Under the pieces are notes generated by a model. It was not told the DNA's origin. It saw only the letters and a program-made list of their open reading frames with translations, and ran no database searches. Both the position numbers and the translations under genes were made by a program. Of a stretch of DNA of 64,000 bases, positions 1-64,000 are shown piece by piece. Every line of letters begins with the position of its first letter. Within the stretch, counting starts at the first letter, position 1. The DNA is from Hymenobacter sp. YIM 151858-1 (GTDB lineage: Bacteria > Bacteroidota > Bacteroidia > Cytophagales > Hymenobacteraceae), in assembly GCF_025979705.1 (NCBI RefSeq), contig NZ_CP110136.1, positions 682,001-746,000 on the forward strand. Direction: 5' to 3'.

Positions 1-1
1 C

Positions 2-820
2 TGCACCGTGGATCGGCTGAAGCAGAAAATCCTGATCAGCCGGTTCTCGAAGCTCCAGGACATGGCCACGGCCGAGCTGGTGCAGGTGTGGCCCGGCAAC
101 CACGGCGCCGTGCCCGAGTACCGCGAAATTTGGGCGCCCGAGCTGCAGCGCATCAATGGCCGATGGTACATCTACTTCGCCCTCTACAACGCCCGCAACG
201 GCGAGGAGCGGCTCTACGCCCTCGAAAGCCTCACCGACGATGCCCTGGGTGCGTACGCGTTCCGGGGCAAGCTCGAGGTGCCCACCGACCGGTGGGCCAT
301 CGACGGGACGGTGCTGCAGCTCGAGGGCGAAATGTACTTCCTGTGGTCGGGGTGGGAGGGGTTCAGCAACACCAGCCAGAACATTTACATCGCCCGCATG
401 CGCAACCCCTACACCATTGCTTCGGATCGGGTGTGCATCAGCCGGCCCGAGCACGATTGGGAAAAGCAGGGCTACCCGCACGTAAACGAGGGGCCGCAGG
501 TGCTGCAGCACGCGGGGCGCACGTTCATCATTTACTCCGCCAGCGGCAGCTGGACGGACGATTACTGCCTCGGCCAGCTTACCTACCTGGGCGGCTACCC
601 GCTCGAGCCCGCGTCGTGGCGCAAGGAGCCGCAGCCGGTGTTCTCGAAAACCGATACCATCTTCGGGCCGGGCCACGCTTCGTTTGTGGTCGTGGATGGG
701 CAGCACCACATCATTTACCACGCGGCGCGCAGCAGCCAGGCCGGTTGGGCGCGGCAAATCAGAGCCAAGCCGTTTGGGTGGCACCCCGATGGCTCGCCCA
801 ACTTCGGCCGGCCGTTGTAG
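2..820 (+). CDS. Glycoside hydrolase family 43-like protein, C-terminal part (start outside window)
   Basis: The reading frame is open to the left edge, so the N-terminus is missing. The visible 272 residues carry typical GH43 five-bladed propeller motifs: IWAPELQRINGRWYIYFA early on, WAIDGTVL (the family's Asp that tunes the general acid), and VNEGPQVLQHAGRTF, whose Glu is the usual general acid. GH43 enzymes cleave arabinose- or xylose-containing plant polysaccharides. The substrate cannot be deduced here. The usual first blade with the catalytic base Asp should lie just upstream of the window. The C-terminus ends right after the fifth blade, with no added carbohydrate-binding or sorting domain. 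Confidence 0.85.
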   Translation, partial: CTVDRLKQKILISRFSKLQDMATAELVQVWPGNHGAVPEYREIWAPELQRINGRWYIYFALYNARNGEERLYALESLTDDALGAYAFRGKLEVPTDRWAIDGTVLQLEGEMYFLWSGWEGFSNTSQNIYIARMRNPYTIASDRVCISRPEHDWEKQGYPHVNEGPQVLQHAGRTFIIYSASGSWTDDYCLGQLTYLGGYPLEPASWRKEPQPVFSKTDTIFGPGHASFVVVDGQHHIIYHAARSSQAGWARQIRAKPFGWHPDGSPNFGRPL

Positions 821-860
821 GTTTAGGTTGCGCCTGAGGAATGATTTCGTGATTCTTGAA

Positions 861-1060
861 CGTCATGCTTCATCTGGCGTCCGCTTGTCGAACCGAAGGA
901 AGGCGTAAGCCAAGCATCTCTACCGCTTCGTCCGCAATCGTCACAGAACGTCATGTCGAGCCCAGTCGAGACATCTCGCGTGCTGACGCGTGGTAGTAAC
1001 CCGAACGGAGCGGTAGAGATGCTTGGCTACGCCGACCTGCGGTTCGACAAGCGCAGCATA
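861..1060. repeat. Composite inverted repeat, family A (CATGCT...AAGCATCTCTACCGCTTCG)
   Basis: Positions 861-930 read CATGCTTCATC...CTTGTCGAACCGAAGG...AAGCATCTCTACCGCTTCG. Positions 1011-1060 carry the complement (CGGTAGAGATGCTTGGCTACGCCGACC...GGTTCGACAAGCG). A second related unit sits between them (GTCATGTCGAGCCCAGTCGAGACATCTCGCG, 949-981). The whole can fold as a long imperfect hairpin. The same family recurs at 12384-12580, 31819-32041 and 35269-35405. It fills most of the gene-free stretch 821-1186. Confidence 0.75.
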
Positions 1061-1186
1061 ACCGTCTCATTATTTCCAGACACAGCCTGGTATGCAGCAC
1101 GTTGCGCTGCCGGCGCCGGCCACCCGCCTGGCCCGGCGCACGTATGCAGGCATAGTCCACCTCCTCGAACCTGTTTGCCCACTGGT

Positions 1187-1321
1187 ATGAAGCTTCCCGG
1201 TTTAAAGCGTCGGCCCATTCGCGACGAATCGCCCGACGACAAATACATTAAGTGGGGCTGGTACCTGATGGGGCTGCTCGCCGTGGCCTGGGCGGTGTAT
1301 AGCTTGTTTTTCGAGCAGTAA
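1187..1321 (+). CDS. Small single-span membrane protein, 44 residues
   Basis: An ATG at 1187 opens a short frame with a basic, charged N-terminal half (MKLPGLKRRPIRDESPDDKY) and one hydrophobic segment near residues 25-40 (WYLMGLLAVAWAVYSLFF), ending in EQ. The layout suggests a cytoplasmic N-terminus and a single transmembrane helix. The frame stays open upstream into the repeat, but that part has no protein-like composition, so the ATG at 1187 is preferred. I do not recognise a family. Confidence 0.5.
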   Translation: MKLPGLKRRPIRDESPDDKYIKWGWYLMGLLAVAWAVYSLFFEQ

Positions 1322-1391
1322 GCCCTAGGTGCCGCCGCGCCCGGGGCCGGCCAGCAGCCACGATGCCCCGCGTATTGCCGACCTTTGCGGC

Positions 1392-2720
1392 ATGCATACC
1401 CTCGAACAGCTGCGCACCGGGCAATTGGCGGGCATTAACCGGCTCGATTTATCGTGTGGCCTCACGGAGTTCCCAAACGAAATTTTCGACCTGGCCGACA
1501 CGCTCGAAATCCTTAACCTGTCGGGCAATGCCCTATCAGCGCTGCCTGCCGACCTAGGGCGCCTGCACCGGCTGCGCATCCTGTTCTGCTCCGATAACCA
1601 GTTTACCACCGTGCCCGAAGTGCTGGGCCAATGCCCGCAACTGAGCATGGTGGGCTTCAAGGCCAACCGCATCCGTACGCTGCCGGCCGCCGCCTTGCCG
1701 GAGCAGCTGCGGTGGCTGATTCTCACGGATAACGAGCTGGAGGAATTGCCCGCGGAAATCGGCAACTGCACCCAGCTGCAAAAGCTCATGCTGGCCGGCA
1801 ACCGCCTGCAGCACCTGCCCGAAACCCTGGCCCGGTGCACCGGCCTGGAGCTGCTGCGCATTGCCGCCAACCGCCTGGAGGCCTTGCCCGAGTGGCTGTT
1901 GCAGCTGCCGCGGCTTGCCTGGCTGGCCTACGCCGGCAACCCCTTCGCCGACGGCATCGAGGCCGCAGCCGTGGCCCGGCGCCCCATCGTCGGCATCGAT
2001 TGGGCCAGTTTGCAGCTCGAGCAGCAGCTGGGCGAAGGCGCTTCGGGCGTCATCCACCGGGCGCGGTGGCAACCCGAACGGGCTGCGCCCCAGGCCGAAG
2101 TAGCCGTAAAGCTGTTCAGAGGCGCCGTTACGAGCGACGGGCTGCCGCACAGCGAAATGGCCGCCTGCATCAGCGCCGGCGCGCACCCCAACCTGATTGC
2201 CGTGGCGGGCAAAATTCAGCAGCACCCCGCCGGCGCCGAGGGGCTGGTGCTGCAGCTCATCGAGCCCCGTTTTGGCAACCTCGCCGGGCCGCCCAGCCTG
2301 GCCAGCTGCACCCGCGATGTGTACGCCGCGGGCACCCGCTTCTCGCTGCCCGAGGTGCTGCGCATCGCCCTGGGTATTGCCTCCGCGGTGCGGCACTTGC
2401 ACAGCCGCGGCATTCTGCACGGCGACTTGTACGCCCACAATATTCTGGTGGCCGCGGGCGGCCAATGCCTGCTCGGCGACTTCGGCGCCGCCTGCTTTTT
2501 CGACCCCTCCGACGAGGCTACTGCCCGCGCACTGCAGCAGGTAGAGGCCCGCGCCTTTGGCTGTTTGCTGGAGGAACTGCTGCAGCGTTGCGTTGATGAC
2601 GCCCGCCCCGAAGTACGGCAAGCCCTAGGTGCTTTGCAGCAACGTTGCGTGCAGCCAGAGGTAGCCAGCCGCCCGCTGTTCGCCGAAATCGAGCAAGCCC
2701 TAGGTGAGTTGCAGGCCTAG
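1392..2720 (+). CDS. Leucine-rich-repeat protein fused to a protein kinase domain
   Basis: Residues about 1-190 form eight or so leucine-rich repeats of the bacterial LxxLxLxxNxLxxLP type. Residues about 210-440 are a Hanks-type kinase: glycine loop GEGASGVIHRA, VAIK-like lysine in AVKLF, catalytic loop HGDLYAHNIL (HGD in place of HRD, so a non-RD kinase) and the metal-binding GDFGAA. It probably phosphorylates Ser/Thr, with the LRRs choosing partners. No membrane span is seen. The start at 1392 is chosen because the repeats begin just after it. A near-consensus -7 box (GACCTTTG, 1379-1386) would make the mRNA almost leaderless. The kinase activation segment is short and may limit activity. 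Confidence 0.85.
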   Translation: MHTLEQLRTGQLAGINRLDLSCGLTEFPNEIFDLADTLEILNLSGNALSALPADLGRLHRLRILFCSDNQFTTVPEVLGQCPQLSMVGFKANRIRTLPAAALPEQLRWLILTDNELEELPAEIGNCTQLQKLMLAGNRLQHLPETLARCTGLELLRIAANRLEALPEWLLQLPRLAWLAYAGNPFADGIEAAAVARRPIVGIDWASLQLEQQLGEGASGVIHRARWQPERAAPQAEVAVKLFRGAVTSDGLPHSEMAACISAGAHPNLIAVAGKIQQHPAGAEGLVLQLIEPRFGNLAGPPSLASCTRDVYAAGTRFSLPEVLRIALGIASAVRHLHSRGILHGDLYAHNILVAAGGQCLLGDFGAACFFDPSDEATARALQQVEARAFGCLLEELLQRCVDDARPEVRQALGALQQRCVQPEVASRPLFAEIEQALGELQA

Positions 2721-2755
2721 CGCTCCGTGCGCGGCTCCGGGCCGTACTGAGTGGT

Positions 2756-3217
2756 ATGCTTCGTTGGTCCGACGTTATCAAGTACGCCAAATACAGCAAC
2801 CCCGAGCCGCCGCGGCGCGTCGAGAAAACCGATGCCGAATGGCGCCGGCAGCTTACGCCCGCGCAATACCACGTGGCGCGCGAAAAAGGCACCGAGCCGC
2901 CGTACCGCAATGCCTACTGCCGCGCCTACGAGCCGGGCGTGTACGTGTGCATCGGGTGCGGCAGCCGGTTGTTCGATTCGGCCACCAAGTACCACGCTAT
3001 TTCGGGCTGGCCCAGCTTCACGCAGCCGGCGGCTAAAAACGCCATCAAATACGCCTTCGACGGCAGCCACCACATGCAGCGCGTGGAGGTGCTCTGCAAC
3101 GTGTGCGATTGTCACCTAGGGCACGTGTTTCCTGATGGGCCGGCGCCGCACGGGCTGCGCTACTGCATCAACTCGGAGTGTATCCGGTTGCTGGAAAACC
3201 CGCTGCGCGAGCCCTAG
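2756..3217 (+). CDS. msrB: Peptide-methionine (R)-S-oxide reductase (MsrB)
   Basis: The 153-residue protein repairs methionine-R-sulfoxide in oxidised proteins. It has two zinc-binding CxxC pairs (CIGC near residue 63 and CNVC near residue 113), the family signature CHLGHVFPDGP, and the catalytic cysteine in RYCINS close to the C-terminus. GWPSF, another MsrB signature, is present. It has no signal peptide, so it acts in the cytoplasm. It lies 35 bp after the LRR-kinase gene on the same strand and may be co-transcribed. Confidence 0.93.
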   Translation: MLRWSDVIKYAKYSNPEPPRRVEKTDAEWRRQLTPAQYHVAREKGTEPPYRNAYCRAYEPGVYVCIGCGSRLFDSATKYHAISGWPSFTQPAAKNAIKYAFDGSHHMQRVEVLCNVCDCHLGHVFPDGPAPHGLRYCINSECIRLLENPLREP

Positions 3218-3293
3218 GTGCAGTTGCTGCAGCCAAATCAAATAAGCCAACGCAGTAAGCCCGGAGGGCGCTAAGCCGCACGAGCACCTAGGG

Positions 3294-4523
3294 CTAATGC
3301 GCCGGTTCGGCCACTGCCGCCTCGGCCTTAGCGGGCATGGGCGTAACGTTGCGCCGCCCCACGAGCAAAATCAGCAGGGCCACCACCGAGGTTACCATCA
3401 TGATAGCCACCATGGGCACGGCCGTGTGGTTGTTGAACACGCTAACGGCCGCCGACGCCATGGCGCCAATGCCCATGCGAATGGCGCCCATCAGCGACGA
3501 GGCACTGCCGGCGTTTTGGCTGAACGGAGCCAGCGACAAAGCCGCTGTGTTGGGGCTGCTGAAACCCAGGCAGCACAGAAAAACGAAGAGCAACGCGATG
3601 GTGCCGTACAGGCCGATCAATCCGTTCACCGTCAGCACCAAAAACACCACGCTGGTAGCCACCTGGCAGCACAAGGCGCCAAACACCAGCTGCTCGCTCC
3701 GGAAGCGGCGCAGCAGCACACTGTTTACCTGGCTGGCGCCGATGAGGCCGATGGACAGGAAGGCGAAAATCCAGCCGTATACTTTGCTGTCGACGCCGAA
3801 AATATCCATGAACACCAGCGGCGAATCGGCCACGTACACAAACAACCCGCAGAACGACAAGGCCCCCGTGAGGGTGTAGGTGTAGAAGCTGGGCTCGCGC
3901 AGCACCTGCCAGAAGTTGGCGAGGATGGGCCGGGGTTTCAGCGACAGATTAGGGTTGGGCTGATACGACTCGGGCAGCCAGAGCAGGCAAGCCAGCAGCA
4001 GCGCCACGCCCATGAGGGCCAGCGTTACAAACACGCCCTGCCAGCCAAACGCGGCCGTAACGTAGCCGCCCACCGTGGGCGCCAGCATGGGCGAGAGGCC
4101 CACCACCAGCAGCAGCAAGGCAAACACCTTGGCGGTATCCTGCACCGGAAACAAATCGCGCACCATGGCCATGCAGGCTACCGCCGCCGCGCAGCTGCCC
4201 ACCGCCTGAAAAAAGCGCAGGGCAATAAGCGCATCAATCGAGTGCAGGGTGGCGCAGGCCGCCGAGCTGAGAATGTAGAGCGCCAGGCCCACGTACAGCG
4301 GTTTTTTGCGCCCGTAGCGGTCGAGGAGCGGCCCGTAGAGCAGCTGCCCCGCCGAAATACCGATGAAGTAGCTCGACAGCGACAGCGCCACCCGGGCCGG
4401 CGTGGTATGCAAATCCTGGGCAATGGCCGGGAAGCCCGGCAGGTACATATCGATGGTGAACGGACCCAGGGCCGACAGGCTGCCCAGGATCAGGATAAGC
4501 GAAAAGTATCGTTGCTTCGTCAT
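3294..4523 (-). CDS. Bcr/CflA-family multidrug MFS exporter
   Basis: The 409-residue protein has 12 hydrophobic segments. N-terminal features match the Bcr/CflA drug:H+ antiporter group: GPFTIDMYLPGFPAIAQDL in and after helix 1, GQLLYGPLLDRYGRKKPL (motif A, loop 2-3), and GLSPMLAPTVGGY in helix 5. Such proteins export bicyclomycin, chloramphenicol or similar compounds from the inner membrane. It is convergent with msrB, with only about 76 bp between the stops. The substrate is unknown. Confidence 0.88.
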   Translation of the reverse strand: MTKQRYFSLILILGSLSALGPFTIDMYLPGFPAIAQDLHTTPARVALSLSSYFIGISAGQLLYGPLLDRYGRKKPLYVGLALYILSSAACATLHSIDALIALRFFQAVGSCAAAVACMAMVRDLFPVQDTAKVFALLLLVVGLSPMLAPTVGGYVTAAFGWQGVFVTLALMGVALLLACLLWLPESYQPNPNLSLKPRPILANFWQVLREPSFYTYTLTGALSFCGLFVYVADSPLVFMDIFGVDSKVYGWIFAFLSIGLIGASQVNSVLLRRFRSEQLVFGALCCQVATSVVFLVLTVNGLIGLYGTIALLFVFLCCLGFSSPNTAALSLAPFSQNAGSASSLMGAIRMGIGAMASAAVSVFNNHTAVPMVAIMMVTSVVALLILLVGRRNVTPMPAKAEAAVAEPAH

Positions 4524-4938
4524 GGAGAAAGTACCTGGGAAAATGCCGGCGGCACTTTGGGCGGGGTGGGCCAGAGCCGCTACTGCGCCCGGAAATACCC
4601 GGTGCGTAACTGCGGGCTAAGGCGTTGATGAATAGGCTAGTAGGGGCGGAGTGCAGAGTGCGGCGCCTCAATCAACCAGCTGCTGCCTGCGCGTTGCCGG
4701 TGTAAAGTAACGGCATTGCGTGGGGATGGATGCGCACGAGCCGGTGATTTGTAGGTAACCTGGGCAGGGCAGTTGCGGCAGCTTTTGCGGTGATGAAAAA
4801 GCACCTGGCCTCGCCGCTGCGCTTAAGGAATTGGCCGGGCCCAGCGCGGCGGGCGGGCGGCCCGGGTGGTTGTTGGCGGCGGAGCTACGTATGTAGGGGC
4901 TGCAGGCTACGGCCAGGCTTTGGCCGCGTTTCTGATCC
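4524..4938. other. Gene-free stretch between divergent genes
   Basis: This 415-bp stretch lies between the start of the MFS gene (minus strand) and the UvrA paralogue (plus strand), so it should hold both promoters. I see no protein-like frame, RNA gene, repeat or clear -7 TAnnTTTG box in it. Confidence 0.4.
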
Positions 4939-7494
4939 ATGGCAACACAAAATCCTCCTGCTTCGGCAGCTCCCGATTTCACCGGCTTTGTGCACGTGCG
5001 CGGCGCCCGTGAGCACAACCTCAAGAACGTAGACCTCGAGATTCCGCGCGATGCCCTGGTGGTGTTTACCGGCGTGTCGGGCTCGGGCAAATCGTCGCTG
5101 GCATTCGGCACGTTGTACGCCGAGGCCCAGCGCCGCTACCTCGAGTCGGTGTCGCCGTACGCGCGGCGCTTGTTCCACCAAATGGCTGTGCCCGAGGTCG
5201 ATAGCATCGACGGGCTGCCGCCGGCCGTGGCCTTGCAGCAGCAGCGGGGCACGCCCACCACGCGCTCGTCGGTAGGCTCGGTTACTACGCTCTCCAACCT
5301 GCTGCGCATGCTCTACTCGCGCGCCGGCGACTACCCCGCGGGCCAGGGCATCATCTACGCCGAAGCGTTTTCCTCGAACACCCCCGAAGGCGCCTGCCCC
5401 ACCTGCCACGGCCTGGGTAGGATTTACGAAGTAACGGAGCAGAGCATGGTGCCCGACCCCACGCTTACCATCCGCGAGCGGGCCATTGCCGCGTGGCCGC
5501 AGGCCTGGGGCGGCCAAAACCAGCGCGACATCCTCGTGACCCTAGGTTACGACGTGGACGTGCCGTGGCAGGAGCTGCCGCAGGAGCAGCGCGACTGGAT
5601 TCTGTTTACCGAAGAGCAGCCCGTGGTGCCCGTGTACCCCGGCTACTCGCCCCAGGAAACGCAGCGCGCCCTCAAGCGCAAAGAGCCGCCCAACTACATG
5701 GGCACTTTTACCAGCGCCCGGCGCCACGTGCTGCACACCTTCGCCAACACCCAAAGCCCCCTCATGAAAAAGCGGGCCCTGCAGTACATGCTCAGCACCG
5801 AGTGCCCGCTGTGCCGCGGCAAGCGCCTACGGCCCGAGTCGTTGTCGGTTACGTTTGCCGGGCTCGATATTGCCGAAATGGCTGCGCTGCCGCTCAAGCG
5901 CGTGGCCGCCCTGCTGCAGCCCTTTGCCGAGGGCACCGCCAAAGGCCGCAAGCGCCACGATGCCGAGCACCCCGAGCAAGCCATTGTGGCCCAGCGCATC
6001 GCCCACGACCTGGTGGCCCGCCTCGCGGTGCTGCTCGACCTAGGGCTGGGCTACCTCTCTTTAGAGCGCAGCACGCCCACGCTCTCGCCGGGCGAGCTGC
6101 AGCGCCTGCGGCTGGCTACGCAGCTGTACTCCAACCTGTTCGGGGTGGTGTACGTGCTCGACGAGCCTTCCGCCGGCCTGCACCCCTCCGATACCGAGGC
6201 GTTGCTGCAAGCCCTGCACAGCCTCAAGCAAGCCGGCAACTCGCTGTTCGTGGTCGAGCACAACCTCGACGTAATCCGGCAGGCCGATTGGCTGGTAGAT
6301 GTGGGCCCTGCCGCCGGCGAAAAAGGCGGCGAAATCCTGTACAGCGGCCGGCCTGCTGGCCTGGCGGAGGTAGCCGCCTCGCAGACGCGCCGCTACCTCT
6401 TTAACGCTGCCGAGGCCGAACTACCTAGGAACCCGCGCACCCCCGGCGGCTGGCTAAAGCTGGCCGGCATCTCGCGCAACAACCTGGACAACCTGGCGGT
6501 AGCCTTCCCGCTGGGCGTAATGACCACCGTAACCGGCGTGTCGGGTTCGGGTAAATCGAGCCTGGTAAGCCAGGTGCTGGTGGAGCTGGTAGGGGAAGCA
6601 TTGGGAGTGAAGACGGAAGAAGGAGGAATAGCAGACGAAGGCGAGGCAGACCTTCTTCATTCCTCATTCGTCGCTCTTCCTTCTGAAGGTCGCATCGTGA
6701 GCGGCCTGGAAAGCATCAAGCGCCTCGTGCGCGTCGATCAGAAACCCATCGGGCGCACGCCGCGCTCCAACATGGCCACGTACACCGGCCTGTTCGACCA
6801 CGTGCGCAAGCTGTTCGCCGCCACGCCTGCCGCCCGCAAGCGCCGCTACGATGCCGGCCGCTTCTCCTTCAACGTGGCCAAAGGCCGCTGCGAAAACTGC
6901 CAGGGCGAAGGTTTCGTGATGGTGGAGCTGCTGTTTCTGCCCAGCGTGTACGCGCCCTGCCCCGTGTGCCACGGCGCCCGCTACAACGCCAAAACCCTCG
7001 AAATAACCTACCGCGACAAGAACATTGCCGAAGTGCTGAACCTGACCGTAGACGCCGCCTGGGAGTTTTTCGACGAGGAGCCTGCCGTGCACCGCGCCCT
7101 CACGGTGCTGCGCGAGGTAGGCCTGGGCTACCTGCGCCTGGGGCAACCGGCCACCGAGCTATCGGGCGGCGAAGCGCAGCGCATCAAACTGGCCACGGAG
7201 CTGCAGCGCCAGGGTCGCGGCAACTCCCTGTACGTGCTCGATGAGCCCACCACCGGCCTGCACCCCTCCGACGTGGAGAAACTGCTGGTGCAGCTCGATG
7301 GCTTGGTGGAAGCCGGCAACACCGTGGTGGTAGTAGAGCACGACATGCGCGTGGTGGCCGGCAGCGACTGGGTTATCGACATGGGCCCCGGCGCCGGCGA
7401 CGAAGGCGGCCACGTGGTAGCCGCCGGCCCGCCCGCCGAAGTGGCGAAAAGCAAACAAAGCCGCACGGCGCCCTACCTGCGGCGGTTTAAATAA
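4939..7494 (+). CDS. UvrA-family ABC ATPase, short class II paralogue (UvrA2/DrrC-like)
   Basis: The 851-residue protein has two ABC modules: Walker A GVSGSGKSSLAFG (Lys51) and a second GVSGSGKSSL near residue 535; signature motifs SPGELQRLRLATQL and LSGGEAQRIKLATEL; Walker B VYVLDEPSAGLHP and LYVLDEPTTGLHP. Zinc-finger cysteines CPTCHG, CPLCRG, CENCQGEG and CPVCHGARY are visible. It is about 90 residues shorter than housekeeping UvrA, as in the UvrA2 group linked to tolerance of DNA-binding drugs rather than core excision repair. Roughly residues 555-584 are a charged low-complexity insert derived from a repeat-like DNA segment (6604-6690). Confidence 0.9.
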   Translation: MATQNPPASAAPDFTGFVHVRGAREHNLKNVDLEIPRDALVVFTGVSGSGKSSLAFGTLYAEAQRRYLESVSPYARRLFHQMAVPEVDSIDGLPPAVALQQQRGTPTTRSSVGSVTTLSNLLRMLYSRAGDYPAGQGIIYAEAFSSNTPEGACPTCHGLGRIYEVTEQSMVPDPTLTIRERAIAAWPQAWGGQNQRDILVTLGYDVDVPWQELPQEQRDWILFTEEQPVVPVYPGYSPQETQRALKRKEPPNYMGTFTSARRHVLHTFANTQSPLMKKRALQYMLSTECPLCRGKRLRPESLSVTFAGLDIAEMAALPLKRVAALLQPFAEGTAKGRKRHDAEHPEQAIVAQRIAHDLVARLAVLLDLGLGYLSLERSTPTLSPGELQRLRLATQLYSNLFGVVYVLDEPSAGLHPSDTEALLQALHSLKQAGNSLFVVEHNLDVIRQADWLVDVGPAAGEKGGEILYSGRPAGLAEVAASQTRRYLFNAAEAELPRNPRTPGGWLKLAGISRNNLDNLAVAFPLGVMTTVTGVSGSGKSSLVSQVLVELVGEALGVKTEEGGIADEGEADLLHSSFVALPSEGRIVSGLESIKRLVRVDQKPIGRTPRSNMATYTGLFDHVRKLFAATPAARKRRYDAGRFSFNVAKGRCENCQGEGFVMVELLFLPSVYAPCPVCHGARYNAKTLEITYRDKNIAEVLNLTVDAAWEFFDEEPAVHRALTVLREVGLGYLRLGQPATELSGGEAQRIKLATELQRQGRGNSLYVLDEPTTGLHPSDVEKLLVQLDGLVEAGNTVVVVEHDMRVVAGSDWVIDMGPGAGDEGGHVVAAGPPAEVAKSKQSRTAPYLRRFK

Positions 7495-7877
7495 CCGCCC
7501 CGGTGTGGCACCGAGTGGCACTCGGTGGTGGCGCCGCAGGCGCCAAGGCGGGGCCGCGCAACTGCTGGCGCGCGTCTTAGCGCTTTCAGCGCGCGACTCG
7601 TGCCGCAGCATGGAGGGGAGTCTCCAGACTCCCGGGCGTTGCACGGCACCTGGGGCACGGCATGCCCGCGTGAGGTGCCTGCCCTTTCAAAAGCCACCGG
7701 CACCTAGGCCGCGTCGTTCACGGCACGGGAGTCGGAGACTCCCAACCATGCTCAGGCACGAGTCGCGCGCTGAAAGCGCTAAGACGCGCGCCAGCAGTTA
7801 CTTCTCAGTACTGCGCGGTTCCGCCTTGGCGCCTGCGGCGCCACCACCGAGTGCCACTCGGTGCCACACCGGGGCGG
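7495..7877. repeat. 383-bp giant inverted repeat (stem arms of about 140-150 bp)
   Basis: The left arm 7495-7633 and right arm 7727-7877 are reverse complements over almost their full length. The outermost 31 bp pair perfectly (CCGCCCCGGTGTGGCACCG... with its complement ending at 7877). The right arm has one 12-nt insertion (around 7798-7810) and a few substitutions. Each arm contains smaller palindromes (GAGTGGCACTC, GGCGCCGCAGGCGCC, GCGCGCG). The 93-nt loop is 7634-7726. It starts at the stop codon of the UvrA paralogue. It could act as a terminator or be a non-autonomous mobile palindrome. Apparent reading frames inside it are artefacts of the repeat. Confidence 0.85.
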
Positions 7878-7954
7878 CACCCGGGGCCGGCAACCCGCGT
7901 ACAAGCAACTGCCGCGCATGGCCCAATCTGCTTTTTTGAAACCCGCTTTTGCCT

Positions 7955-8542
7955 ATGTCTTTTCTTGAAGAATTTATCCGCAACCCGGCCACGGTGGGCT
8001 CGATGGTGCCCAGCTCGCGCGAGCTGACCGAGCAGGTAATGGCCCCCATCGATTTTGCTACGGCCAACTGCATTGTGGAGTACGGCCCCGGCACGGGGGT
8101 ATTTACGGAGGCGCTGCTAAAGCGCCGCCGGCCCGAAACGGCCATTGTGCTCGTCGAGGTAAACCGCCGCTTCAGCGAGCTGCTGCGCCAGCGCTACGCT
8201 GCCCACCACAACGTGCACGTCATCCACGGCTCGGCCGATAAAACCGCCGAGTACCTGCAGCCGCTGGGCATCAGGCAAGTCGATTGCGTGGTGTGCGGGC
8301 TGCCGTTTTCGTCGCTGTCGAGGCGCCTGGGCTGGCGCATCCTGGAGCATACCCAGCAGCTGCTCGAGCCCGACGGCAAGCTGGTGTTGTTTCAGTACTC
8401 TATGCGCAACAAGCGCTTGTTCGAGCGGTTTTTCAGGCCCGTAAGCCACGAGCACGTACTCCTGAACCTGCCCCCGGCGCACGTGCTGGTGTACGCGCCG
8501 GCCGCGGCCGGCCGCCACGGGCAACCCGCGCAGGCCGCCTAG
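7955..8542 (+). CDS. SAM-dependent methyltransferase, phospholipid N-methyltransferase/KsgA-like
   Basis: The 195-residue protein begins FLEEFIRNPATVGSMVPSS and has the SAM-binding motif I VEYGPGTGVFTEALL (about residues 45-60), an acidic VEVN after strand 2, and CGLPFSSL in the position of the NPPF-like catalytic motif. This arrangement matches small phospholipid or PE N-methyltransferases of the rRNA-dimethylase fold. ATG 7955 is preferred over the TTG two codons upstream. The target (lipid or RNA) is not settled by sequence. It stands alone between the giant hairpin and a terminator. Confidence 0.7.
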   Translation: MSFLEEFIRNPATVGSMVPSSRELTEQVMAPIDFATANCIVEYGPGTGVFTEALLKRRRPETAIVLVEVNRRFSELLRQRYAAHHNVHVIHGSADKTAEYLQPLGIRQVDCVVCGLPFSSLSRRLGWRILEHTQQLLEPDGKLVLFQYSMRNKRLFERFFRPVSHEHVLLNLPPAHVLVYAPAAAGRHGQPAQAA

Positions 8543-8755
8543 GTGCGCCGCCCGCGGCTACGTATCGGCACCCGGGCAGCAGCCTCGCGGCAGAAAATAC
8601 GCAGCCGAAATTACCGGCATCGCGCAGCGCAAATCCCGTAGTTATCGGCCCTACCCGCCGCGGCCGCCCACGTTTAAGCTAGTGTGATTCGTCGCCTTAA
8701 TGCGGCAACTCGCGTAGTTTCTGGTGTGGTACTACGTGTGGCGCCGAATCAGTTA

Positions 8756-8792
8756 AAAACGCCCCCTCGGCAGACGGCCGAAGGGGCGTTTT
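8756..8792. terminator. Bidirectional rho-independent terminator
   Basis: The stem AAAACGCCCC.TCGG pairs with CCGA.GGGGCGTTTT and is followed by GTTTTT. It lies between the convergent methyltransferase and DUF421 genes and can serve both. Confidence 0.8.
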
Positions 8793-8829
8793 GTTTTTGC
8801 TCCGTCGTGGGCTAAGCCGGGGCTGCCAA

Positions 8830-9360
8830 TCACAGCACCTTTTTCTCCTCGGCCGCCCGGGTGGGTTTTTCGTCTTCGCAAATGATGCTGATGCGGCCCG
8901 ATGGCTCCATGTAGGCTTCGCGGATGCGGCTCAGATCGGCAATGCCGTTGGCGCGAACTTCGCTCATCAGCTCGCTGTGCGTGATGAGCTCCTTGCGCAT
9001 GTTTTCGCGCAGCATCACGCCGTTTTTCACCAGCAGCAGCTTGCCGGGTTTCAGCAGCCGCTGAAACATAGGAAAGTGGAAGCCCAGCCAGTTGAGCACG
9101 TAGCTCCACACGATGATGGTAACCACCAGAATCAGCCCTTCCGTGACGGAGGTGTAATCGGCCGTCATGCCGCTTTGCGAGGCGTCGGCAATGAGCACCA
9201 CCAGCAGCATGTCGCTGATGCCTAGCGTACCCGATTCGCGCTTCAGGATAACGCGCATCAGCAAAAACAGGCCGAGGTAAATGAGAGTACCCCGGATGAC
9301 GATTTCCAGGATGGGTATTTTCGGCACGAACATGCCGTGCCAATCTACCGGCTCAAACAT
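8830..9360 (-). CDS. DUF421 (YetF/YcaP family) membrane protein
   Basis: The 176-residue protein has two to three N-terminal hydrophobic helices (about residues 18-40 and 60-95), followed by a soluble YetF-type domain. GTLGISDMLLVVLIADASQ and LLKPGKLLLVKNGVMLREN are typical of DUF421, as is the ELMSEVRANGI motif in the soluble part. The function of the family is unclear; in Bacillus, relatives affect spore and envelope properties. The start at 9360 is preferred because the longer upstream frame has no protein-like composition. Confidence 0.85.
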   Translation of the reverse strand: MFEPVDWHGMFVPKIPILEIVIRGTLIYLGLFLLMRVILKRESGTLGISDMLLVVLIADASQSGMTADYTSVTEGLILVVTIIVWSYVLNWLGFHFPMFQRLLKPGKLLLVKNGVMLRENMRKELITHSELMSEVRANGIADLSRIREAYMEPSGRISIICEDEKPTRAAEEKKVL

Positions 9361-9472
9361 GGTACAGCGGTTGGGTGGGTGTTGCGGGCGGCCGCGGCGC
9401 CGGCCGGGCCGGGCGGGCCTCGCCTGTGTACGCAACTCGCCGCGCAGCCAGCCAACCCCGGCCCCACAAACA

Positions 9473-9499
9473 GGCCCGGCCGATAGCATCGGCCGGGCC
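9473..9499 (-). terminator. Perfect 12-bp hairpin downstream of the STAS gene
   Basis: GGCCCGGCCGAT, loop AGC, ATCGGCCGGGCC. It is followed on the minus strand by a short T-rich run (CTGTTTGTGG). It is placed to end the STAS transcript. Confidence 0.6.
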
Positions 9500-9541
9500 C
9501 TAGGTGTTTGGGTGTGGAGGTGCGGCGTGGCCGCTTGCCGG

Positions 9542-9880
9542 TTAGGTAGTGGCCGGGGTTTCGAGCTCGGAGTGCAGGTGAAAAACGGCATCGAGCTTCA
9601 GCAGCCGCAGGCAGCGGCTGAGGGCGGGGCTGGCGTTGCGCACCCACACATCGGCGCCGGCTTTGCGCAGCACCAGCAGCTCCGTAATTACGTGGCTCAC
9701 GCCCAGGTGCCGCAGGCACTTCAGGTTGGCCACATCAACGAGCAGCAGGGGGCGGGGCTGTTGCGGGCAGCGGGCCAGCGCGCGTACCACCTGCTCGGCG
9801 GTTACCGCGTCCAAATCAACCGACGCGATGTTGGAAGCACTCTGCCGGTTGGGCAGAAACTTCTGTTGGGTGACTCTCAT
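9542..9880 (-). CDS. STAS-domain protein (anti-sigma-factor-antagonist-like)
   Basis: The 112-residue protein has the compact STAS layout: a strand ending LLLVDVANLKCLRHLGV, helix ITELLVLRKAGADVWV, and RLLKLDAVFHLHSELET at the end. In RsbV/SpoIIAA proteins a Ser/Thr at the start of the second helix is phosphorylated by a switch kinase. Here the corresponding segment is NLKCLRHLG, with no obvious Ser, so phospho-control is doubtful. It is divergent from the rsbQ-kinase pair, 377 bp away, which suggests a shared stress-signalling role (inference). Confidence 0.65.
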   Translation of the reverse strand: MRVTQQKFLPNRQSASNIASVDLDAVTAEQVVRALARCPQQPRPLLLVDVANLKCLRHLGVSHVITELLVLRKAGADVWVRNASPALSRCLRLLKLDAVFHLHSELETPATT

Positions 9881-10257
9881 GGCCGGGAAGGGTTTTGGTA
9901 GTAGGCAACAAACGGGGCCGGCTCGGCCGGGGGGCAGCGTGCTTGTTTGGCCACTGCTCCTGATTGCTAAGTTACCCGATATAATGGTAGAATGTAAGGG
10001 TTAAAATGCTGAAAATCAAGCTGCGTGTTTGTTCCGGGCGGGGTGAGTACTTATGGCGCAGCTACAAGTCAGGCGTGCGGGTTGCGGCCGCGCGGCCCCG
10101 GCTTGTGGCGGGCGGTACACGTAGTTGCCGAGGCGAGGGGGGCGGGGGCAGTTGCTGCCGGCTAACTGTTACATTAGGAGGCCCATTGGCTGGCAGGCTG
10201 CCGCAGAAAGCCGGCGCGTGGCTGCTTATGGGGGTTATAAGCCAGGGTTACAGGTAT
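9881..10257. other. Divergent promoter region, STAS gene / rsbQ
   Basis: This 377-bp gene-free stretch separates the divergent STAS and rsbQ genes. It has an AT-rich segment at 9967-10015 that could hold promoters, but I find no clean TAnnTTTG box. The long frame running through it from 10006 is compositionally unlike protein. Confidence 0.4.
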
Positions 10258-11073
10258 ATGCAAGTATTAAAGCGCAACAACGTTACCGTATCGGGGGCGG
10301 CCGATAAGCAACCAATAGTATTCGTGCACGGCTTCGGGTGCGACCAGCGCATGTGGCGGCTGGTGGCGCCGGCTTTCGAGGCCGATTACCGCGTGGTGCT
10401 GCTCGATTTGATTGGAGCCGGCCAATCCGACCTAGGCGCCTACGACCCCGCGCGCTACCAAACCCTGCACGCGCACGCCCACGATGTGCTGGAGGTGCTG
10501 GAGGCACTCGGCCTGCGCGAGGTGGTGCTGGTGGGCCACTCGGTAAGCGCCATGATTGGGGTGCTGGCCGCCAACCAGCAGCCCGGGCGCTTTGCCCGGT
10601 TGGTGCTGGTGGGGCCCTCGCCGCGCTACATCAACGACCACGGCTACCACGGCGGCTTCGAGCGGGCCGATATCGAGGAGCTGCTCGAGGCCATGGACAG
10701 CAACTACCTGGGCTGGTCGGCGGCCATCACGCCGGTTATCATGGGCCACCCCGATCGGCCGGAGCTGGCCGAGGAGCTGAACCAAAGCTTCTGCAGCACC
10801 GACCCCGTAATTGCCCGCCACTTCGCCCGCGTTACGTTCCTGTCGGATAACCGCGCCGATTTACCCAGGGTGCAGGTGCCCACGCTCATTTTGCAGTGCG
10901 CCCACGATGCCATTGCCCCGCGCTCGGTAGGCAGCTACATGCAGCAGCGCATACCCGGTAGCCAATTGGTGCTGCTCGAAACCTCGGGCCACTGCCCGCA
11001 CCTAAGCGCGCCCGAGGCTACCATTGCCGCCATCGAAAATTATTTGGCTGCCGAGCGTATGCAACTGGTATGA
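10258..11073 (+). CDS. rsbQ: RsbQ-type alpha/beta hydrolase, stress-sensor partner
   Basis: The 271-residue protein resembles Bacillus RsbQ throughout: VHGFGCDQRMW, VAPAFEADYRVVLLD, AYDPARYQTL, VGPSPRYIND, FCSTDPVIARHFA and a GHCPHLS C-terminus. The catalytic triad is Ser95 (GHSVS), Asp in AHDAIAP and His in SGHCPH. RsbQ supplies or processes a small hydrophobic molecule sensed by the PAS domain of its partner RsbP. The start ATG 10258 matches the RsbQ N-terminus. Its stop overlaps the next start (ATGA at 11070), so the two proteins are translationally coupled and probably act together. This closely matches the plant KAI2/D14 fold family. Confidence 0.9.
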   Translation: MQVLKRNNVTVSGAADKQPIVFVHGFGCDQRMWRLVAPAFEADYRVVLLDLIGAGQSDLGAYDPARYQTLHAHAHDVLEVLEALGLREVVLVGHSVSAMIGVLAANQQPGRFARLVLVGPSPRYINDHGYHGGFERADIEELLEAMDSNYLGWSAAITPVIMGHPDRPELAEELNQSFCSTDPVIARHFARVTFLSDNRADLPRVQVPTLILQCAHDAIAPRSVGSYMQQRIPGSQLVLLETSGHCPHLSAPEATIAAIENYLAAERMQLV

Positions 11074-12257
11074 GCCTACCCGACGACGAGCTGCCCGCGC
11101 TGGACTTGCGCCTGACAGAGGAAAATCTCGACGACCTGTACGAGAATGCCCCCTGTGGCTACTGCTCGTGCCTGCCCGATGGCACGCTCGTGAAGCTCAA
11201 CCAAACCTTGCTGCGCTGGCTTGGCTACACGCGGCCGGAGCTGGTGGCCCGGCAGGGCGTGCAGCAACTGCTCACCGTGGGCAGCCGCCTGCACTACGAA
11301 ACCCACTGCGCGCCCATGTTGCTGCTGCTCGACGGGGTACGCGAAATCAGCTACACGCTGCGGAGCAAAAGCGGCGCCACCCTGCCCGTACTCATGAGCG
11401 CCGAGCTGCGCCGCGACTCCGACGGCCAGCCCCTGCTGCTGCGCTTTACCTTTTTCGACATTACGGAGCGGCGCAAGTACGAGCAGGAGCTGCTGCGCGC
11501 CAAAGCGCAGGCCGAGGAGCAGCGCGAGCAGCTGGCCCGCGCCAACGAGCTGCTCACCACCAAAAACGAACAGCTCACGCGCATCAACGCCGACCTCGAC
11601 AGCTTTGTGTACACCGCCTCGCACGACCTCAAGCAGCCCATCAACAACATGGCGGGTTTGTTTGGCGAGCTGAAGCGGGTGGCCTCCTTCAACGACCCCG
11701 AGGCCGAGCCCATGATGCAAATGTTTGAGGATGCGCTGCAGCAAATTCTGACTACCATTGGCGGCCTTACCGAGGTAGTGCAGCTCCAACGCCAGCTGGA
11801 GCGCGTACCCGCCGAAGAAATCTTGCTGCAGCCCGTGTGCGAGGAAATTATCCGCAGCCTGCAGCGCCCCGACGAAGTACCCGCCCACTTCAGCCTCGAC
11901 TTTGCCGCCGCGCCCACCCTCCGCATGGCCCGCCCCGGGCTGCACAGCATGCTCTACAACCTGCTGAGCAACGCCATCAAGTACGCCTCGCCCGAGCGCC
12001 CGCCCCACGTGCACCTCAGCACCCAACCCGACGGCGACCAGGTAGTGCTGCGCGTGCAGGATAACGGTCGCGGCATCAACCTGCAGCGCCACGGCCACGA
12101 GCTGTTCCAGCTCTTCCGCCGCTTCCACCCCGAGGTAGTAGGCTCGGGCATGGGCCTGTACCTGGTAAACCGCCTGGTGCACCAGGCCGGCGGCCACGTC
12201 GAAGTCGACAGCACAGTAGGCGAGGGCACCACCTTCCGCATCTATCTCCCTAGTTAA
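11070..12257 (+). CDS. RsbP-like PAS domain fused to a histidine kinase
   Basis: 395 residues. Residues about 15-135 form a PAS domain close to that of RsbP (ENAPCGYCSCLPDG, LLRWLGYTRPEL, LPVLMSAELRRD). A coiled coil follows (about 140-180), then HisKA with SASHDLKQPINN-type H-box (SHDLKQPI), and a HATPase domain with N-box LLSNAIKYAS, G1 VQDNGRGI and G2 GSGMGLYLV. In Bacillus the same PAS is joined to a PP2C phosphatase. Here the output is a histidine kinase, but no response regulator is adjacent. It overlaps rsbQ by 4 bp. Membrane spans are absent, so it is a cytoplasmic sensor. Confidence 0.92.
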   Translation: MSLPDDELPALDLRLTEENLDDLYENAPCGYCSCLPDGTLVKLNQTLLRWLGYTRPELVARQGVQQLLTVGSRLHYETHCAPMLLLLDGVREISYTLRSKSGATLPVLMSAELRRDSDGQPLLLRFTFFDITERRKYEQELLRAKAQAEEQREQLARANELLTTKNEQLTRINADLDSFVYTASHDLKQPINNMAGLFGELKRVASFNDPEAEPMMQMFEDALQQILTTIGGLTEVVQLQRQLERVPAEEILLQPVCEEIIRSLQRPDEVPAHFSLDFAAAPTLRMARPGLHSMLYNLLSNAIKYASPERPPHVHLSTQPDGDQVVLRVQDNGRGINLQRHGHELFQLFRRFHPEVVGSGMGLYLVNRLVHQAGGHVEVDSTVGEGTTFRIYLPS

Positions 12258-12303
12258 AGCTGGAAGCTTTAACCACTAAAAACTAAGCGAGGGCTAGATA
12301 CTA

Positions 12304-12343
12304 GTTCCCCTCCTCAGATGAGGAGGGGCTAGGGGTGGTTGAA
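12304..12343. repeat. Palindromic repeat, family B (CCCCTCCTCnnnTGAGGAGGGG)
   Basis: The perfect palindrome CCCCTCCTC-AGAT-GAGGAGGGG is followed by the fixed tail CTAGGGGTGGTTGA. Other copies lie at 15368-15405, 15451-15492, 15927-15968, 35177-35232 and 35458-35504, with a decayed one at 31778-31812. Confidence 0.85.
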
Positions 12344-12383
12344 AGGCTAGAGCTACAACTACCTAGGACTACTTCCCGCGTCT

Positions 12384-12580
12384 GTCATGCTGAGCTTGCC
12401 GAACCGAAGGAAGGCGCAGCCAAGCATCTCTACCGCTTCGCCAGGTACATTTCTCAATTAGCGGCGTCTATTGAGTATGCTATCTGCGGACGCGGACTAC
12501 AACCGAAGGTCGGCGTAGCCAAAGTCCGCGCTACACCCAGGCGAAGCGGTAGAGATGCTTCGACTGCGCTCAGCATGACG
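12384..12580. repeat. Composite inverted repeat, family A, with a nested GCGGAC repeat
   Basis: It begins GTCATGCTGAGCTTGCCGAA and ends with the complementary TTCGACTGCGCTCAGCATGAC. Inside lies a second unit, TCTGCGGACGCGGACTAC...GTCCGCGCTACA, which also appears at 31819-31996. With the family B copy it fills the gene-free stretch 12258-12677. Confidence 0.75.
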
Positions 12581-12677
12581 CGCAGATACGTTCATCAACC
12601 ACAAAACCAAAACAGCCCCAGCTGCCAGTAGCAACCAGGGCTGTTCACGCAAAATAAACCTAGGGCAAAGCGCCGCG

Positions 12678-15224
12678 CTAGTGCACCACCACCAAGCGCT
12701 GCACCGAAACCTTCGGGCCCGATTGCACGCGCAGCAGATAAGTGCCGTTGGCCCAGGCCTGGGTATCAACCTGATAATTGCTGCCGCTAAACGACACGGT
12801 TTGCACCACACGGCCCTGCAGATCGTACACGCGCAGCTGCGTTTCGCCGGTAGGTTTGCCAGGCAGCTCCAGGCGCACTACATGGCTAGCCGGGTTGGGG
12901 TACAGCCTAGGGCTGAAATCAGCTTTGCCAGCCCTAACCGGCGTAGGCTGAGCCGGAGTAAGGCGCAGCACCCACGTTTGGTTAGCGGCCAACGCCGGCA
13001 GCCCCACACGCCAGTTGCTAAAACCACCCTGCGCATCGAGCGTAACCACGCCGGCCGCCTGCCCCGAAAGCAAATCGGTAACCTGGTACTGGCCCGCGGC
13101 CAGCGTAGAAAGCTGCACCGAAAGCGCCGTGTTGCTGGCCGCCGCGCTGCCCAGGTTGGCCACCGTGACGACGGCCTCCTGGTTGTACACGCGGGCGTAG
13201 CCCAGCACCGAGCTGGCTGAGGCCGTAACGGGCAGCAGGTAGCCCTTGCGCAGCGCCTCGTGGGTGTTGCGCAGCCTGATGAGCTGCTTGTAGTGGTTAA
13301 GCAGCGAACCAGCATCGGCTTGCTGCGTGGCTACGTTGTACTGCGCGTAGTTGCCGTTGAGGGCGCGCCAGGGCGAGCCGCTGGTAAAGCCCGCGTTCAA
13401 GCCGGCCGTCCACTGCATGGGCTTGCGCTTGTCTTCGTCGGGGCCGGCGCCGAGCATGCCTACCTCTTCGCCGTAGTACAGGAAGGGCACACCGGGCATG
13501 GTGAGGTACAAGGCAGCTGCCTGCTTCATGCGGGCCATATCGCCACCTAGGGTCCCGAGCACGCGGTTCTGGTCGTGGTTGCTCAGGAAGGTGGCGTACT
13601 GCAGCTTGGGGTACGTGCGGTCGACAACCTCCAGCTGCGTGCGCAGCGCGGCCGGGTTGCCGCTATTCAGGCTGCTGATGATGGCTCCCTGCAGGTCAAA
13701 CTCGAAGCAGGCGTCGAGGCGGTTGTTCACCACGTAGGGCACCACCTGCGGCGTGGCCGACCACGCTTCGCCCACGGTAAACGCGGCGGGGTTCACGGCC
13801 CGAACCGAGTCGTGAAATTCCTCCAGCACCCCGTAGGTTTCGGGCGTGTTCTCGATGGTGCTGCCGTTTTCCACCAGGTACTTCACGGCATCGAGGCGGT
13901 AGCCATCCACGCCCTTTTTCAGCCAGAAACGCGAAGCATCCCACATGGCCGCGCGCATTTGGGCGTTGCGCCAGTTCAGGTCGGGCATGCCGCTCCAGAA
14001 GTAGGCGTAGTAGTAGCTGCCGTTTTGCTGATGCCAGCCCAGGCCCGGGTTGGTGTTCTGCCACCGGTACCAGTCGCGGTAGGGGCTGCCCACGCTGCTG
14101 GCCGCCAGCCGAAACCACGGGTGCTCGTTGGAGGAGTGATTCAGCACCAGGTCGATAATCACCTTGATGCCGCGGGCGTGGGCCGCGGCCAGAAACGCCT
14201 CGAACTCGGCCATGGTACCGTAGTCGGGCTCGGTGGCTTTGTAGTTGGTTACGTCGTAGCCGTGGTAGCTCGGCGACTCCATCATGGGCATCAGCCAAAT
14301 GCCCGTAATGCCCAGGTCGGAGGTGGTGTTGGGGTTGCCGTCGTTCAGGTAATCGAGCTTCTGCGTGAGGCCGGCAAAGTCGCCCTTGCCATCGGCGTTC
14401 GAGTCGTAGAAGCTGCGCACGAAGATTTCGTAGAACACGGCGTCGTTCCACCAATGCGTGGCGTAGCCGGTGGGAGTGGGGCCGCAGTCCTGGCAAGTGC
14501 CAAAGCAGGCGGGGGGTACGGTGTTGGTGGCGGCCGTAGCCTCGAACACGCGGGCCAAAGTGCCGGTGCCATCATCGGTGCCGCAGGCGGCGGGTACCTG
14601 CTCGGCGCCGGCCAGCGTAGCGCCGTTCACGAAGCGGTACTGAAAACGCATGGGCGCCGGCAGCGCTACCTGCGCCTCGTAAATGCCGTCGCCGTTGTTA
14701 TCGGTTAGCGGTATGCTGGTAGGGTCCCAGTTGGCGCTGTAGCCGGCCAGTGTCTGAAAGTTGCCTACCACGTGCACGCCGGCTCGGGTTACGGTTTGGC
14801 CGCGCATGTTCACCTGAAATTGCACCAGCGTAGCACACCCGCCGAACGGCACCGCCGGCACCCGGTAGGCCGTGCCACCTAGGGAAACCTGGCGGTTTAC
14901 GTTGCCCGCGCCATCGGGTACGCCACAGGCCGCGCCGGGCTGCTCGGCCCCGCTCCAGCTGTTGCCATTCACAAACTTGTAGAGGTACTGGCCCGCGGGC
15001 ACATCCACGGTAACCTCGTAAATCTGGTCGTTGTCGGCGTCGGTGAGTAGGGTAGTGGCGGGGTTCCAGTCGGAGCCAAAGCCAGCCGCCGCCTGAAAGT
15101 TGCCGGCCACGTGCACACCGCTCGCGGCCACGGTTTGCCCGCGCATATTCACGCGGAAAGTAAGCTGCACCGCCTGCGCCCAAAGGCCCTGCAGGAGCAG
15201 CAGAAAGAGTATCGGGTATTTCAT
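12678..15224 (-). CDS. Secreted GH13 alpha-amylase with two N-terminal modules and a T9SS sorting domain
   Basis: 848 residues. A signal peptide (residues 1-18) precedes two similar modules of about 100 residues (each starts FRVNMRGQTV/FQVNMRGQTV and continues GVHVxGNFQ), probably starch-binding beta-sandwiches. The GH13 barrel (about 250-640) has YEIFVRSFYDSNADGKGDF, DLVLNHSS, nucleophile Asp in GYRLDAVKYL, acid Glu in VGEAWS and FLSNHDQNRV. A C-terminal beta domain ends in a type A T9SS signal (LYPNPAS...GRVVQ...GTYLLRVQSG). It is therefore exported across the outer membrane and attached or released to degrade starch or maltodextrins. Confidence 0.95.
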   Translation of the reverse strand: MKYPILFLLLLQGLWAQAVQLTFRVNMRGQTVAASGVHVAGNFQAAAGFGSDWNPATTLLTDADNDQIYEVTVDVPAGQYLYKFVNGNSWSGAEQPGAACGVPDGAGNVNRQVSLGGTAYRVPAVPFGGCATLVQFQVNMRGQTVTRAGVHVVGNFQTLAGYSANWDPTSIPLTDNNGDGIYEAQVALPAPMRFQYRFVNGATLAGAEQVPAACGTDDGTGTLARVFEATAATNTVPPACFGTCQDCGPTPTGYATHWWNDAVFYEIFVRSFYDSNADGKGDFAGLTQKLDYLNDGNPNTTSDLGITGIWLMPMMESPSYHGYDVTNYKATEPDYGTMAEFEAFLAAAHARGIKVIIDLVLNHSSNEHPWFRLAASSVGSPYRDWYRWQNTNPGLGWHQQNGSYYYAYFWSGMPDLNWRNAQMRAAMWDASRFWLKKGVDGYRLDAVKYLVENGSTIENTPETYGVLEEFHDSVRAVNPAAFTVGEAWSATPQVVPYVVNNRLDACFEFDLQGAIISSLNSGNPAALRTQLEVVDRTYPKLQYATFLSNHDQNRVLGTLGGDMARMKQAAALYLTMPGVPFLYYGEEVGMLGAGPDEDKRKPMQWTAGLNAGFTSGSPWRALNGNYAQYNVATQQADAGSLLNHYKQLIRLRNTHEALRKGYLLPVTASASSVLGYARVYNQEAVVTVANLGSAAASNTALSVQLSTLAAGQYQVTDLLSGQAAGVVTLDAQGGFSNWRVGLPALAANQTWVLRLTPAQPTPVRAGKADFSPRLYPNPASHVVRLELPGKPTGETQLRVYDLQGRVVQTVSFSGSNYQVDTQAWANGTYLLRVQSGPKVSVQRLVVVH

Positions 15225-15367
15225 TTGTGGCCTAGGTGAAAAGTAGGCCAACAAAGATAGGGCGCTGCTGGGGCTGCCTGCGCTAAAAGGATGCTTGCCG
15301 ACCTAGGGTTAAGGTAAGAATTAAGGCCAGGGCTGAGTGCCAAAGCCAAGGTAAGGAGCTAGAGCTA

Positions 15368-15405
15368 GTTCCCCTCCTTAGATGAGGAGGGGCTAGGGGT
15401 GGTTG
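15368..15405 (+). repeat. Palindromic repeat, family B, forward copy
   Basis: CCCCTCCTTAGATGAGGAGGGG with tail CTAGGGGTGGTTGA. The palindrome is imperfect by one base. It faces the reverse-oriented copy at 15451-15492 across 45 bp. Confidence 0.85.
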
Positions 15406-15450
15406 ACTGGTCGTTGAACTGTTGCTAGCCTACTTTCTAACTTTTGCCTT

Positions 15451-15492
15451 TCAACCACCCCCAACCCCTCCTCATCTGAGGAGGGGAGCTAG
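15451..15492 (-). repeat. Palindromic repeat, family B, reverse copy upstream of DUF559
   Basis: TCAACCACCCCCAACCCC followed by TCCTCATCTGAGGAGGGGA. It has the same orientation as the copy at 15927-15968, so the DUF559 gene sits between direct repeats of about 40 bp. Confidence 0.85.
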
Positions 15493-15536
15493 TTTTGTAG
15501 CCCTTTAGCTGTTTGGCTCTAACTATTAACCAAATT

Positions 15537-15968
15537 ATGGCTACCGAGCATCTGCATAACCTACCCCACCGAAAACAACACCGCCGCGACCTGCGCAACA
15601 ACGCCACGCCTGCCGAAGCTATTCTGTGGCGTTGCCTGCGCAACAGCCAACTGCAAGGGCGCAAATTCCGGCGCCAGCAAAGTATCGGGCCGTACATCGT
15701 CGATTTTTACTGCCCTGCGGAGCAGCTGGTCGTGGAGCTGGACGGGGCCGGCCATTTCAGCGTGAGCGGCGAAGCGCATGATGTGGCCCGTACCGCTTAC
15801 CTGCAGAGCTTGGGGCTGCGCGTGTTGCGTTTTGAGAACGTGTTGGTGCTGCAGCAGGTAGAGAGTGTATTGGCGGCTATTAAGGCGGTGTTTGGGCATA
15901 ACATTGGGGCAACTAACAACGACCGGTCAACCACCCCTAGCCCCTCCTCATCTGAGGAGGGGAACTAG
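15537..15968 (+). CDS. DUF559 family endonuclease-like protein (Vsr/PD-(D/E)XK fold), repeat-associated
   Basis: 143 residues. LRNNATPAEAILWRCLRN, KFRRQQSIGPYIVDFYCP, VVELDGAGH and RTAYLQSLGLRVLRFEN are hallmark DUF559 motifs; VDFYC and VELDG supply the acidic residues of a Vsr/PD-(D/E)XK nuclease core. The function of the family is unproven. The last 13 residues (STTPSPSSSEEGN) and the stop codon are encoded by a copy of the family B palindromic repeat, and another copy lies about 45 bp before the start. The gene and repeats thus look like one unit (see findings). ATG 15537 is chosen over one eight codons upstream because homology begins there. Confidence 0.85.
   Translation: MATEHLHNLPHRKQHRRDLRNNATPAEAILWRCLRNSQLQGRKFRRQQSIGPYIVDFYCPAEQLVVELDGAGHFSVSGEAHDVARTAYLQSLGLRVLRFENVLVLQQVESVLAAIKAVFGHNIGATNNDRSTTPSPSSSEEGN
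15927..15968 (-). repeat. Palindromic repeat, family B, forming the 3' end of the DUF559 gene
   Basis: TCAACCACCCCTAGCCCC followed by TCCTCATCTGAGGAGGGGAAC. It is read as the C-terminal tail of DUF559, and the TAG stop follows the palindrome directly. Confidence 0.85.
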
Positions 15969-16097
15969 CACCTATCTTTAGCTCTAAGCCTAGCTTTTCC
16001 CTAGCTCACCCCACCAACCACCCGCCACACTGAACCCCTAAATTACCTGCCTATCCGTTGCCTAAACCGCGCTACATTTAGGCCCCATCCCACGCTA

Positions 16098-16944
16098 GGC
16101 GGTGTTCTCATTTGAGCCACAGCAAGATGGCTCTGGCGTAGACGAAGGCCAAGTAGCTATCGGCGCATTTGTCGTAGCGCGTGGCGATGCGCCGGTGCTG
16201 CTTGAGGCGGTTCACCAAGCGCTCGGCCTGGTTCCGGTCGCGGTAGGCGGCGCGGTCCAGCGGCGGGGGCTGGCGGCGGTTGGGCTTGGGCGGAATCACG
16301 GCCACGGCGCCCGCCGCGGCAATCTGGCCCCGCAGCGCGTCGGAGTCGTAAGCCGTGTCGGCGATGACCAGCCGCCCGGGTGCTAAATGCGGGGCCAGCA
16401 GGGCGGCGGCTTGCGGCGCGTCGCCAGCCTGCCCGGCGGTCAGCGCAAAACCCAGCGGGTAGCCCGCCGCGTCGCCGGCCAGGTGCAGCTTGGTGGAGAA
16501 GCCGCCGCGGCTACGCCCCAGCGCCTGCGGCCCGTTTTTTTCGCGCCCCGGCCGCGTGCTGGTGCGCCCGCACCGTGGTCGAGTCGAGTTGTACCTGCCG
16601 GCTGCGCGGGCTGCCCACGGCGCGGCCGCGGGCTTGCAGCGCGGCCAGTACGCGCGCCCACACGCCGGCCTGCCGCCAGCGCGCGAAGCGCACGAACACC
16701 CGGTGCCACTGGCCCAGGTGCGGCGGCAAATCGCGCCAGGGCAACCCGGTGCGGCCCACCCAAAGCACGGCCTCCACGAACCGCCGGTTGTCCGCGGCTG
16801 TCACCCCGCGCGTGCCCGCCCGGCCCGGCAGCAACGGGGCCAACACGGCCCAATCGGCATCACTCAACAACGTGCGGTCTGTGTTCATGGCCTCAAATTA
16901 ACCTGCTACGCCGCCCATGCAAACGGGTTATTGAGAACACCGCC
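16098..16944 (-). mobile_element. IS5-family (IS427-like) insertion sequence, 847 bp
   Basis: Perfect 13-bp terminal inverted repeats GGCGGTGTTCTCA (16098-16110) and TGAGAACACCGCC (16932-16944) enclose a two-frame transposase. Both sides are flanked by TA (within CTAG on each side), consistent with the short TA duplication of the IS427 group. The right end lies 21 bp before the start codon of the DUF885 gene, so it probably separates that gene from its native promoter. Confidence 0.92.
16108..16888 (-). pseudogene. IS5-family transposase in two frames (programmed or disabling frameshift)
   Basis: The first frame (16888 down to 16511) starts MNTDRTLLSDADWAVLAPLL, contains the DUF4096-type N-terminus and the first catalytic Asp (VQLDSTTVRAHQ), and ends soon after a run of seven A's (near 16540). 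A second frame, offset by +1 (or -2), continues GPQALGRSRGGFSTK, has the second Asp (VIADTAYDSD) and the Glu in RNQAERLVNRLK, and stops inside the left inverted repeat at 16108. Many IS427-group elements make their transposase by frameshifting at such A-runs, so the element may be active. An alternative is plain decay. Confidence 0.8.
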
Positions 16945-16965
16945 TAGCGCATTTCCACCTACCCC

Positions 16966-18734
16966 GTGAAGCACCTTTTCCTATCAACTGCGTTGGCTGC
17001 TGCCTTGCTCGGCACGCTGATGAGCCACCGCGCCGCGCCTACGGCGGCCGATTCGCCGCAGCTGGCGAGCATGTTCGAGAAGTACTGGGACGAGCGTGCC
17101 CAGCTGTTTCCGCTCGAGGCCACCGCGCAGGGCGACAACCGCTACAACGATTTGCTGCCCAACGACGGCACCCAGGCCTACCGCGAAGCCCAGCGCCAGT
17201 TCTTTCAGCAGTACCTCGAGGCGCTGCAGAAGTTCGACCGCGCCAAGCTCTCGGCCAACGACCAGGTGAGCTACGACATCTTCCGCTACGAAATGCAGAT
17301 GCGCCTCGACGGCCTAAAGCAGCTCTCCTGGATGATGCCCTTCTCGCAGTTCAACGGCCTGCCCATTTCGATGGCGCAGCTGGGCGCGGGCACCGGCAAC
17401 CAACCCTTCCGAACCACCCAGGACTACGACAACTGGCTGGGCCGCGTGCGCGCCTACCCCGTGTGGGCCGATACCGCCATCAGCAACATGCGCCGCGGCA
17501 TGCGCGCCGGCGTGGTGCTACCCAGGCCCTTGGTCGAGAAGATGCTGCCCCAGCTGCAGGCCATGGTTACTACCGATGCCAGCAAGAGCATTTTCTACGG
17601 ACCCGTAAGTAAGTTTCCGGCCGCGGTTTCGGCCGCCGATCAGCAGCGCCTCGCGGCGGCCTACCAGCAGGCCATCAGCCAGCAGGTGGTGCCTACCTAC
17701 CAAAAGCTGCACGACTTCCTGCGCAACGAGTACCTGCCCCCACCGGCATTTCGGCGGTGCCCGGCGGCGAGGGCATGTACCGCTACGCCGTTAAGTTCTG
17801 GACCACCACCGACCGCACCCCCGACCAGATTTACCAAACCGGCCTCGACGAGGTAAAACGCATTCGGGGCGAGATGGAAAAGATCAAAAACGAGGTCGGC
17901 TTCAAAGGCGACCTGCAGGCCTTCTTCACCTACCTGAACACCGACCCCAAGTTCATGCCCTTCAAAACCCCCGAAGAAGTGCTGAACGTGTACCGCGGCA
18001 TTCAGGCCCGCATCGATCCGAACCTGAAGAAGATGTTTGGCCGTGTGCCCAAAACCGGCTTCGAGGTGCGCCAGACGGAGGCTTTCCGGGCGGCCACTGC
18101 CTCGGCGCAGTACAACCGCGGCCTGCCCGACGGCTCGCGCCCCGGCATCTTCTACGTGCCCATCGTCGATGCCACCAAGTACAACGTAACGCGCGGCATG
18201 GATGCACTTTTCCTGCACGAAGCCATACCCGGCCACCACTACCAGATTTCGCTGCAGCAGGAAAACACCGCCCTGCCCAAGTTCCGCCGCTTCAACGGGT
18301 ACAGCGCCTTTAGCGAAGGCTGGGCCCTGTACGTGGAGAGCCTCGGCCGCGACCTAGGCGTGTACACCGACCCCTACCAGCGCATGGGCGCCCTGAACAC
18401 CGAAATGCACCGCGCCATCCGGCTGGTGGTGGATGTGGGTATGCACCACAAAGGCATGACGCGCGAACAGGCCATTCAGTACATGCGCGAAAACCGCTCC
18501 ATCGACGAGCAGGGCGCCACGGCCGAAATCGAGCGGTACATGGCCATGCCCGGCCAGGCGCTTTCCTACAAAACCGGCCAGATGCACATCCTCGGCCTGC
18601 GCAGCAAGTACCAAAAGCAGCTCGGCCCGAAGTTCAAGCTCAGCAACTTCCACGACGAGCTGCTGGCCAACGCCGCCATGCCTCTAGCCATTGCTGAGAA
18701 AACGATGGACGCTTGGGCGGGGAGGCAGAAGTAG
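16966..18734 (+). pseudogene. DUF885 family metallopeptidase-like lipid/periplasmic protein, split by a 1-nt frameshift
   Basis: The first part (from 16966) has a signal peptide and reads normally to NEYLP near 17737. It then runs out of frame. Homologous sequence resumes one frame over with TGISAVPGGEGMYRYAVKFW and continues to 18734. A C-run of five at 17736-17740 would restore the frame if it had six. The second part carries the family's zinc motif HEAIPGHHYQ, the FSEGWALYVESLG segment, and a typical C-terminus. It would make about 590 residues if intact. A real loss or a sequencing error are both possible. The gene lies 21 bp after an IS5-type element. Confidence 0.85.
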
Positions 18735-18772
18735 GTAGGGTTTACGCCTCTGTGGGGGTGTAGCATGGGTTG

Positions 18773-18847
18773 TTGACGCGAAGCTTAGATACAAAAAACC
18801 GCCCCAGCTAATGTTGGGGCGGTTTTTTGTATCTAAGCTTCGCGTCA
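18773..18847. terminator. 34-bp perfect inverted repeat with terminator core, left edge of the AT-rich island
   Basis: TTGACGCGAAGCTTAGATAC...AAAAAACCGCCCCA pairs perfectly with its complement across a 7-nt loop (GCTAATG). The inner part (ACCGCCCC/GGGGCGGTTTTTT) is an ordinary terminator for the DUF885 gene, but the outer 20 bp of extra pairing is unusual. The base composition turns AT-rich directly after it. The rest of 18735-18977 is plain AT-rich leader for the CBASS genes. Confidence 0.85.
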
Positions 18848-18977
18848 AACAGGCACATTAGCAAGAGTAAGACTAAAAATATGAGAATTAGCTCAGCAAT
18901 ATGATAAGGATCCTATTACTTTAGCCTCATCAACAGTAGCCAACTCTTGTTTGGCTTAACCTAACTTAAAAGCTTGT

Positions 18978-20045
18978 ATGACCCAGAACTACAGATTGCT
19001 AGCCGAAAGTGTTAGAAACAGAATAAACCCTGAACATCTTGCTTTTCAAAAAAGATTTTCGGAGGAGCTTTCTACTTTATCTTATAGTGATGTGTTGGTC
19101 TATGTTAGGCTGGCAATGAAAGGAGTTGATCCAGATTACACACGTAGGAGCAAAGAGGCGGGTGAAAGAGTGAAAGACCACCTAAATGCTTCGTTGAATG
19201 ACGTGGCTTTCCGATATCAAGGTTCGGTCATGACGAATACCCATATTAGGGCTCATAGTGATATTGATTTGCTGACAATTTCTAATAAATTTTATTCGTA
19301 TGATGCTCATTCAGCTAAGAAAGCTGTTGATGAACAGATTGGTAGTTTGTCTTGGAGCCAATTGCAGAAATTGAGAAGTGAAGTTGATATGTCTCCCTAT
19401 ACAGGCTCTCCATTAGAGGACTTGAGACTGCTAAGAAGGGATTGTGAAAATATACTTAAGAATAAGTATTCAATTTGTGATATTTCACATGCGAAGGCTA
19501 TAAAAATCACTAATCTTAGTCTAGGTAGAGATGTTGATATAGTCATTGCAAACTATTATGATGATGTTATGTCTATTCTGCACGATAAAGGGGAGTATAG
19601 AGGTATACAAGTGTATAACAAAGACACGCATACTCGTGGTATGGTTGATTTTCCTTTCTTAAGTATCAAACGCATCAACGATAGGGGAGAAGAAACCGTT
19701 GGTCGTGTAAAGAAAATGATTAGATTTTTGAAAAATATTAAGGCAAAATCTTCAGTTGATATTAAGCTAAGTAGCTTTGACTTCAATGCTATATGTTATG
19801 ATATAACAGTTGATAAATACAAAAATGCTAAATTTTACGAGTTGGTTCCTGTTATTTATCAACAAGTTAAGAGTTTATGTGATGACCAAAGGCATGCTGA
19901 TGCTCTGAAATCTGTTGACGGGAGAGAGTATATCTTCAGGAACAACCCAGCTAAACTTGAAAGCTTGAGAAGTATTCTCAATGAAGTCTCGGGGATATAC
20001 AATGACTTAATCAAGTCTGGTGTATTTGGCAAAGTTTTAGTATAA
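18978..20045 (+). CDS. cdnE: CBASS CD-NTase (cGAS/DncV-like nucleotidyltransferase)
   Basis: 355 residues in an AT-rich gene unlike its neighbours, so probably acquired by transfer. The nucleotidyltransferase core is GS (residues 82-83) with DID (95-97), and the third metal-binding acidic residue is in GRDVDIVI (about 185-187). SIKRINDR and a helical C-terminal half follow. In CBASS, such an enzyme makes a cyclic dinucleotide after phage infection. The partner downstream is a TIR-STING protein, and STING-type CBASS uses clade E enzymes that make c-di-GMP (family knowledge); the clade assignment here is inferred from that partner. The 22-bp gap to the next gene fits an operon. Confidence 0.88.
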   Translation: MTQNYRLLAESVRNRINPEHLAFQKRFSEELSTLSYSDVLVYVRLAMKGVDPDYTRRSKEAGERVKDHLNASLNDVAFRYQGSVMTNTHIRAHSDIDLLTISNKFYSYDAHSAKKAVDEQIGSLSWSQLQKLRSEVDMSPYTGSPLEDLRLLRRDCENILKNKYSICDISHAKAIKITNLSLGRDVDIVIANYYDDVMSILHDKGEYRGIQVYNKDTHTRGMVDFPFLSIKRINDRGEETVGRVKKMIRFLKNIKAKSSVDIKLSSFDFNAICYDITVDKYKNAKFYELVPVIYQQVKSLCDDQRHADALKSVDGREYIFRNNPAKLESLRSILNEVSGIYNDLIKSGVFGKVLV

Positions 20046-20067
20046 ACGAGGTTGAAAGCTTAAGAAA

Positions 20068-21021
20068 ATGCAACAAGTAAAAAAAAGAATATTTATTGGC
20101 TCCTCCTCTGAGGAATTGACCCTTGCTGGAATTGCAAAAACAGTTTTAGAAAAGGATTTCGATGTTACAATTTGGAATGATAATGTATGGGATACATCAG
20201 TATTTAAAATAAATCAAAATTTCCTTTCTGATTTATTAAAAGCTTCATTGCAATATGATTTTGGTGTTCTGCTAGGAACGACTGATGACAAAGTTATTTA
20301 CCGAGATAAGGAATTACTCCAACCTCGAGATAATGTTTTGTTTGAGTTAGGTTTGTTTACTGGGCGTCTCGGCTTATCTAAATGTGCATTTATTATCGAA
20401 AAAGAACTTAAGGTAATGTCAGACCTTAGTGGTATCTCATTAGCAAGGTTTGAAAAAGGTGATCTAAAAGGATTTATTTCAGCAGTTGAACAAGTTCGTG
20501 ATTTGTTTCTTTCAAGTAGAGATACGGAAATTAATTTTTTCCCATCTGCTACTCTTGCATCTGTATATTTTGAAAACCTTGTTGTTCCAATTTGCAAGCA
20601 TGTAATTGAAAATGATGGATTCGATCTGGGGGAAATAAAATATAACAAATGTATTCTAAATATAGTTATTCCTGAAAAAATAAGTTTAGATGTTAATATA
20701 CAATTTGAAAAAATGAAACGTGGTGTGGAAATGGAAAATGTTTCTTTTAAGTACGCAGGAAGACCCAGGTACATAAGTATTGAAACGAAAATTAAAGATA
20801 ATGTTTTAGAATTTGTTGATTTCCCAACAATCATTGCTGGTATCAATCATGCAATACAAAATTTGCTGCCTGCTGATTTCAACTCCATGAGTCCTGATTA
20901 TGAGTCAATACTTGATAGAGAATTAAAGCGTTTTATAACGACATTGAAAACATTGTTACTGAGACACGGATTTGATGAAATGGTGTGTATTAAAAGAGAT
21001 ATGGTTTCAAGTAAGGAGTAA
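20068..21021 (+). CDS. cap12: TIR-STING effector of CBASS
   Basis: 317 residues. Residues about 5-150 are a TIR domain: KKRIFIGSSSEEL at the start, LLGTTDDKVIYRDKELLQPRDN and LFELGLFTGRLG, with Glu93 in the catalytic position. Residues about 157-317 match bacterial STING: FFPSATLASVYFENLVVPIC, ILNIVIPEKI and FVDFPTIIAGINHAI. On binding the cyclic dinucleotide, bacterial STING forms filaments and its TIR degrades NAD+, killing the infected cell. It follows the CD-NTase and is closed by a perfect terminator. No Cap2/Cap3 or other accessory genes are present, giving a minimal two-gene system. Confidence 0.9.
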   Translation: MQQVKKRIFIGSSSEELTLAGIAKTVLEKDFDVTIWNDNVWDTSVFKINQNFLSDLLKASLQYDFGVLLGTTDDKVIYRDKELLQPRDNVLFELGLFTGRLGLSKCAFIIEKELKVMSDLSGISLARFEKGDLKGFISAVEQVRDLFLSSRDTEINFFPSATLASVYFENLVVPICKHVIENDGFDLGEIKYNKCILNIVIPEKISLDVNIQFEKMKRGVEMENVSFKYAGRPRYISIETKIKDNVLEFVDFPTIIAGINHAIQNLLPADFNSMSPDYESILDRELKRFITTLKTLLLRHGFDEMVCIKRDMVSSKE

Positions 21022-21057
21022 AACAAAGGAGTGCCTCACTGAGGCACTCCTTTGTTT
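21021..21057 (+). terminator. Perfect 18-bp stem terminator after the CBASS operon
   Basis: AAACAAAGGAGTGCCTCA, one-base centre, TGAGGCACTCCTTTGTTT, followed by more T's. It overlaps the TIR-STING stop codon. Confidence 0.9.
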
Positions 21058-21128
21058 TTTAACTTGCTAATGGTGTTAGTTGTTCTACTGTACCTCAGGA
21101 TTGCTTGCCTTTTATACTCCGCATTAGC

Positions 21129-21273
21129 TTAGAGCTTCATTAGCACATGCGGCATCTGGTCGGCCAGGGAGTTGCGCATGTTTTCCAAGTAGGTCTACTT
21201 AATCTGCTGCTAGTGCTGCTGCGCGGCGTTGACTCAGCCTAGCAGCTCTATTAACTTCCCGATTATAGTTAAT
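21129..21273 (-). pseudogene. Possible decayed gene end on the minus strand
   Basis: Read on the minus strand in one frame, this segment gives LTIIGKLIELLG, stop, VNAAQQH, stop, QQIK, stop, then TYLENMRNSLADQMPHVLMKL and a TAA at 21129-21131. The composition is protein-like and the three internal stops are each one base from a sense codon. This looks like the eroded 3' end of a gene left beside the CBASS island. I do not recognise its family. It lies in the gene-free stretch 21058-21388. Confidence 0.3.
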
Positions 21274-21325
21274 AACTGAGCGCTTTCTTGACCATCTTCG
21301 TGCGGCTGACCACTACTGGTACACA

Positions 21326-21364
21326 AGAAAAATCCCGACAGCTTCACTGCCGGGATTTTTCTTA
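21326..21364 (-). terminator. Terminator downstream of the M3 peptidase gene
   Basis: AAGAAAAATCCCG...CGGGATTTTTCTT with an inner CAG/CTG pairing. It ends transcripts of the minus-strand peptidase gene. Confidence 0.8.
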
Positions 21365-21388
21365 TTTGCTGGCTCAGGGCGTTAGCCG

Positions 21389-23614
21389 CTAAGCCTTCTT
21401 GTTGCTGGTTTTGGGTGCCGGCTTTTTGTTGCTAGGCTTGGCCGTAGTAGCCGGGAAGCCGCGTTCCTTCATCAGCGCATCCACTTTCGGGTCGCGGCCG
21501 CGGAACTTGCGGTAGGCTTCGGCGGGGTCAACGGTGTTGCCTACCGAGAACACGTGCTTGGTCAGGCGCTGGCCCACGGCTTTGTCGTAGGCACCACCAG
21601 CTTCGGTGAAGGCGCTGAAGCCGTCGGCCGCCAGCACCTGCGACCAGAGGTAGCCATAGTAGCCGGCCGCGTAGCCTTCGCCCGAAAACACGTGGCCGAA
21701 CTGCGGCGTGCGGTGGCGCATCACAATCTCCTTGGGCATGCCCAGCTCGGCCAGGGTTTCGCGCTCAAACTTGTCGGGGTCAATCTTCTGGTCGCCGGCC
21801 AGGTGCAGCTTCATGTCGATGAGGGCGCTACCTAGGAACTCCGTGGTTTCGAAGCCCTGGTTAAAGGTCGAGGCCTTTTCGATACGGTCGACGAGCTCCT
21901 GCGGAATGGGCTTGCCGGTTTTGTAGTGCAGGGCAAAGCGCTGCAGCACCTGCGGCGTGGGCAGCCAGTTTTCGAGGATCTGCGAGGGGAACTCCACGTA
22001 GTCGCGCAATACATTGGTGCCCGAGAGCGAGGGGTACGTCACGTTCGACGACAGGCCGTGCAGGGCGTGGCCAAATTCGTGGAACAAGGTGCTGGCGTCG
22101 GTCCAGGAAATCAGCGTCGGCTCGCCGTCCTTGCCCTTCACAAAGTTGGAGTTGTTCGATACGATGGTGGTAACCTCGCCATCGAGGCGCTCCTGCTTGC
22201 GGTAGGCGTTCATCCAGGCGCCCGAGCGTTTCCCGGGGCGGGCGTACGGGTCGAAATACCACAGGCCTACGTGCTTGCCCGAGGTCTTGTCTTTCACCTC
22301 CCACACTTTCACGTCGGGGTGGTACACGGGCACGTTCGTTACGGGCACGAAGGTGAAGTTGAACAGCTCGCCGGCTACCCAAAACATGCCCTCGCGCATT
22401 TTATCGAGCTGCAGGTACTGCTGCACCTCGTTCTGGTCGAGGTCGTAGCGGGCTTTGCGCACTTTCTCGGCGTAGTAGCGGTAGTCCCAGGGCTCAATCG
22501 TGATGTTGGCGCCCTCTTTGTTGGCTACGGCCTGCATGTCGGCTACTTCCTCGCGCACGCGTGCCACGGCCGGCTTCCACACGTCCTCCATCAGCTTCAT
22601 GGCGGCTTCGGGGGTTTTGGCCATGGTGTTGTCGAGGCGCCAGTGGGCGTAGGTTTTGTAGCCCAGCAACTTGGAGCGCTCGGCCCGCAGCGGCAGAATC
22701 TGCGAAATGAGGGCGTTGTTGTCGCGGGCGCCGCCGTTGTCGCCGCGGTTGTAGAACATGCGCCAGGCTTTCTCGCGCAGCTTGCGCTGGTCGGAGTACG
22801 TCAGGAACGGCTCCACCGACGAGCGGGTGTTCACGATAACGCCCGCCGCCTGCACCTTGCGCGCCGCGGCGGCGTTGGCCGCATCGGTTTGCAACGAAGC
22901 GGGCAGGCCGCCTAGGTCGGCCGCGGTTTTGAGCACCAGCAGCGAGTCGGTTTCGTCGGCCAGCAGGTTCTGCGAAAAGCGGGTGTAGAGGTTGGCCAGC
23001 TCCTGGTTGATTTTGGAGAGGCGGGCTTTGGCGGTGGCATCGAGCTTGGCGCCGGCCCGCACAAAGTTGTTGTAGTACACCCAAGTAAGGCGCTGCTGCT
23101 CGGGCGTCAACTTCTTTTTGTCGGGCGAGTTGTACACCGCCTCGATTCGCTTAAACAGCGCCGCGTTCTGGTTTATCTGGTCGCTGAACGCCGCAAGCTT
23201 CGGGGCCATTTCGCGCTGCACGGCTTGCACCTCGGGCGTGCTCAGCGTACCCGACCAAATGCCGTACACCGTCTGCACCTCGTCGAGGCGCTGGCCGGCG
23301 CGCTCCAGGGCGGCAATGGTGTTGTCGAAGGTGGCGGGTTGCTTGTTATCGGCAATGGCCTGAATCTCGCGCAGGTTTTCGGCCATAGCGCCTTAGAGGG
23401 CAGGCTTAAAGTGTTCCACCTTCACCTTGTCGAAGGGCGGCACGCCGCCGTAGGGGCCCGTCCAGCCCGCCAGCAAAGGATTAGCCGCCGTAGCCGAGGC
23501 GGCAGGTTGGGTAGTTTGGGCCGAGCTGGACATAGGCGCGACAGCCGTAAGCTGTAGAGTAAGTAAGGAGCCGGCTAGCAGCAGGCGGGTGGGGAAAGGT
23601 CGGAAATCGGGCAT
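21389..23614 (-). pseudogene. dcp: M3 family peptidyl-dipeptidase (Dcp-like) interrupted by an in-frame TAA
   Basis: The start at 23614 gives a signal peptide (MPDFRPFPTRLLLAGSLLTL) and the mature N-terminus NPLLAGWTGPYGGVPPFDKV...VEHFKPAL. A TAA at 23393-23395 follows. The same frame then continues GAMAENLREIQAIADNKQ and runs intact for 665 residues to 21389. In Dcp proteins this position is normally Glu or a similar residue (HFKPALExAMAEN), so a single GAA-to-TAA change explains it. The metalloprotease centre HEFGHALHG, GYYGYLWS near the end and the C-terminal lysine-rich tail are intact. Restart at the ATG three codons later would give a cytoplasmic enzyme lacking export. Otherwise it is a recent pseudogene or a sequencing error. 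Confidence 0.85.
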
Positions 23615-24282
23615 AGGAGTGAGGCTGGTATTAAGGCAGCCTAGGCTAAAGTACAGGAAAGCGGCCGAAAGGAACATGCCGGGAAGCGCCCGCCCGAACC
23701 GGCCGGCAGCACGCCTCGCACCGCCAGCGCCTTAGGCAGAAACTGCCCCGCGGCAATGCCATGCCGTGACCTGGGCGCCTGTTCAGGCATTCAGGCGCAT
23801 GCTGAGCCCGGTCGAATCGGAGGAGGGCGCAAGCCAGGCACGAGCTGATTTGGACTCCCCAACAAGCCCTAGGTGCCTGCTTCGGCGCCCGGCTCGGGGG
23901 TTGCCAAGAATATATGTCGTAACTAGCTGAACTTAACTACCGGGGAGCTGCTTGCTTCTGTAACAACCCCGGTGGCTGCAACCGAAAGCCGGGCTATCGG
24001 CCCGGTTCCTCACCTAGGGTTGCACCACTTGCAGGCCTTGCCGTTGTAGGCACCGGCCCCCTTACGGTTTAGCGCGCCGCCATCCCAACGCCGCTGCAAT
24101 CATCCGGGCGGATGTGGCAAGAAACCGTACTGCCACCCCACGCCGGAGCCACCCCCACTGCTTTGTTTTGGCCGCTTTTAGGCGGCCGTACGCGTGCTGC
24201 GCGGCCCGGCGGCCGTTCGCGGGGCTGTTGCCCAACCAGGGCCGGCCGCGGCATCAACCCCCACACTTGTTTTCCTATCGAC
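23615..24282. other. Gene-free stretch with a decayed family A repeat
   Basis: 668 bp without a convincing gene. A degenerate family A fragment (GCATGCTGAGCCCGGTCGAATCGG, 23797-23820) and two CCTAGG sites are the only recognisable items. Frames running through 24112-24282 lack protein-like composition. Confidence 0.45.
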
Positions 24283-24624
24283 ATGACGGATACTTACCTG
24301 CGCAGCCTTGGCTTTGCGCCCGTGCAGCCCGACGACCTAGGCGCCCGCCGCCCCTTCGGGGTGGCCTGGCGCTACCGCCACGAGCGCCGCGCCCTCGACG
24401 GCTCCTTTCTTTTCATCGAGCACCCGCTGGGCGTGGCCAGCTGCCGCCTGAGCAACCTGGTGGCGCCCCTGGCCCCGCAGGATGTGTTTGCCAGCACCGC
24501 CCTGCACGACGGCCCCGCTTTGGAAGCTGCCACCCAGGCGTTTTTCGCGGCGCACGGCGGCATGGGCGAGGTTGCGGCGCCGTTCGTGCCTTACGTACAC
24601 CGGCCCTTCCGCCGCTCGCACTAG
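24283..24624 (+). CDS. Hypothetical protein, 113 residues
   Basis: ATG 24283 opens MTDTYLRSLGFAPVQPDDLG. The protein is soluble, with a FLFIEHPLGVASCRLSNLV stretch and a basic end (HRPFRRSH). Its composition and codon use resemble the flanking genes, supporting a real gene, but no family is recognised. It is followed after 38 bp by another small gene and may be co-transcribed with it. Confidence 0.55.
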   Translation: MTDTYLRSLGFAPVQPDDLGARRPFGVAWRYRHERRALDGSFLFIEHPLGVASCRLSNLVAPLAPQDVFASTALHDGPALEAATQAFFAAHGGMGEVAAPFVPYVHRPFRRSH

Positions 24625-24662
24625 CCGGGTTGCTCCCTCACACTTTGTTACTCCCAATTCTG

Positions 24663-24938
24663 ATGAACCAAGACCTGCAAGATAGCCTGGCCAACAACGC
24701 CAAGGAGTGGCTGGCGCTGTCGTTGTCCATTTCGTCGGCCGAAAAACTGGCCTTCAACAAAGTCCACGACGGCTTTTACACCTCCTACGGCCCCGCCTTC
24801 ATGGCGCACGTGTACCGCAGCACCATCGAGCAAACCCTGCAAAGCATGCCCGATGCCGAGCGCACCAAGCTGCTAGCCGCGTTTCAGGAGGCCATGAGCA
24901 AAGCCATCGACGAGCACTACGCGCCCTCGGGGCAGTAG
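24663..24938 (+). CDS. Hypothetical helical protein, 91 residues
   Basis: MNQDLQDSLANNAKEWLALS begins a short, mostly alpha-helical, acidic protein (LQSMPDAERTKLLAAFQEAM near the end). It has no signal, no membrane segment and no recognised motif. The start is the first ATG after the preceding stop. Confidence 0.6.
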   Translation: MNQDLQDSLANNAKEWLALSLSISSAEKLAFNKVHDGFYTSYGPAFMAHVYRSTIEQTLQSMPDAERTKLLAAFQEAMSKAIDEHYAPSGQ

Positions 24939-25067
24939 CCAGCTGGCTCATCGGCTCCAATAGCGGCACCTGAGGGTAAAACGTAAACGGCCCAACACAA
25001 CCTCGGCATGGCAGAGGTGGGGCAGCTGCTTCCCTGTAGCGCCAAAGCACCTTGGGCATACTTCGAG

Positions 25068-26009
25068 TCAACGCAGGCCAACCATCAGGCAGGCACCCAC
25101 AGCGCCTTGCGCATAGTAAGGCGAGACTAATACCTGAGTGCCCCCGCTGGCTTGCTGCTTGGGTTTGCGGCCCAAATGCTGACCTAGGCGCTGGGCGGTC
25201 CGTTTGAGCGCGGGGTAAGCCCAGTAGGCCAGCTCCGTAGACAAAATGCCCACACCCGCGCCAGCTACCACGTCGGATGTCCAGTGGTTGTCTTTCGCCA
25301 CGCGCAGGGCCGCGGTAGAGGTAGCCATGGCATAGGCGCCAACGCTGTACCAGGCACTGCGGTGGCCGTATTCTTTGTGCATGAAATGAGCCGTGGCGAA
25401 GGCCGTGCTGGTGTGGCTGCTGGGGAAGGAGCGCTGGTTCTGGCCGTTGGGGCGCTCCACCTGCGTCCAGCGCTTCAGATGACTGGTAATGCCGCTGTTT
25501 ACCTGATAAATGAGGCCCAATAGCAGGGCCTGATCGAGTATTTTGTTGCTGCCCTTCACGCCGGCCACGCTCAGTCCCAAGGTGGCGTAGGCGGGCACGT
25601 GCCGCAGGTAATCGTCGATGTTGGTGCGCACCCCGTAAAGGTGGCGCTGCGCACCATCGCGCACCGATTCGTCGATTTCCATTTCCAGCTCGAACAACTC
25701 CACCTCGTTGCGGATAATGGCGCCCGTACCGATGAGCAGGACCGGTACCCCAAACTTTTGCACCACCGGACGTTGCCTCACCCAAGCGGCGTGCCCGCGA
25801 ACGGTGTAATAGACAGTGCGCCCATGCCGCAGCAGCGAGTCGACGCAGGTTTTCAGGGGGCGGGCGGAGCTATCCGGCGGCATTGCGAGGGCCTGGCTTT
25901 CGCAAATGCCCGGCAGCCACGCCAGGCAGAGGCTACCAATTGCGGCAAGGCGCCCCACCAGCCGACGGCAAAAGGAATCTGGCCCGGTGTGCAAGAAGCA
26001 GTGCAGCAT
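25068..26009 (-). CDS. PAP2-superfamily membrane phosphatase
   Basis: 313 residues. The three phosphatase motifs are present: KRWTQVERP (KX6RP), FPSSHTSTAF (PSGH-type, with Ser in place of Gly) and RVAKDNHWTSDVVAG (SRX5HX3D-type, with Arg and the His/Asp intact). A signal-like N-terminus and several hydrophobic segments around the motifs suggest the active site faces the periplasm. The family removes phosphate from lipids such as undecaprenyl pyrophosphate or phosphatidate. The exact substrate is unknown. Confidence 0.88.
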   Translation of the reverse strand: MLHCFLHTGPDSFCRRLVGRLAAIGSLCLAWLPGICESQALAMPPDSSARPLKTCVDSLLRHGRTVYYTVRGHAAWVRQRPVVQKFGVPVLLIGTGAIIRNEVELFELEMEIDESVRDGAQRHLYGVRTNIDDYLRHVPAYATLGLSVAGVKGSNKILDQALLLGLIYQVNSGITSHLKRWTQVERPNGQNQRSFPSSHTSTAFATAHFMHKEYGHRSAWYSVGAYAMATSTAALRVAKDNHWTSDVVAGAGVGILSTELAYWAYPALKRTAQRLGQHLGRKPKQQASGGTQVLVSPYYAQGAVGACLMVGLR

Positions 26010-26245
26010 AGTACGGTCGACTTAGGAAACCGCCCCCGATTCTGCCATTGCCCCAAGCGCTAAGTGGACCGTTACGTGAGCGGAAGTGAAAGCAACAAGG
26101 CCCGGCCGTTGAGGTTTGCAAGCAAAGCCACAGCCCGGCCGGTTGTATAAGAATTCAGGAGGGCCAATAAAGTTTGCTTTGGGCACGTCGAAAAATTCAG
26201 CACGACAGCCGCTGTTTGGATTCGCTCATTCCGACCACAGGAAGT
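26010..26245. other. Leader/promoter region of the PAP2 gene, otherwise empty
   Basis: No gene is visible. GC-rich short direct repeats (GCCCGGCCG at 26101 and 26133) are present. It joins the structured segment that follows. Confidence 0.35.
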
Positions 26246-26415
26246 CACTTCGCACCGCGCTTTGAGGGGTGCGAAGTGGCCCTGATGGCATGACTTTGAG
26301 TATGGTTTTAAGGGTGGTAACCCTTGCTGAGAGGTGAATAACTCAGGTGCTACCCGGCATCATGGCCGCTACCCTGAAGGGGAAGCTGACTCTAGCCTGC
26401 GGAAGTCCCTTTTAA
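26246..26415 (+). ncRNA. Candidate structured RNA of unknown class
   Basis: Four stable hairpins lie in a row: CACTTCGCACC/GGTGCGAAGTG (26246-26278), AAGGGT-GGTA-ACCCTT (26310-26325), CTGAG...CTCAG (26327-26346), and CGGC-ATCATG-GCCG (26355-26368), with the heptamer GCTACCC occurring on both sides of the last. Then comes GAAGGGGAAGCTGACTCTAG. Such dense pairing outside genes suggests a folded RNA. It resembles pieces of group II intron domain I, but no intron protein or domain V is nearby. The strand is uncertain. Confidence 0.3.
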
Positions 26416-26482
26416 TACCTGCCTTATCCCGCTCAGTCCGCCCGCAATGGCCTCCAGCTTCGTGAGCACCTGCAGCACCTGC

Positions 26483-26641
26483 CTAGCTTGCGAGTTGCGC
26501 CAGTTTGGCCTCTAGTTCGGCTACGTGGCTTTTGAGGCGACGCGTGTAGCGCTGGTAGGCAATGCCCAGAAACATGGTGCCCAGCACCAGCATGGAGATG
26601 GTGTTTTCGGGCGAAACCAGGTGCAGCAGGCGCAGCACCAT
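26483..26641 (-). CDS. Small membrane protein with uncertain start, 52 residues
   Basis: From ATG 26641 the frame encodes MVLRLLHLVSPENTISMLVL, a second hydrophobic helix (TISMLVLGTMFLGIAYQRY) and a coiled tail (RRLKSHVAELEAKLAQLAS). The same frame stays open upstream to 26749 with protein-like sequence (NAYEKHLYYASILLLIRA), which would complete a first transmembrane helix, but no ATG, GTG or TTG exists there. The true N-terminus may have been lost by mutation, leaving a short remnant. Confidence 0.5.
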   Translation of the reverse strand: MVLRLLHLVSPENTISMLVLGTMFLGIAYQRYTRRLKSHVAELEAKLAQLAS

Positions 26642-26794
26642 GGCCCTGATCAGCAGCAGGATTGAAGCGTAGTAAAGATGCTTTTCGTAGGCGTTTATTG
26701 GGGTAGTATTGCGGCTATGGGCTGCGTCTGTTGGAAAGCGCTTGGCTGCTTAACAAAGTGGCTTACGCAGGCGGTGGTTGGGGGTATTTTCGGG

Positions 26795-26802
26795 TAGGTT
26801 TG
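26795..26802 (+). promoter_or_regulatory. Bacteroidota -7 element upstream of the XRE regulator
   Basis: TAGGTTTG matches TAnnTTTG exactly. Its spacing to the start codon at 26865 leaves a leader of about 55 nt that contains the palindrome at 26830. Confidence 0.55.
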
Positions 26803-26829
26803 CTTCGCAATGCTACCCAAATTCCCCGT

Positions 26830-26845
26830 TGGGTTTGCCAACCCA
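26830..26845. promoter_or_regulatory. Candidate operator TGGGTT-TGCC-AACCCA
   Basis: A perfect 6-bp inverted repeat with 4-bp spacer lies between the -7 box and the start codon of the XRE/S24-like gene. This is a natural site for autorepression. Inference only. Confidence 0.4.
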
Positions 26846-26864
26846 TCCAGAAAAAATCGGCTGT

Positions 26865-27638
26865 ATGTCCTACATCGGAAACAATATCCGGAAGATACGA
26901 GCGGTTAAAAAGCTAAGCCAAGCGGCATTTGCCGAATTGTTTGGCTTGGCAAGACCGAGCGTGGGAGCGTACGAAGAGGGCCGCTCGGAGCCAAAAATGG
27001 AAACGCTGATTCAGATTGCTCAGCATTTTGGCTTATCGGTAGACCTGCTACTAACGAGAGAACTCACCGTAAACGACCTCTACCGCTTCGATATTTTTCA
27101 GCAGGAGCTGAAGGCCGCCCCGCCGCCCGACGTGAAAGCCGAAGCCGACAAGCAGGCGCACCTCACGCCGCTGGTGCCCGCCGATCGGGTGCTCGAGTAC
27201 ATCGTGCACCACCACAACCCCGGGTTCGTCGACGAGCTGACCCCGCTCACGTTTCCGCACCGGCTCGGGCCAACCACCCGCGCCTTCGAGCTGAGCGGGG
27301 CCGATATGCAGCCCACCCTGCGCCACCACGATGTGGTGCTGTGCTGCCCCGTCGACAGGGCCGCGCCCGTGCTGCGCGTGGGCGAGGTGTATGCATTTGT
27401 GACGCAAAACCGGTTGCTGGTGCGCCGCCTGGCCGAGCGCCTGCCCGATGGCCCGGTGCTGCGCCTGCGCGCCGACAACTCCGACTACCCCGTGCAGGAG
27501 TTCGACCTAGGGCAGGCGCTGGAAATCTGGGAGGTGAAGGCCGTGTTCAGCACGCACCTGCGCCCGCCGGCCGTGCTCGACGAGCGCGTGAGCAAACTGG
27601 AGCGGCAGGTAGAGCAACTGCTGGCGCGTTTGCAGTAG
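26865..27638 (+). CDS. XRE-family regulator with a non-catalytic S24/LexA-like domain
   Basis: 257 residues. Residues 1-65 are an HTH_3 domain (IRKIRAVKKLSQAAFAELF, then GLARPSVGAYEEGRSEPK). Residues about 130-235 have the S24 peptidase fold, with LSGADMQPTLRHHDVVLC and LLVRRLAERL. In self-cleaving LexA/CI proteins these read GDSM and K; here the catalytic Ser is Asp and the Lys is Arg, so it should not cleave itself. A C-terminal coiled coil (LERQVEQLLARLQ) may mediate dimerisation. ATG 26865 is the start because the HTH begins there. Its targets are unknown, with its own promoter as a likely one. Confidence 0.85.
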   Translation: MSYIGNNIRKIRAVKKLSQAAFAELFGLARPSVGAYEEGRSEPKMETLIQIAQHFGLSVDLLLTRELTVNDLYRFDIFQQELKAAPPPDVKAEADKQAHLTPLVPADRVLEYIVHHHNPGFVDELTPLTFPHRLGPTTRAFELSGADMQPTLRHHDVVLCCPVDRAAPVLRVGEVYAFVTQNRLLVRRLAERLPDGPVLRLRADNSDYPVQEFDLGQALEIWEVKAVFSTHLRPPAVLDERVSKLERQVEQLLARLQ

Positions 27639-27717
27639 CCCGAGCGGCTGTATATTTCGCGCCGCAAAACGCGCGGGCGGCACTTTCAGCGGCCCGCGTG
27701 CTACTCCCCACAACCGC

Positions 27718-28185
27718 ATGAGCCAACTTACCATCAGCAGCCTCGCCGACCTCGAGCAGTACGAGGGGCAAATGCTGGGTGCCTCCGAGTACCACGCCAT
27801 CAGCCAGGAGCAAATCAACAGCTTTGCTGCCGCCACGCTCGATTTTCAGTGGATACACACCGACGCGGAGCGTGCCCAGCGCGAGTCGCCGTTTAAGGCC
27901 ACCATTGCCCACGGCTACCTCACGGTAGCGCTGTTGCCCTACCTCTGGCAGCAGATTGTGCGCATCGAGAACCTGAAAATGCAGGTGAACTACGAAATCG
28001 AAAACCTGCGCTTCAACCAACCCGTGGCCGTGAACAGCGAAGTGCGCCTGCTGGCTAAGCTGCTGTCGGTGAAAAACCTGCGCGGCATTGCCAAAGCGCG
28101 CATCGAGGTGATTCTGGAAGTGAAAGACAGCAAGAAGCCCGCCTACACGGGCATCGTTACCTTCCTGTACCACTTCAACGACTAG
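27718..28185 (+). CDS. MaoC-like (R)-specific enoyl-CoA hydratase
   Basis: 155 residues with the single hot-dog fold and the hydratase-2 motif: AATLDFQWIHTDAERA...ESPFKATIAHGYLTVAL, where Asp and His form the catalytic pair. Such proteins hydrate trans-2-enoyl-CoA in fatty-acid or polyester metabolism, or act as dehydratases on other thioesters. The gene stands alone and ends at a terminator. Confidence 0.88.
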   Translation: MSQLTISSLADLEQYEGQMLGASEYHAISQEQINSFAAATLDFQWIHTDAERAQRESPFKATIAHGYLTVALLPYLWQQIVRIENLKMQVNYEIENLRFNQPVAVNSEVRLLAKLLSVKNLRGIAKARIEVILEVKDSKKPAYTGIVTFLYHFND

Positions 28186-28206
28186 GGAGCTACGGCTAAG
28201 AGTGCG

Positions 28207-28250
28207 AACCGCCAGCACTCGCCTTTCCAGGGGTAGTGCTGGCGGTTTTT
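28207..28250 (+). terminator. Rho-independent terminator after the MaoC gene
   Basis: AACCGCCAGCACT (28207-28219) pairs with AGTGCTGGCGGTT (28235-28247) and is followed by TTT. Confidence 0.85.
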
Positions 28251-28500
28251 AGTAGATGTGGCGCGAGGTAGCGTGGGCCGCACCGCAAGAAGGGGTAGGC
28301 AAGCCCGCTCTGCGCTGGCCTGCCGCTAAAAATATCCGGGGTTGCGGCGTGTTGGCTGAATAGCTGCCCGGGAGCTTTGCGTATAGCATTGCCCTAGGTG
28401 CCGCGTTGCCCTGGTTCGAGTAGGAGCAGGCAGCCCGCTTTTTCCCACACCACGTAAGCAAGCGCCGCCCCTTGTGTCACCTTGCAACAACACGTAGGTT

Positions 28501-29427
28501 ATGATGAATACGTATTCGCCCGCGTACGACAGCACCGCGCGCATCATGCCCCCGCATGCCTCGCCCTCCGAATTTCGCTACGCCGAGCCGCCGGGCATTG
28601 GCTGGGTTCGGCTGAAGTTTCGGTTGCTTTCGGCCCTCTCCACGGAGCTGGCGTTCCGGGAGGCCTGGCGGATGTTCTGCACCCCGCGCCGCTTGCCGCG
28701 CAAAAAGTGGGAAGAGGCGGCGCTGGCGACGGCGCGGCCGTTTCGGGTGCCCTTCGAGCAAGGCTACTTGGCCGCTTACGAGTGGAAACCCAAGGGCCAG
28801 CGCACCGTGCTGCTGGTGCACGGCTGGGAGCACCGCGCCGCTTTTTGGGGCGTGTTTGTGGATGCGCTGGTGCGCGCCGGTTACCGCGTGGTGGCTTTTG
28901 ATGGGCCTGCGCACGGCGACTCGCAAACGGGCCGCCGTACCAACCTGCCGCAGTACGGCCGCGCCACCCAAACCCTGGCCGATTACCTGGGCGAGGTGTG
29001 GGCCGTGGTAAGCCACTCGTTTGGCGCCGCCACCACGGCGGGGTTGCCCGTGGTTTTCAACCAAGGCACGGGCTTGCCTAGGTTGGTGCTGATGAGTGCG
29101 CCCGGCAACACGCCTGCCGTAGCCCAGCGCTTCGCCGATTTGCTGCACCTCTCGCCCAAGGTGCTGGCCCGCATGGCCCGCCACGTGCGCGAGCAGCACG
29201 GCCGCGATGCCGAAAGCTTCAGCCTGGCGCAAGCCGGCCCCCGCGTGCAAGCCGAGCGCGTGATGCTGCTCCACGATTGCAACGACGATTCGGTGCCCTT
29301 CGGGGAGGCGCAGGAGGTAGCGCGCAACTGGCCCGGTTTAGACTTCCGGCCCACCAACGGCCTAGGTCATAACAAGATCATGCGCGACAAGGGCGTGATT
29401 CAACAGGTAGTGGAGTTCCTGCAATAG
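28501..29427 (+). CDS. Alpha/beta hydrolase
   Basis: 308 residues. After a basic, probably membrane-peripheral N-terminal region (about 1-90), the hydrolase core has VLLVHGWEHRAAF (oxyanion region), the nucleophile elbow VSHSFGAA, the acid in LLHDCNDDSVPF and the His in NGLGHNKIMRD. The substrate cannot be inferred. Starts at 28501 or 28504 are equally possible (adjacent ATGs). Confidence 0.82.
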   Translation: MMNTYSPAYDSTARIMPPHASPSEFRYAEPPGIGWVRLKFRLLSALSTELAFREAWRMFCTPRRLPRKKWEEAALATARPFRVPFEQGYLAAYEWKPKGQRTVLLVHGWEHRAAFWGVFVDALVRAGYRVVAFDGPAHGDSQTGRRTNLPQYGRATQTLADYLGEVWAVVSHSFGAATTAGLPVVFNQGTGLPRLVLMSAPGNTPAVAQRFADLLHLSPKVLARMARHVREQHGRDAESFSLAQAGPRVQAERVMLLHDCNDDSVPFGEAQEVARNWPGLDFRPTNGLGHNKIMRDKGVIQQVVEFLQ

Positions 29428-29447
29428 CGGCCGTGCCCCTTAGCTGT

Positions 29448-29731
29448 CATTGTAAGGACGCAGGGCATTCCGCGCATCGAGCGGCGTTAATCGGTCCTGC
29501 GCAGCGCACAACCATTCCCTAAGCTGTCATTGCGAGGAGGTACGACGAAGCAATCGTTCCTGTCTGTGGCACAACCGTTCACTCATCACCAACCAAAAAC
29601 CCGGAGCCACTAAAAACCGCACCGCCCGACGCCTGCATCAGGATTCGGGCGGTGCGGTTTTTGGTTGCTGCCAGCTGAACGGTCGTGACCAGCCCAGGAC
29701 CGATTGCTTCGCTTGGCTCGCAATGACAGCG
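29448..29731. repeat. Inverted pair of TGTCATTGCGAGG...GAAGCAATC repeats enclosing a terminator (family C)
   Basis: TGTCATTGCGAGGAGGTACG...AAGCAATC (29524-29555) and its inverse GATTGCTTCGCTTGGCTCGC...AATGACA (29702-29730) bracket the terminator at 29612-29662. A decayed third copy lies at 29448-29470. These occupy the gene-free stretch 29428-29746. Confidence 0.75.
29612..29662. terminator. Strong bidirectional terminator between convergent genes
   Basis: AAAAACCGCACCGCCCGA pairs with TCGGGCGGTGCGGTTTTT across a 15-nt loop. Confidence 0.85.
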
Positions 29732-29746
29732 GCGGGCACGGTTGGC

Positions 29747-30784
29747 TTATATCTCCTCGTGGCCGGCTTCGTCTAGCTCCCGAAGTAGCTGGCGCAGGTT
29801 CTCGGGGTCCTGCACGGCTTTGTGCACGAGCTCCAGGTACTCGGCCTCACCGCGCAGGCTACGCTTAACTTGCCGCAACTCCGCCTCCTGCTTTTTGCCG
29901 GTGCCTATGAAAGCGTTTCGGTCGCCGAACTTCAGCTGCTGCAGGCGCAGCTTCAGCTCGGTTTGCTGCTGTTGCAGGGCGCGGGTGTAGCGCATCAGTA
30001 GCTCATCCGATTCGGCGTCGGAGTCGCCCTGGCGGTGTTCGGCTAGCAGCTGGAGCAGGGCGTAGAGGTCGTCGGCTTCGTAGGCGCGGGTGATGCGCTG
30101 CATGCGCTCGGTTTTCTGGCGGGCCAGCTCCGGGTCACGTTCGAGGTCGGGGTGGTTGGCGCGGGCCAGTTGGCGGTATACGGCTTTGGCACCGGCCTGC
30201 AGGCGCTTTTGGTCGGCGGCCAGGGCGCGGGCGGCAGCTTCCTGCTCGCGGTCCAGCTTCGATTTGCGCTTGCCCCGCTGGTGCGCGTGGTGTTCGGCGT
30301 GGTGCTGCCAATCGTCCGATGCTTCGTGCTGTTGCGGTTGGCGGCCGCTTGGCTGAGGCTCAGTTGAGCGCGGTTGCGGCGCGTACTTCCGAATCAGTTC
30401 AGGCACCTCCTCGCCGAAGCGGTTTTGCAGGGTAAGCGCGTTGCGCAGCAGCAGCTCCTCGATGCGTTGCTCCTCCAGGCGGCTGAAATAGCCGGTGGTA
30501 AGCGCAGCCTCTAGTGGCTCAAACAACGCGCGGCGGGCGGCCACCACGGTATCGGCAAGCGGGCCTACCTGGCGCCAGTACTTGTTTTTGGCTTCGCGCT
30601 GGGCCTGCTCCAGCTCCTGCACCTGGTTGCGCAGGTTTTCTACATCCTGCACCGCCTGCCGAAATGCCTGCTGCGCCGGAGTGCCGGTGGGTTCGTGGGC
30701 TTGGCCGTGGCGCCCTACCTCGCGCTGGGTTTTGGGTGTGTTGCGGGCGTCGAACTCTTCAAACTCGGGTAGGGGCATGGGCAT
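29747..30784 (-). CDS. J-domain (DnaJ-like) protein with coiled coils
   Basis: 345 residues. Near residues 200-245 lies a J-domain-like segment: AVYRQLARANHPDLERDPELA with the HPD tripeptide, then ERMQRITRAYEADD. Long charged coiled coils flank it (residues about 40-130 and 270-340), and a His/Gln-rich linker (about 145-180) precedes it. J-domains stimulate Hsp70 ATPase and bring clients. The coiled coils would choose the client. It overlaps the HDAC-like gene by 26 bp, so the two are translationally coupled. Either of two ATGs (30784, 30778) may start it. Confidence 0.75.
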   Translation of the reverse strand: MPMPLPEFEEFDARNTPKTQREVGRHGQAHEPTGTPAQQAFRQAVQDVENLRNQVQELEQAQREAKNKYWRQVGPLADTVVAARRALFEPLEAALTTGYFSRLEEQRIEELLLRNALTLQNRFGEEVPELIRKYAPQPRSTEPQPSGRQPQQHEASDDWQHHAEHHAHQRGKRKSKLDREQEAAARALAADQKRLQAGAKAVYRQLARANHPDLERDPELARQKTERMQRITRAYEADDLYALLQLLAEHRQGDSDAESDELLMRYTRALQQQQTELKLRLQQLKFGDRNAFIGTGKKQEAELRQVKRSLRGEAEYLELVHKAVQDPENLRQLLRELDEAGHEEI

Positions 30785-31736
30785 CGACAGCGGTCAGGGT
30801 GGGCGAAGCAGCGGGCAAAGGTCGGCAAGAAGCCGCGCCCCACAGCTCGTAAGCCACCACAAAGGTGTTGCAGTGCGCGTCCACGATATCGGCGATGCGC
30901 TCGGAGTAGCCGCCGCCCATGCTCACGGCCACCGGCAAACCCAGGCGGTGGCACAAGCCGAGCACGTACGCATCGCGCTGCCGGCAGCCGGCGGGCGTAA
31001 GGGCCAATTTGCCGAGCTTATCGGTAGCCAGCACATCCACGCCGGCCTGGTAAAAAATGAAGTCGGGCTGCACGCGCTCAATCAGGCCCGGTAGTACTTC
31101 GTGCAGCTGCCCTAGGTAGGCGGCATCGTCCATGCCTAGGGGTAGCTCGATGTCGAGGTCGGATTGCTCCTTGCGCAGCGGGTAGTTGGCGCCGGCGTGC
31201 ATAGAGAAGGTGAACACCCGCGGCTCGTGCCGAAAGATGGCCGCCGTGCCGTCGCCCTGGTGCACGTCTAGGTCGACAACCAACACCTGCCGCGCTAAGC
31301 CGTGGTGCAGCAAGTGAGCGGCGGCAATGGCAATGTCGTTGAGCACGCAGAAACCCTCGCCGCGGTCGGCAAAGGCGTGGTGGGTGCCGCCGGCGCAGTT
31401 CAGGGCCACGCCGTCGCGCAAGGCCCGCAGCGCCGATTGCAACGTGCCGGCCGAAGAACTCAAGGAACGTAGCACCAGCTGTTCGCTCTGCGGCAACCCT
31501 AGGCGGCGCACCTCGGCAGGGGAGAGCTGCAGGTCGCGCACCTTGTGCCAGTACTCGGCCGTGTGTACGCGCAGCACGTCTTCTTCGGGGCACAGGCCCG
31601 GGTCGTAAAAATCTTCGGGCGGCGCAATGCCCTGCCACAGCAGCTGCTCCCTGATTAGCTCGTACTTGGCAATGGGAAAGCGGTGGCCCTGGGGCAGGGC
31701 AATGGTGTAGCGGTCGGAGGTGGCTAGGCAGGGCAT
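30759..31736 (-). CDS. Histone-deacetylase superfamily amidohydrolase
   Basis: 325 residues. Class II HDAC-like signatures are clear: GGTHHAFADRGEGFCVLND with the catalytic His pair, VVDLDVHQGDGTAA holding zinc ligands Asp and His, YQAGVDVLATDKLG with the third ligand Asp, and MGGGYS. Bacterial members deacetylate polyamines, acetoin-pathway proteins or acetyl-lysine. The substrate here is unknown. It is the first gene of a two-gene operon with the J-domain protein. Confidence 0.9.
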   Translation of the reverse strand: MPCLATSDRYTIALPQGHRFPIAKYELIREQLLWQGIAPPEDFYDPGLCPEEDVLRVHTAEYWHKVRDLQLSPAEVRRLGLPQSEQLVLRSLSSSAGTLQSALRALRDGVALNCAGGTHHAFADRGEGFCVLNDIAIAAAHLLHHGLARQVLVVDLDVHQGDGTAAIFRHEPRVFTFSMHAGANYPLRKEQSDLDIELPLGMDDAAYLGQLHEVLPGLIERVQPDFIFYQAGVDVLATDKLGKLALTPAGCRQRDAYVLGLCHRLGLPVAVSMGGGYSERIADIVDAHCNTFVVAYELWGAASCRPLPAASPTLTAVDAHAPTRV

Positions 31737-31777
31737 GCAGGTAAGCGGGTGCGAAAGGTATTGAACGCAAAGCAGTC

Positions 31778-32041
31778 CGCCTCAGATGAGGAGAGGAGTA
31801 CTAGGAGTGGTTTTTTGCGAGCGTGTAGCGCGGACTTCAGTCCGCGTTGGCCAGCACAATTGGCAATGCTGTAGCACGGACTTTGGCTACGCCGACCTTC
31901 GGTTGTAGTCCGCGTCCCCGGATAGTAACTTCTGGTATCTAGCTCAACGATTAGAAGAATGTATCTGCGGACGCGGACTACAGAGTCCGCGCTACACGTG
32001 GGCGAAGCGGGAGAGATGCTTCGGCAAGCTCAGCATGACAC
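31778..32041. repeat. Repeat cluster: decayed family B, nested GCGGAC repeats, half of family A
   Basis: CCTCAGATGAGGAGAGGAGTACTAGGAGTGGTT (31781-31812) is a decayed family B copy. TGTAGCGCGGACTTCAGTCCGCG, then TAGCACGGACTTTGG...AGTCCGCGTCC and its inverse GGACGCGGACTACAGAGTCC follow. The cluster ends with AGAGATGCTTCGGCAAGCTCAGCATGACA, the family A end. It accounts for the gene-free stretch 31737-32041. Confidence 0.7.
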
Positions 32042-32203
32042 AACCAAATACATTATGAATAGCATCAGTTTGCAAATGCTCGTTTGATTAACAACTGATG
32101 TAAATAATAATGATTTTAAATTAATAAACAGGTTTAGAGTACTGGACAGATAATGGTTGCAACAAGTGATGAAGAATATTTTCAAAAAAATTTTATCTGG
32201 ATA

Positions 32204-32235
32204 TTGCTTTATAGAAAATAACCTTTCTACCTTTG
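32204..32235 (+). promoter_or_regulatory. Consensus Bacteroidota promoter of an orphan small transcript
   Basis: The -33 TTG (32204-32206) and exact -7 TACCTTTG (32228-32235) are spaced 21 bp apart in an AT-rich stretch. Transcription should start near 32241. Confidence 0.65.
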
Positions 32236-32283
32236 GCCCGTTCAAAGCACAAAACACAAACGCCTTACCCGACTTCACTCGTC

Positions 32284-32373
32284 ATGCGCCGCCACTTTAA
32301 CCAATACCTAGGGATGCCAACCAGCTCGGTGGATAAGATCCAACTGGGGTTCGGCGCGCACGCAGCGAGATGA
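32284..32373 (+). CDS. Possible 29-residue small protein in an orphan transcription unit
   Basis: Between a consensus promoter and a strong terminator, ATG 32284 opens MRRHFNQYLGMPTSSVDKIQ and ends GAHAAR, stop 32373. It is the only frame with a start between promoter and terminator that I would consider. The unit could equally be a small RNA of about 200 nt. It lies about 350 bp upstream of the Ro60 gene. Confidence 0.35.
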   Translation: MRRHFNQYLGMPTSSVDKIQLGFGAHAAR

Positions 32374-32399
32374 GGTTTCAGAGATAGAAGCCATCCATT

Positions 32400-32442
32400 G
32401 CAAAACGCCCGAACCCCACCCGGTTCGGGCGTTTTGCTTTTT
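32400..32442 (+). terminator. Terminator of the orphan transcript
   Basis: GCAAAACGCCCGAACC, loop CCACCC, GGTTCGGGCGTTTTGC, then TTTTT. The stem is 16 bp and perfect. Confidence 0.88.
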
Positions 32443-32790
32443 CAATCAGTTGCTTAACTGCTCACGCTTATGTTGTCGAACCAATACCCCCAGCTTCTTG
32501 CCCTGGCCCATGCACCAGCCGCCGCAATGCTTTGGTATTTCGGCAGCGAAGCAAATATACCGGCTGATTTTGGCTGGCGGAAACGGGTTAGCCACTGCTG
32601 GCAATACCCGGGCCTCTAGGTAACCACCTAGGGTAAATTTCGAGGTATTTATTTCTTGAGTATCGCCGCTAATAATTAGCGGTGCGGGAAAATATTGCCT
32701 TCGCGAAACAGTAATTATTTCAATTAATAACGGCAATTAATTCCTGAGAAATTGCCGAACGGATTTCTACACTCTTTACGCAACGGTATT
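32443..32790. other. Leader region of the Ro60 gene
   Basis: Gene-free on the plus strand; the promoter of rsr must lie here. A minus-strand frame through it (32446-32736) has no protein-like character. I see no clean -7 box. Confidence 0.35.
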
Positions 32791-34320
32791 ATGCGCTTCA
32801 ACTTTACTTTTCGCAAAAACAAGCCGGCGCAAGTAGCAAACCACGAGGGTGCTCCGGCTTTCCAACTCACCCCGGCTTTGGAGCTGTACGCCGCCGTGGC
32901 AACCGCCGCGCTGAGCGACCATTTCTACGAAAAAGCCGGCACCCGCCTGCAGCGTTTACGCGAGCTGGTAGCCCAGAATGATCCGCGCTTTGTGGCTCAG
33001 CTGGCCGTGTATGCTCGTGAGCGGCTGAACCTGCGCTCGGTACCGTTGGTGCTGGCCGTGGAGCTGGCCCAAGTGCACCGCGGCGACAACCTCGTGAGCC
33101 GCTTGGTGGCCCGCGTGGTGCAGCGCGCCGATGAAATAACCGAACTGCTCGCCTTCTACGCCCTGGCCAACCAGCGCCAGGGCCCGAAAACGCTGAACCG
33201 CCTCTCGAAGCAGCTGCAGAAGGGCCTGGCCCTGGCCTTCAACCGCTTCGATGGCTACCAGTTGGCCAAGTACGACCGGGCCGGGCAGGTGCGCCTGCGC
33301 GATGCCTTGTTCCTGGTGCACCCCACCGCCAAAAGCGCTGAGCAGCAAGCCTTGTTCGACCAACTGGTGTGCGGCGAGCTGCCCACGCCCTACACCTGGG
33401 AAACGGAGCTGTCGGCCCTAGGTCAGGAGCCGTTTGCTACGGCCGAAGAGCGGCAAGCGGCTTTCCGCAATAAGTGGGAAGAGCTGATTGCGAGCGGCAA
33501 GCTGGGCTACATGGCCTTGCTGCGCAACCTGCGCAACATCCTCGAAGCCGAGGTTTCGGCGGCGGCGGTGGAGCAGGTGTGCACCAGCCTCGCCGACCGC
33601 TTTGCCGTGGCGCGCAGCAAGCAGCTGCCGTTCCGCTACCTGGCCGCCTACCGCGAGCTGCTGCAGGTGCGCTCGGGCCACGTGCCCCGCGTACTCGAAG
33701 CCCTGGAAATGGCCATCGGACACTCCATCCAAAACCTGCGCGGCTTCGATGCAAATACGCGGGTGGTGGTGGCCTGCGACGTGTCGGGCTCGATGCAGCA
33801 GCCGGTATCGGCGCGCAGCAAAGTGCAGCTCTACGACGTGGGCCTGGTGCTGGGCATGTTGCTGCAGAGCCGCTGCGCCAACGTGGTAACCGGCATGTTC
33901 GGCGACCGGTGGAAGCGCATTGCGCTGCCCCGTAACCAAGTGCTCAGCAACGTGCAGGAGTTCTACCGCCGCGAAGGCGAGGTAGGCTACAGCACCAACG
34001 GCCACTTGGTGGTGCGCGAGCTTCGGCAGCAGCGCGAGGTGGTAGATAAGGTGATGCTCTTCACCGACTGCCAGCTCTGGGACAGCCACAACCACGGCGA
34101 CACCTTGGCGCAGGAATGGGCCGAGTACCGCCGCACAGTAGCACCCCAGGCCCGCCTGTACCTCTTCGACCTGGCCGGCCACGGCAACACGCCCGTGGAG
34201 GTGCGCCACAACGATGGCGTGGCCCTCATTGCGGGTTGGTCGGATAAGGTATTCGACGTGCTGCAGGCGCTGGAAAACGGCGGCACGGCCTTGTCGGAAA
34301 TCGAGCAGATCGAGCTGTAG
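32791..34320 (+). CDS. rsr: Ro60/Rsr orthologue (TROVE domain plus vWA domain)
   Basis: 509 residues. The TROVE HEAT-repeat ring occupies about residues 25-310 (RFVAQLAVYARERLNLRSVP, RVVQRADEITELLAFYALAN, LPFRYLAAYRELLQV). The vWA/MIDAS domain follows (about 325-509: VVACDVSGSMQQPVS with DxSxS, then FTDCQLW). Ro60 binds Y RNAs on its outer surface and threads 3' ends of misfolded RNAs through the ring; in bacteria it tethers to PNPase and other RNases. Four Y-RNA-like genes and two rtcB genes follow on the same strand, as in the Salmonella rsr-yrl-rtcB locus. ATG 32791 (MRFNFTFRKNK) is preferred to a start 13 codons upstream. Confidence 0.95.
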   Translation: MRFNFTFRKNKPAQVANHEGAPAFQLTPALELYAAVATAALSDHFYEKAGTRLQRLRELVAQNDPRFVAQLAVYARERLNLRSVPLVLAVELAQVHRGDNLVSRLVARVVQRADEITELLAFYALANQRQGPKTLNRLSKQLQKGLALAFNRFDGYQLAKYDRAGQVRLRDALFLVHPTAKSAEQQALFDQLVCGELPTPYTWETELSALGQEPFATAEERQAAFRNKWEELIASGKLGYMALLRNLRNILEAEVSAAAVEQVCTSLADRFAVARSKQLPFRYLAAYRELLQVRSGHVPRVLEALEMAIGHSIQNLRGFDANTRVVVACDVSGSMQQPVSARSKVQLYDVGLVLGMLLQSRCANVVTGMFGDRWKRIALPRNQVLSNVQEFYRREGEVGYSTNGHLVVRELRQQREVVDKVMLFTDCQLWDSHNHGDTLAQEWAEYRRTVAPQARLYLFDLAGHGNTPVEVRHNDGVALIAGWSDKVFDVLQALENGGTALSEIEQIEL

Positions 34321-34408
34321 GCCTGCCTGGCAGGCAATCAGTTAGCAACTACAACTACCATCATCCGTGCCCAATCCTTACCCACAATTCTGCTAAACCA
34401 AAGCTGCC

Positions 34409-34438
34409 GGGGCGGCGGCTAATCCGAGCCGCTGCCCC
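34409..34438 (+). terminator. Hairpin after rsr
   Basis: GGGGCGGCGGCT, loop AATCCG, AGCCGCTGCCCC (one G:U pair), with a T6 tract 22 nt later (34453). It may end the rsr mRNA or only partly attenuate entry into the RNA array. A smaller hairpin (GCCTGCC-T-GGCAGGC) directly follows the rsr stop codon. Confidence 0.6.
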
Positions 34439-34535
34439 ATCATCCCGGACACTTTTTTCAACTTCTTACTGCAATGAAGCGCAGATAACAACATCAAGCA
34501 TCGGCCCTAGGTGCTGATGCCTCCGCCGCGGCCAG

Positions 34536-34691
34536 CCAACTCGTAAGGTGCCGTAGACGAGCGTTACTTCGTGGCATCGTTTTCGGGTGCGGCGCAATGG
34601 TTGCCGTATCAACGCGGGTTCGAATCCCGTCCCTGGCCAGTGGTCAGGTGGTGAAAACATTTCGCTTGTCGCCTGTAGCCCTTGCAGTTGG
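34536..34691 (+). ncRNA. Y-RNA-like tRNA-mimic RNA, unit 1
   Basis: The ends pair: CCAACT-(C)-GTAAGG (34536-34548) with CCTTGC-AGTTGG (34680-34691), with one bulged C. Inside the stem is the conserved GGTGCCGTAG. A tRNA T-arm follows (GCGGG-TTCGAAT-CCCGT, 34614-34630), then an acceptor-like hairpin closed by a 3-nt loop (CCTGGCC-AGT-GGTCAGG, 34632-34648), then a D-arm-like region (34649-34668). T-arm before acceptor hairpin before D-side is a circularly permuted tRNA. This is the design known for YrlA-type bacterial Y RNAs that bind Ro60 by the terminal stem. Confidence 0.8.
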
Positions 34692-34713
34692 TTAGGCCAG
34701 TGGATCATAGCTT

Positions 34714-34853
34714 GCTAAGCGGGTGCCGTAGCGCGGCCATCCTTCGTACCATCCTTGTCGCGGGTTCGACTCCCGAAGTGGCGCCCTAGGGCACTGCGCA
34801 TACGCGAACGGTAGGGCAGACTCGTTGGCCGGGCACCAATTGCCCCGTTTAGC
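34714..34853 (+). ncRNA. Y-RNA-like tRNA-mimic RNA, unit 2
   Basis: The terminal stem GCTAAGCGGG (34714-34723) pairs with CCCGTTTAGC (34844-34853) over 10 bp with one G:U pair, leaving an extra C next to it. The conserved TGCCGTAG follows, folding as GCCG-TAGCG-CGGC. The T-arm is CGGG-TTCGACT-CCCG (34761-34775), and the acceptor-like hairpin centres on GCC-CTAG-GGC (34784-34793). CGGTAGGGC in the D-side region resembles a D-loop GG. The length is 140 nt. It starts 22 nt after unit 1, so the units are probably cut from one transcript. Confidence 0.8.
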
Positions 34854-34861
34854 TTAAACCT

Positions 34862-35002
34862 TGTTGGGTGCCGTAGCCGGGCCATGCTTCGATTCAGATT
34901 CGCCGTGTCGCGGGTTCGATTCCCGCTCGCCAGCCCTAGGTGGTTGGCGGTAGCTCAGTTGGTAGAGCAGGATATGTAGGCTTGGCGCTTGTTGCCCCAA
35001 CA
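34862..35002 (+). ncRNA. Y-RNA-like tRNA-mimic RNA, unit 3 (canonical D-arm)
   Basis: The terminal stem TGTTGGG (34862-34868) pairs with CCCAACA (34996-35002). After TGCCGTAG comes the T-arm GCGGG-TTCGATT-CCCGC (34910-34926) and the acceptor-like hairpin CGCCAGCC-CTAGGT-GGTTGGCG (34928-34949). The D-side is a textbook tRNA D-arm: TAGCTCAGTTGGTAGAGCA (34951-34969). The 3' side ends GCTTGTTGCCCC. This unit shows the tRNA mimicry most clearly. The next unit begins after 9 nt (CTTTTCTTA). Confidence 0.85.
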
Positions 35003-35011
35003 CTTTTCTTA

Positions 35012-35163
35012 CTGCTGACCGGGTGCCGTAGGACGGCGTTACTTCGGTAAGATCTGACGATCGTGCAGGTTCAAATCCTGCGCCTTGCCGCCTAGGTGGC
35101 AAGTGGCGCACCCGCCTGCGGGTGTGCCGGCAACGCCAGCCGCTTGTTGCCCCGTGTCAGCAG
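35012..35163 (+). ncRNA. Y-RNA-like tRNA-mimic RNA, unit 4 (D-arm replaced by a hairpin)
   Basis: The terminal stem CTGCTGAC-CGGG (35012-35023) pairs with CCCG-(T)-GTCAGCAG (35151-35163) with a small bulge. GCCG-TAGGA-CGGC follows. The T-arm is GCAGG-TTCAAAT-CCTGC (35065-35081), and the acceptor-like hairpin CTTGCCGC-CTAG-GTGGCAAG (35084-35103). Where unit 3 has a D-arm, this one has a strong hairpin GGCGCACCCG-CCTG-CGGGTGTGCC (35105-35128). The 3' element GCTTGTTGCCCC is shared with unit 3. Confidence 0.8.
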
Positions 35164-35176
35164 CTCGTTCCGAAAA

Positions 35177-35232
35177 CTCCCCTCCTCAGCTGAGGAGGGG
35201 ACGCGGCCACGCAGTGGCCGCTGGGGTGGTGG
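35177..35232. repeat. Palindromic repeat, family B, variant with inserted hairpin
   Basis: CTCCCCTCCTCAGCTGAGGAGGGG is a full palindrome. The usual tail CTAGGGGTGGTT is interrupted by ACGCGGCCACGCAGTGGCCGCT before GGGGTGGTG. Confidence 0.75.
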
Positions 35233-35268
35233 GCCTCGCGTCGGATAGTAACCTCAACCAACCAGCAC

Positions 35269-35405
35269 GTCATGCTGAGCTTGTCGAAGCATCTCTACCG
35301 CTTCGCTTGGGTTACTAGCTCACGTCAGCACGCGAGATGTCTCGACTACGCTCGACATGACGATCAGGAGAAGCGGTAGAGATGCTTCGGCAAGCTCAGC
35401 ATGAC
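35269..35405. repeat. Composite inverted repeat, family A
   Basis: GTCATGCTGAGCTTGTCGAA...ACCGCTTCG is followed by a core CACGCGAGATGTCTCGACTACGC...GACATGACG and the inverse AAGCGGTAGAGATGCTTCGG...CTCAGCATGAC. The outer 35 bp pair almost perfectly. Confidence 0.8.
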
Positions 35406-35457
35406 GCCTCATGGTTATCGACCTAGGGTAATCGTTCGGGCATTAGCCCAGCGACCA

Positions 35458-35504
35458 TCAACCACCCCGCCCTTCGGGCACCCCTCCTCATCTGAGGAGG
35501 GGAG
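35458..35504. repeat. Palindromic repeat, family B, variant
   Basis: TCAACCACCCCGCCCTTCGGGC then ACCCCTCCTCATCTGAGGAGGGG. With the two preceding repeats it fills 35164-35533, between the Y RNA array and the first rtcB. Confidence 0.8.
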
Positions 35505-35533
35505 TTCGTTCTCACCTTCACTTTCCCACCATT

Positions 35534-36934
35534 ATGGCTAATCAATTACGCGGCAACGACCTTCGGCAGCTTGGCTTCCCCGAAGGACGTGCCATCGGGC
35601 TAGCGCTGGCTCAACTACAGCGCAAACAGCTGAAGCGCCTGTCGCAAACCGACCAGATGGCTTTGCTGCAGGCCCTCATCCACAACCCGCACAACTTCCT
35701 TACCGACCTCGACTGGAGCCACACCGCCGCGGCGCTGTTGCCCCCGCCCAGCCGGCACATTGCCTTAGCCGAGCGCAAGGAGTACGTAACGTTCGGGGCT
35801 GAGTACATTGACCCCAGCGCCGTGCACCAGATGGAGGTAGCCATGAAGCTGCCCGTAACAGTGGGCGGTGCCCTAATGCCCGACGCCCACCACGGCTACG
35901 GTCTGCCCATCGGCGGCGTGCTGGCTACCGACAACGCGGTGATTCCGTACGCCGTCGGCGTCGACATTGGCTGCCGCATGGCCTTGTCCATCTTCGCGCT
36001 GCCGCCGCAGTACCTCACGCAGCGCGTGCAGGAGCTGAAAAACATCTTGCTCGCCAACACCAAGTTCGGCAACCGCGACGTGTTCCGGCACGGGCAGAAG
36101 CTGGGCCACGAGGTGTTGGAACGCGATGAATTCAGCACGATTCCGTTCTTGCGCAACAAGCAGGAAACCGCCGCGGCGCAGATTGGTACGTCGGGCTCGG
36201 GCAACCACTTCGTGGAGTTCGGCTTTGTTGAGATTACCGACCCCAGCAACGAAATGGGTGTGCCCGTGGGCCAGTACCTGGGGCTGCTGTCGCACTCGGG
36301 CTCACGGGGCCTGGGTGCCAGCGTGGCGCAGCACTACACCAAGCTTGCCAAAGACACCTGCCAGCTTCCCGCCGAAGCGCAACACCTCGCGTGGTTGACT
36401 TTGGACTCGGAAGCCGGGCAGGAATACTGGGCCGCCATGAACCTGGCCGGCGACTACGCCTCGGCCTGCCACCACCAGATTCACCAGCGCATTGCCCGCG
36501 CCCTAGGAGAACGGCCCTTGGCCAAGGTGGAGAACCACCACAACTTTGCCTGGAAGGGGCGCCTCTCCGATGGCCGCGAGGTTATCGTGCACCGCAAGGG
36601 CGCTACGCCGGCCGGCAAAGGCGTGCTCGGAGTTATTCCGGGTTCGATGACGGCGCCGGGATTCATTGTACGCGGTCGGGGAGTGGCAGAGTCACTGGCT
36701 TCGGCTTCGCACGGGGCCGGGCGGCTGATGTCGCGCACCCGGGCCAAGCAGGAGCTGGGCGAAGCCGAAGTGCGCCGCCACCTGCAGCAGCACGGCGTGG
36801 AGCTGATCGGCGGCGGCGTCGACGAAGCGCCGCAGGCCTACAAGGACATCTACTCCGTGATGGAAAGCCAGCGCGATTTGGTGGATGTGCTTGGCACTTT
36901 CACGCCTAAGATTGTGCGCATGGATGGTGCCTGA
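35534..36934 (+). CDS. rtcB: RtcB-type RNA ligase, copy 1
   Basis: 466 residues. RtcB joins RNA 2',3'-cyclic phosphate or 3'-phosphate ends to 5'-OH ends using GTP and Mn2+. Visible motifs: MPDAHHGYGLPIGGVLA, the metal-binding Cys in GVDIGCRMA, GSGNHFVE, LSHSGSRGLG, VENHHNFAW, HRKGATPA, GSMTAPGFIV, and the guanylated His in ASASHGAGRLMSR. The set is complete, so it should be active. No archease gene is nearby, which RtcB of some organisms needs. Its place after Ro60 and Y RNAs suggests RNA repair after stress. Confidence 0.95.
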   Translation: MANQLRGNDLRQLGFPEGRAIGLALAQLQRKQLKRLSQTDQMALLQALIHNPHNFLTDLDWSHTAAALLPPPSRHIALAERKEYVTFGAEYIDPSAVHQMEVAMKLPVTVGGALMPDAHHGYGLPIGGVLATDNAVIPYAVGVDIGCRMALSIFALPPQYLTQRVQELKNILLANTKFGNRDVFRHGQKLGHEVLERDEFSTIPFLRNKQETAAAQIGTSGSGNHFVEFGFVEITDPSNEMGVPVGQYLGLLSHSGSRGLGASVAQHYTKLAKDTCQLPAEAQHLAWLTLDSEAGQEYWAAMNLAGDYASACHHQIHQRIARALGERPLAKVENHHNFAWKGRLSDGREVIVHRKGATPAGKGVLGVIPGSMTAPGFIVRGRGVAESLASASHGAGRLMSRTRAKQELGEAEVRRHLQQHGVELIGGGVDEAPQAYKDIYSVMESQRDLVDVLGTFTPKIVRMDGA

Positions 36935-36985
36935 TCTGCCCAAGTGCCGCCTAGGTGCCAAGGCCTCTCTGAGCCGAAAACAAAC

Positions 36986-37023
36986 AAGCGGGTCCGACGA
37001 ACAGCTGTTCGTCGGGCCCGCTT
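36986..37023. terminator. Terminator between convergent rtcB and DUF4394 genes
   Basis: AAGCGGGTCCGACGAACAG pairs with CTGTTCGTCGGGCCCGCTT and is followed by TTGTTGT. The symmetric flanks allow use from either side. Confidence 0.85.
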
Positions 37024-37047
37024 TTGTTGTACGCACCTAGGGCGCTG

Positions 37048-39015
37048 CTATTCCACAAACAGGCGCTTGGTCAGTTGGCCTTCGGCCGTGTTTACCTGCA
37101 CCAGGTACAAGCCGGTTTTCACGCCCGAGAGCGAAATGGCGGCCGGTTGCGCACCGCGCGCCGTAAGGGTTTGCTGGCTAACCTCCTGGCCCAGCGCATT
37201 CAGCACCCGTACGGTGAGGGGCTGCTTGGTGAGTTCGGTAGGCAGCACCAAGTTGGCCGTGCCCTGGGCCGGGTTGGGGTACAGCGACACTTGCGCGGCC
37301 AGTACGCTGGGCACCGTAGCCGTGGGCAAGCCAGCCTGCGAGTAGGCCGCCATGCCGCTGATGTTGATGCCACCGCCCACGGGGCCCACCAGCGTAGTGG
37401 CACCCGTAGTCAGGTTCACGGAGTAGAGGTTATCCGAGGTGCTGGTGCCGGTGCTGGCTGCCAGCAACGCCTGGTTGGTGGTACCGTCGGTGATGATGTC
37501 GAAATCGACCGAGTTGGTGGTGCGGTTCACGGTAATGCCCGAGCTGCCCACGGTGTTCAGCACGCCGTCGTTGGGCGGGGTTTGGGTTACCAGCACGTTC
37601 AGCGCGTCGTCGTAATTGAAGAGCGTGGTGGTAGTGGCGCCGTTCACGTTGTTGGTATAGGCCGAAGCCGAAACCGACGGCGTAGCGCTGGCATTCACGT
37701 CGGTAGCGGCGTAGTTCAGCTGCCCATCGGTAGCGGCAATGGTGCCGTCGTTGGGGTTGAGGCGGAAGTTGCCGCGGTTGGTGCTCGTTACCCGAATGCG
37801 GTCGACGGTGGGGTTGAAATCAAAACCGATGCGGTCGGTGGCAGCCCCTAGGTTAAGGGTAAGGGCCGAGCCCACGGCAGTAGCAGCGCCGGTGGTCAGG
37901 TTGAGGCGGTAGAGCTGCGCCGTGGTGTTGGCAGCGCTATAACCTAGGGCAAACAGCTGGTTGGTGGCGGGGCGGAAATCAACCCCCACCAAAGCCTGCC
38001 CAGCGGTAAGGCCCGTGATGGGCGTGAGCGTGCGGATGGTGCCAGGCAGAGCCGAATCGAACGACAGCAGGTTGGTGCCCGACACGGCGTAAATCAGACG
38101 GCCGGTAAGCGTGGCCGGCACTGTGCGGTCGATGGCTACGGCAATGTCGGTAATCATGCTGGTGGCCGTGCCCACGGCACCTGCGGCGGTTGCTGCGCCG
38201 CTGGTGAGGTTCACGGTGTAGAGCGTGGTGCCCGTGGAGGTGCCCGCCATCGTTACCACCAAGTAGGCCGTGTTGGTTTGGTTGGCGGCGTTGTAGGCAA
38301 TGTCGAGGTCGGCGCTTTGGGTGGCGCCGCTGGTGGTTACACCTAGGGCACCAATGGTGTTGAGGGTGCCGTCGTTGGGCGGTACTTGCGACACCAGGCG
38401 GCTGTTCACCTCATCGATGTTGTAGAGCGTGGTGCTGCCCGTGCCGATGTAGCTGTTGGTGTAAGCCGAGGCGCCCACGCCGGGCGTTTGGCCCGAGTTG
38501 GCATCGGCCGGGGCGTAGGTTAGCTGGCCGTCGGTGGCGGCCAGGGCGCCGTCGTTGGGGTTGAGGCGCAGGTTGGCGCGGTTGGTGCTGGTTACCCGAA
38601 TGCGGTCGACGGTGGGGTTGAAGTCGAAGCCGATGCGGTCGGTGGTGCCGCCTAGGTTCAGCGTGAGGGCTGTGCCTACGGCAGTTGCGGCGCCGGTGCC
38701 CGCATTAATGCGGTAGAGCTGCGCCGTGGTGGTGGCCGGGTTGTAGCCCAGGGCAAACAGCTCGCCGGTGTTGGGGCGCACATCCATGCCTACGATGGTT
38801 TGACCGGTGGCTACGCCCGTAATGGCCGTGGTAGCCGTGAGCGTGCCCGGGGCCGAGGCCTGGAAGGTAACTAGGTTGGTGCCCGATAGGCCGTAGATGG
38901 TTTGGGCCGCGGCGGGTGCCAGGGCAGCCAGGCTCAGCACCGAACCTAGCAGGGCGGCGCGGCGCATACGGCGGGCAATCAGGCGAGTAGTGGGCAACAG
39001 TACTGGTGTTTGCAT
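37048..39015 (-). CDS. Exported protein with two DUF4394 domains and a T9SS sorting domain
   Basis: 655 residues. A signal peptide ends near AAPAAAQ (residue 38). Two tandem DUF4394 beta-propeller-like domains follow (about 40-290 and 300-560), each with LFALGYxxxxTTAQLYR, RIGFDFNPTVDRIRVTSTNR and LRLNPNDG/FRLNPNDG. The C-terminus is a T9SS type A sorting domain (LYPNPAQG...GLYLVQVNTAEGQ). It is therefore surface-attached or secreted. The function of DUF4394 is unknown. It sits on the opposite strand between the two rtcB genes. A nested hairpin (AGCTCC-GCTGGCT...AGCCAGC-GGAGCT, 39046-39080) lies just before its start. Confidence 0.92.
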   Translation of the reverse strand: MQTPVLLPTTRLIARRMRRAALLGSVLSLAALAPAAAQTIYGLSGTNLVTFQASAPGTLTATTAITGVATGQTIVGMDVRPNTGELFALGYNPATTTAQLYRINAGTGAATAVGTALTLNLGGTTDRIGFDFNPTVDRIRVTSTNRANLRLNPNDGALAATDGQLTYAPADANSGQTPGVGASAYTNSYIGTGSTTLYNIDEVNSRLVSQVPPNDGTLNTIGALGVTTSGATQSADLDIAYNAANQTNTAYLVVTMAGTSTGTTLYTVNLTSGAATAAGAVGTATSMITDIAVAIDRTVPATLTGRLIYAVSGTNLLSFDSALPGTIRTLTPITGLTAGQALVGVDFRPATNQLFALGYSAANTTAQLYRLNLTTGAATAVGSALTLNLGAATDRIGFDFNPTVDRIRVTSTNRGNFRLNPNDGTIAATDGQLNYAATDVNASATPSVSASAYTNNVNGATTTTLFNYDDALNVLVTQTPPNDGVLNTVGSSGITVNRTTNSVDFDIITDGTTNQALLAASTGTSTSDNLYSVNLTTGATTLVGPVGGGINISGMAAYSQAGLPTATVPSVLAAQVSLYPNPAQGTANLVLPTELTKQPLTVRVLNALGQEVSQQTLTARGAQPAAISLSGVKTGLYLVQVNTAEGQLTKRLFVE

Positions 39016-39261
39016 GGGATATGGTAAGATTGAAAATGGCGTACAGCTCCGCTGGCTTGCTTAGCCAGCGAGGTAGGAGCTACGGACCACCAACACCCGG
39101 CGGATTGCCAAAAGCCATTAAATCCGCATTAAATATTCAACCTCATCTATGTGTTGTCGGTAGCTGATCCATCATACCTAAGGCATGCAGCATCAGCATG
39201 CACATGCAACCCGGGCCACGCCAGGTGCGGTAAACCCACTACCATCCTTCCCATCTGCATC

Positions 39262-40698
39262 ATGGCCAAAAACACCAATAAACTTCACAGCAAGGACCTA
39301 CGCCAGCTCGGCTTCACCGACGACAAGCAGATCAGCCTTGCCCTCGACATACTCGACCAACGCGAGCTGCGCAAGCTCGATAAAGGCAGCGCCCTGGCGC
39401 TGCTGCGCGAAATTAAAGCCGACCCCTACAAGTACGTGCGCGACCAAACCTGGCGCCCCTTAGCCCAGGAGCTGGTGCCGCAACCCAGCCGCGACGTAAA
39501 GCTGAACCCCGAAATAAAAGACTACCGCCGCTACGGCGAGGCCTTTATCGAAGACGGGGCCCGCAAGCAGATGGACACCGCTATGCAACTGCCCGTTTCG
39601 ATTGACGGCGCCCTTATGCCCGACGCCCACCAAGGCTACGGTCTGCCCATTGGCGGCGTGCTGGCCGTAGATAATGCCGTGATACCCTACGGCGTGGGCA
39701 TGGACATCGGCTGCCGCATGGCCTTGTCGGTGTTCGAGCTGCCGCCGCGCTACCTCGAGCAGCGCCGCGACGAGCTGAAAAAGCTGCTGCACAACCACAC
39801 CCGCTTCGGCAACAAAGAAGTATTCAAGAACCCCGCCGACGACCCCGTGCTGGAGCGGCCCGAGTTCAAGGAAATCGGGGTGGTGCGCGGCAAGCACGAA
39901 GCCGCCGTAAAGCAGCTCGGCTCATCGGGCTCGGGCAACCACTTCGTGGAATGGGGCATTGTTGATATCACCGAGGAAGAAAACGACCTCAACCTGCCCC
40001 TGGGCCAGTACCTGGGGCTGCTCTCGCACAGCGGCTCGCGGGGCCTGGGCGCTGCCATTGCCCAGCACTACACCAAAGTAGCCATGAACAAGTGCCAGCT
40101 GCCGCCCGAAGCCCGCTACCTTGCCTGGCTCGACCTCGACTCGCAGGAAGGGCAGGAGTACTGGCGCGCCATGAACCTGGCCGGCGACTACGCCTCGGCC
40201 TGCCACCACGACATTCACCGGCGCCTTAGCAAAGCCCTGGGTTACAATCCGCTGGCGCAGGTAGAGAACCACCACAATTTTGCCTGGAAGGAAACCCTGG
40301 CCGACGGCCGCGAAGCCATTGTGCACCGCAAGGGCGCCACGCCGGCCGGCCAGGGTGTGCTGGGCATTATCCCCGGCTCCATGACGGCCCCCGGCTTTAT
40401 CGTGCGCGGCCGCGGCGAGCGGGATTCCATCCAGTCGGCCTCGCACGGGGCGGGGCGGCGGCTTTCGCGCACGCAGGCCAAGCAGCAGGTAACCGAAGGC
40501 GAGCTGCGCCGCCTGTTGCGCGACCAGGGCGTGGAGCTAATCGGCGGCGGCCTCGACGAGGCCCCGATGGCTTATAAGGACATCCACCAGGTAATGGCGC
40601 ACCAACGCGACCTGGTCGACGTGCTCGGCTCCTTTACGCCGCGCATTGTGCGCATGGACGCCGGCGGCTCGGGCAAAAGCAAGTACGGCGGCGAGTAG
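39262..40698 (+). CDS. rtcB: RtcB-type RNA ligase, copy 2
   Basis: 478 residues, clearly paralogous to the copy at 35534 over its whole length, with the same catalytic set: MPDAHQGYGLPIGGVLA, GMDIGCRMA, GSGNHFVEWG, LSHSGSRGLG, VENHHNFAW, HRKGATPA, GSMTAPGFIV and SASHGAGRRLSR. It differs most near residues 170-200 and at the C-terminus (a Gly/Lys-rich tail GGSGKSKYGGE). ATG 39262 (MAKNTNKLHSKDLRQLGF) aligns with the start of copy 1; sequence upstream is not protein-like. The two may divide targets or respond to different signals. Confidence 0.95.
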   Translation: MAKNTNKLHSKDLRQLGFTDDKQISLALDILDQRELRKLDKGSALALLREIKADPYKYVRDQTWRPLAQELVPQPSRDVKLNPEIKDYRRYGEAFIEDGARKQMDTAMQLPVSIDGALMPDAHQGYGLPIGGVLAVDNAVIPYGVGMDIGCRMALSVFELPPRYLEQRRDELKKLLHNHTRFGNKEVFKNPADDPVLERPEFKEIGVVRGKHEAAVKQLGSSGSGNHFVEWGIVDITEEENDLNLPLGQYLGLLSHSGSRGLGAAIAQHYTKVAMNKCQLPPEARYLAWLDLDSQEGQEYWRAMNLAGDYASACHHDIHRRLSKALGYNPLAQVENHHNFAWKETLADGREAIVHRKGATPAGQGVLGIIPGSMTAPGFIVRGRGERDSIQSASHGAGRRLSRTQAKQQVTEGELRRLLRDQGVELIGGGLDEAPMAYKDIHQVMAHQRDLVDVLGSFTPRIVRMDAGGSGKSKYGGE

Positions 40699-40732
40699 GC
40701 CGCGCGGCGGCACCTAAGCGGTTTGTTGATCG

Positions 40733-40788
40733 GTGCGGCCCGGCCACCGCGAAGGCTAAGCGGTGGCCGGGCCGGCACTTTTTTTTGC
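40733..40788 (+). terminator. Terminator after the second rtcB gene
   Basis: GGCCCGGCCACCGC, loop GAAGGCTAA, GCGGTGGCCGGGCC, extended by GTGC/GCAC, then T8. Confidence 0.9.
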
Positions 40789-40849
40789 GCATGCAACCAA
40801 CCAGTAGCCCGAGCGCATCGTGCGGCTACACGCCATCGGCTTCGGAATT

Positions 40850-41281
40850 ATGCGAATCAGGTTATTGGCCCTAGGTGCCAGCGCAGCCTTGGCATTTGGG
40901 GGTTGCACGAAGGAGCAGGCGCCCACGCTGGTGGGCGGGTGGGAGTGGGAGCGCAGCGTAGGCGGTATGACCGGCCGGCAGGTAGAAACGCCGGCCACGC
41001 ACGGCCCGAAAACCTACCGTTTCAGCGCCGATAGCCTGTTTGTGCAGTGCGGCAGCGGCGGCTGCGCCGAGCCCGTCAAATACACGCTGCGCCGCGAGCG
41101 GAGCCGGCTGTTCGGCGACGAGCGGCTGGTGCTTACCATTCGCCGTAAGGTGTACCTGGCCCCGCCCGACACCGGGTATCACGTAATTCGGTGGCGGTAC
41201 CTGGTCAGTGAGCTTTCCGATAAACTTGGGCTCGACGAGGACATGCCGGATGGCTTCGGCAAAGAATTTCGGCGCAAGTAA
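40850..41281 (+). CDS. Small lipoprotein of unknown function
   Basis: 143 residues from ATG 40850. The signal MRIRLLALGASAALAFGGC has a lipobox-like ending (AFGGC), so the Cys would be acylated and the protein anchored in a membrane. The mature part (VGGWEWERSVGGMTG, KTYRFSADSLFVQC) resembles small lipocalin-like or META-like beta proteins that begin with VGGWEW/VGTWEL. No function is assigned. Confidence 0.65.
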   Translation: MRIRLLALGASAALAFGGCTKEQAPTLVGGWEWERSVGGMTGRQVETPATHGPKTYRFSADSLFVQCGSGGCAEPVKYTLRRERSRLFGDERLVLTIRRKVYLAPPDTGYHVIRWRYLVSELSDKLGLDEDMPDGFGKEFRRK

Positions 41282-41405
41282 ACCGAACAGAAGCAATCAA
41301 CCGGGCAAGCCTTAATCGCGCGCTACCGCTTTGGTTATTTGCAACGTATTGACGTTGTTGCCCGCGCTACCATTGCGCATTCCCTAGGTAAATCAATCAA
41401 CGATT

Positions 41406-41822
41406 ATGGCTATCAAACGCGCTGCTACTGCCCGCTGGGAGGGCAACGGCACCACCGGCACCGGTCAGCTCAACACGCCCAGCACCGTGCTGCAAGCGGT
41501 GCAGTATTCCTACCATTCGCGCTTTGCCGAGGGCATCGGCACCAACCCCGAAGAGCTGATTGCGGCCGCCCACGCCGGGTGCTTTGCCATGAAGCTCGCC
41601 TTCAACCTGCAAACGGCCGGCTTTGCCCCGCGCTTCATCGATGCCACCTGCGAAATCGTGCTCGAAGAGGGCGTCATCACCACCTCGCACCTGCGGGTAG
41701 GCGCCGATGTGCCCGGCCTCGATCAGCAGCAGTTCAGCACGCTCGTCGACGACGCCAAGCTGAACTGCCCCGTATCGAAGGTGCTTAAAGCTGATATTCA
41801 GTGCGAGGCTTCATTGGTCTGA
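41406..41822 (+). CDS. osmC: OsmC-family organic hydroperoxide reductase
   Basis: 138 residues. AAAHAGCFAMKLAF holds the peroxidatic Cys and LNCPVSK the resolving Cys, both in the expected positions. MAIKRAATARWEGNGTTGTG is the typical N-terminus. It reduces organic peroxides in the cytoplasm. It lies between a lipoprotein gene and the convergent SDR gene. An AT-rich tract follows (41824-41860). Confidence 0.93.
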   Translation: MAIKRAATARWEGNGTTGTGQLNTPSTVLQAVQYSYHSRFAEGIGTNPEELIAAAHAGCFAMKLAFNLQTAGFAPRFIDATCEIVLEEGVITTSHLRVGADVPGLDQQQFSTLVDDAKLNCPVSKVLKADIQCEASLV

Positions 41823-41902
41823 ACTATAATAACTTATAAATATTATAAACTAACAATATTCGCCCGGCTAGCCTGGCGGCTGCCAGCGGCATTGGCCGTG
41901 CC

Positions 41903-42682
41903 CTAGCGGGCTTTTTCCGACATGCGCCGTACCAGGGCCGTTACCATTTTGCGCGGGGCAAAGCGCACCGACTGCGCCATCAGCGCGTTCAGCAAGCCGT
42001 GCACCGCCACGGTTTCGCCGCGCAGCAGCGCCCGGTAGCCGTACGCGGCTACTTCGGCCGCGGTGGGCAGCTTTTTCCCCTTCACCAGCCTGGAGTCGTT
42101 GAGGGCCGCCGCATCCTGAAAGCCCGAGGCCGTGGGGCCAGGGCACAAGGCCGTTACCGTTACGCCGGTGCCTTGCAGCTCGTTGGCCAGGGCTTCGGAA
42201 AAGCTGAGCACGTAGGCCTTGGTGGCGTAGTACACGGCCATCAGGGGCCCGGGCTGAAACGCGGCCGTGCTGGCCAGCTGCATAATGCGGCCCGAGCGGC
42301 GCTGCACCATGCCGGGCAAAAACAGCTTGGTAAGGTGCGTAAGGGCCCGGATGTTCACGTCGAGCATTTGCTCCTGCTTGGCCCAGTCGGCCTCCACGAA
42401 CAAACCGAAGTCGCCGAAACCGGCGTTGTTGATGAGGTAATCAACCGCAATGCCGCGGCGCTGCAGCTCCGCGTACAGCTGCTGCGGGGCCTCGGGGCGG
42501 CCTAGGTCGGCGGGCAGCACCACGGCCTCGATGCCGTGCTGTTGCTGCAGCTCCTGCTGGAGCTGCTCCAGGGCTGCCTGGTTGCGGGCCACCAGCACCA
42601 CGCGGTGTTTTTCGCGGGCGAAGATGCGGGCCAGCTCGAGGCCAATGCCGCTGCTGGCGCCGGTAATGAGAGCAGTTTTCAT
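41903..42682 (-). CDS. Short-chain dehydrogenase/reductase
   Basis: 259 residues. The Rossmann motif TGASSGIG (residues 7-14), NNAG (about 89), Ser in LASTAAF and YYATK (catalytic Tyr/Lys, about 155-159) are all present. It uses NAD(P)H. CPGPTASGF follows as in the group of dltE-like or SDR family oxidoreductases. The C-terminus has a hydrophobic/basic stretch that may contact membranes. It is downstream of, and probably co-transcribed with or controlled by, the TetR regulator 63 bp upstream. Confidence 0.9.
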   Translation of the reverse strand: MKTALITGASSGIGLELARIFAREKHRVVLVARNQAALEQLQQELQQQHGIEAVVLPADLGRPEAPQQLYAELQRRGIAVDYLINNAGFGDFGLFVEADWAKQEQMLDVNIRALTHLTKLFLPGMVQRRSGRIMQLASTAAFQPGPLMAVYYATKAYVLSFSEALANELQGTGVTVTALCPGPTASGFQDAAALNDSRLVKGKKLPTAAEVAAYGYRALLRGETVAVHGLLNALMAQSVRFAPRKMVTALVRRMSEKAR

Positions 42683-42745
42683 GGGTGTGGTTTGGGGGTT
42701 GGGATGCTGGGCAACGTGCCGGACCTAGGGCCGGCGGCAGCGGCA

Positions 42746-43351
42746 CTATTTCTTGAGGCCGTTGAGGAGCAGGGTGAGGGTGTAGGTAAGCTTTTCCTGC
42801 ACGGGGGCGTAATCTACCTCGTGGGCAAAGCGCGTGCGGGCGCGTTGCACGGCTTCGTGCTTGATGCCGTCGGCCACGGTAAGCAGGGCATCGGCCGCGC
42901 GCTCGGGCTGCAGTTTCAGAAACTCGCGGTCGGCCACGCCTTCGCTGAGCAGCTCGCCCAAAAAGGCCAGCTCCTGCCCGCGCACGGCCTGGTACACGTC
43001 GTCGAACATCGGCTCAAGGCGCTGCAGGTTCTCGATGCTGAGCTGGTGCAGGTTCAGCACCTGCTGGTAATACTCGAGCCGCCCGGTGAGGTACGTCACG
43101 ATTTTATCGGTGGCGCGCATCAGCGGCTGCACCTGCTCCTGCAAAGCCCCTAGGTAGCGCTCGGCCTCCAGCAGCACTACCTGCACGAACAGGTCCTCTT
43201 TGTTGCGGAAGTAGTAGTACAGCGAGGCCTTGTTGAGCTTGGCCGCGTCGCCGATGTCCTGCAGCGTGGTTTTGTCGTAGCCGAAGCGGCTGAAACAGTG
43301 GGCTGCCGCCTGCAAAATCGCCTCGCGCTTGTCGTCCTTTTTGGCTGTCAT
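42746..43351 (-). CDS. TetR-family transcriptional regulator
   Basis: 201 residues. The N-terminal HTH is typical (REAILQAAAHCFSRFGYDKT, TLQDIGDAAKLNKASLYYYF), followed by a helical ligand domain. The start at 43351 is chosen because a consensus -7 box ends 7 bp upstream of it; the mRNA would be nearly leaderless. A 29-bp palindrome overlapping the -33 region is a likely autoregulatory operator. The neighbouring SDR gene is the likely partner or target. Confidence 0.9.
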   Translation of the reverse strand: MTAKKDDKREAILQAAAHCFSRFGYDKTTLQDIGDAAKLNKASLYYYFRNKEDLFVQVVLLEAERYLGALQEQVQPLMRATDKIVTYLTGRLEYYQQVLNLHQLSIENLQRLEPMFDDVYQAVRGQELAFLGELLSEGVADREFLKLQPERAADALLTVADGIKHEAVQRARTRFAHEVDYAPVQEKLTYTLTLLLNGLKK

Positions 43352-43358
43352 CGTGCCG

Positions 43359-43387
43359 CAAAGGTAACGGTTTTCTAAACTTTCAAA
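43359..43387 (-). promoter_or_regulatory. Promoter of the tetR gene
   Basis: On the minus strand the -33 TTTG (43384-43387) and -7 TACCTTTG (43359-43366) are 17 bp apart. Transcription would begin about at the start codon. Confidence 0.65.
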
Positions 43388-43409
43388 CAAAATACGTTAA
43401 TGTTTGAAA
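43381..43409. promoter_or_regulatory. Candidate TetR operator TTTCAAACA-N11-TGTTTGAAA
   Basis: Perfect 9-bp arms (43381-43389 and 43401-43409) overlap the -33 element of the tetR promoter. The position suits repression by the encoded regulator. Confidence 0.55.
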
Positions 43410-43593
43410 AGTAGAAGTGGCATTTTATTGCCGGTTGCCGTCCGTTGGTAAAATAATTTACCAATCGACAACAGGCAGTAAATCAAGGTCAAGCTTGTCG
43501 GCATCAGCTGAGCTCATTTGCGCAATGCCGAACCGGGAGCAGCGAAACGCCGCCTAGGTTGAAACCCGGAAAAAGGGTGTGTCAGCAGGCAAA

Positions 43594-44115
43594 CTATTCT
43601 TGGTGCACCACCTGCACCGCATCGCCGACGCGGATAAGGCCGCCCTGCAGGATGCGGGCCGTGAGGCCGCCGTGGCCGCGCATGGCGTTGTAGCCGCCCG
43701 GGCCCAACTCCTCTTCCATGCGCGAGCAAGGGTGGCATTCGCCGGTAATCTCCAGCACCACTTGCTCGCCGATGCGGATGCGCCGGTTTTTCAGGGCCAG
43801 CAGATTCAGGCCGCTGATGCTGAGGTTGCGGCGCAAACGGCCGGGCTCTACGGGCTCGGGCAAACCCAAAAAACCGGCCACCGAAGCCAAATGCTCGTGC
43901 TGAATAAGCGTGGCCTGCCGCTTGCCGCCGGGTTTGGGGCGGGCGTGGTCGCCGGCCAGGTGGGCGTCGGTCAGGGCCTCCACTTCCGGCACCGACTGCA
44001 AGGGCTGCCGCCGGGCCGGGCGCACGCCAATCCACTCCACGCGGCCTACTTGCGGCAGCGTGGCCAGCAAGCGCGCCACGACCGATTTATCGTCGCCGAA
44101 AAAAGGAAATGCCAT
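43594..44115 (-). CDS. MOSC-domain protein
   Basis: 173 residues. VGRVEWIGVRPARRQPLQSV at the N-terminus and the conserved Cys in ITGECHPCSRMEEELGPG, with GGLTARILQGG near the end, mark a stand-alone MOSC domain. Such proteins (YiiM/YuaD type) bind or transfer sulfur for molybdenum cofactor enzymes or reduce N-hydroxylated bases. No molybdenum genes are nearby. Confidence 0.88.
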   Translation of the reverse strand: MAFPFFGDDKSVVARLLATLPQVGRVEWIGVRPARRQPLQSVPEVEALTDAHLAGDHARPKPGGKRQATLIQHEHLASVAGFLGLPEPVEPGRLRRNLSISGLNLLALKNRRIRIGEQVVLEITGECHPCSRMEEELGPGGYNAMRGHGGLTARILQGGLIRVGDAVQVVHQE

Positions 44116-44179
44116 GGCTATGCAGAACGGGTAAGGCGGGCGCCGAGCGGCCCTAGGTGGAAACCTCGCGAACCGGCCG

Positions 44180-44641
44180 CTAGGGCTGGGGCTCGGTGGC
44201 GGGGGCAGCGGTGGCTAGCTCGGGGTGGCTTATTTTGCCGCCTTCCCAGCCGGCGTAAGCCATTAGGGCAAAGCTGACGGCGGCCGCGCCTACGGTCAGG
44301 AGCACCAGCAACCGGGCCCGCGCATGCTGCCACAGCATCAGGGCTACCAGCGCCAGCGCGGCCGTGAGCTCCAGGGCCCAGAAGGCCAGCTCGGCTGCTT
44401 CCTCGTGCTCATGAATCAGCCGGTGCGAAATGCCGGGGCGGTGCTCAATCAGCTCTTCGGCGCCCTCGCCGGTAAGCTGGGTGGGCACGGCGGCAGCGGC
44501 GGCAACCAGCAGCATGATCAGGCCCGTTTTGGTTACGCTGGCGTTGCGGCGCAGGGCGCCAACCAGCAGGATCACAAAACCGGCAAGGCTACCCAAAATC
44601 GGAACGTGGTTGAGCAGCAGGTGAAGGTGAGCTTCGTTCAT
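44180..44641 (-). CDS. DUF2231-like membrane protein
   Basis: 153 residues with four hydrophobic helices. It begins MNEAHLHLLLNHVPILGSLA, where His residues of the LHLLLNHVP motif resemble DUF2231-type heme or metal-binding membrane proteins. HEHEEAAELAFW in the middle adds more His/Glu. Its function is unknown. It is in a run of minus-strand genes followed by the VIT1-like transporter. Confidence 0.7.
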   Translation of the reverse strand: MNEAHLHLLLNHVPILGSLAGFVILLVGALRRNASVTKTGLIMLLVAAAAAVPTQLTGEGAEELIEHRPGISHRLIHEHEEAAELAFWALELTAALALVALMLWQHARARLLVLLTVGAAAVSFALMAYAGWEGGKISHPELATAAPATEPQP

Positions 44642-44717
44642 GGTAAAGCACCCGGGCTAATGGGCGGCCGAAAGGTACACGGCGGAAGGCAAAATACGTG
44701 TCGCGGGGGGGCGCTGA

Positions 44718-45428
44718 TTACAGGGCTTCCACCAACCGCGCCACGCCAAAGGCCGCTGCCGCGGCCAAGGCCCCGATGCCGGCCATTTTGAGGGCGCCCC
44801 GGGCGGCCGGCTGGCCCGTAAGGCGGCTTTTGAAGTAACCGAACACCAGCAAACACAGCAGCGTAATGGCGGCCGACCACCCCAGCCCCTCGGCGGGCGT
44901 AGCCGTGAAGAAGTACGCGCTCAGCGGGATGAGCCCACCTAGGGCGTAGGCCAGCCCGATGGTAGCCGCGCTGTTGCGGGCGCGCTTGGGGTCGGGCTGC
45001 TCGAGGCCTAGCTCGTACTTCATCATAAACTTCACCCACTGGTCGCGGTCGGAGGTAAGCTCGCGCACGGCTTGCTCCTGGGTGGCCGGCGAGAGGCCCA
45101 TATCGGCCAGCAGCTCGCGCACTTCCTCGCGCTCTACGTGGGGCACTTCGTCTACCTCGCGGTATTCGCGCCGCAGCTCCGAGGCGTAATGATCGAGCTC
45201 GGTGCGGCCCGAGAGGTAGCCGCCGAGGCCCATGGCAATGGAGCCCGCCACAATCTCGGCCAGGCCGGCCGTTATCACCAGCTCGGACGACTGCACGGCG
45301 CCGCTCAGGCCCGCAGCCAGGGCAAACGGCACCGTAAGGCCATCCGACAAGCCAATGACGATGTCCTGCAACACAGCCGAGCTGGTGAGGTGCTCCTCGG
45401 GGTGGGGGTGTTGGTGGTAGGCTGCCAT
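44718..45428 (-). CDS. VIT1/CCC1-family iron/manganese transporter
   Basis: 236 residues. The family hallmark helix 1 is IVIGLSDGLTVPFALAAGLSG, followed by GLAEIVAGSIAMGLGGYLSG and a charged cytoplasmic metal-binding helix bundle (ELRREYREVDEVPHVEREEV). Three more transmembrane helices end the protein. It should move Fe2+ or Mn2+ out of the cytoplasm. It is divergent from dps, so both may answer to iron or peroxide. ATG 45428 starts the homologous part. Confidence 0.93.
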   Translation of the reverse strand: MAAYHQHPHPEEHLTSSAVLQDIVIGLSDGLTVPFALAAGLSGAVQSSELVITAGLAEIVAGSIAMGLGGYLSGRTELDHYASELRREYREVDEVPHVEREEVRELLADMGLSPATQEQAVRELTSDRDQWVKFMMKYELGLEQPDPKRARNSAATIGLAYALGGLIPLSAYFFTATPAEGLGWSAAITLLCLLVFGYFKSRLTGQPAARGALKMAGIGALAAAAAFGVARLVEAL

Positions 45429-45536
45429 ACCGGTAAAGATAGCGCCCGGCGCAAACCTGCAGCCGTGCTGTGCGTAAGCCAAACCGAGCAGCTGCAAGGC
45501 TGTTTTACCTGAACACTCGCATACGCACCACACCCA

Positions 45537-46268
45537 ATGGCTACCAAAACATCCGCCAAAGCCGCGGCCGCTCCGGCCGCCAAAACGCCGGCTTCGGCCA
45601 ACGGCCGCGTCGGCGGCAAATCGGCCCCGAAACTCTCGAGCAAAGCAACCGCCAACAACGGCGACATTGATGCGCCCATCACATTGGCCAAAAACGGCAC
45701 CGATATGGTGCAGCCGGTCCTGAATCAGCAGGAAAACTCGCCCCGCGTGCTCCAGCGCTTCGGCACCGTGGCGCAGCGCCTGCCCATCGGCCTCGACGAT
45801 GCCACCCGGCTGGAGAGCGTAACCATGCTGAACCAGCTGCTGGCCGATACCATCACGCTGCGCGACCTGTACAAAAAGCACCACTGGCAGGTGGTGGGCC
45901 CTACTTTTTACCAGCTGCACCTGCTCTACGACAAGCATTACGAGGAGCAGAGCACCCTGGTGGATACCATTGCCGAGCGCATCCAGATTTTGGGCGGCAT
46001 TTCGCTGGCTATGGCCCCCGACATTGCCGAAGCCACCAGCATTCCGCGCCCCCCGCGTGACCGGGAGGAGGCCCCCGTGCAGGTTTCGCGCCTGCTCGAA
46101 GCGCACGAAATCATCCTGCGCGCCTGCCACGAGTTTGCCGAACGCTCGGCTGACTCGGGCGACGACGGCACCAACGACCTGGTGGTAAGCCAGGTTATCC
46201 GCACCAACGAAATGCAGGTGTGGTTCCTGTCGGAGCACCTGGTTGATACGCCGCTGGCCCGCTCCTAA
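45537..46268 (+). CDS. dps: Dps-family ferritin-like DNA-protection protein with Lys/Ala-rich tail
   Basis: 243 residues. The four-helix Dps core (about residues 85-240) has the inter-subunit ferroxidase ligands: KKHHWQVVGPTFYQLHLLYD then KHYEEQ. The N-terminal 70 residues are Lys/Ala/Ser-rich (MATKTSAKAAAAPAAKTPAS), like a histone-type tail, which in other Dps proteins binds DNA. It stores iron and shields DNA during starvation or peroxide stress. It is divergent from the VIT1-like gene with a 108-bp gap. Confidence 0.92.
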   Translation: MATKTSAKAAAAPAAKTPASANGRVGGKSAPKLSSKATANNGDIDAPITLAKNGTDMVQPVLNQQENSPRVLQRFGTVAQRLPIGLDDATRLESVTMLNQLLADTITLRDLYKKHHWQVVGPTFYQLHLLYDKHYEEQSTLVDTIAERIQILGGISLAMAPDIAEATSIPRPPRDREEAPVQVSRLLEAHEIILRACHEFAERSADSGDDGTNDLVVSQVIRTNEMQVWFLSEHLVDTPLARS

Positions 46269-46289
46269 ACCGCGCCGCCACCGCACACC

Positions 46290-46327
46290 AAAACGGCCCG
46301 GGCTGCAGCTGCAGCCCGGGCCGTTTT
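46290..46327. terminator. Perfect palindromic bidirectional terminator
   Basis: AAAACGGCCCGGGCTGC... mirrors ...GCAGCCCGGGCCGTTTT around AGCT. It lies between the convergent dps and iron-permease genes. Confidence 0.9.
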
Positions 46328-46343
46328 TTACCAGGTCGGTTAG

Positions 46344-46829
46344 TTACCGGGAGCGGTGCTTCACCATTTTCTCGGCGTGGTTTTCCTCGGCTTCTTCCAC
46401 GGTGTGGGTGCGCCCTAGGTCGTTGTCCTTCCTGGCTTTCTCGGCCAGCAGGCAGTAAAACCGGTGCAGCGTGTCTATTTCTTCCTCGGTGAAATCCTGC
46501 GCGTTGATGAGGCGGTTGCTGGCGCCTTTGGTGGCGGCAATCAGCTCGTTCAGCTTAAGGTGCAGCACCAACGAGTCTTTGTTTTGCGCCCGCTGAATCA
46601 GAAATACCATCAGGAAGGTGACAATGGTGGTGCCGGTGTTGATGACGAGCTGCCAGGTTTCGGAATATTGAAACATGGGCCCGGTTAGCGCCCAACCCAG
46701 CACAACGCCCAACGCTAGCAGAAAGGCCGACGATGAGCCCGACCATGCCGTGATGGTGTGCGCAATGCGCTGGAAGATGGAGCCTTGGTTTTGGCTGCCT
46801 ATTTCCTGCAGCGCTTCTTTGGTAGTCAT
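46344..46829 (-). CDS. Low-affinity iron permease family protein
   Basis: 161 residues. Two central transmembrane helices (SSSAFLLALGVVLGWALTGP and INTGTTIVTFLMVFLIQRAQ) followed by NKDSLVLHLKLNELIAATKG match the PF04120-type 'low affinity iron permease' family. A conserved C-terminal acidic/His segment (EEAEENHAEKMVKH) ends it. The transport role is poorly proven. It is the third iron-linked gene in a row. Confidence 0.85.
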   Translation of the reverse strand: MTTKEALQEIGSQNQGSIFQRIAHTITAWSGSSSAFLLALGVVLGWALTGPMFQYSETWQLVINTGTTIVTFLMVFLIQRAQNKDSLVLHLKLNELIAATKGASNRLINAQDFTEEEIDTLHRFYCLLAEKARKDNDLGRTHTVEEAEENHAEKMVKHRSR

Positions 46830-47061
46830 GGCGAAGGGTGTGGCTAAAAGTCGACGGAAGCTTAATTTACAATGGGTGAGGAACGCATGAACGGTGCCGG
46901 CTGAGAATTTTTGTAGCTGATAACCTTGCCAGTACAACGCCAATGGGCAAAAATGCCCGGGCAGGACTTGCACCAACCAAACCCACCTACTACTTTTGTC
47001 GCCACTTCGCCGCCCTCTACGGCGGAGCGGGCGCACCCAAAGCGCCGATTTAATGTGACCT

Positions 47062-47143
47062 GCGCACATGGTGAAATTGGTAGACACGCCATCTTGAGGG
47101 GGTGGTGCCTTCGGGTGTGGGAGTTCGACTCTCCCTGTGCGCA
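47062..47143 (+). tRNA. tRNA-Leu (anticodon GAG)
   Basis: Acceptor GCGCACA/TGTGCGC, D-arm TGGTGAAATTGGTAGACAC, anticodon arm CCATC-TTGAGGG-GGTGG with GAG, a long class II variable arm (TGCCTTCGGGTGT) and T-arm GGGAG-TTCGACT-CTCCC. The discriminator is A47143. CCA is not encoded directly after it. Confidence 0.93.
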
Positions 47144-47151
47144 CACCAGCT

Positions 47152-47185
47152 AAGCGGCTCGCTTTCTTCGGAAGGCGAGCCGCTT
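47152..47185 (+). terminator. Terminator after tRNA-Leu
   Basis: AAGCGGCTCGC pairs with GCGAGCCGCTT across TTTCTTCGGAAG, followed by TGGCTTTT. Confidence 0.8.
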
Positions 47186-47263
47186 TGGCTTTTCAGGGGG
47201 GGCAAAACTGCTAGCTGATGCGAGCGGCCCTAGGTGCCGAGCGGCCCACCTCAGCCAGGGCAC

Positions 47264-48835
47264 CTAGGCGTTGCGCTCGTAGGGGTTGGCAGGTACCACC
47301 AGCACCACTTTTTCGCGCTCCACAATCACCTTTCCGGCCTCGGCACCTTTGGGCTTGCGCACAAACTTTTTGGGCGTAACCGTTACGGGGCACAGCGAGT
47401 CGTTTTTGCGGCGCGAGTACCACGCGGCCAGTTGGGCCACGCGCTCCAGCACGGGCTCGGGCACGGTTTGGCCGGGGCGCTGCTTAATCACCACGTGCGA
47501 GCCGCTTACGTCCTTGGCGTGCAGCCACAGGTCGTCTTTGTGGGCGTAGCGCTGCGTCAGCAGGTCGTTGTTCTGGGCATTGCGGCCCACCAGAATGGTA
47601 AAGCCGCCATCTTCGAACACTTTAAACGGCAGTTCGTTGGCTGCTTTGGTTTGCGTGGCCGCATCGAGGGCGTGCTGCTTGCGCCATTGGCGCAGGGTGC
47701 GCAGGTCGAGGAGGGTGGGCAGCTCCTCCAGCCGCTCCAGGCACCACAGGGCTTCGGTTTCGCGCTTCTCCACGCGCTCCTGCAGCTGCTGGGTTTCAAT
47801 CTGCTGGTTTTTGGCCTTACGGTAGAGGTTTTGGGCGGTGCGCTGCGGGGTTTCGGTAGGCTTCAGCTTGATGGTGCGCAGCTGGTCGTTTTGGTAAAAA
47901 TCGACGACTTCCACCTGCGCGGCTCCGGCCGGAATCTGGTGCAGGTTGGCCATGATCAGGTCGGCGGTTTGGCGGTAGCTGGCCTCGTGTGCAAGCGCGT
48001 GCAGGCGCCGGCGGGCCATGCTGGCGCTGGTGGTGGCTTCGTCGGCGCGTTTTTCGAGCAGCTGGCGGAGCTGGCGCAGTTCCGCCTCGTAGGCCCCGCG
48101 GCCCAGCAGCAGCGGCACAAAGGCCCGCAGGGCCGCCACGGGCTCGGGCGCCAGGGTTTGCTCCACGGTGCCCACGGGCAGCAGGCTAAGTCGCGTACGG
48201 CCTTCCAACTGAATGATGAAGAATGCCTCGGGGGTACTGAGACGCCGCCGCACCTCGTGCACCAACGCCACCCGCCCAGGTTGCGGAGCCGAGTCGTAGC
48301 CTTGGGAACGGAGCCACAAGCGAGGTACTTCGCCTAGGGTCGGAAACAGGCGGGCCGGGTCGGGGTGGGCGCTTACTTCCGCCTCGGTGGGGGTGGGCTT
48401 GGCAGGCTGGTGCAGCAATTCGGCATCCTCCACCACACGCTGCTGAAACAACTGCGCCGGTGCGCCGGGCGCGGGGCAGAACACGGCATTGGGCCTAGGT
48501 CCGAACAGCTTCAGCAGCAGCACGGCCCCATCGGCAAACGCGAACCGCAGCACCCGGTCGTTGGGCACAGTATCCACCTCGGTTACCTCGCGGCCCAGCA
48601 TATCGGGCAGCAAATCCACGGAGTTCTGGCGGGCGCGATGAAAGCTCTCGGGCAACGACAACAGCGGCTGCGTGCCGGCCAAATGCGCCTTCAGCCAAAA
48701 TTCCGCGGTGCCGTTTGCCAGGCCGATAACCAGCTCATCCTTCTCCTGCGAGAAGCACGCTGCCACGCGGTAGCCGCCTAGGTGCTGAGCAAGGGCAGGG
48801 GCCAGCAGGCGCAGAAAGAAATAGTTGTTGTGCAT
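47264..48835 (-). CDS. rqcH: NFACT-family protein (RqcH-like ribosome quality-control factor)
   Basis: 523 residues. The N-terminal NFACT-N domain starts MHNNYFFLRLLAPALAQHLG. A long coiled coil occupies about 265-390 (LRQLRQLLEKRADEATTSAS...QQLQERVEKRETEALW). The NFACT-R domain is GFTILVGRNAQNNDLLTQRY then DLWLHAKDVSGSHVVIK. RqcH binds stalled 50S subunits and adds alanine tails to the nascent chain. Bacteroidota versions are shorter than Bacillus RqcH, as here. The start at ATG 48835 fits the conserved N-terminus. Older annotation calls this family fibronectin-binding. Confidence 0.88.
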   Translation of the reverse strand: MHNNYFFLRLLAPALAQHLGGYRVAACFSQEKDELVIGLANGTAEFWLKAHLAGTQPLLSLPESFHRARQNSVDLLPDMLGREVTEVDTVPNDRVLRFAFADGAVLLLKLFGPRPNAVFCPAPGAPAQLFQQRVVEDAELLHQPAKPTPTEAEVSAHPDPARLFPTLGEVPRLWLRSQGYDSAPQPGRVALVHEVRRRLSTPEAFFIIQLEGRTRLSLLPVGTVEQTLAPEPVAALRAFVPLLLGRGAYEAELRQLRQLLEKRADEATTSASMARRRLHALAHEASYRQTADLIMANLHQIPAGAAQVEVVDFYQNDQLRTIKLKPTETPQRTAQNLYRKAKNQQIETQQLQERVEKRETEALWCLERLEELPTLLDLRTLRQWRKQHALDAATQTKAANELPFKVFEDGGFTILVGRNAQNNDLLTQRYAHKDDLWLHAKDVSGSHVVIKQRPGQTVPEPVLERVAQLAAWYSRRKNDSLCPVTVTPKKFVRKPKGAEAGKVIVEREKVVLVVPANPYERNA

Positions 48836-48897
48836 GCCGAAAAGCTTCGGGTTCAGCAGCCCCGACGCAGCCAAAAAAGTACCTGTTCAGGAAGATA

Positions 48898-49665
48898 TTA
48901 CAGCTGCACCCGCAGGCCGTCGTAGGCCAGCTTCACGTGCGGCGGCAGCGTGGCCTCTACCTCCCGATGCCGGCCCAGCAGGTGGCTGATGTGCGTCAGG
49001 TACGCGCGCTTAGGCTGCACATCCTCAATTACTTCCAGGGCTTCGGATAAACTGAAGTGCGAGATGTGCGGCTCGTGGCGCAGGGCGTTCAGCACCAGCA
49101 CATCGGAGCCGCGCAGCCGCTCGCGCGACTCGGGCGAGAGGTGGTTGGCATCGGTTACGTACGAAAAGCGCCCCACCCGAAAACCCAGCACCGGCAGCTT
49201 GTAGTGCAGCGCCCGGATGGGCTGAAACTCGATGCCCTCGACCTCGAAACCGGCCGTGTCGCTGAGGATGGGAATGGTTTTGACCTGCGGTACGCCGGGG
49301 TACTTCTGGTCGGCGAAAATGTAGGCGTATTCGCGCTTCAGCTGCTCGAGCACGCGCGGCTCGGCGTACACGGGCATATCCTGCCGCTGCTTGAAATTGT
49401 ACGCCCGAATGTCGTCCATGCCGGCGGTGTGGTCTTTGTGCTCGTGCGTGAACACCAGGGCATCCAGGTGGTCGATTTGCTCGCGCAGCACCTGTTGCCG
49501 GAAATCGGGCCCCGAGTCGATGATGATGCTGCGGCCCTGCACCTGCAAGTGCACCGACACGCGCAGGCGCTTGTCGCGAAAGTCGACGGAACGGCACACC
49601 GCGCAGTGGCACCCGATTACGGGCACCCCCTGCGACGTACCCGAACCGAGGAAAGTAACCTGCAC
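48898..49665 (-). CDS. MBL-fold metallohydrolase (PhnP-like phosphodiesterase)
   Basis: 255 residues. It begins MQVTFLGSGTSQGVPVIGC, the PhnP-type N-terminus, with CHCAVC as a likely structural zinc site. The metal site is THEHKDHTAGMDD, with further His residues (ALHYKLP, THISHLLGRH) and Asp in VTDANH. PhnP proteins split cyclic phosphodiesters; this subgroup in Bacteroidota has no proven substrate. No other phosphonate genes are near. Confidence 0.88.
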   Translation of the reverse strand: MQVTFLGSGTSQGVPVIGCHCAVCRSVDFRDKRLRVSVHLQVQGRSIIIDSGPDFRQQVLREQIDHLDALVFTHEHKDHTAGMDDIRAYNFKQRQDMPVYAEPRVLEQLKREYAYIFADQKYPGVPQVKTIPILSDTAGFEVEGIEFQPIRALHYKLPVLGFRVGRFSYVTDANHLSPESRERLRGSDVLVLNALRHEPHISHFSLSEALEVIEDVQPKRAYLTHISHLLGRHREVEATLPPHVKLAYDGLRVQL

Positions 49666-49687
49666 TGCGTGCTGAATTATGAATTGA

Positions 49688-49755
49688 GAATTATGAATTC
49701 TGAATTACCGGAACCGTAGCTATGCCGAACCCCATCCATTCAGAATTCATAATTC
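49688..49755. repeat. AT-rich inverted repeat GAATTATGAATTCTGAA
   Basis: GAATTATGAATTCTGAA (49688-49704) and its exact complement TTCAGAATTCATAATTC (49739-49755) lie in the gap between two minus-strand genes. Further GAATTATGAATT-like units surround both arms. The AT-rich composition contrasts with the neighbourhood. Confidence 0.75.
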
Positions 49756-49766
49756 AACATTCAGAA

Positions 49767-50144
49767 TTACCCGATGTGCTGCTTAACGGTGCGCACCAAG
49801 GCGTCGAAATCCAGGGGCTTGGGCAGGTAATCGGTGATGCCGGCCTCGCGGAAATCGTCCATGGTGTAGTTGTTGGCATTGCCCGTAATGGCGATGATGG
49901 GCACCTGGCGGATCTTGTCGTCGCCGTGCTGGCGAATTTCGCGGGCCACCGTCATGCCGTCTTTCACCGGGATGTTGATATCGAGCAGAATGCAGTCGAT
50001 GGGCTGCGCCTCGAGCTGCTTTACTACCTCGCCTCCGTTTTTCGCCGACACGATGCGGTATTTCTGCAGCTCCAGGATCTTCTTGGTCAGGTTCAGGATA
50101 ACGGAGCTGTCCTCCGCAATAAGGATGGTTTTCGAGTCGGACAT
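49767..50144 (-). CDS. Single-domain response regulator (CheY-like)
   Basis: 125 residues comprising one receiver domain. TILIAEDS (acidic pocket), phospho-acceptor Asp in CILLDINIPVKDG, Thr in IIAITGNAN and Lys in DYLPKPLD are all in place. No output domain exists, so it works by protein contact or as a phosphate relay. It is directly downstream of the hybrid kinase (58-bp gap) on the same strand, which suggests a cognate pair. Confidence 0.93.
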   Translation of the reverse strand: MSDSKTILIAEDSSVILNLTKKILELQKYRIVSAKNGGEVVKQLEAQPIDCILLDINIPVKDGMTVAREIRQHGDDKIRQVPIIAITGNANNYTMDDFREAGITDYLPKPLDFDALVRTVKQHIG

Positions 50145-50202
50145 GACTGACAGCTAGAATGTTTGGAGTGAGTTGGTAGGGGCGTAAACTAACGGCAGGG
50201 CG

Positions 50203-54297
<4,095 letters not shown>

Positions 54298-54363
54298 CGC
54301 AGAAACTACAGCTGCAGCGGCCCCTAGGTTGGGCCGTAGCCGGTGATAAGCAGGTTAACCGCT

Positions 54364-54371
54364 TAAATTTG
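54364..54371 (+). promoter_or_regulatory. Candidate -7 element TAAATTTG for the glycosyltransferase-miaA operon
   Basis: An exact match to TAnnTTTG 46 bp before the start codon, in the only AT-rich stretch of this gap. No good -33 TTG is seen. Confidence 0.4.
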
Positions 54372-54417
54372 TCAAATATATCCTAACCGAACACCCTACC
54401 GGGTGCACATCGGAAGG

Positions 54418-55566
54418 ATGAATTTGTGCATTGCCGTGCGCCGCCTGCTCTTCGCCGTTACCTCCGACCTTACCTACGACCAGCGCATGCAGCGCATTTG
54501 TGCCTCGCTGGCGCAGCACGGCTACCGTGTGCGGTTGGTGGGGCGGCAACGGCCCGGCTCGCGGCCACTGGGTGCGCAACCCTTTGAACAAGTGCGCATT
54601 CGGTGTTGGTTCAACAAGGGCAAGCTCTTCTACGCAGAGTACAATATCCGGCTGCTGCTGTACCTATTGCGGCAGCGCGGCTGGCACGCCTACGGCGCCG
54701 CCGACCTCGACGCCGCCCTGCCCGTGTGGGTGCGGGCCCGGCTTGGCGGCCAGCCCTTCGTGTACGATGCCCACGAGCTGTTTACCGAAGTGCCCGAGGT
54801 AGTGGCGCGCCCGGGGGTGCAGCGCGTGTGGCAAGCAGTGGAGCGCTTTGTGGTACCTAGGGCCACGCTGGCCTACACGGTGGGGCCGGCGCTGGCGCAG
54901 TGGTTTAGCCAGCGGTACCAGCGGCCTTTTGGGGTGGTACGCAACATCAGCCGCCTGGGTGCCGAAACGCCCGGCACCTCGCCGGCTACGGGGTACATTC
55001 TGTACCAGGGCGTGCTGAACGTGGGCCGCGGCCTGGAGGCATTGATTGATGCCATGCCCGCGGTGCAGGGCCGGCTGGTAATCTGCGGCGAGGGCGACCT
55101 GTCGGCCCAGCTGCGGCAGCGCGCCGCCGACCTAGGACTGGTAGCCGCTGGCAAGGTGGAGTTTCGGGGGTACGTGGTGCCGGCCGAGCTGCGGCAGGTA
55201 ACCCGCGGGGCTGCCGTGGGCATCAGCGTGCTCGAGCACCTAGGGCTGAGCTACTACTACTCGTTGGCCAACAAGTTTTTCGATTACCTGCACGCCGGCG
55301 TGCCGCAGCTGATTTCGCCCTTTCCCGAATATGTGGCCCTGAACGACGAATACCAGGTGGCCGAAGTTGTGCCGGAGCTAACACCTGAATGCCTGGCCGC
55401 CACGCTCAACCGCCTGCTGCGCGATGCGCCCGAACGCCGCGAGCAATTGGCCCGTAACTGCCAGCGCGCCCGCCAGGCCCTCAATTGGCAACACGAAGAG
55501 CAAGAGCTGCTGCGTCTGTACGCCGTGCTGTGGGAAGTCCCGAATACCCAACCCCTTTTGGCATGA
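54418..55566 (+). CDS. GT4-like glycosyltransferase
   Basis: 382 residues from ATG 54418. The fold has two Rossmann halves: the N-terminal half with FAVTSDLTYDQRMQRICASL and FVYDAHELFTEVPEV, and the C-terminal half with ILYQGVLNVGRGLEALIDAM, LVICGEGDLSAQL, and the donor-binding region GLSYYYSLANKFFDYLHAGV. These match GT4-type transferases of surface polysaccharide synthesis. The sugar is unknown. It overlaps miaA by 4 bp (ATGA), so the two are translationally coupled though functionally unrelated. Confidence 0.88.
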   Translation: MNLCIAVRRLLFAVTSDLTYDQRMQRICASLAQHGYRVRLVGRQRPGSRPLGAQPFEQVRIRCWFNKGKLFYAEYNIRLLLYLLRQRGWHAYGAADLDAALPVWVRARLGGQPFVYDAHELFTEVPEVVARPGVQRVWQAVERFVVPRATLAYTVGPALAQWFSQRYQRPFGVVRNISRLGAETPGTSPATGYILYQGVLNVGRGLEALIDAMPAVQGRLVICGEGDLSAQLRQRAADLGLVAAGKVEFRGYVVPAELRQVTRGAAVGISVLEHLGLSYYYSLANKFFDYLHAGVPQLISPFPEYVALNDEYQVAEVVPELTPECLAATLNRLLRDAPERREQLARNCQRARQALNWQHEEQELLRLYAVLWEVPNTQPLLA

Positions 55567-56489
55567 GCAAACAAGCAACCCCGCGGCCGCTGCTGCTGGT
55601 AGTAGCCGGCCCCACGGCCGTGGGCAAAACAGCCCTGTGCGTGCGCCTAGCCCAGCACCTGGGCACCGAGGTAGTATCGGCCGACGCACGCCAGTTTTTC
55701 CGTGAGATGAGCATTGGCACCGCCAAGCCCACTGCGGCCGAAATGCAAGGCGTGCCGCATCATTTTATCGACTCGCACAGCATCAGCGAGGACTACAGCG
55801 CCGGCCGCTACGAGGCCGACGGCCTGGCGTTGCTCACGCGTTTGTTTCAGCAGCACCCGGTGGTAATCCTGACCGGCGGCTCGGGCCTGTACCTGCAAGC
55901 CATTACCGATGGCTTCGACGACCTGCCGCCCGCCGACCCAGCCGTGCGCGAGCAACTGCAGCAGCAGCTGGAGGAGGGGGGCTTGCCCGCCCTGGTGGCC
56001 CGGCTGGCCGAACTCGACCCCGTGTGCCACCAGCGCATCGACCGCCAGAACCACGTACGGGTGCTGCGGGCCCTGGAGGTGACTATGAGCACCAGCCGGC
56101 CATTCAGCTCCTTCCACGGCAGCAGCAGCAAAGCCGAGCGCCCCTTTGAGGTGCTGAAAGTAGCCCTTACCCGCGAGCGGGACGAGCTGTACCAGCGCAT
56201 TGATTTGCGCGTGGAGCAGATGCTAGCCGAAGGCCTGCTCGACGAGGTGCGCGCCCTGGTGCCGTTCCGCGACAAGCAGGCGCTGCAAACCGTGGGCTAC
56301 CAGGAGATTTTCGGTTTTCTGGATGGCGACTACGACTGGGACGAAGCCGTGCGCCTGCTCAAGCGCAACACCCGCCGCTACGCCAAGCGCCAGCTTACCT
56401 GGCTGCGCCGCGACCCGGCCTACCACTGGCTGCACCCCGAGTCCGCCGAAGCCTGGATTCAAGAGCATATAACGTCGCGGGGGATGTAG
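55563..56489 (+). CDS. miaA: tRNA dimethylallyltransferase MiaA
   Basis: 308 residues. P-loop AGPTAVGKTALCVRLA, then EVVSADARQFFREMSIGTAK, HHFIDSHSI, VILTGGSGLYLQAITDG, and RIDRQNHVRVLRALEV are MiaA signatures. QTVGYQEIFGFLDGDYDWDE and KRNTRRYAKRQLTWLRRD end the protein. It adds an isopentenyl group to A37 of tRNAs reading UNN codons. ATG 55563 overlaps the preceding stop. Confidence 0.95.
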   Translation: MSKQATPRPLLLVVAGPTAVGKTALCVRLAQHLGTEVVSADARQFFREMSIGTAKPTAAEMQGVPHHFIDSHSISEDYSAGRYEADGLALLTRLFQQHPVVILTGGSGLYLQAITDGFDDLPPADPAVREQLQQQLEEGGLPALVARLAELDPVCHQRIDRQNHVRVLRALEVTMSTSRPFSSFHGSSSKAERPFEVLKVALTRERDELYQRIDLRVEQMLAEGLLDEVRALVPFRDKQALQTVGYQEIFGFLDGDYDWDEAVRLLKRNTRRYAKRQLTWLRRDPAYHWLHPESAEAWIQEHITSRGM

Positions 56490-56520
56490 GCTATTGCCGG
56501 CCTCGTCACCGCAGCACTAA

Positions 56521-56562
56521 AAAAGCCGGTGCCTACCGCCAAAACGGTAAGCACCGGCTTTT
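56521..56562. terminator. Terminator between convergent miaA and pfkA
   Basis: AAAAGCCGGTGC.TACCG pairs with CGGTA.GCACCGGCTTTT. Confidence 0.88.
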
Positions 56563-56579
56563 GCTTGCAAGTGAATCAG

Positions 56580-57551
56580 TTACACCGACAGAATCTCGAC
56601 CATGCGCATAAAGCCCTGGTTGATGAGCTTCTTTTTGTAGATGGTATCGTGGAAGGGGGTGTACACCAGTTTGCGGTCCACGATGCCGGCCATCACGTTG
56701 CGCATGCCGTTCACGAGGCCTTCCACGGCCGCAATGCCGATTTGCGAGGCCAGCAGGCGGTCGGCGGCCGAGGGCGCGCCGCCCCGCTGAATGTGGCCAA
56801 TCACGGTTACGCGGGCGTCCATTTCCGGAATGGCCTCCTTCACCTTGTTGGCAATAATGGTGGCGTTGCCTTCCTCGTCGCCTTCGGCCACGATAATCAG
56901 GAACGACGACTTCTGGCGCTTGCGGGCGGTTTGCAGCGTTTCAATCACCGTGTCGATGCTTTGCTGCTGCTCGGGCACCAGCACGATTTCGGCCCCGCCG
57001 CCAATGGCGCACGGAATGGCAATGTAGCCCGAGTCGCGGCCCATCACCTCCACAAAAAAGGCGCGGTCGTGCGAGTCGGCCGTGTCGCGGATTTTGTCGA
57101 TGGCGTCGAGGGCGGTGTTCACGGCCGTGTCATAACCGATGGTGTAATCGGTGCCGAACAGGTCGTTGTCGATGGTGCCGGGCGCGCCTACGGTCGGGAT
57201 GCCGAACTCCTCCTCAAACTTCATGGCCCCGGTAAAAGTACCGTTGCCGCCGATGGCTACCAGGCCCTCGATTTTGTGGTTGACAAGCTGATCGAACGCC
57301 TGCTGCCGGCCCTCCTTGGTCAGGAACTTCTGCGAGCGGGCCGACTTGAGAATGGTGCCGCCGCGCTGCACGATGTTGGCCACCGAAGTGGTGTCGAGCC
57401 GCACGATTTCGCCTTTGATCATGCCCGAGTAGCCGCGCATAATCCCGTAAACTTCAATGCCGTGGTAGAGGGCCGTGCGCACAACGGCGCGGATGCACGC
57501 GTTCATGCCGGGCGCGTCGCCACCGCTCGTAAACACTCCGATGCGTTTCAT
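56580..57551 (-). CDS. pfkA: 6-phosphofructokinase
   Basis: 323 residues. FTSGGDAPGMNACIRAVV (ATP site), GAPGTIDNDLFGTDYTIGYD (catalytic TIDND), VEVMGRDSGYIA and GHIQRGGAPSAADR (effector/substrate) identify ATP-dependent PFK. The segment that reads GGDGS in E. coli is GGNGT here, replacing the Mg-contacting Asp with Asn; this may shift nucleotide preference and is worth comparing with other Bacteroidota. It is the glycolytic control step. Confidence 0.95.
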   Translation of the reverse strand: MKRIGVFTSGGDAPGMNACIRAVVRTALYHGIEVYGIMRGYSGMIKGEIVRLDTTSVANIVQRGGTILKSARSQKFLTKEGRQQAFDQLVNHKIEGLVAIGGNGTFTGAMKFEEEFGIPTVGAPGTIDNDLFGTDYTIGYDTAVNTALDAIDKIRDTADSHDRAFFVEVMGRDSGYIAIPCAIGGGAEIVLVPEQQQSIDTVIETLQTARKRQKSSFLIIVAEGDEEGNATIIANKVKEAIPEMDARVTVIGHIQRGGAPSAADRLLASQIGIAAVEGLVNGMRNVMAGIVDRKLVYTPFHDTIYKKKLINQGFMRMVEILSV

Positions 57552-57824
57552 GCTAGTAAAAAGGGCAGAAAAACGGGCCGACCGGCGGCCCGTTCAGGTG
57601 TGGCAGTTTAGAACAACCGCTAACCGGTACGGCGGGTTGCTGATTTAAGCCTGCAAATATGCGCCATTATTTGACAGTTTTTTTTCGAGTTTCGTATGCA
57701 TGCCTGAGAGGGAAAGGATAAATTAACATTACCCTCCCTGCCAACTGGCTTGGCCGCGGGTTGGCATTAGCCAATTTGGCTTTTGTGGCGGCCGCTGTTC
57801 CTCACCGTTTCTTCTCCCACCCCT

Positions 57825-58289
57825 ATGTTTGGTTTCTTCGAAAGCGAACAATCCAAGAAAGTACGCAGCCACATTCACAATCTGGCTTCGCTGGCCCGGG
57901 TTGATGGCCACATCGACGAGCGGGAAATGAACTTCCTGGTGTCGGTGGGGAAGAAAAACGGGCTGAGCTCCAGCGACGTGCGCAGCGTGGTGGCGCAGGC
58001 GCAGCAGCACAGCCTCACCCTGCCCGATAACGACTCGGAACGCTTTGATCAGATCTTCGACCTGGTGGACATGATGCTGGCCGACGGCGTGGTCGACGAC
58101 AACGAAATGGATTTCTGCATCGACATGGCCGAGAAACTCGGTTTCCGCAAGGCCATTGTGGGCGTGCTGGTGCGCAAAATCTCGATGGGCGTGCGCGACG
58201 GCCTGCCCCGCGAGCAAATCAAAAATGAATCGGAATCCTTCCTGAATTTCAAGGGCGAAGGCACCGCCGCGCACGGCCGCGGGCTGTAG
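57825..58289 (+). CDS. TerB-like (tellurite resistance B family) protein
   Basis: 154 residues, all helical. KVRSHIHNLASLARVDGHID with EREMNFLVSVGKKNGLS, then LVDMMLADGVVDDNEMDFCI show the paired acidic helices of TerB/DjlA-N domains, which bind metal. In isolation such proteins are common in Bacteroidota and have no clear role. ATG 57825 is chosen because the helices begin right after it. Confidence 0.85.
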   Translation: MFGFFESEQSKKVRSHIHNLASLARVDGHIDEREMNFLVSVGKKNGLSSSDVRSVVAQAQQHSLTLPDNDSERFDQIFDLVDMMLADGVVDDNEMDFCIDMAEKLGFRKAIVGVLVRKISMGVRDGLPREQIKNESESFLNFKGEGTAAHGRGL

Positions 58290-58314
58290 CGCACCTAGGG
58301 CGTTTCTGCCCACC

Positions 58315-58415
58315 TGTCATCCTGACGAAGGAAGGACCTTATCACGCCTGATAGTAACTACCTGCTCCTAGGTCGTTCTCGCGTGATAAGGTCCTTCGCT
58401 GTGCTCAGGATGACA
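58315..58415. repeat. Inverted repeat, family D (TGTCATCCTGACGAAGGAAGGACC...)
   Basis: TGTCATCCTGACGAAGGAAG...GACCTTATCACG pairs with CGTGATAAGGTCCTTCG...CTCAGGATGACA. The loop holds CCTAGG. It lies between convergent genes and may help terminate both. Confidence 0.8.
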
Positions 58416-58440
58416 GAGAAGAGCGAACGGAAATTTCGCG

Positions 58441-59637
58441 CTACGGCTGAACCACCGCATCGATGGCCCGCAGCAGGGCGGCGCAGGCATAGTCGATTTC
58501 GTCGTCGGCGATGGTGAGGGGCGGGGCCAGGCGCAGGGAGTTGTCGCAGAAGAGGAACCAGTCCGTCAGGATGCCTTCGTGGGCGAGGGCGTGGTCGATG
58601 ATGGGCTTGAGCACCCCGAACGACTCGAACTCCACGGCCATCATCAGCCCCTGGCCGCGCACCGCCCGAATAGCCGGGTGCACCAGCTGCTGCCGGAAGC
58701 GCGCGGCTTTGCCAGGTACGCCAGCCAGCAGGTGGTCGTCGAGGATGGTGCGCAGCGTGGCCAGCGAGGCCGCGCACGACACGGGGTGCCCGCCAAACGT
58801 GGTGCAGTGCCCCAGGATGGGGTTCGTCTTGAAGCCCTGCATGATTTCCTGGCGCGAAATGAACGCCCCGATGGGCATGCCGCCGCCCATACCCTTGGCC
58901 GTCAGGAGGATATCGGGTTCGATGCCGAATTGCTCGAACGCCCAAAACGTGCCCGTGCGCCCGAATCCGCACTGGATTTCATCGAGGATGAGCAAGGCGC
59001 CGACCTCGGTGCAGCGGCGGCGCAGGTGCCCTAGGTAGTCGTGCAGGGGCACGCGCACGCCGGCCTCGCCCTGCACCGTTTCCACGATTACGGCGGCGGT
59101 GCGGGTGGTAATCTGCTCGAGGTCGGGGAGGTGATTGTAGCGGATGTGGCGCACATCGGGCAGCAGCGGCCGGTAGCTGCGCTTAAAGCCCTCGGAACCG
59201 TTTACCGACAGCGCGCCCTGCGTGGAGCCGTGGTAGGCATTGTGGCAGCTAATCAGCTCGGTGCGGCCGGTGTGGCGCTTGGCCAGCTTGAGGGCGCCCT
59301 CCACGGCCTCGGTGCCCGAGTTCACGAAGTACACGTTGTCGAGCGCCGGGGGCAGGGTTTGGTGCAGGGCGTGGGCCAGCTCGGCCGGCGGCGCCTGCAC
59401 CAGCTCGCCGTACACCATCAGGTGCAAGTACTTATCGAGCTGTTGCTGAATGGCTTGCAGCACGCGCGGGTGGCGGTGCCCCACGTTGCTCACGCCAATG
59501 CCCGAAATCAGATCGAGAATGCGGCGGCCATCGGGCGAGTACATCCATACGCCTTCGGCGCGCTCAATTTCGAGCAGCAGCGGGAAGTCGGAGGTTTGGG
59601 CCTGGTGGCGCAGAAAGAGCTGGCGAGGAGTAAGCAT
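58441..59637 (-). CDS. Class III (acetylornithine/ornithine-type) aminotransferase
   Basis: 398 residues from ATG 59637. RILDLISGIGVSNVGHRHPR, YFVNSGTEAVEGALKLAKRH, CHNAYHGSTQGALSVNG, LLILDEIQCGFGRTGTFWAF and the PLP-binding Lys in LLTAKGMGGGMPIGAF are classic. The group includes acetylornithine, ornithine, GABA and aspartate-family aminotransferases; Bacteroidota annotation often reads aspartate aminotransferase family. No arginine genes are adjacent, so the substrate is open. Confidence 0.92.
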   Translation of the reverse strand: MLTPRQLFLRHQAQTSDFPLLLEIERAEGVWMYSPDGRRILDLISGIGVSNVGHRHPRVLQAIQQQLDKYLHLMVYGELVQAPPAELAHALHQTLPPALDNVYFVNSGTEAVEGALKLAKRHTGRTELISCHNAYHGSTQGALSVNGSEGFKRSYRPLLPDVRHIRYNHLPDLEQITTRTAAVIVETVQGEAGVRVPLHDYLGHLRRRCTEVGALLILDEIQCGFGRTGTFWAFEQFGIEPDILLTAKGMGGGMPIGAFISRQEIMQGFKTNPILGHCTTFGGHPVSCAASLATLRTILDDHLLAGVPGKAARFRQQLVHPAIRAVRGQGLMMAVEFESFGVLKPIIDHALAHEGILTDWFLFCDNSLRLAPPLTIADDEIDYACAALLRAIDAVVQP

Positions 59638-59718
59638 AAGCGTGCAGAACGAGCCCGCAAAGTTACCACCTAGGCGTGGAGTGCCGCTGCGGCTGCCCCG
59701 TACACCTAGGGCAAACAA

Positions 59719-59745
59719 CAAAGGCTGCCCAGCGGGCAGCCTTTG
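59719..59745. terminator. Terminator after the ECF-spy operon
   Basis: CAAAGGCTGCCC, loop AGC, GGGCAGCCTTTG: perfect 12-bp stem downstream of the spy-like gene. Confidence 0.85.
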
Positions 59746-59768
59746 AAAAGCAGTGGCAAGAAAGCGGG

Positions 59769-60245
59769 CTAATCGTTGCTGATGGTAGTCTGCGTTGGGC
59801 GGTTGTCGAGGCGCTTGATGAGGGCCTTGGTAAACTCGCGCTCGGCCTGTTGCAGCTGGGCTACCTGGCGGAGGGTGATGACCTTCTGAAACCGCTTCAC
59901 GTAATCCTTGTCGAGGTTTAGCTCGTTTTGGCGGGTGGCAAACTGCTGATCCAGGGCAGCCTGAATTTCGCGGTCCGACATGGTCGTAAAATCTTTGCCG
60001 CGCATGGTCTGGCCGCCTTCGCGGCGCAGTGCCCGGCGCTTGTCGGTGTACTCATTGTAGAGAGGCCAGAAGCGCTGCGACTGTTCGGGCGTGAGGGCGA
60101 GTTTTTCGGTGATGTAGGCCACGCGGGCGCTTTCGAGGCGCTCCATGCGCGGGCCGCCGCCGGGGCGCTGGGCCATGGCGGGTGCCCCGGCACCTAGGGC
60201 CAGCAGCATCAGCAGCAGCAAATGGGGCAATCGGAAAAGCTTCAT
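59769..60245 (-). CDS. Spy/CpxP-like periplasmic protein
   Basis: 158 residues from ATG 60245. A signal peptide (MKLFRLPHLLLLMLLALGAG, ending near AMAQ) precedes a helical, charged mature protein with the LTxxQ-type motif LALTPEQSQRFWPLYNEY and LRQVAQLQQAEREF. Spy-like proteins are ATP-free chaperones or feedback sensors in envelope stress. It is the third gene of an ECF-sigma operon, consistent with envelope-stress output. Confidence 0.82.
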   Translation of the reverse strand: MKLFRLPHLLLLMLLALGAGAPAMAQRPGGGPRMERLESARVAYITEKLALTPEQSQRFWPLYNEYTDKRRALRREGGQTMRGKDFTTMSDREIQAALDQQFATRQNELNLDKDYVKRFQKVITLRQVAQLQQAEREFTKALIKRLDNRPTQTTISND

Positions 60246-60274
60246 ATCAGAGGAAGGAGGTTGCAAAGATGGGC

Positions 60275-60766
60275 TTACAGGTAAACATCCACGCTGGGCT
60301 GCTCGTCGAGGGCGGCCTCCAGCTCGGCGCGCGAGGAACCGGGCAGGAAGGTGGCCGTCAGGTCGCGGTCGGCCACGGGCGTTTCGGCCAAGTCCTGCAG
60401 CGTCAGGCGTTCATCGTTGGTAAGCAGGTACTGTACCACTTCGGCGTGGGGCACGGCCGCCAGCGCCTGCGCCGACCTAGGCGCCGCGGCGGTGGCCACG
60501 GCAGCCGCCGGGCCCGTGCCGCGCCCGGGGTTGCCGGTAAGCCAGAACGCGCCCACGAAGGCCACCAACAGCAGCACCGAGGCCAGGGCGGTGCGCAGCG
60601 GCGCGCTCAGCGCCGCCAGCCAGCCGAACAGCGGAGCCGCGTCGGGCTCGGCGGGGCGCACGCGCTGCATCACGCGCAGCGGCAACTTATCAAAGTAGCC
60701 ATCGGGCGGCGCGGCCAGCGGCTGTTGGCGCCGCGGGTGGTCGTCCAGTCGAAAAGGCGTTTTCAT
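60275..60766 (-). CDS. Single-span membrane protein, likely anti-sigma-like partner
   Basis: 163 residues. The N-terminal 45 residues are cytoplasmic-like (PPDGYFDKLPLRVMQRVR), a transmembrane helix follows (TALASVLLLVAFVGAFWLTG, about 58-77), then an Ala-rich linker and a periplasmic end (EVVQYLLTNDERLTLQDLAE). This size and topology, directly after an ECF sigma gene (30-bp gap), suggest an anti-sigma factor, but the zinc-binding ASD His/Cys motif is absent. Confidence 0.7.
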   Translation of the reverse strand: MKTPFRLDDHPRRQQPLAAPPDGYFDKLPLRVMQRVRPAEPDAAPLFGWLAALSAPLRTALASVLLLVAFVGAFWLTGNPGRGTGPAAAVATAAAPRSAQALAAVPHAEVVQYLLTNDERLTLQDLAETPVADRDLTATFLPGSSRAELEAALDEQPSVDVYL

Positions 60767-60796
60767 ATCGGTTAGAGGGCCGCAAAGCCCTGAGGT

Positions 60797-61342
60797 TTAA
60801 TGGCTGGCTTCGTTTACGTATTGCTCGATCTTCTTGACGGCGTGGTGGTACGAAGCCTTGAGGGCCCCCACGCTGGTGCCGGTTACCTCGGCCATTTGTT
60901 CGTAGGGCATTTCGTCGTAGTAGCGCAGGTTGAACACCATGCGCTGCTTATCGGGCAGGCGCAAAATGGCTTTCTGCAGCTTCAGCTCCACCTCGTCGCC
61001 GGCCAGGCTGTCGTCGGCTTCGAGCTTGGCCGATAGCTCGGCGCCCACATCGTTGAGCGGCAGGAAAAACTTGCGCCGCTTGCTTTGCAGAAAGTTCAGG
61101 CACTCGTTGGTAGCAATGCGGTAAATCCAGGTGTAGAGCGAGGCATCGGCCCGAAAGTTTTCGAGGTTGTTCCACACCTTCACGAACACGTCCTGCACGA
61201 GGTCGTCGGCATCGTCGTGGTCGATAACCATCTTGCGCACGTGCCAGTACACCCGCTGCTGGTACTTGCGCACCAGCTGGTTGAAGGCCACATTGCGGGC
61301 GGTGGGGTCCCGGAACTTGAGGAGGATTTCCTGGTCTTCCAA
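60797..61342 (-). CDS. ECF RNA polymerase sigma factor
   Basis: 181 residues. Region 2 (FNQLVRKYQQRVYWHVRKMV, DADDLVQDVFVKVWNN, ASLYTWIYRIATNECLNFLQ) and region 4 (LQKAILRLPDKQRMVFNLRY, MPYEQMAEVTGTSVGALKAS) are complete. It heads an operon with the membrane protein and the Spy-like protein, typical of envelope-stress sigma systems. Region 61343-61635 upstream shows no gene. Confidence 0.94.
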   Translation of the reverse strand: MEDQEILLKFRDPTARNVAFNQLVRKYQQRVYWHVRKMVIDHDDADDLVQDVFVKVWNNLENFRADASLYTWIYRIATNECLNFLQSKRRKFFLPLNDVGAELSAKLEADDSLAGDEVELKLQKAILRLPDKQRMVFNLRYYDEMPYEQMAEVTGTSVGALKASYHHAVKKIEQYVNEASH

Positions 61343-61635
61343 GCGGGGTAGTGGAGAGGTGGTAGAGGCGGTTGGCGTGTGCGGGGTTAGACGAAGGCAC
61401 GGGGGCTGGGTTTAACCAGGGCCTCAGAAATTGTTGGTTGCCGGCAGGGCCGCCTCAACTAGCCTTAATTTAGAGCCTTGCCGCCACGCAGTGGGCAAGC
61501 GGCCACCGCTGGTTTGGGCCAAGCCAATCGATAAGCAAATTTGCGGTCGGCAAATAACCGTTGCCTCGGCCAATTTTACTACTCGCGGTCAGCCGACTGC
61601 CTACAGCAAGCAACTAATTTCATTTCCATCGAACC

Positions 61636-61980
61636 ATGCATAAACCAACTGTGCTGCTGCTCGCTTTCGGGGCAATGGCTTGCCGGCAAGAGCCCAAAGG
61701 CGTCGAGGTTTCGTTGGCGGTGGTGGCAGAAGCGTACCAAGCCGGCGAGCTTAAGAAGTTGAGCTACAGCGAAGCCGACAACCTGGTACTGGCCGAACCA
61801 ACCCGCGAAGCCCTGAATACCTACAAGTATTCGGACATGATGGACTATTCTTCGGGCAACGGACAGATAAAGCAAGCCCAGGAACTCAGGCTCAAGGTCA
61901 AAGTCATTTCGCTGGCCGATTTCAATCGCGAAATGGAAAAGGCTACGGGGCGCCGTCCGGTTGTGGAAATCCTGAAGTAG
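61636..61980 (+). CDS. Small lipoprotein, 114 residues
   Basis: MHKPTVLLLAFGAMAC has a lipobox ending in AMAC, so it is probably a lipoprotein. The mature part (VSLAVVAEAYQAGELKKLSY, LKVKVISLADFNREMEKATG) is soluble and unrelated to any family I know. Confidence 0.6.
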   Translation: MHKPTVLLLAFGAMACRQEPKGVEVSLAVVAEAYQAGELKKLSYSEADNLVLAEPTREALNTYKYSDMMDYSSGNGQIKQAQELRLKVKVISLADFNREMEKATGRRPVVEILK

Positions 61981-62300
61981 TGCCTGCCGAGGCCGCCGGG
62001 GCGCAGCATGGCCCTAGGTGCCGCTTGGGCGGCGCCACCGCAAGGGCCACCTGTTTTAGCCGGCCAGGGCAAGCAGTTCGCTACCGCCTTATCGTGCCCA
62101 AGTACGCTGCCCGATTGTTTTGGGGCGGCTGAGGTGCGGCCACTTACCCAGATAGTTGTGGGTTATTTTGTTTTATAAGTCCCTAAGAGAATGTATATTG
62201 ATAGACCCTGCCCACGCTCTGTGCGGACTGTGTTGCCGTAGCTCAGGCATAGGGCGTGCCGGCAGGCTTATGGTTTCGGAAGAATAATCAGCCTGATCTT
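61981..62300. other. Gene-free stretch
   Basis: 320 bp with one CCTAGG site and an AT-rich segment (62160-62205) that probably carries the promoter of the next gene. No RNA or repeat is recognised. Confidence 0.35.
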
Positions 62301-63032
62301 ATGCTCCGATTCCGCCTTACCGCCGGCTACGCGGTAGCACTGCTGGCCCTCATGTTCCTCACGCAAGAGGTGCGCATGAGCCTGCGTATGCTGCTGCTGC
62401 GCGCCACGTGTGGCTGCTGGGGCAACCGCACCTTCAGCGACTGGGAAAGCTGCACCACCTGCGCCGCCACCGAGGCCGGGCAGCTGGGCGGGCAGGCCCT
62501 AGGTGCCGGTTTGCCCTACCTGCAAATGTGGCTGGGCTACCTGCTGCTCGACGAATCGAACCAGGCCCGCACCCGCGCTTTTGGCCTGGCCCTGGTGTTT
62601 GCCGGCTTGCCGTTGGCGCGGCTCACCTCGGCCACCCTCGCCGCCGGGCCCGAAACCTACGTGCTCCGCCAGCTTATGGGCGAGTGGGGGGCCAGCTGGC
62701 TGGCTACCATTTTGCTGGTGCTGCTGCTGGTGGTGCCGCCCGCCATTAGGGCCCACGATGCCTTGGTGCACCCTAGGCGCGGCGTGGTGTTTCTGGGCAT
62801 GCTGGTGGTGCCGCTGGTGGCCAACGCCGTGGTGGTGGCAGGGGTGCTGAACCCGCTGCTGCGCGTGGGCGTGCTGGCTAGCTACGGTCCGCTGCATGTA
62901 CCCTGGCTGGCGTTGCTGTGGCTGGGCGTACTGGCAGCGGTGCTGGTGGCCTCGTGCCGCTGCCTCAGCCTGGGCGAAGAGGCAGGGCGCTTTTCGGTGT
63001 TTCGGCACCAGCGCACCTCCGGCTTGGCATAA
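62301..63032 (+). CDS. Polytopic membrane protein of unknown function
   Basis: 243 residues from ATG 62301, with about six to seven hydrophobic helices. An early Cys-rich loop (RATCGCWGNRTFSDWESCTTC) resembles a small metal or disulfide motif. Helices such as LATILLVLLLVVPPAIRAHD and VVFLGMLVVPLVANAVVVAG follow. The layout recalls site-2-protease-neighbouring or zinc-peptidase-like membrane proteins, but no HExxH is present. Not recognised. Confidence 0.6.
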   Translation: MLRFRLTAGYAVALLALMFLTQEVRMSLRMLLLRATCGCWGNRTFSDWESCTTCAATEAGQLGGQALGAGLPYLQMWLGYLLLDESNQARTRAFGLALVFAGLPLARLTSATLAAGPETYVLRQLMGEWGASWLATILLVLLLVVPPAIRAHDALVHPRRGVVFLGMLVVPLVANAVVVAGVLNPLLRVGVLASYGPLHVPWLALLWLGVLAAVLVASCRCLSLGEEAGRFSVFRHQRTSGLA

Positions 63033-63066
63033 CCGGATTATTGGAAACCCCGGCGGCTCTGAATGC

Positions 63067-63100
63067 AAACGCCCCGGCCACCTAGGTGGCCGGGACGTTT
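63067..63100. terminator. Bidirectional terminator centred on CCTAGG
   Basis: AAACG.CCCGGCCACC-TAGG... forms AAACGCCCCGGCCACC / GGTGGCCGGGACGTTT with one mismatch. It lies between convergent genes. Confidence 0.8.
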
Positions 63101-63126
63101 CGCGCGACGGGGGCTTCGGCAGCAGG

Positions 63127-64000
63127 TTACTTCCGGCGGCTCATTACCTTCTCAACGGCCGCCACAATGGCTTGCTCGTTCAGGCCGTACTTCTCCATCA
63201 GCTGATCGGGCGTGCCCGATTCGCCGAACGAGTCGTTTACGGCTACCATTTCGAGGGGCAGGGGCTCCTCGCGGGCCAGCAGCTGGGCAATGCTGTCGCC
63301 CAGGCCGCCGTGCATTTGGTGCTCTTCGGCTGTTACCACGCAGCGGGTTTTGCGCACCGACTGCAGCACGGCTTCCTCATCAAGCGGCTTGATGGTGTGA
63401 ATGTTGATGATTTCGGCGTTGATGCCCTTCTCGGCTAGCAGGTGGCCGGCCAGGATAGCCTTCCATACCAAGTGGCCCGTAGCGAAAATGCTCACGTCGG
63501 TGCCTTCGTTCAGCATCAGGGCTTTGCCGATTTCGAACTTCTGGTCGGCGGGCGTAAAGTTGGGCACCACCGGGCGGCCAAAGCGCAGGTACACCGGGCC
63601 TTCGTAGTCGGCAATGGCCAGGGTGGCGGCTTTGGTTTGGTTGTAGTCGCAAGGGTTGATGACCGTCATGCCGGGCAGCATTTTCATCATGCCTACGTCT
63701 TCCAGAATCTGGTGCGTAGCGCCGTCTTCACCTAGGGTAAGGCCCGCGTGCGATGCGCAGATCTTCACGTTCTTGCCCGAGTAAGCAATGCTCTGGCGAA
63801 TCTGGTCGTATACGCGGCCCGTGCTGAAGTTGGCGAAGGTGCCCGTGAACGGAATTTTGCCACCGATGGTGAGGCCGGCCGCCAGGCCCATCATGTTGGC
63901 CTCGGCAATACCTACCTGGAAGAAGCGCTCCGGAAAGTCCTTCACAAAGGCATCCATTTTAAGGGAGCCAATCAGGTCGGCGCACAGGGCTACCACGTTG
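63127..64000 (-). CDS. Transketolase C-terminal subunit (start outside window)
   Basis: The frame is open at the right edge, so the first residues are missing. The visible 291 residues are the pyrimidine-binding and C-terminal domains of a split transketolase: RFFQVGIAEANMMGLAAGLT, GKIPFTGTFANFSTGRVYDQ, HAGLTLGEDGATHQILEDVG, VTAEEHQMHGGLGDSIAQLL. Split transketolases have the thiamine-binding N-terminal half in a separate gene, expected just upstream. It works in the pentose phosphate pathway. Confidence 0.93.
   Translation of the reverse strand, partial: NVVALCADLIGSLKMDAFVKDFPERFFQVGIAEANMMGLAAGLTIGGKIPFTGTFANFSTGRVYDQIRQSIAYSGKNVKICASHAGLTLGEDGATHQILEDVGMMKMLPGMTVINPCDYNQTKAATLAIADYEGPVYLRFGRPVVPNFTPADQKFEIGKALMLNEGTDVSIFATGHLVWKAILAGHLLAEKGINAEIINIHTIKPLDEEAVLQSVRKTRCVVTAEEHQMHGGLGDSIAQLLAREEPLPLEMVAVNDSFGESGTPDQLMEKYGLNEQAIVAAVEKVMSRRK

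Follow-up and report, generated by a model that had tools for sequence, protein, structure and literature searches.

A predicted Ro60 ribonucleoprotein locus of Hymenobacter with four different Y RNA genes beside two RtcB ligases

The chromosome of Hymenobacter sp. YIM 151858-1 (genome size 4.62 Mb) carries what is, judged from its sequence, a Ro60 (Rsr) ribonucleoprotein locus, in which a single Ro60 gene is followed by genes for four different Y RNAs and two RtcB RNA ligases. The stretch analysed (the window) comprises 64,000 nucleotides of contig NZ_CP110136.1; on its plus strand the order is ro60 (32791–34320), four Y RNA genes (34539–35161), rtcB1 (35534–36934) and rtcB2 (39262–40698). 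The parts are of known kind, and the set of different partner RNAs appears to be old and conserved. Taken as a whole, the locus is best explained as encoding a Ro60 ribonucleoprotein whose RNA adaptors can be exchanged, next to an RtcB repair function; we assign this reading a probability of roughly 0.7.

Results

The Ro60 protein

The ro60 gene named in the initial annotation encodes a protein of 509 residues in which the TROVE domain (PF05731, 101 bits) and the Ro60-type vWA domain (PF25045, vWA_Ro60, 37.4 bits) both exceed their curated cut-offs within one chain. Residue 330 marks the sequence DVSGS, a DxSxS motif that we take to be the MIDAS motif. Comparison with the solved TROVE proteins 9l5y/9kop gives 101.7 bits, and with Deinococcus radiodurans Rsr (2nvo) 26.8 bits. 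The cut-off of the NCBIfam equivalog NF041674 was missed (39.8 versus 900 bits), and the protein appears to be a divergent branch of the same superfamily.

Four Y RNA units

The array of four Y RNA genes that had been proposed is recovered in full by a covariance model (R1) built from 41 units, all of them from other genomes. In the window the model finds unit 3 (34859–35005; 140.9 bits, E = 1.9e-34), unit 2 (34714–34853; 72.7 bits, E = 5.2e-17), unit 1 (34539–34689; 61.8 bits, E = 3.1e-14) and unit 4 (35014–35161; 55.5 bits, E = 1.2e-12), all on the plus strand, unit 1 starting 219 nt past the ro60 stop; the fifth match has E = 0.026. When the whole genome was searched and 150 of 1,329 first-look candidates were scored, the four units ranked 1–4 (E from 1e-32 to 9e-11) and the fifth match had E = 7e-4.

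Each unit contains an exact core, GTGNCGTNG-N10-CTTCG, starting at 34548, 34723, 34868 and 35023. In 81 sequences totalling 1.51 Mb the core occurs 303 times in the 352 kb lying within 4.5 kb 3' of Ro60; elsewhere in the same sequences there are 0 occurrences on the Ro60 strand and five on the opposite strand. The core alone is unspecific at genome scale, because nine of its 13 matches in the own genome lie outside the array; core and fold together are specific.

At gathering score, Rfam reports nothing in the window. With the threshold relaxed to E ≤ 5, the Rfam YrlA model (RF02553) matches unit 3 only (34878–35001, 40.6 bits, E = 3.3e-7, with the gathering score at 69) and does not reach units 1, 2 and 4; its gathering score was reached in none of the seven other Bacteroidota Ro60 loci tested. 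Because the model stays below its cut-off in the window and in these seven further loci, annotations probably omit such Y RNA genes or give them as tRNAs.

A common stem with different heads

All four units have a common Ro60-type stem, which closes their 5' and 3' ends and consists of two helices with a near-invariant internal loop, presumably the Ro60 site, between them. The fold covaries strongly across genomes: both partners vary in 26 of its 33 pairs, and 94.0% of cells are paired; the covariation score is 0.650, compared to 0.105–0.181 when the fold is slid. RNAalifold independently recovers the same helices, and in a fold-free test the nine column pairs whose signal most exceeds that of shuffled partners lie without exception in the two helices of the stem, as do 16 of the 30 pairs listed. 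Minimum-energy folding of units 1–3 taken singly is not clearly better than that of shuffles (z of −0.8, −0.2 and −2.0, respectively); for unit 4 z is −3.8.

The heads borne by this stem differ. Unit 3, with T-arm, acceptor-like hairpin and D-arm, is by sequence a complete tRNA mimic of the YrlA type: the tRNA-like head is permuted and the stem stands where the anticodon arm of a tRNA sits. Unit 1 (stem score 18.5; subfamily alignment A3, n = 12) has a T-arm and an extra 5' insert, with no D-arm found. Unit 2 (stem score 17.5; A4, n = 15) has a T-arm, a hairpin and a D-loop-like GGTAGGGC, despite which a regular D-arm was not found. Unit 4 (A2, n = 13) combines a T-arm and an acceptor-like hairpin with another hairpin that replaces the D-arm and in which three of five pairs show changes on both sides; its inner stem is weaker (five of seven pairs), and its stem score of 15.5 is to be read against the 10% of mispaired decoys that reach 15. 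The description of all four as tRNA mimics was therefore overstated: under the same test, unit 3 has T- and D-arm, and units 1, 2 and 4 have the T-arm only.

The four heads appear to be anciently separate, because orthologous units of the window and its nearest relative (L001) are 87–94% identical, whereas the four window units are only 38–58% identical among themselves. Over this short distance the spacers and the stretch before the units are 85–92% identical, hardly below the units. Within each subfamily the characteristic head is retained from species to species; units 1, 2, 3 and 4 have reciprocal best matches in 39, 19, 64 and 34 loci, respectively.

Neither ARAGORN nor RF00005 calls a tRNA among the window units; ARAGORN does call some units tRNAs in relatives. 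Unit 3 shares words of 19–20 nt with Thr and Gly tRNAs, and the other units share at most 13. The heads are without an anticodon loop, and isotype-specific mimicry was rejected: a crude fixed-offset comparison with 31 distinct tRNA sequences, drawn from the window and 30 other loci, in a genome that has 47 tRNA genes, gave no specific match. Every one of the 45 Hymenobacter/Solirubrum loci has a stem-confirmed unit with both T- and D-arm; among the 79 loci that carry cores 3' of Ro60 the count is 71 (77 when unconfirmed stems are included). Chen 2014 is said to have described at least one Y RNA unit per genome with a tRNA-like head.

Two RtcB ligases and their surroundings

Both ligases are complete, as had been claimed. 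PF01139 matches RtcB1 at 275.8 bits and RtcB2 at 271.6 bits, and an alignment places all six metal and GMP residues listed for Pyrococcus horikoshii RtcB in PMC10630183 (D95, C98, H203, H234, H329 and H404) in RtcB1 (D144, C147, H225, H254, H336, H353) and in RtcB2 (D148, C151, H227, H256, H338, H355). The two are paralogues whose active sites are intact by sequence. The most likely start of rtcB2 is the ATG at 39262; a GTG at 39151 was set aside. Exactly two RtcB are encoded in the genome (of three profile matches, two are fragments of a single gene), and in the tree they fall into sister clades within Hymenobacter (100/97 for RtcB1, 100/100 for RtcB2), RtcB2 being an old paralogue. Elsewhere the genome encodes PNPase (TIGR03591, 919 bits). 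It contains no match to RtcA (PF01137; controls positive in five of 14 genomes) or RtcR (PF06956; E. coli control positive), and a search for archease in it found none.

The placement of all genes on one strand holds for ro60, the Y RNAs and both rtcB genes; a minus-strand gene (37048–39015) nevertheless separates rtcB1 from rtcB2, and because of its position there a single operon spanning the whole locus is unlikely. Its product is a DUF4394 protein (PF14339, 492 bits) of the T9SS-sorted, secreted kind (PF18962, 48 bits). Relatives of the gene occur in 11 of 80 loci and lie between two rtcB genes only in L001; we take it to be a bystander.

Between ro60 and the array lies a strong plus-strand hairpin (34409–34438; −28 kcal/mol, z = −4.0, equalled by none of 200 shuffles), identical in L001 and not among the calls of a terminator scan. 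It may be a terminator, an attenuator or a processing site. The array is followed by a dispersed repeat with inverted arms (35165–35525, no strand assigned; matched by 128 pieces across the genome), which occupies the place of three further short Y-like units in L001 (11392, 11471 and 11558). Rfam AaHKsRNA41 matches at 35174–35506 lie on this repeat below the gathering score and were rejected.

A common promoter or operator upstream of ro60 was likewise rejected, since among 16 loci only the window and L001 could be aligned by eye. A scan confined to sigma-70-type promoters gave one site, on the minus strand, compared to 0.6 expected. A WYL gene, as found near other Bacteroidota Ro60 loci, is present neither in positions 24001–50000 of the window nor in the Hymenobacter loci, and no regulator was found there. 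Neighbours of Ro60 loci include an HDAC-like gene in 40 and a DnaJ-like gene in 41 of 80 loci. An anti-phage role drew no support from PADLOC, which gave no match among the five proteins scanned.

Distribution in relatives

The survey of Hymenobacter genomes that had been suggested shows the arrangement to be common. All 45 Hymenobacter/Solirubrum Ro60 loci have several cores (median six exact, range 2–8) with rtcB 3' of Ro60, and in 16 of them two rtcB genes lie within the stretch. Four units and two rtcB genes, which had been presented as exceptional, are not: at least four exact cores are found in 40 of the 45 loci and at least five in 35, and the window's four units stand at the low end of the range. 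When one core mismatch is tolerated, the count of candidate units in relatives rises to as many as eleven, of which seven are stem-confirmed.

Loci of Pontibacter, Spirosoma and Mucilaginibacter have Y cores and no rtcB 3' of Ro60 within the stretch. One locus (L078), considered as a Ro60 without Y units, was rejected as such: its cores lie 5' of Ro60 and were found by R1. Among 60 sampled family genomes 24 have Ro60 (broken or in pieces in two, G055 and G059), and its function is therefore dispensable; RtcB is found in 50. The Ro60/Y locus of three Bacteroidota MAGs lies among 10–17 ARAGORN tRNA calls, with an RNA ligase in two.

Discussion

The initial annotation suggested that Ro60 is gated by different Y RNAs. 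Different heads on one stem fit this idea; the gating itself, like the healing of RNA by the ligases, we infer from the genes. The common stem would attach every Y RNA to one Ro60 ring and gate that ring, by analogy with the Y RNAs of Deinococcus, and the head would choose the partner of the particle, be it PNPase, tRNA-handling enzymes or others. The array would then supply a single ring with exchangeable adaptors. RtcB1 and RtcB2 would seal RNAs with 2',3'-cyclic or 3'-phosphate and 5'-OH ends, most likely cleaved tRNAs or rRNA, and without RtcA they would depend on ends generated by RNases. A damaged structured RNA could thus meet two fates, degradation through Ro60-Y-PNPase or sealing by RtcB.

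The array may instead be redundant, with four RNAs doing one job, their number setting the dose and their heads drifting without separate roles. Copy number does range from 2 to 8 exact cores between species, the window is without the last three units of L001, and between window and L001 conservation of the units barely exceeds that of the sequence around them. We nonetheless think this unlikely: subfamily-specific heads are kept across species, window paralogues are far less alike than orthologues (38–58% versus 87–94%), and the substitute hairpin of unit 4 changes on both sides in three of five pairs. Quite improbable, too, is a toxin-tolerance module in which tRNA-mimic heads act as decoys, occupying anticodon nucleases or tRNA-cutting toxins while RtcB mends the cuts. 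The permuted tRNA head, the adjoining RtcB and the three MAGs with their many tRNA calls (two with an RNA ligase) favor it, and a competitive-inhibitor idea for YrlA is raised by Hughes et al. (PMC7790460); against it stand the lack of a PADLOC match among the five proteins scanned, the stability of the chromosomal neighbours (HDAC-like, DnaJ-like) and heads that have no anticodon loop and, in the crude test, no isotype-specific match.

Array and rtcB are linked in every one of the 45 Hymenobacter/Solirubrum loci, which would also suit RtcB enzymes acting on the Y RNAs themselves, through nick repair or circularisation, with the array as main substrate. Such a role is very doubtful, given the Y cores without a 3' rtcB in Pontibacter, Spirosoma and Mucilaginibacter and the presence of RtcB in 50 of 60 family genomes versus 24 for Ro60. 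That the units are tRNA pseudogenes, a degenerate tRNA cluster rather than Y RNAs, is already contradicted and deserves next to no credence: T-arms, one D-arm and the ARAGORN calls on relatives' units recall tRNAs, but the permuted order, the covarying Ro60-type stem and the near-invariant loop do not, and neither ARAGORN nor RF00005 calls the window units.

Interchangeable adaptors on one Ro60 remain our preferred reading, and a bolder form of it can be put forward tentatively. Bacteroidota Ro60 might be a one-ring, many-adaptor machine, whose anciently separate Y subfamilies (complete tRNA mimic; T-arm with substitute hairpin; T-arm with 5' insert; in relatives, short stems without a head) bring in different partners or RNA substrates, two specialised RtcB enzymes forming an RtcA-free sealing arm. 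The array also bears on what the heads of bacterial Y RNAs do. Four natural heads on a constant stem accompany a single Ro60 here, with up to eleven candidate units in relatives, and head function is therefore testable in one strain. Such a set of partner RNAs may reveal how a single protein is directed to several tasks, and the locus offers a pair of RtcB enzymes in a genome in which RtcA, RtcR and archease were not found.

Comparison with known systems

Sets of RtcB paralogues occur in Myxococcus, and reportedly also in E. coli (RtcB2-PrfH), with more than one RtcB per genome as here; the present pair differs in that both adjoin a Ro60/Y array and form sister clades within Hymenobacter. The YrlA family (RF02553) shares the order of stem, T-arm, hairpin and D-arm, which unit 3 matches end to end, but the best score is 40.6 bits versus the gathering score of 69, and three of the window's heads are without a regular D-arm.

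Known biology, as described in PMC8394870, PMC4726728 and PMC7790460, provides both Ro60-Y-PNPase and the rsr-yrlBA-rtcBA operon. The latter, in Salmonella, encodes a Ro60 orthologue, Y RNAs (YrlA with a tRNA-like domain) and RtcB together (Hughes et al. 2020, PMC7790460), as does the present locus. Compared to that account, Hymenobacter has four Y RNAs and not two, two RtcB enzymes, a minus-strand gene between the rtcB genes, and neither RtcA nor RtcR found in the genome. Hymenobacter also has genes for Ro60, Y RNA and PNPase, the components of the RYPER machine of D. radiodurans (Chen et al. 2013, as relayed in PMC4726728 and PMC8394870); in comparison with RYPER as given there, what distinguishes the Hymenobacter locus is the linkage to rtcB and an array of several heads.

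Identification of Y RNA genes downstream of Ro60

The window (C1:682001-746000, C1 being its contig) belongs to a genome of 4,621,779 bases in 3 contigs, 99.99% complete, which also encodes PNPase. Its Ro60 (32791-34320, + strand) carries both the TROVE and the Ro60-type vWA domain by domain search, is 96% identical to Ro60 of Solirubrum puertoriconensis (L001, the nearest of the compared loci) and matches solved TROVE proteins, the match to Deinococcus Rsr being weak. Against the NCBIfam Rsr equivalog model it scores 39.8 bits where 900 are needed; because it falls so far below this score, the protein is, judged by its sequence, a divergent branch. Just 3' of ro60 lies a very stable 12 bp hairpin (34409-34438), identical in S. 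puertoriconensis, with TTTTTT 14 bases beyond.

Four units follow on the + strand (34539-34689, 34714-34853, 34859-35005 and 35014-35161), all sharing the core GTGCCGTAG-N10-CTTCG. At gathering score Rfam gave no match in the window; at E≤5 the YrlA model matched unit 3 alone among the four. The core was sought in 81 sequences (1.51 Mb) comprising the window and 80 Ro60 loci, the best of 165 relatives, a sample that leans to near kin. Within 4.5 kb 3' of Ro60 (352 kb in all) the exact core occurs 303 times, compared with 0 on the rest of that strand and 5 on the opposite one. Corresponding counts are 103, 20 and 46 with one mismatch, where about 6 of the 103 are expected by chance from the rate elsewhere on the same strand, and 90, 123 and 129 with two. 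Cores with up to one mismatch, 406 in all, formed the set for analysis. A core-like motif with 0-2 mismatches also lies antisense within the Ro60 gene of many loci (33995, - strand, in the window; ~10199-10205, - strand, in the loci), and probably represents codons of the conserved GEVGYSTNG stretch.

A covariance model (R1) made from 41 units of other genomes, the window excluded, placed the window units at ranks 1-4 in the whole genome (E 1.4e-32, 3.8e-15, 2.3e-12 and 9.0e-11); rank 5, with 150 of 1,329 candidates scored, had an E of 7.0e-4 and overlapped two tRNA genes. Across the 80 loci R1 gave 440 matches at E≤0.01, a count that includes its own 41 rows and, among the matches listed, partial matches to tRNA genes in tRNA-rich loci. 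In S. puertoriconensis it found seven units, of which three are short. Short Y-like units noted there (11392-11464) and in L079 (11469) keep the stem and lack a tRNA-like head. One locus, L078 from a Microscillaceae MAG, has no cores 3' of Ro60: its Y-like units (200-750) lie 5', where there are two one-mismatch cores and R1 matches too.

A shared stem and a permuted tRNA fold

Covariation was examined with no assumed fold, the 3' strand being anchored by sequence alone in 368 of the 406 units. Of the 30 listed column pairs with the greatest pairing excess relative to shuffled partners, 16 belong to two helices on either side of the core, the top nine all among them. A stem score of at least 15 was reached by 67% of the 406 units versus 10% of 3,725 mispaired decoys, and a score of at least 17 by 42% versus 1.4%; window units 1-4 score 18.5, 17.5, 16.5 and 15.5. 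In the 41-unit alignment 94.0% of cells are paired, with both-sided changes in 26 of 33 pairs. The covariation score is 0.650, compared with 0.177 +/- 0.010 for shuffles and 0.105-0.181 with partners slid 1-3 columns, the latter a control that favors the drawn structure because it was drawn from the same sequences. RNAalifold independently recovers the outer, inner, T-arm, acceptor-like and D-arm helices from these units. This arrangement, in which T-arm, acceptor-like hairpin and D-arm follow in order and the long stem replaces the anticodon arm, corresponds to a permuted tRNA.

Heads, the tops of the RNAs above this stem, differ among units. Of the 274 stem-confirmed units, T- and D-arm are both present in 121 and the T-arm alone in 101, with 52 lacking both, while 1,580 control windows gave both arms in 3, T-arm in 81, D-arm in 50 and neither in 1,446; the other 132 units divide into 28, 40 and 63, plus one with the D-arm alone. 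By the same test, window unit 3 has both arms and units 1, 2 and 4 the T-arm alone. Subfamily alignments show the heads of these three to be conserved within each subfamily. In that of unit 1 (12 sequences) there is a 5' insert and GAAAA is invariant, with both-sided changes in 9 of 28 pairs; that of unit 2 (15 sequences) has a T-arm region that hardly varies and a D-loop-like GGTAGGGC, with such changes in 18 of 38 pairs. In the unit 4 subfamily (13 sequences; 19 of 42 predicted pairs) a hairpin replaces the D-arm and shows both-sided changes in 3 of its 5 pairs, although one row, L004, has D-arm-like sequence there.

The array is conserved in Hymenobacter and Solirubrum

The 45 Hymenobacter/Solirubrum loci (two of which, L024 and L073, share a strain name) hold a median of 6 exact cores (range 2-8; 3-11 with one mismatch allowed), with at least four in 40 loci and at least five in 35; counting stem-confirmed units only, 38 of the 45 have at least four. 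Units 1-4 are 93.0, 86.8, 93.0 and 93.9% identical to those of S. puertoriconensis; because the 6-20 base spacers and the 215 bases preceding the array are themselves 85-92% identical, the units stand hardly above their surroundings at this short distance. Identity between different units of the window is 38-58%, and reciprocal best matches of units 1, 2, 3 and 4 occur in 39, 19, 64 and 34 loci, many of those for units 1 and 4 being short and chiefly the shared core. Together, these identities and matches mark the units as old paralogues rather than recent copies. A composite dispersed repeat with inverted arms (35165-35525; 128 matching pieces in its own genome) may mark a loss of units, since S. 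puertoriconensis has three more Y-like units there. ARAGORN called 88 tRNAs across the 80 loci, and 20 of these calls overlap or touch Y units (in L011, L019-L021, L024, L026-L028 and others); annotation pipelines may therefore list Y RNAs as tRNAs.

A pair of RtcB ligases

RtcB1 (35534-36934) and RtcB2 (39262-40698), both on the + strand, score 275.8 and 271.6 bits against PF01139, and alignment shows that both conserve the six metal- and GMP-binding residues listed for P. horikoshii RtcB (PMC10630183). Searches of the genome found no third RtcB, and no RtcA, archease or RtcR, each of the latter searches being positive in control genomes. An rtcB lies 3' of Ro60 in all 45 Hymenobacter/Solirubrum loci and two within the stretch in 16, a lower bound because each stretch extends only ~9 kb from Ro60 or runs out at the end of its contig.

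In a tree including the window, RtcB1 (46 rows; support 100/97) and RtcB2 (17 rows; 100/100) form sister clades, the program flagging long branches, among them RtcB2 of L012. These clades imply a duplication older than these Hymenobacter species, with RtcB2 often lost or moved since. A DUF4394 gene (37048-39015, - strand) splits the pair in the window and in S. puertoriconensis; gaps of 55 and 107 bases separate the two open frames in L028 and L047, respectively, and the genes may therefore once have formed an operon. Across 60 sampled family genomes RtcB was found in 50, compared with a patchy 24 for Ro60, two of which are broken or in pieces. Within the same genus, one genome (G004) encodes RtcB (C1:693934-695016) and gives no Ro60 match.

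Ro60 loci of other Bacteroidota

No regulator was found at the window's Ro60 locus. A search with one query protein located a WYL-domain regulator gene upstream of Ro60, on the - strand, in 24 of the 80 loci (for example L049, L064 and L074) and in none of the 45 Hymenobacter/Solirubrum loci within the stretches searched; other Bacteroidota Ro60 loci may thus be under WYL control.

The Ro60/Y locus of the Bacteroidota MAG L050 (2026-15802, on a contig of 397 kb) is surrounded by 17 ARAGORN tRNA calls. Neighboring genes encode Thg1, a reverse transcriptase, an RNA ligase of family PF09414, a Band-7 protein, a WYL regulator and an RNase T-type exonuclease. The region amounts to an RNA-repair island that carries spare tRNAs. 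A single repressor is described as governing both rtcB and a tRNA array in Anabaena (PMC10272220). L069 (443-12712) has Ro60 amid 11 tRNA calls, RtcB, an RF-1-domain protein and an M41 peptidase, with RNA ligase, WYL and exonuclease genes near Ro60; L076 has 10 tRNA calls and WYL at its Ro60 locus.

Comparison with known systems

The sequence evidence establishes the parts, fold, conservation and linkage of the locus. We favor a reading in which a single Ro60 ring would be served by four exchangeable adaptor RNAs, with the two adjoining ligases mending RNAs that end in 3'-phosphate or 2',3'-cyclic-phosphate. Chen et al. 2014 reportedly noted that more than 250 species have Y RNAs close to Ro60, at least one of them per species being tRNA-like. 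Full-text searches of a partial literature showed, in the titles and abstract openings of the papers listed, no description of such arrays in Bacteroidota. Y RNAs are described as gating Ro60 and, in Deinococcus, also tethering it to PNPase (PMC4726728, PMC8394870); YrlA has a basal stem and a tRNA-like domain (PMC8394870). RNAs with the two kinds of end named here are reported substrates of RtcB ligation, and the Salmonella rsr-yrlBA-rtcBA operon is reported to respond to broken tRNAs (PMC7790460). What may be new here is the combination of a conserved multi-head Y RNA array with a pair of RtcB ligases in a genome where no RtcA was found.
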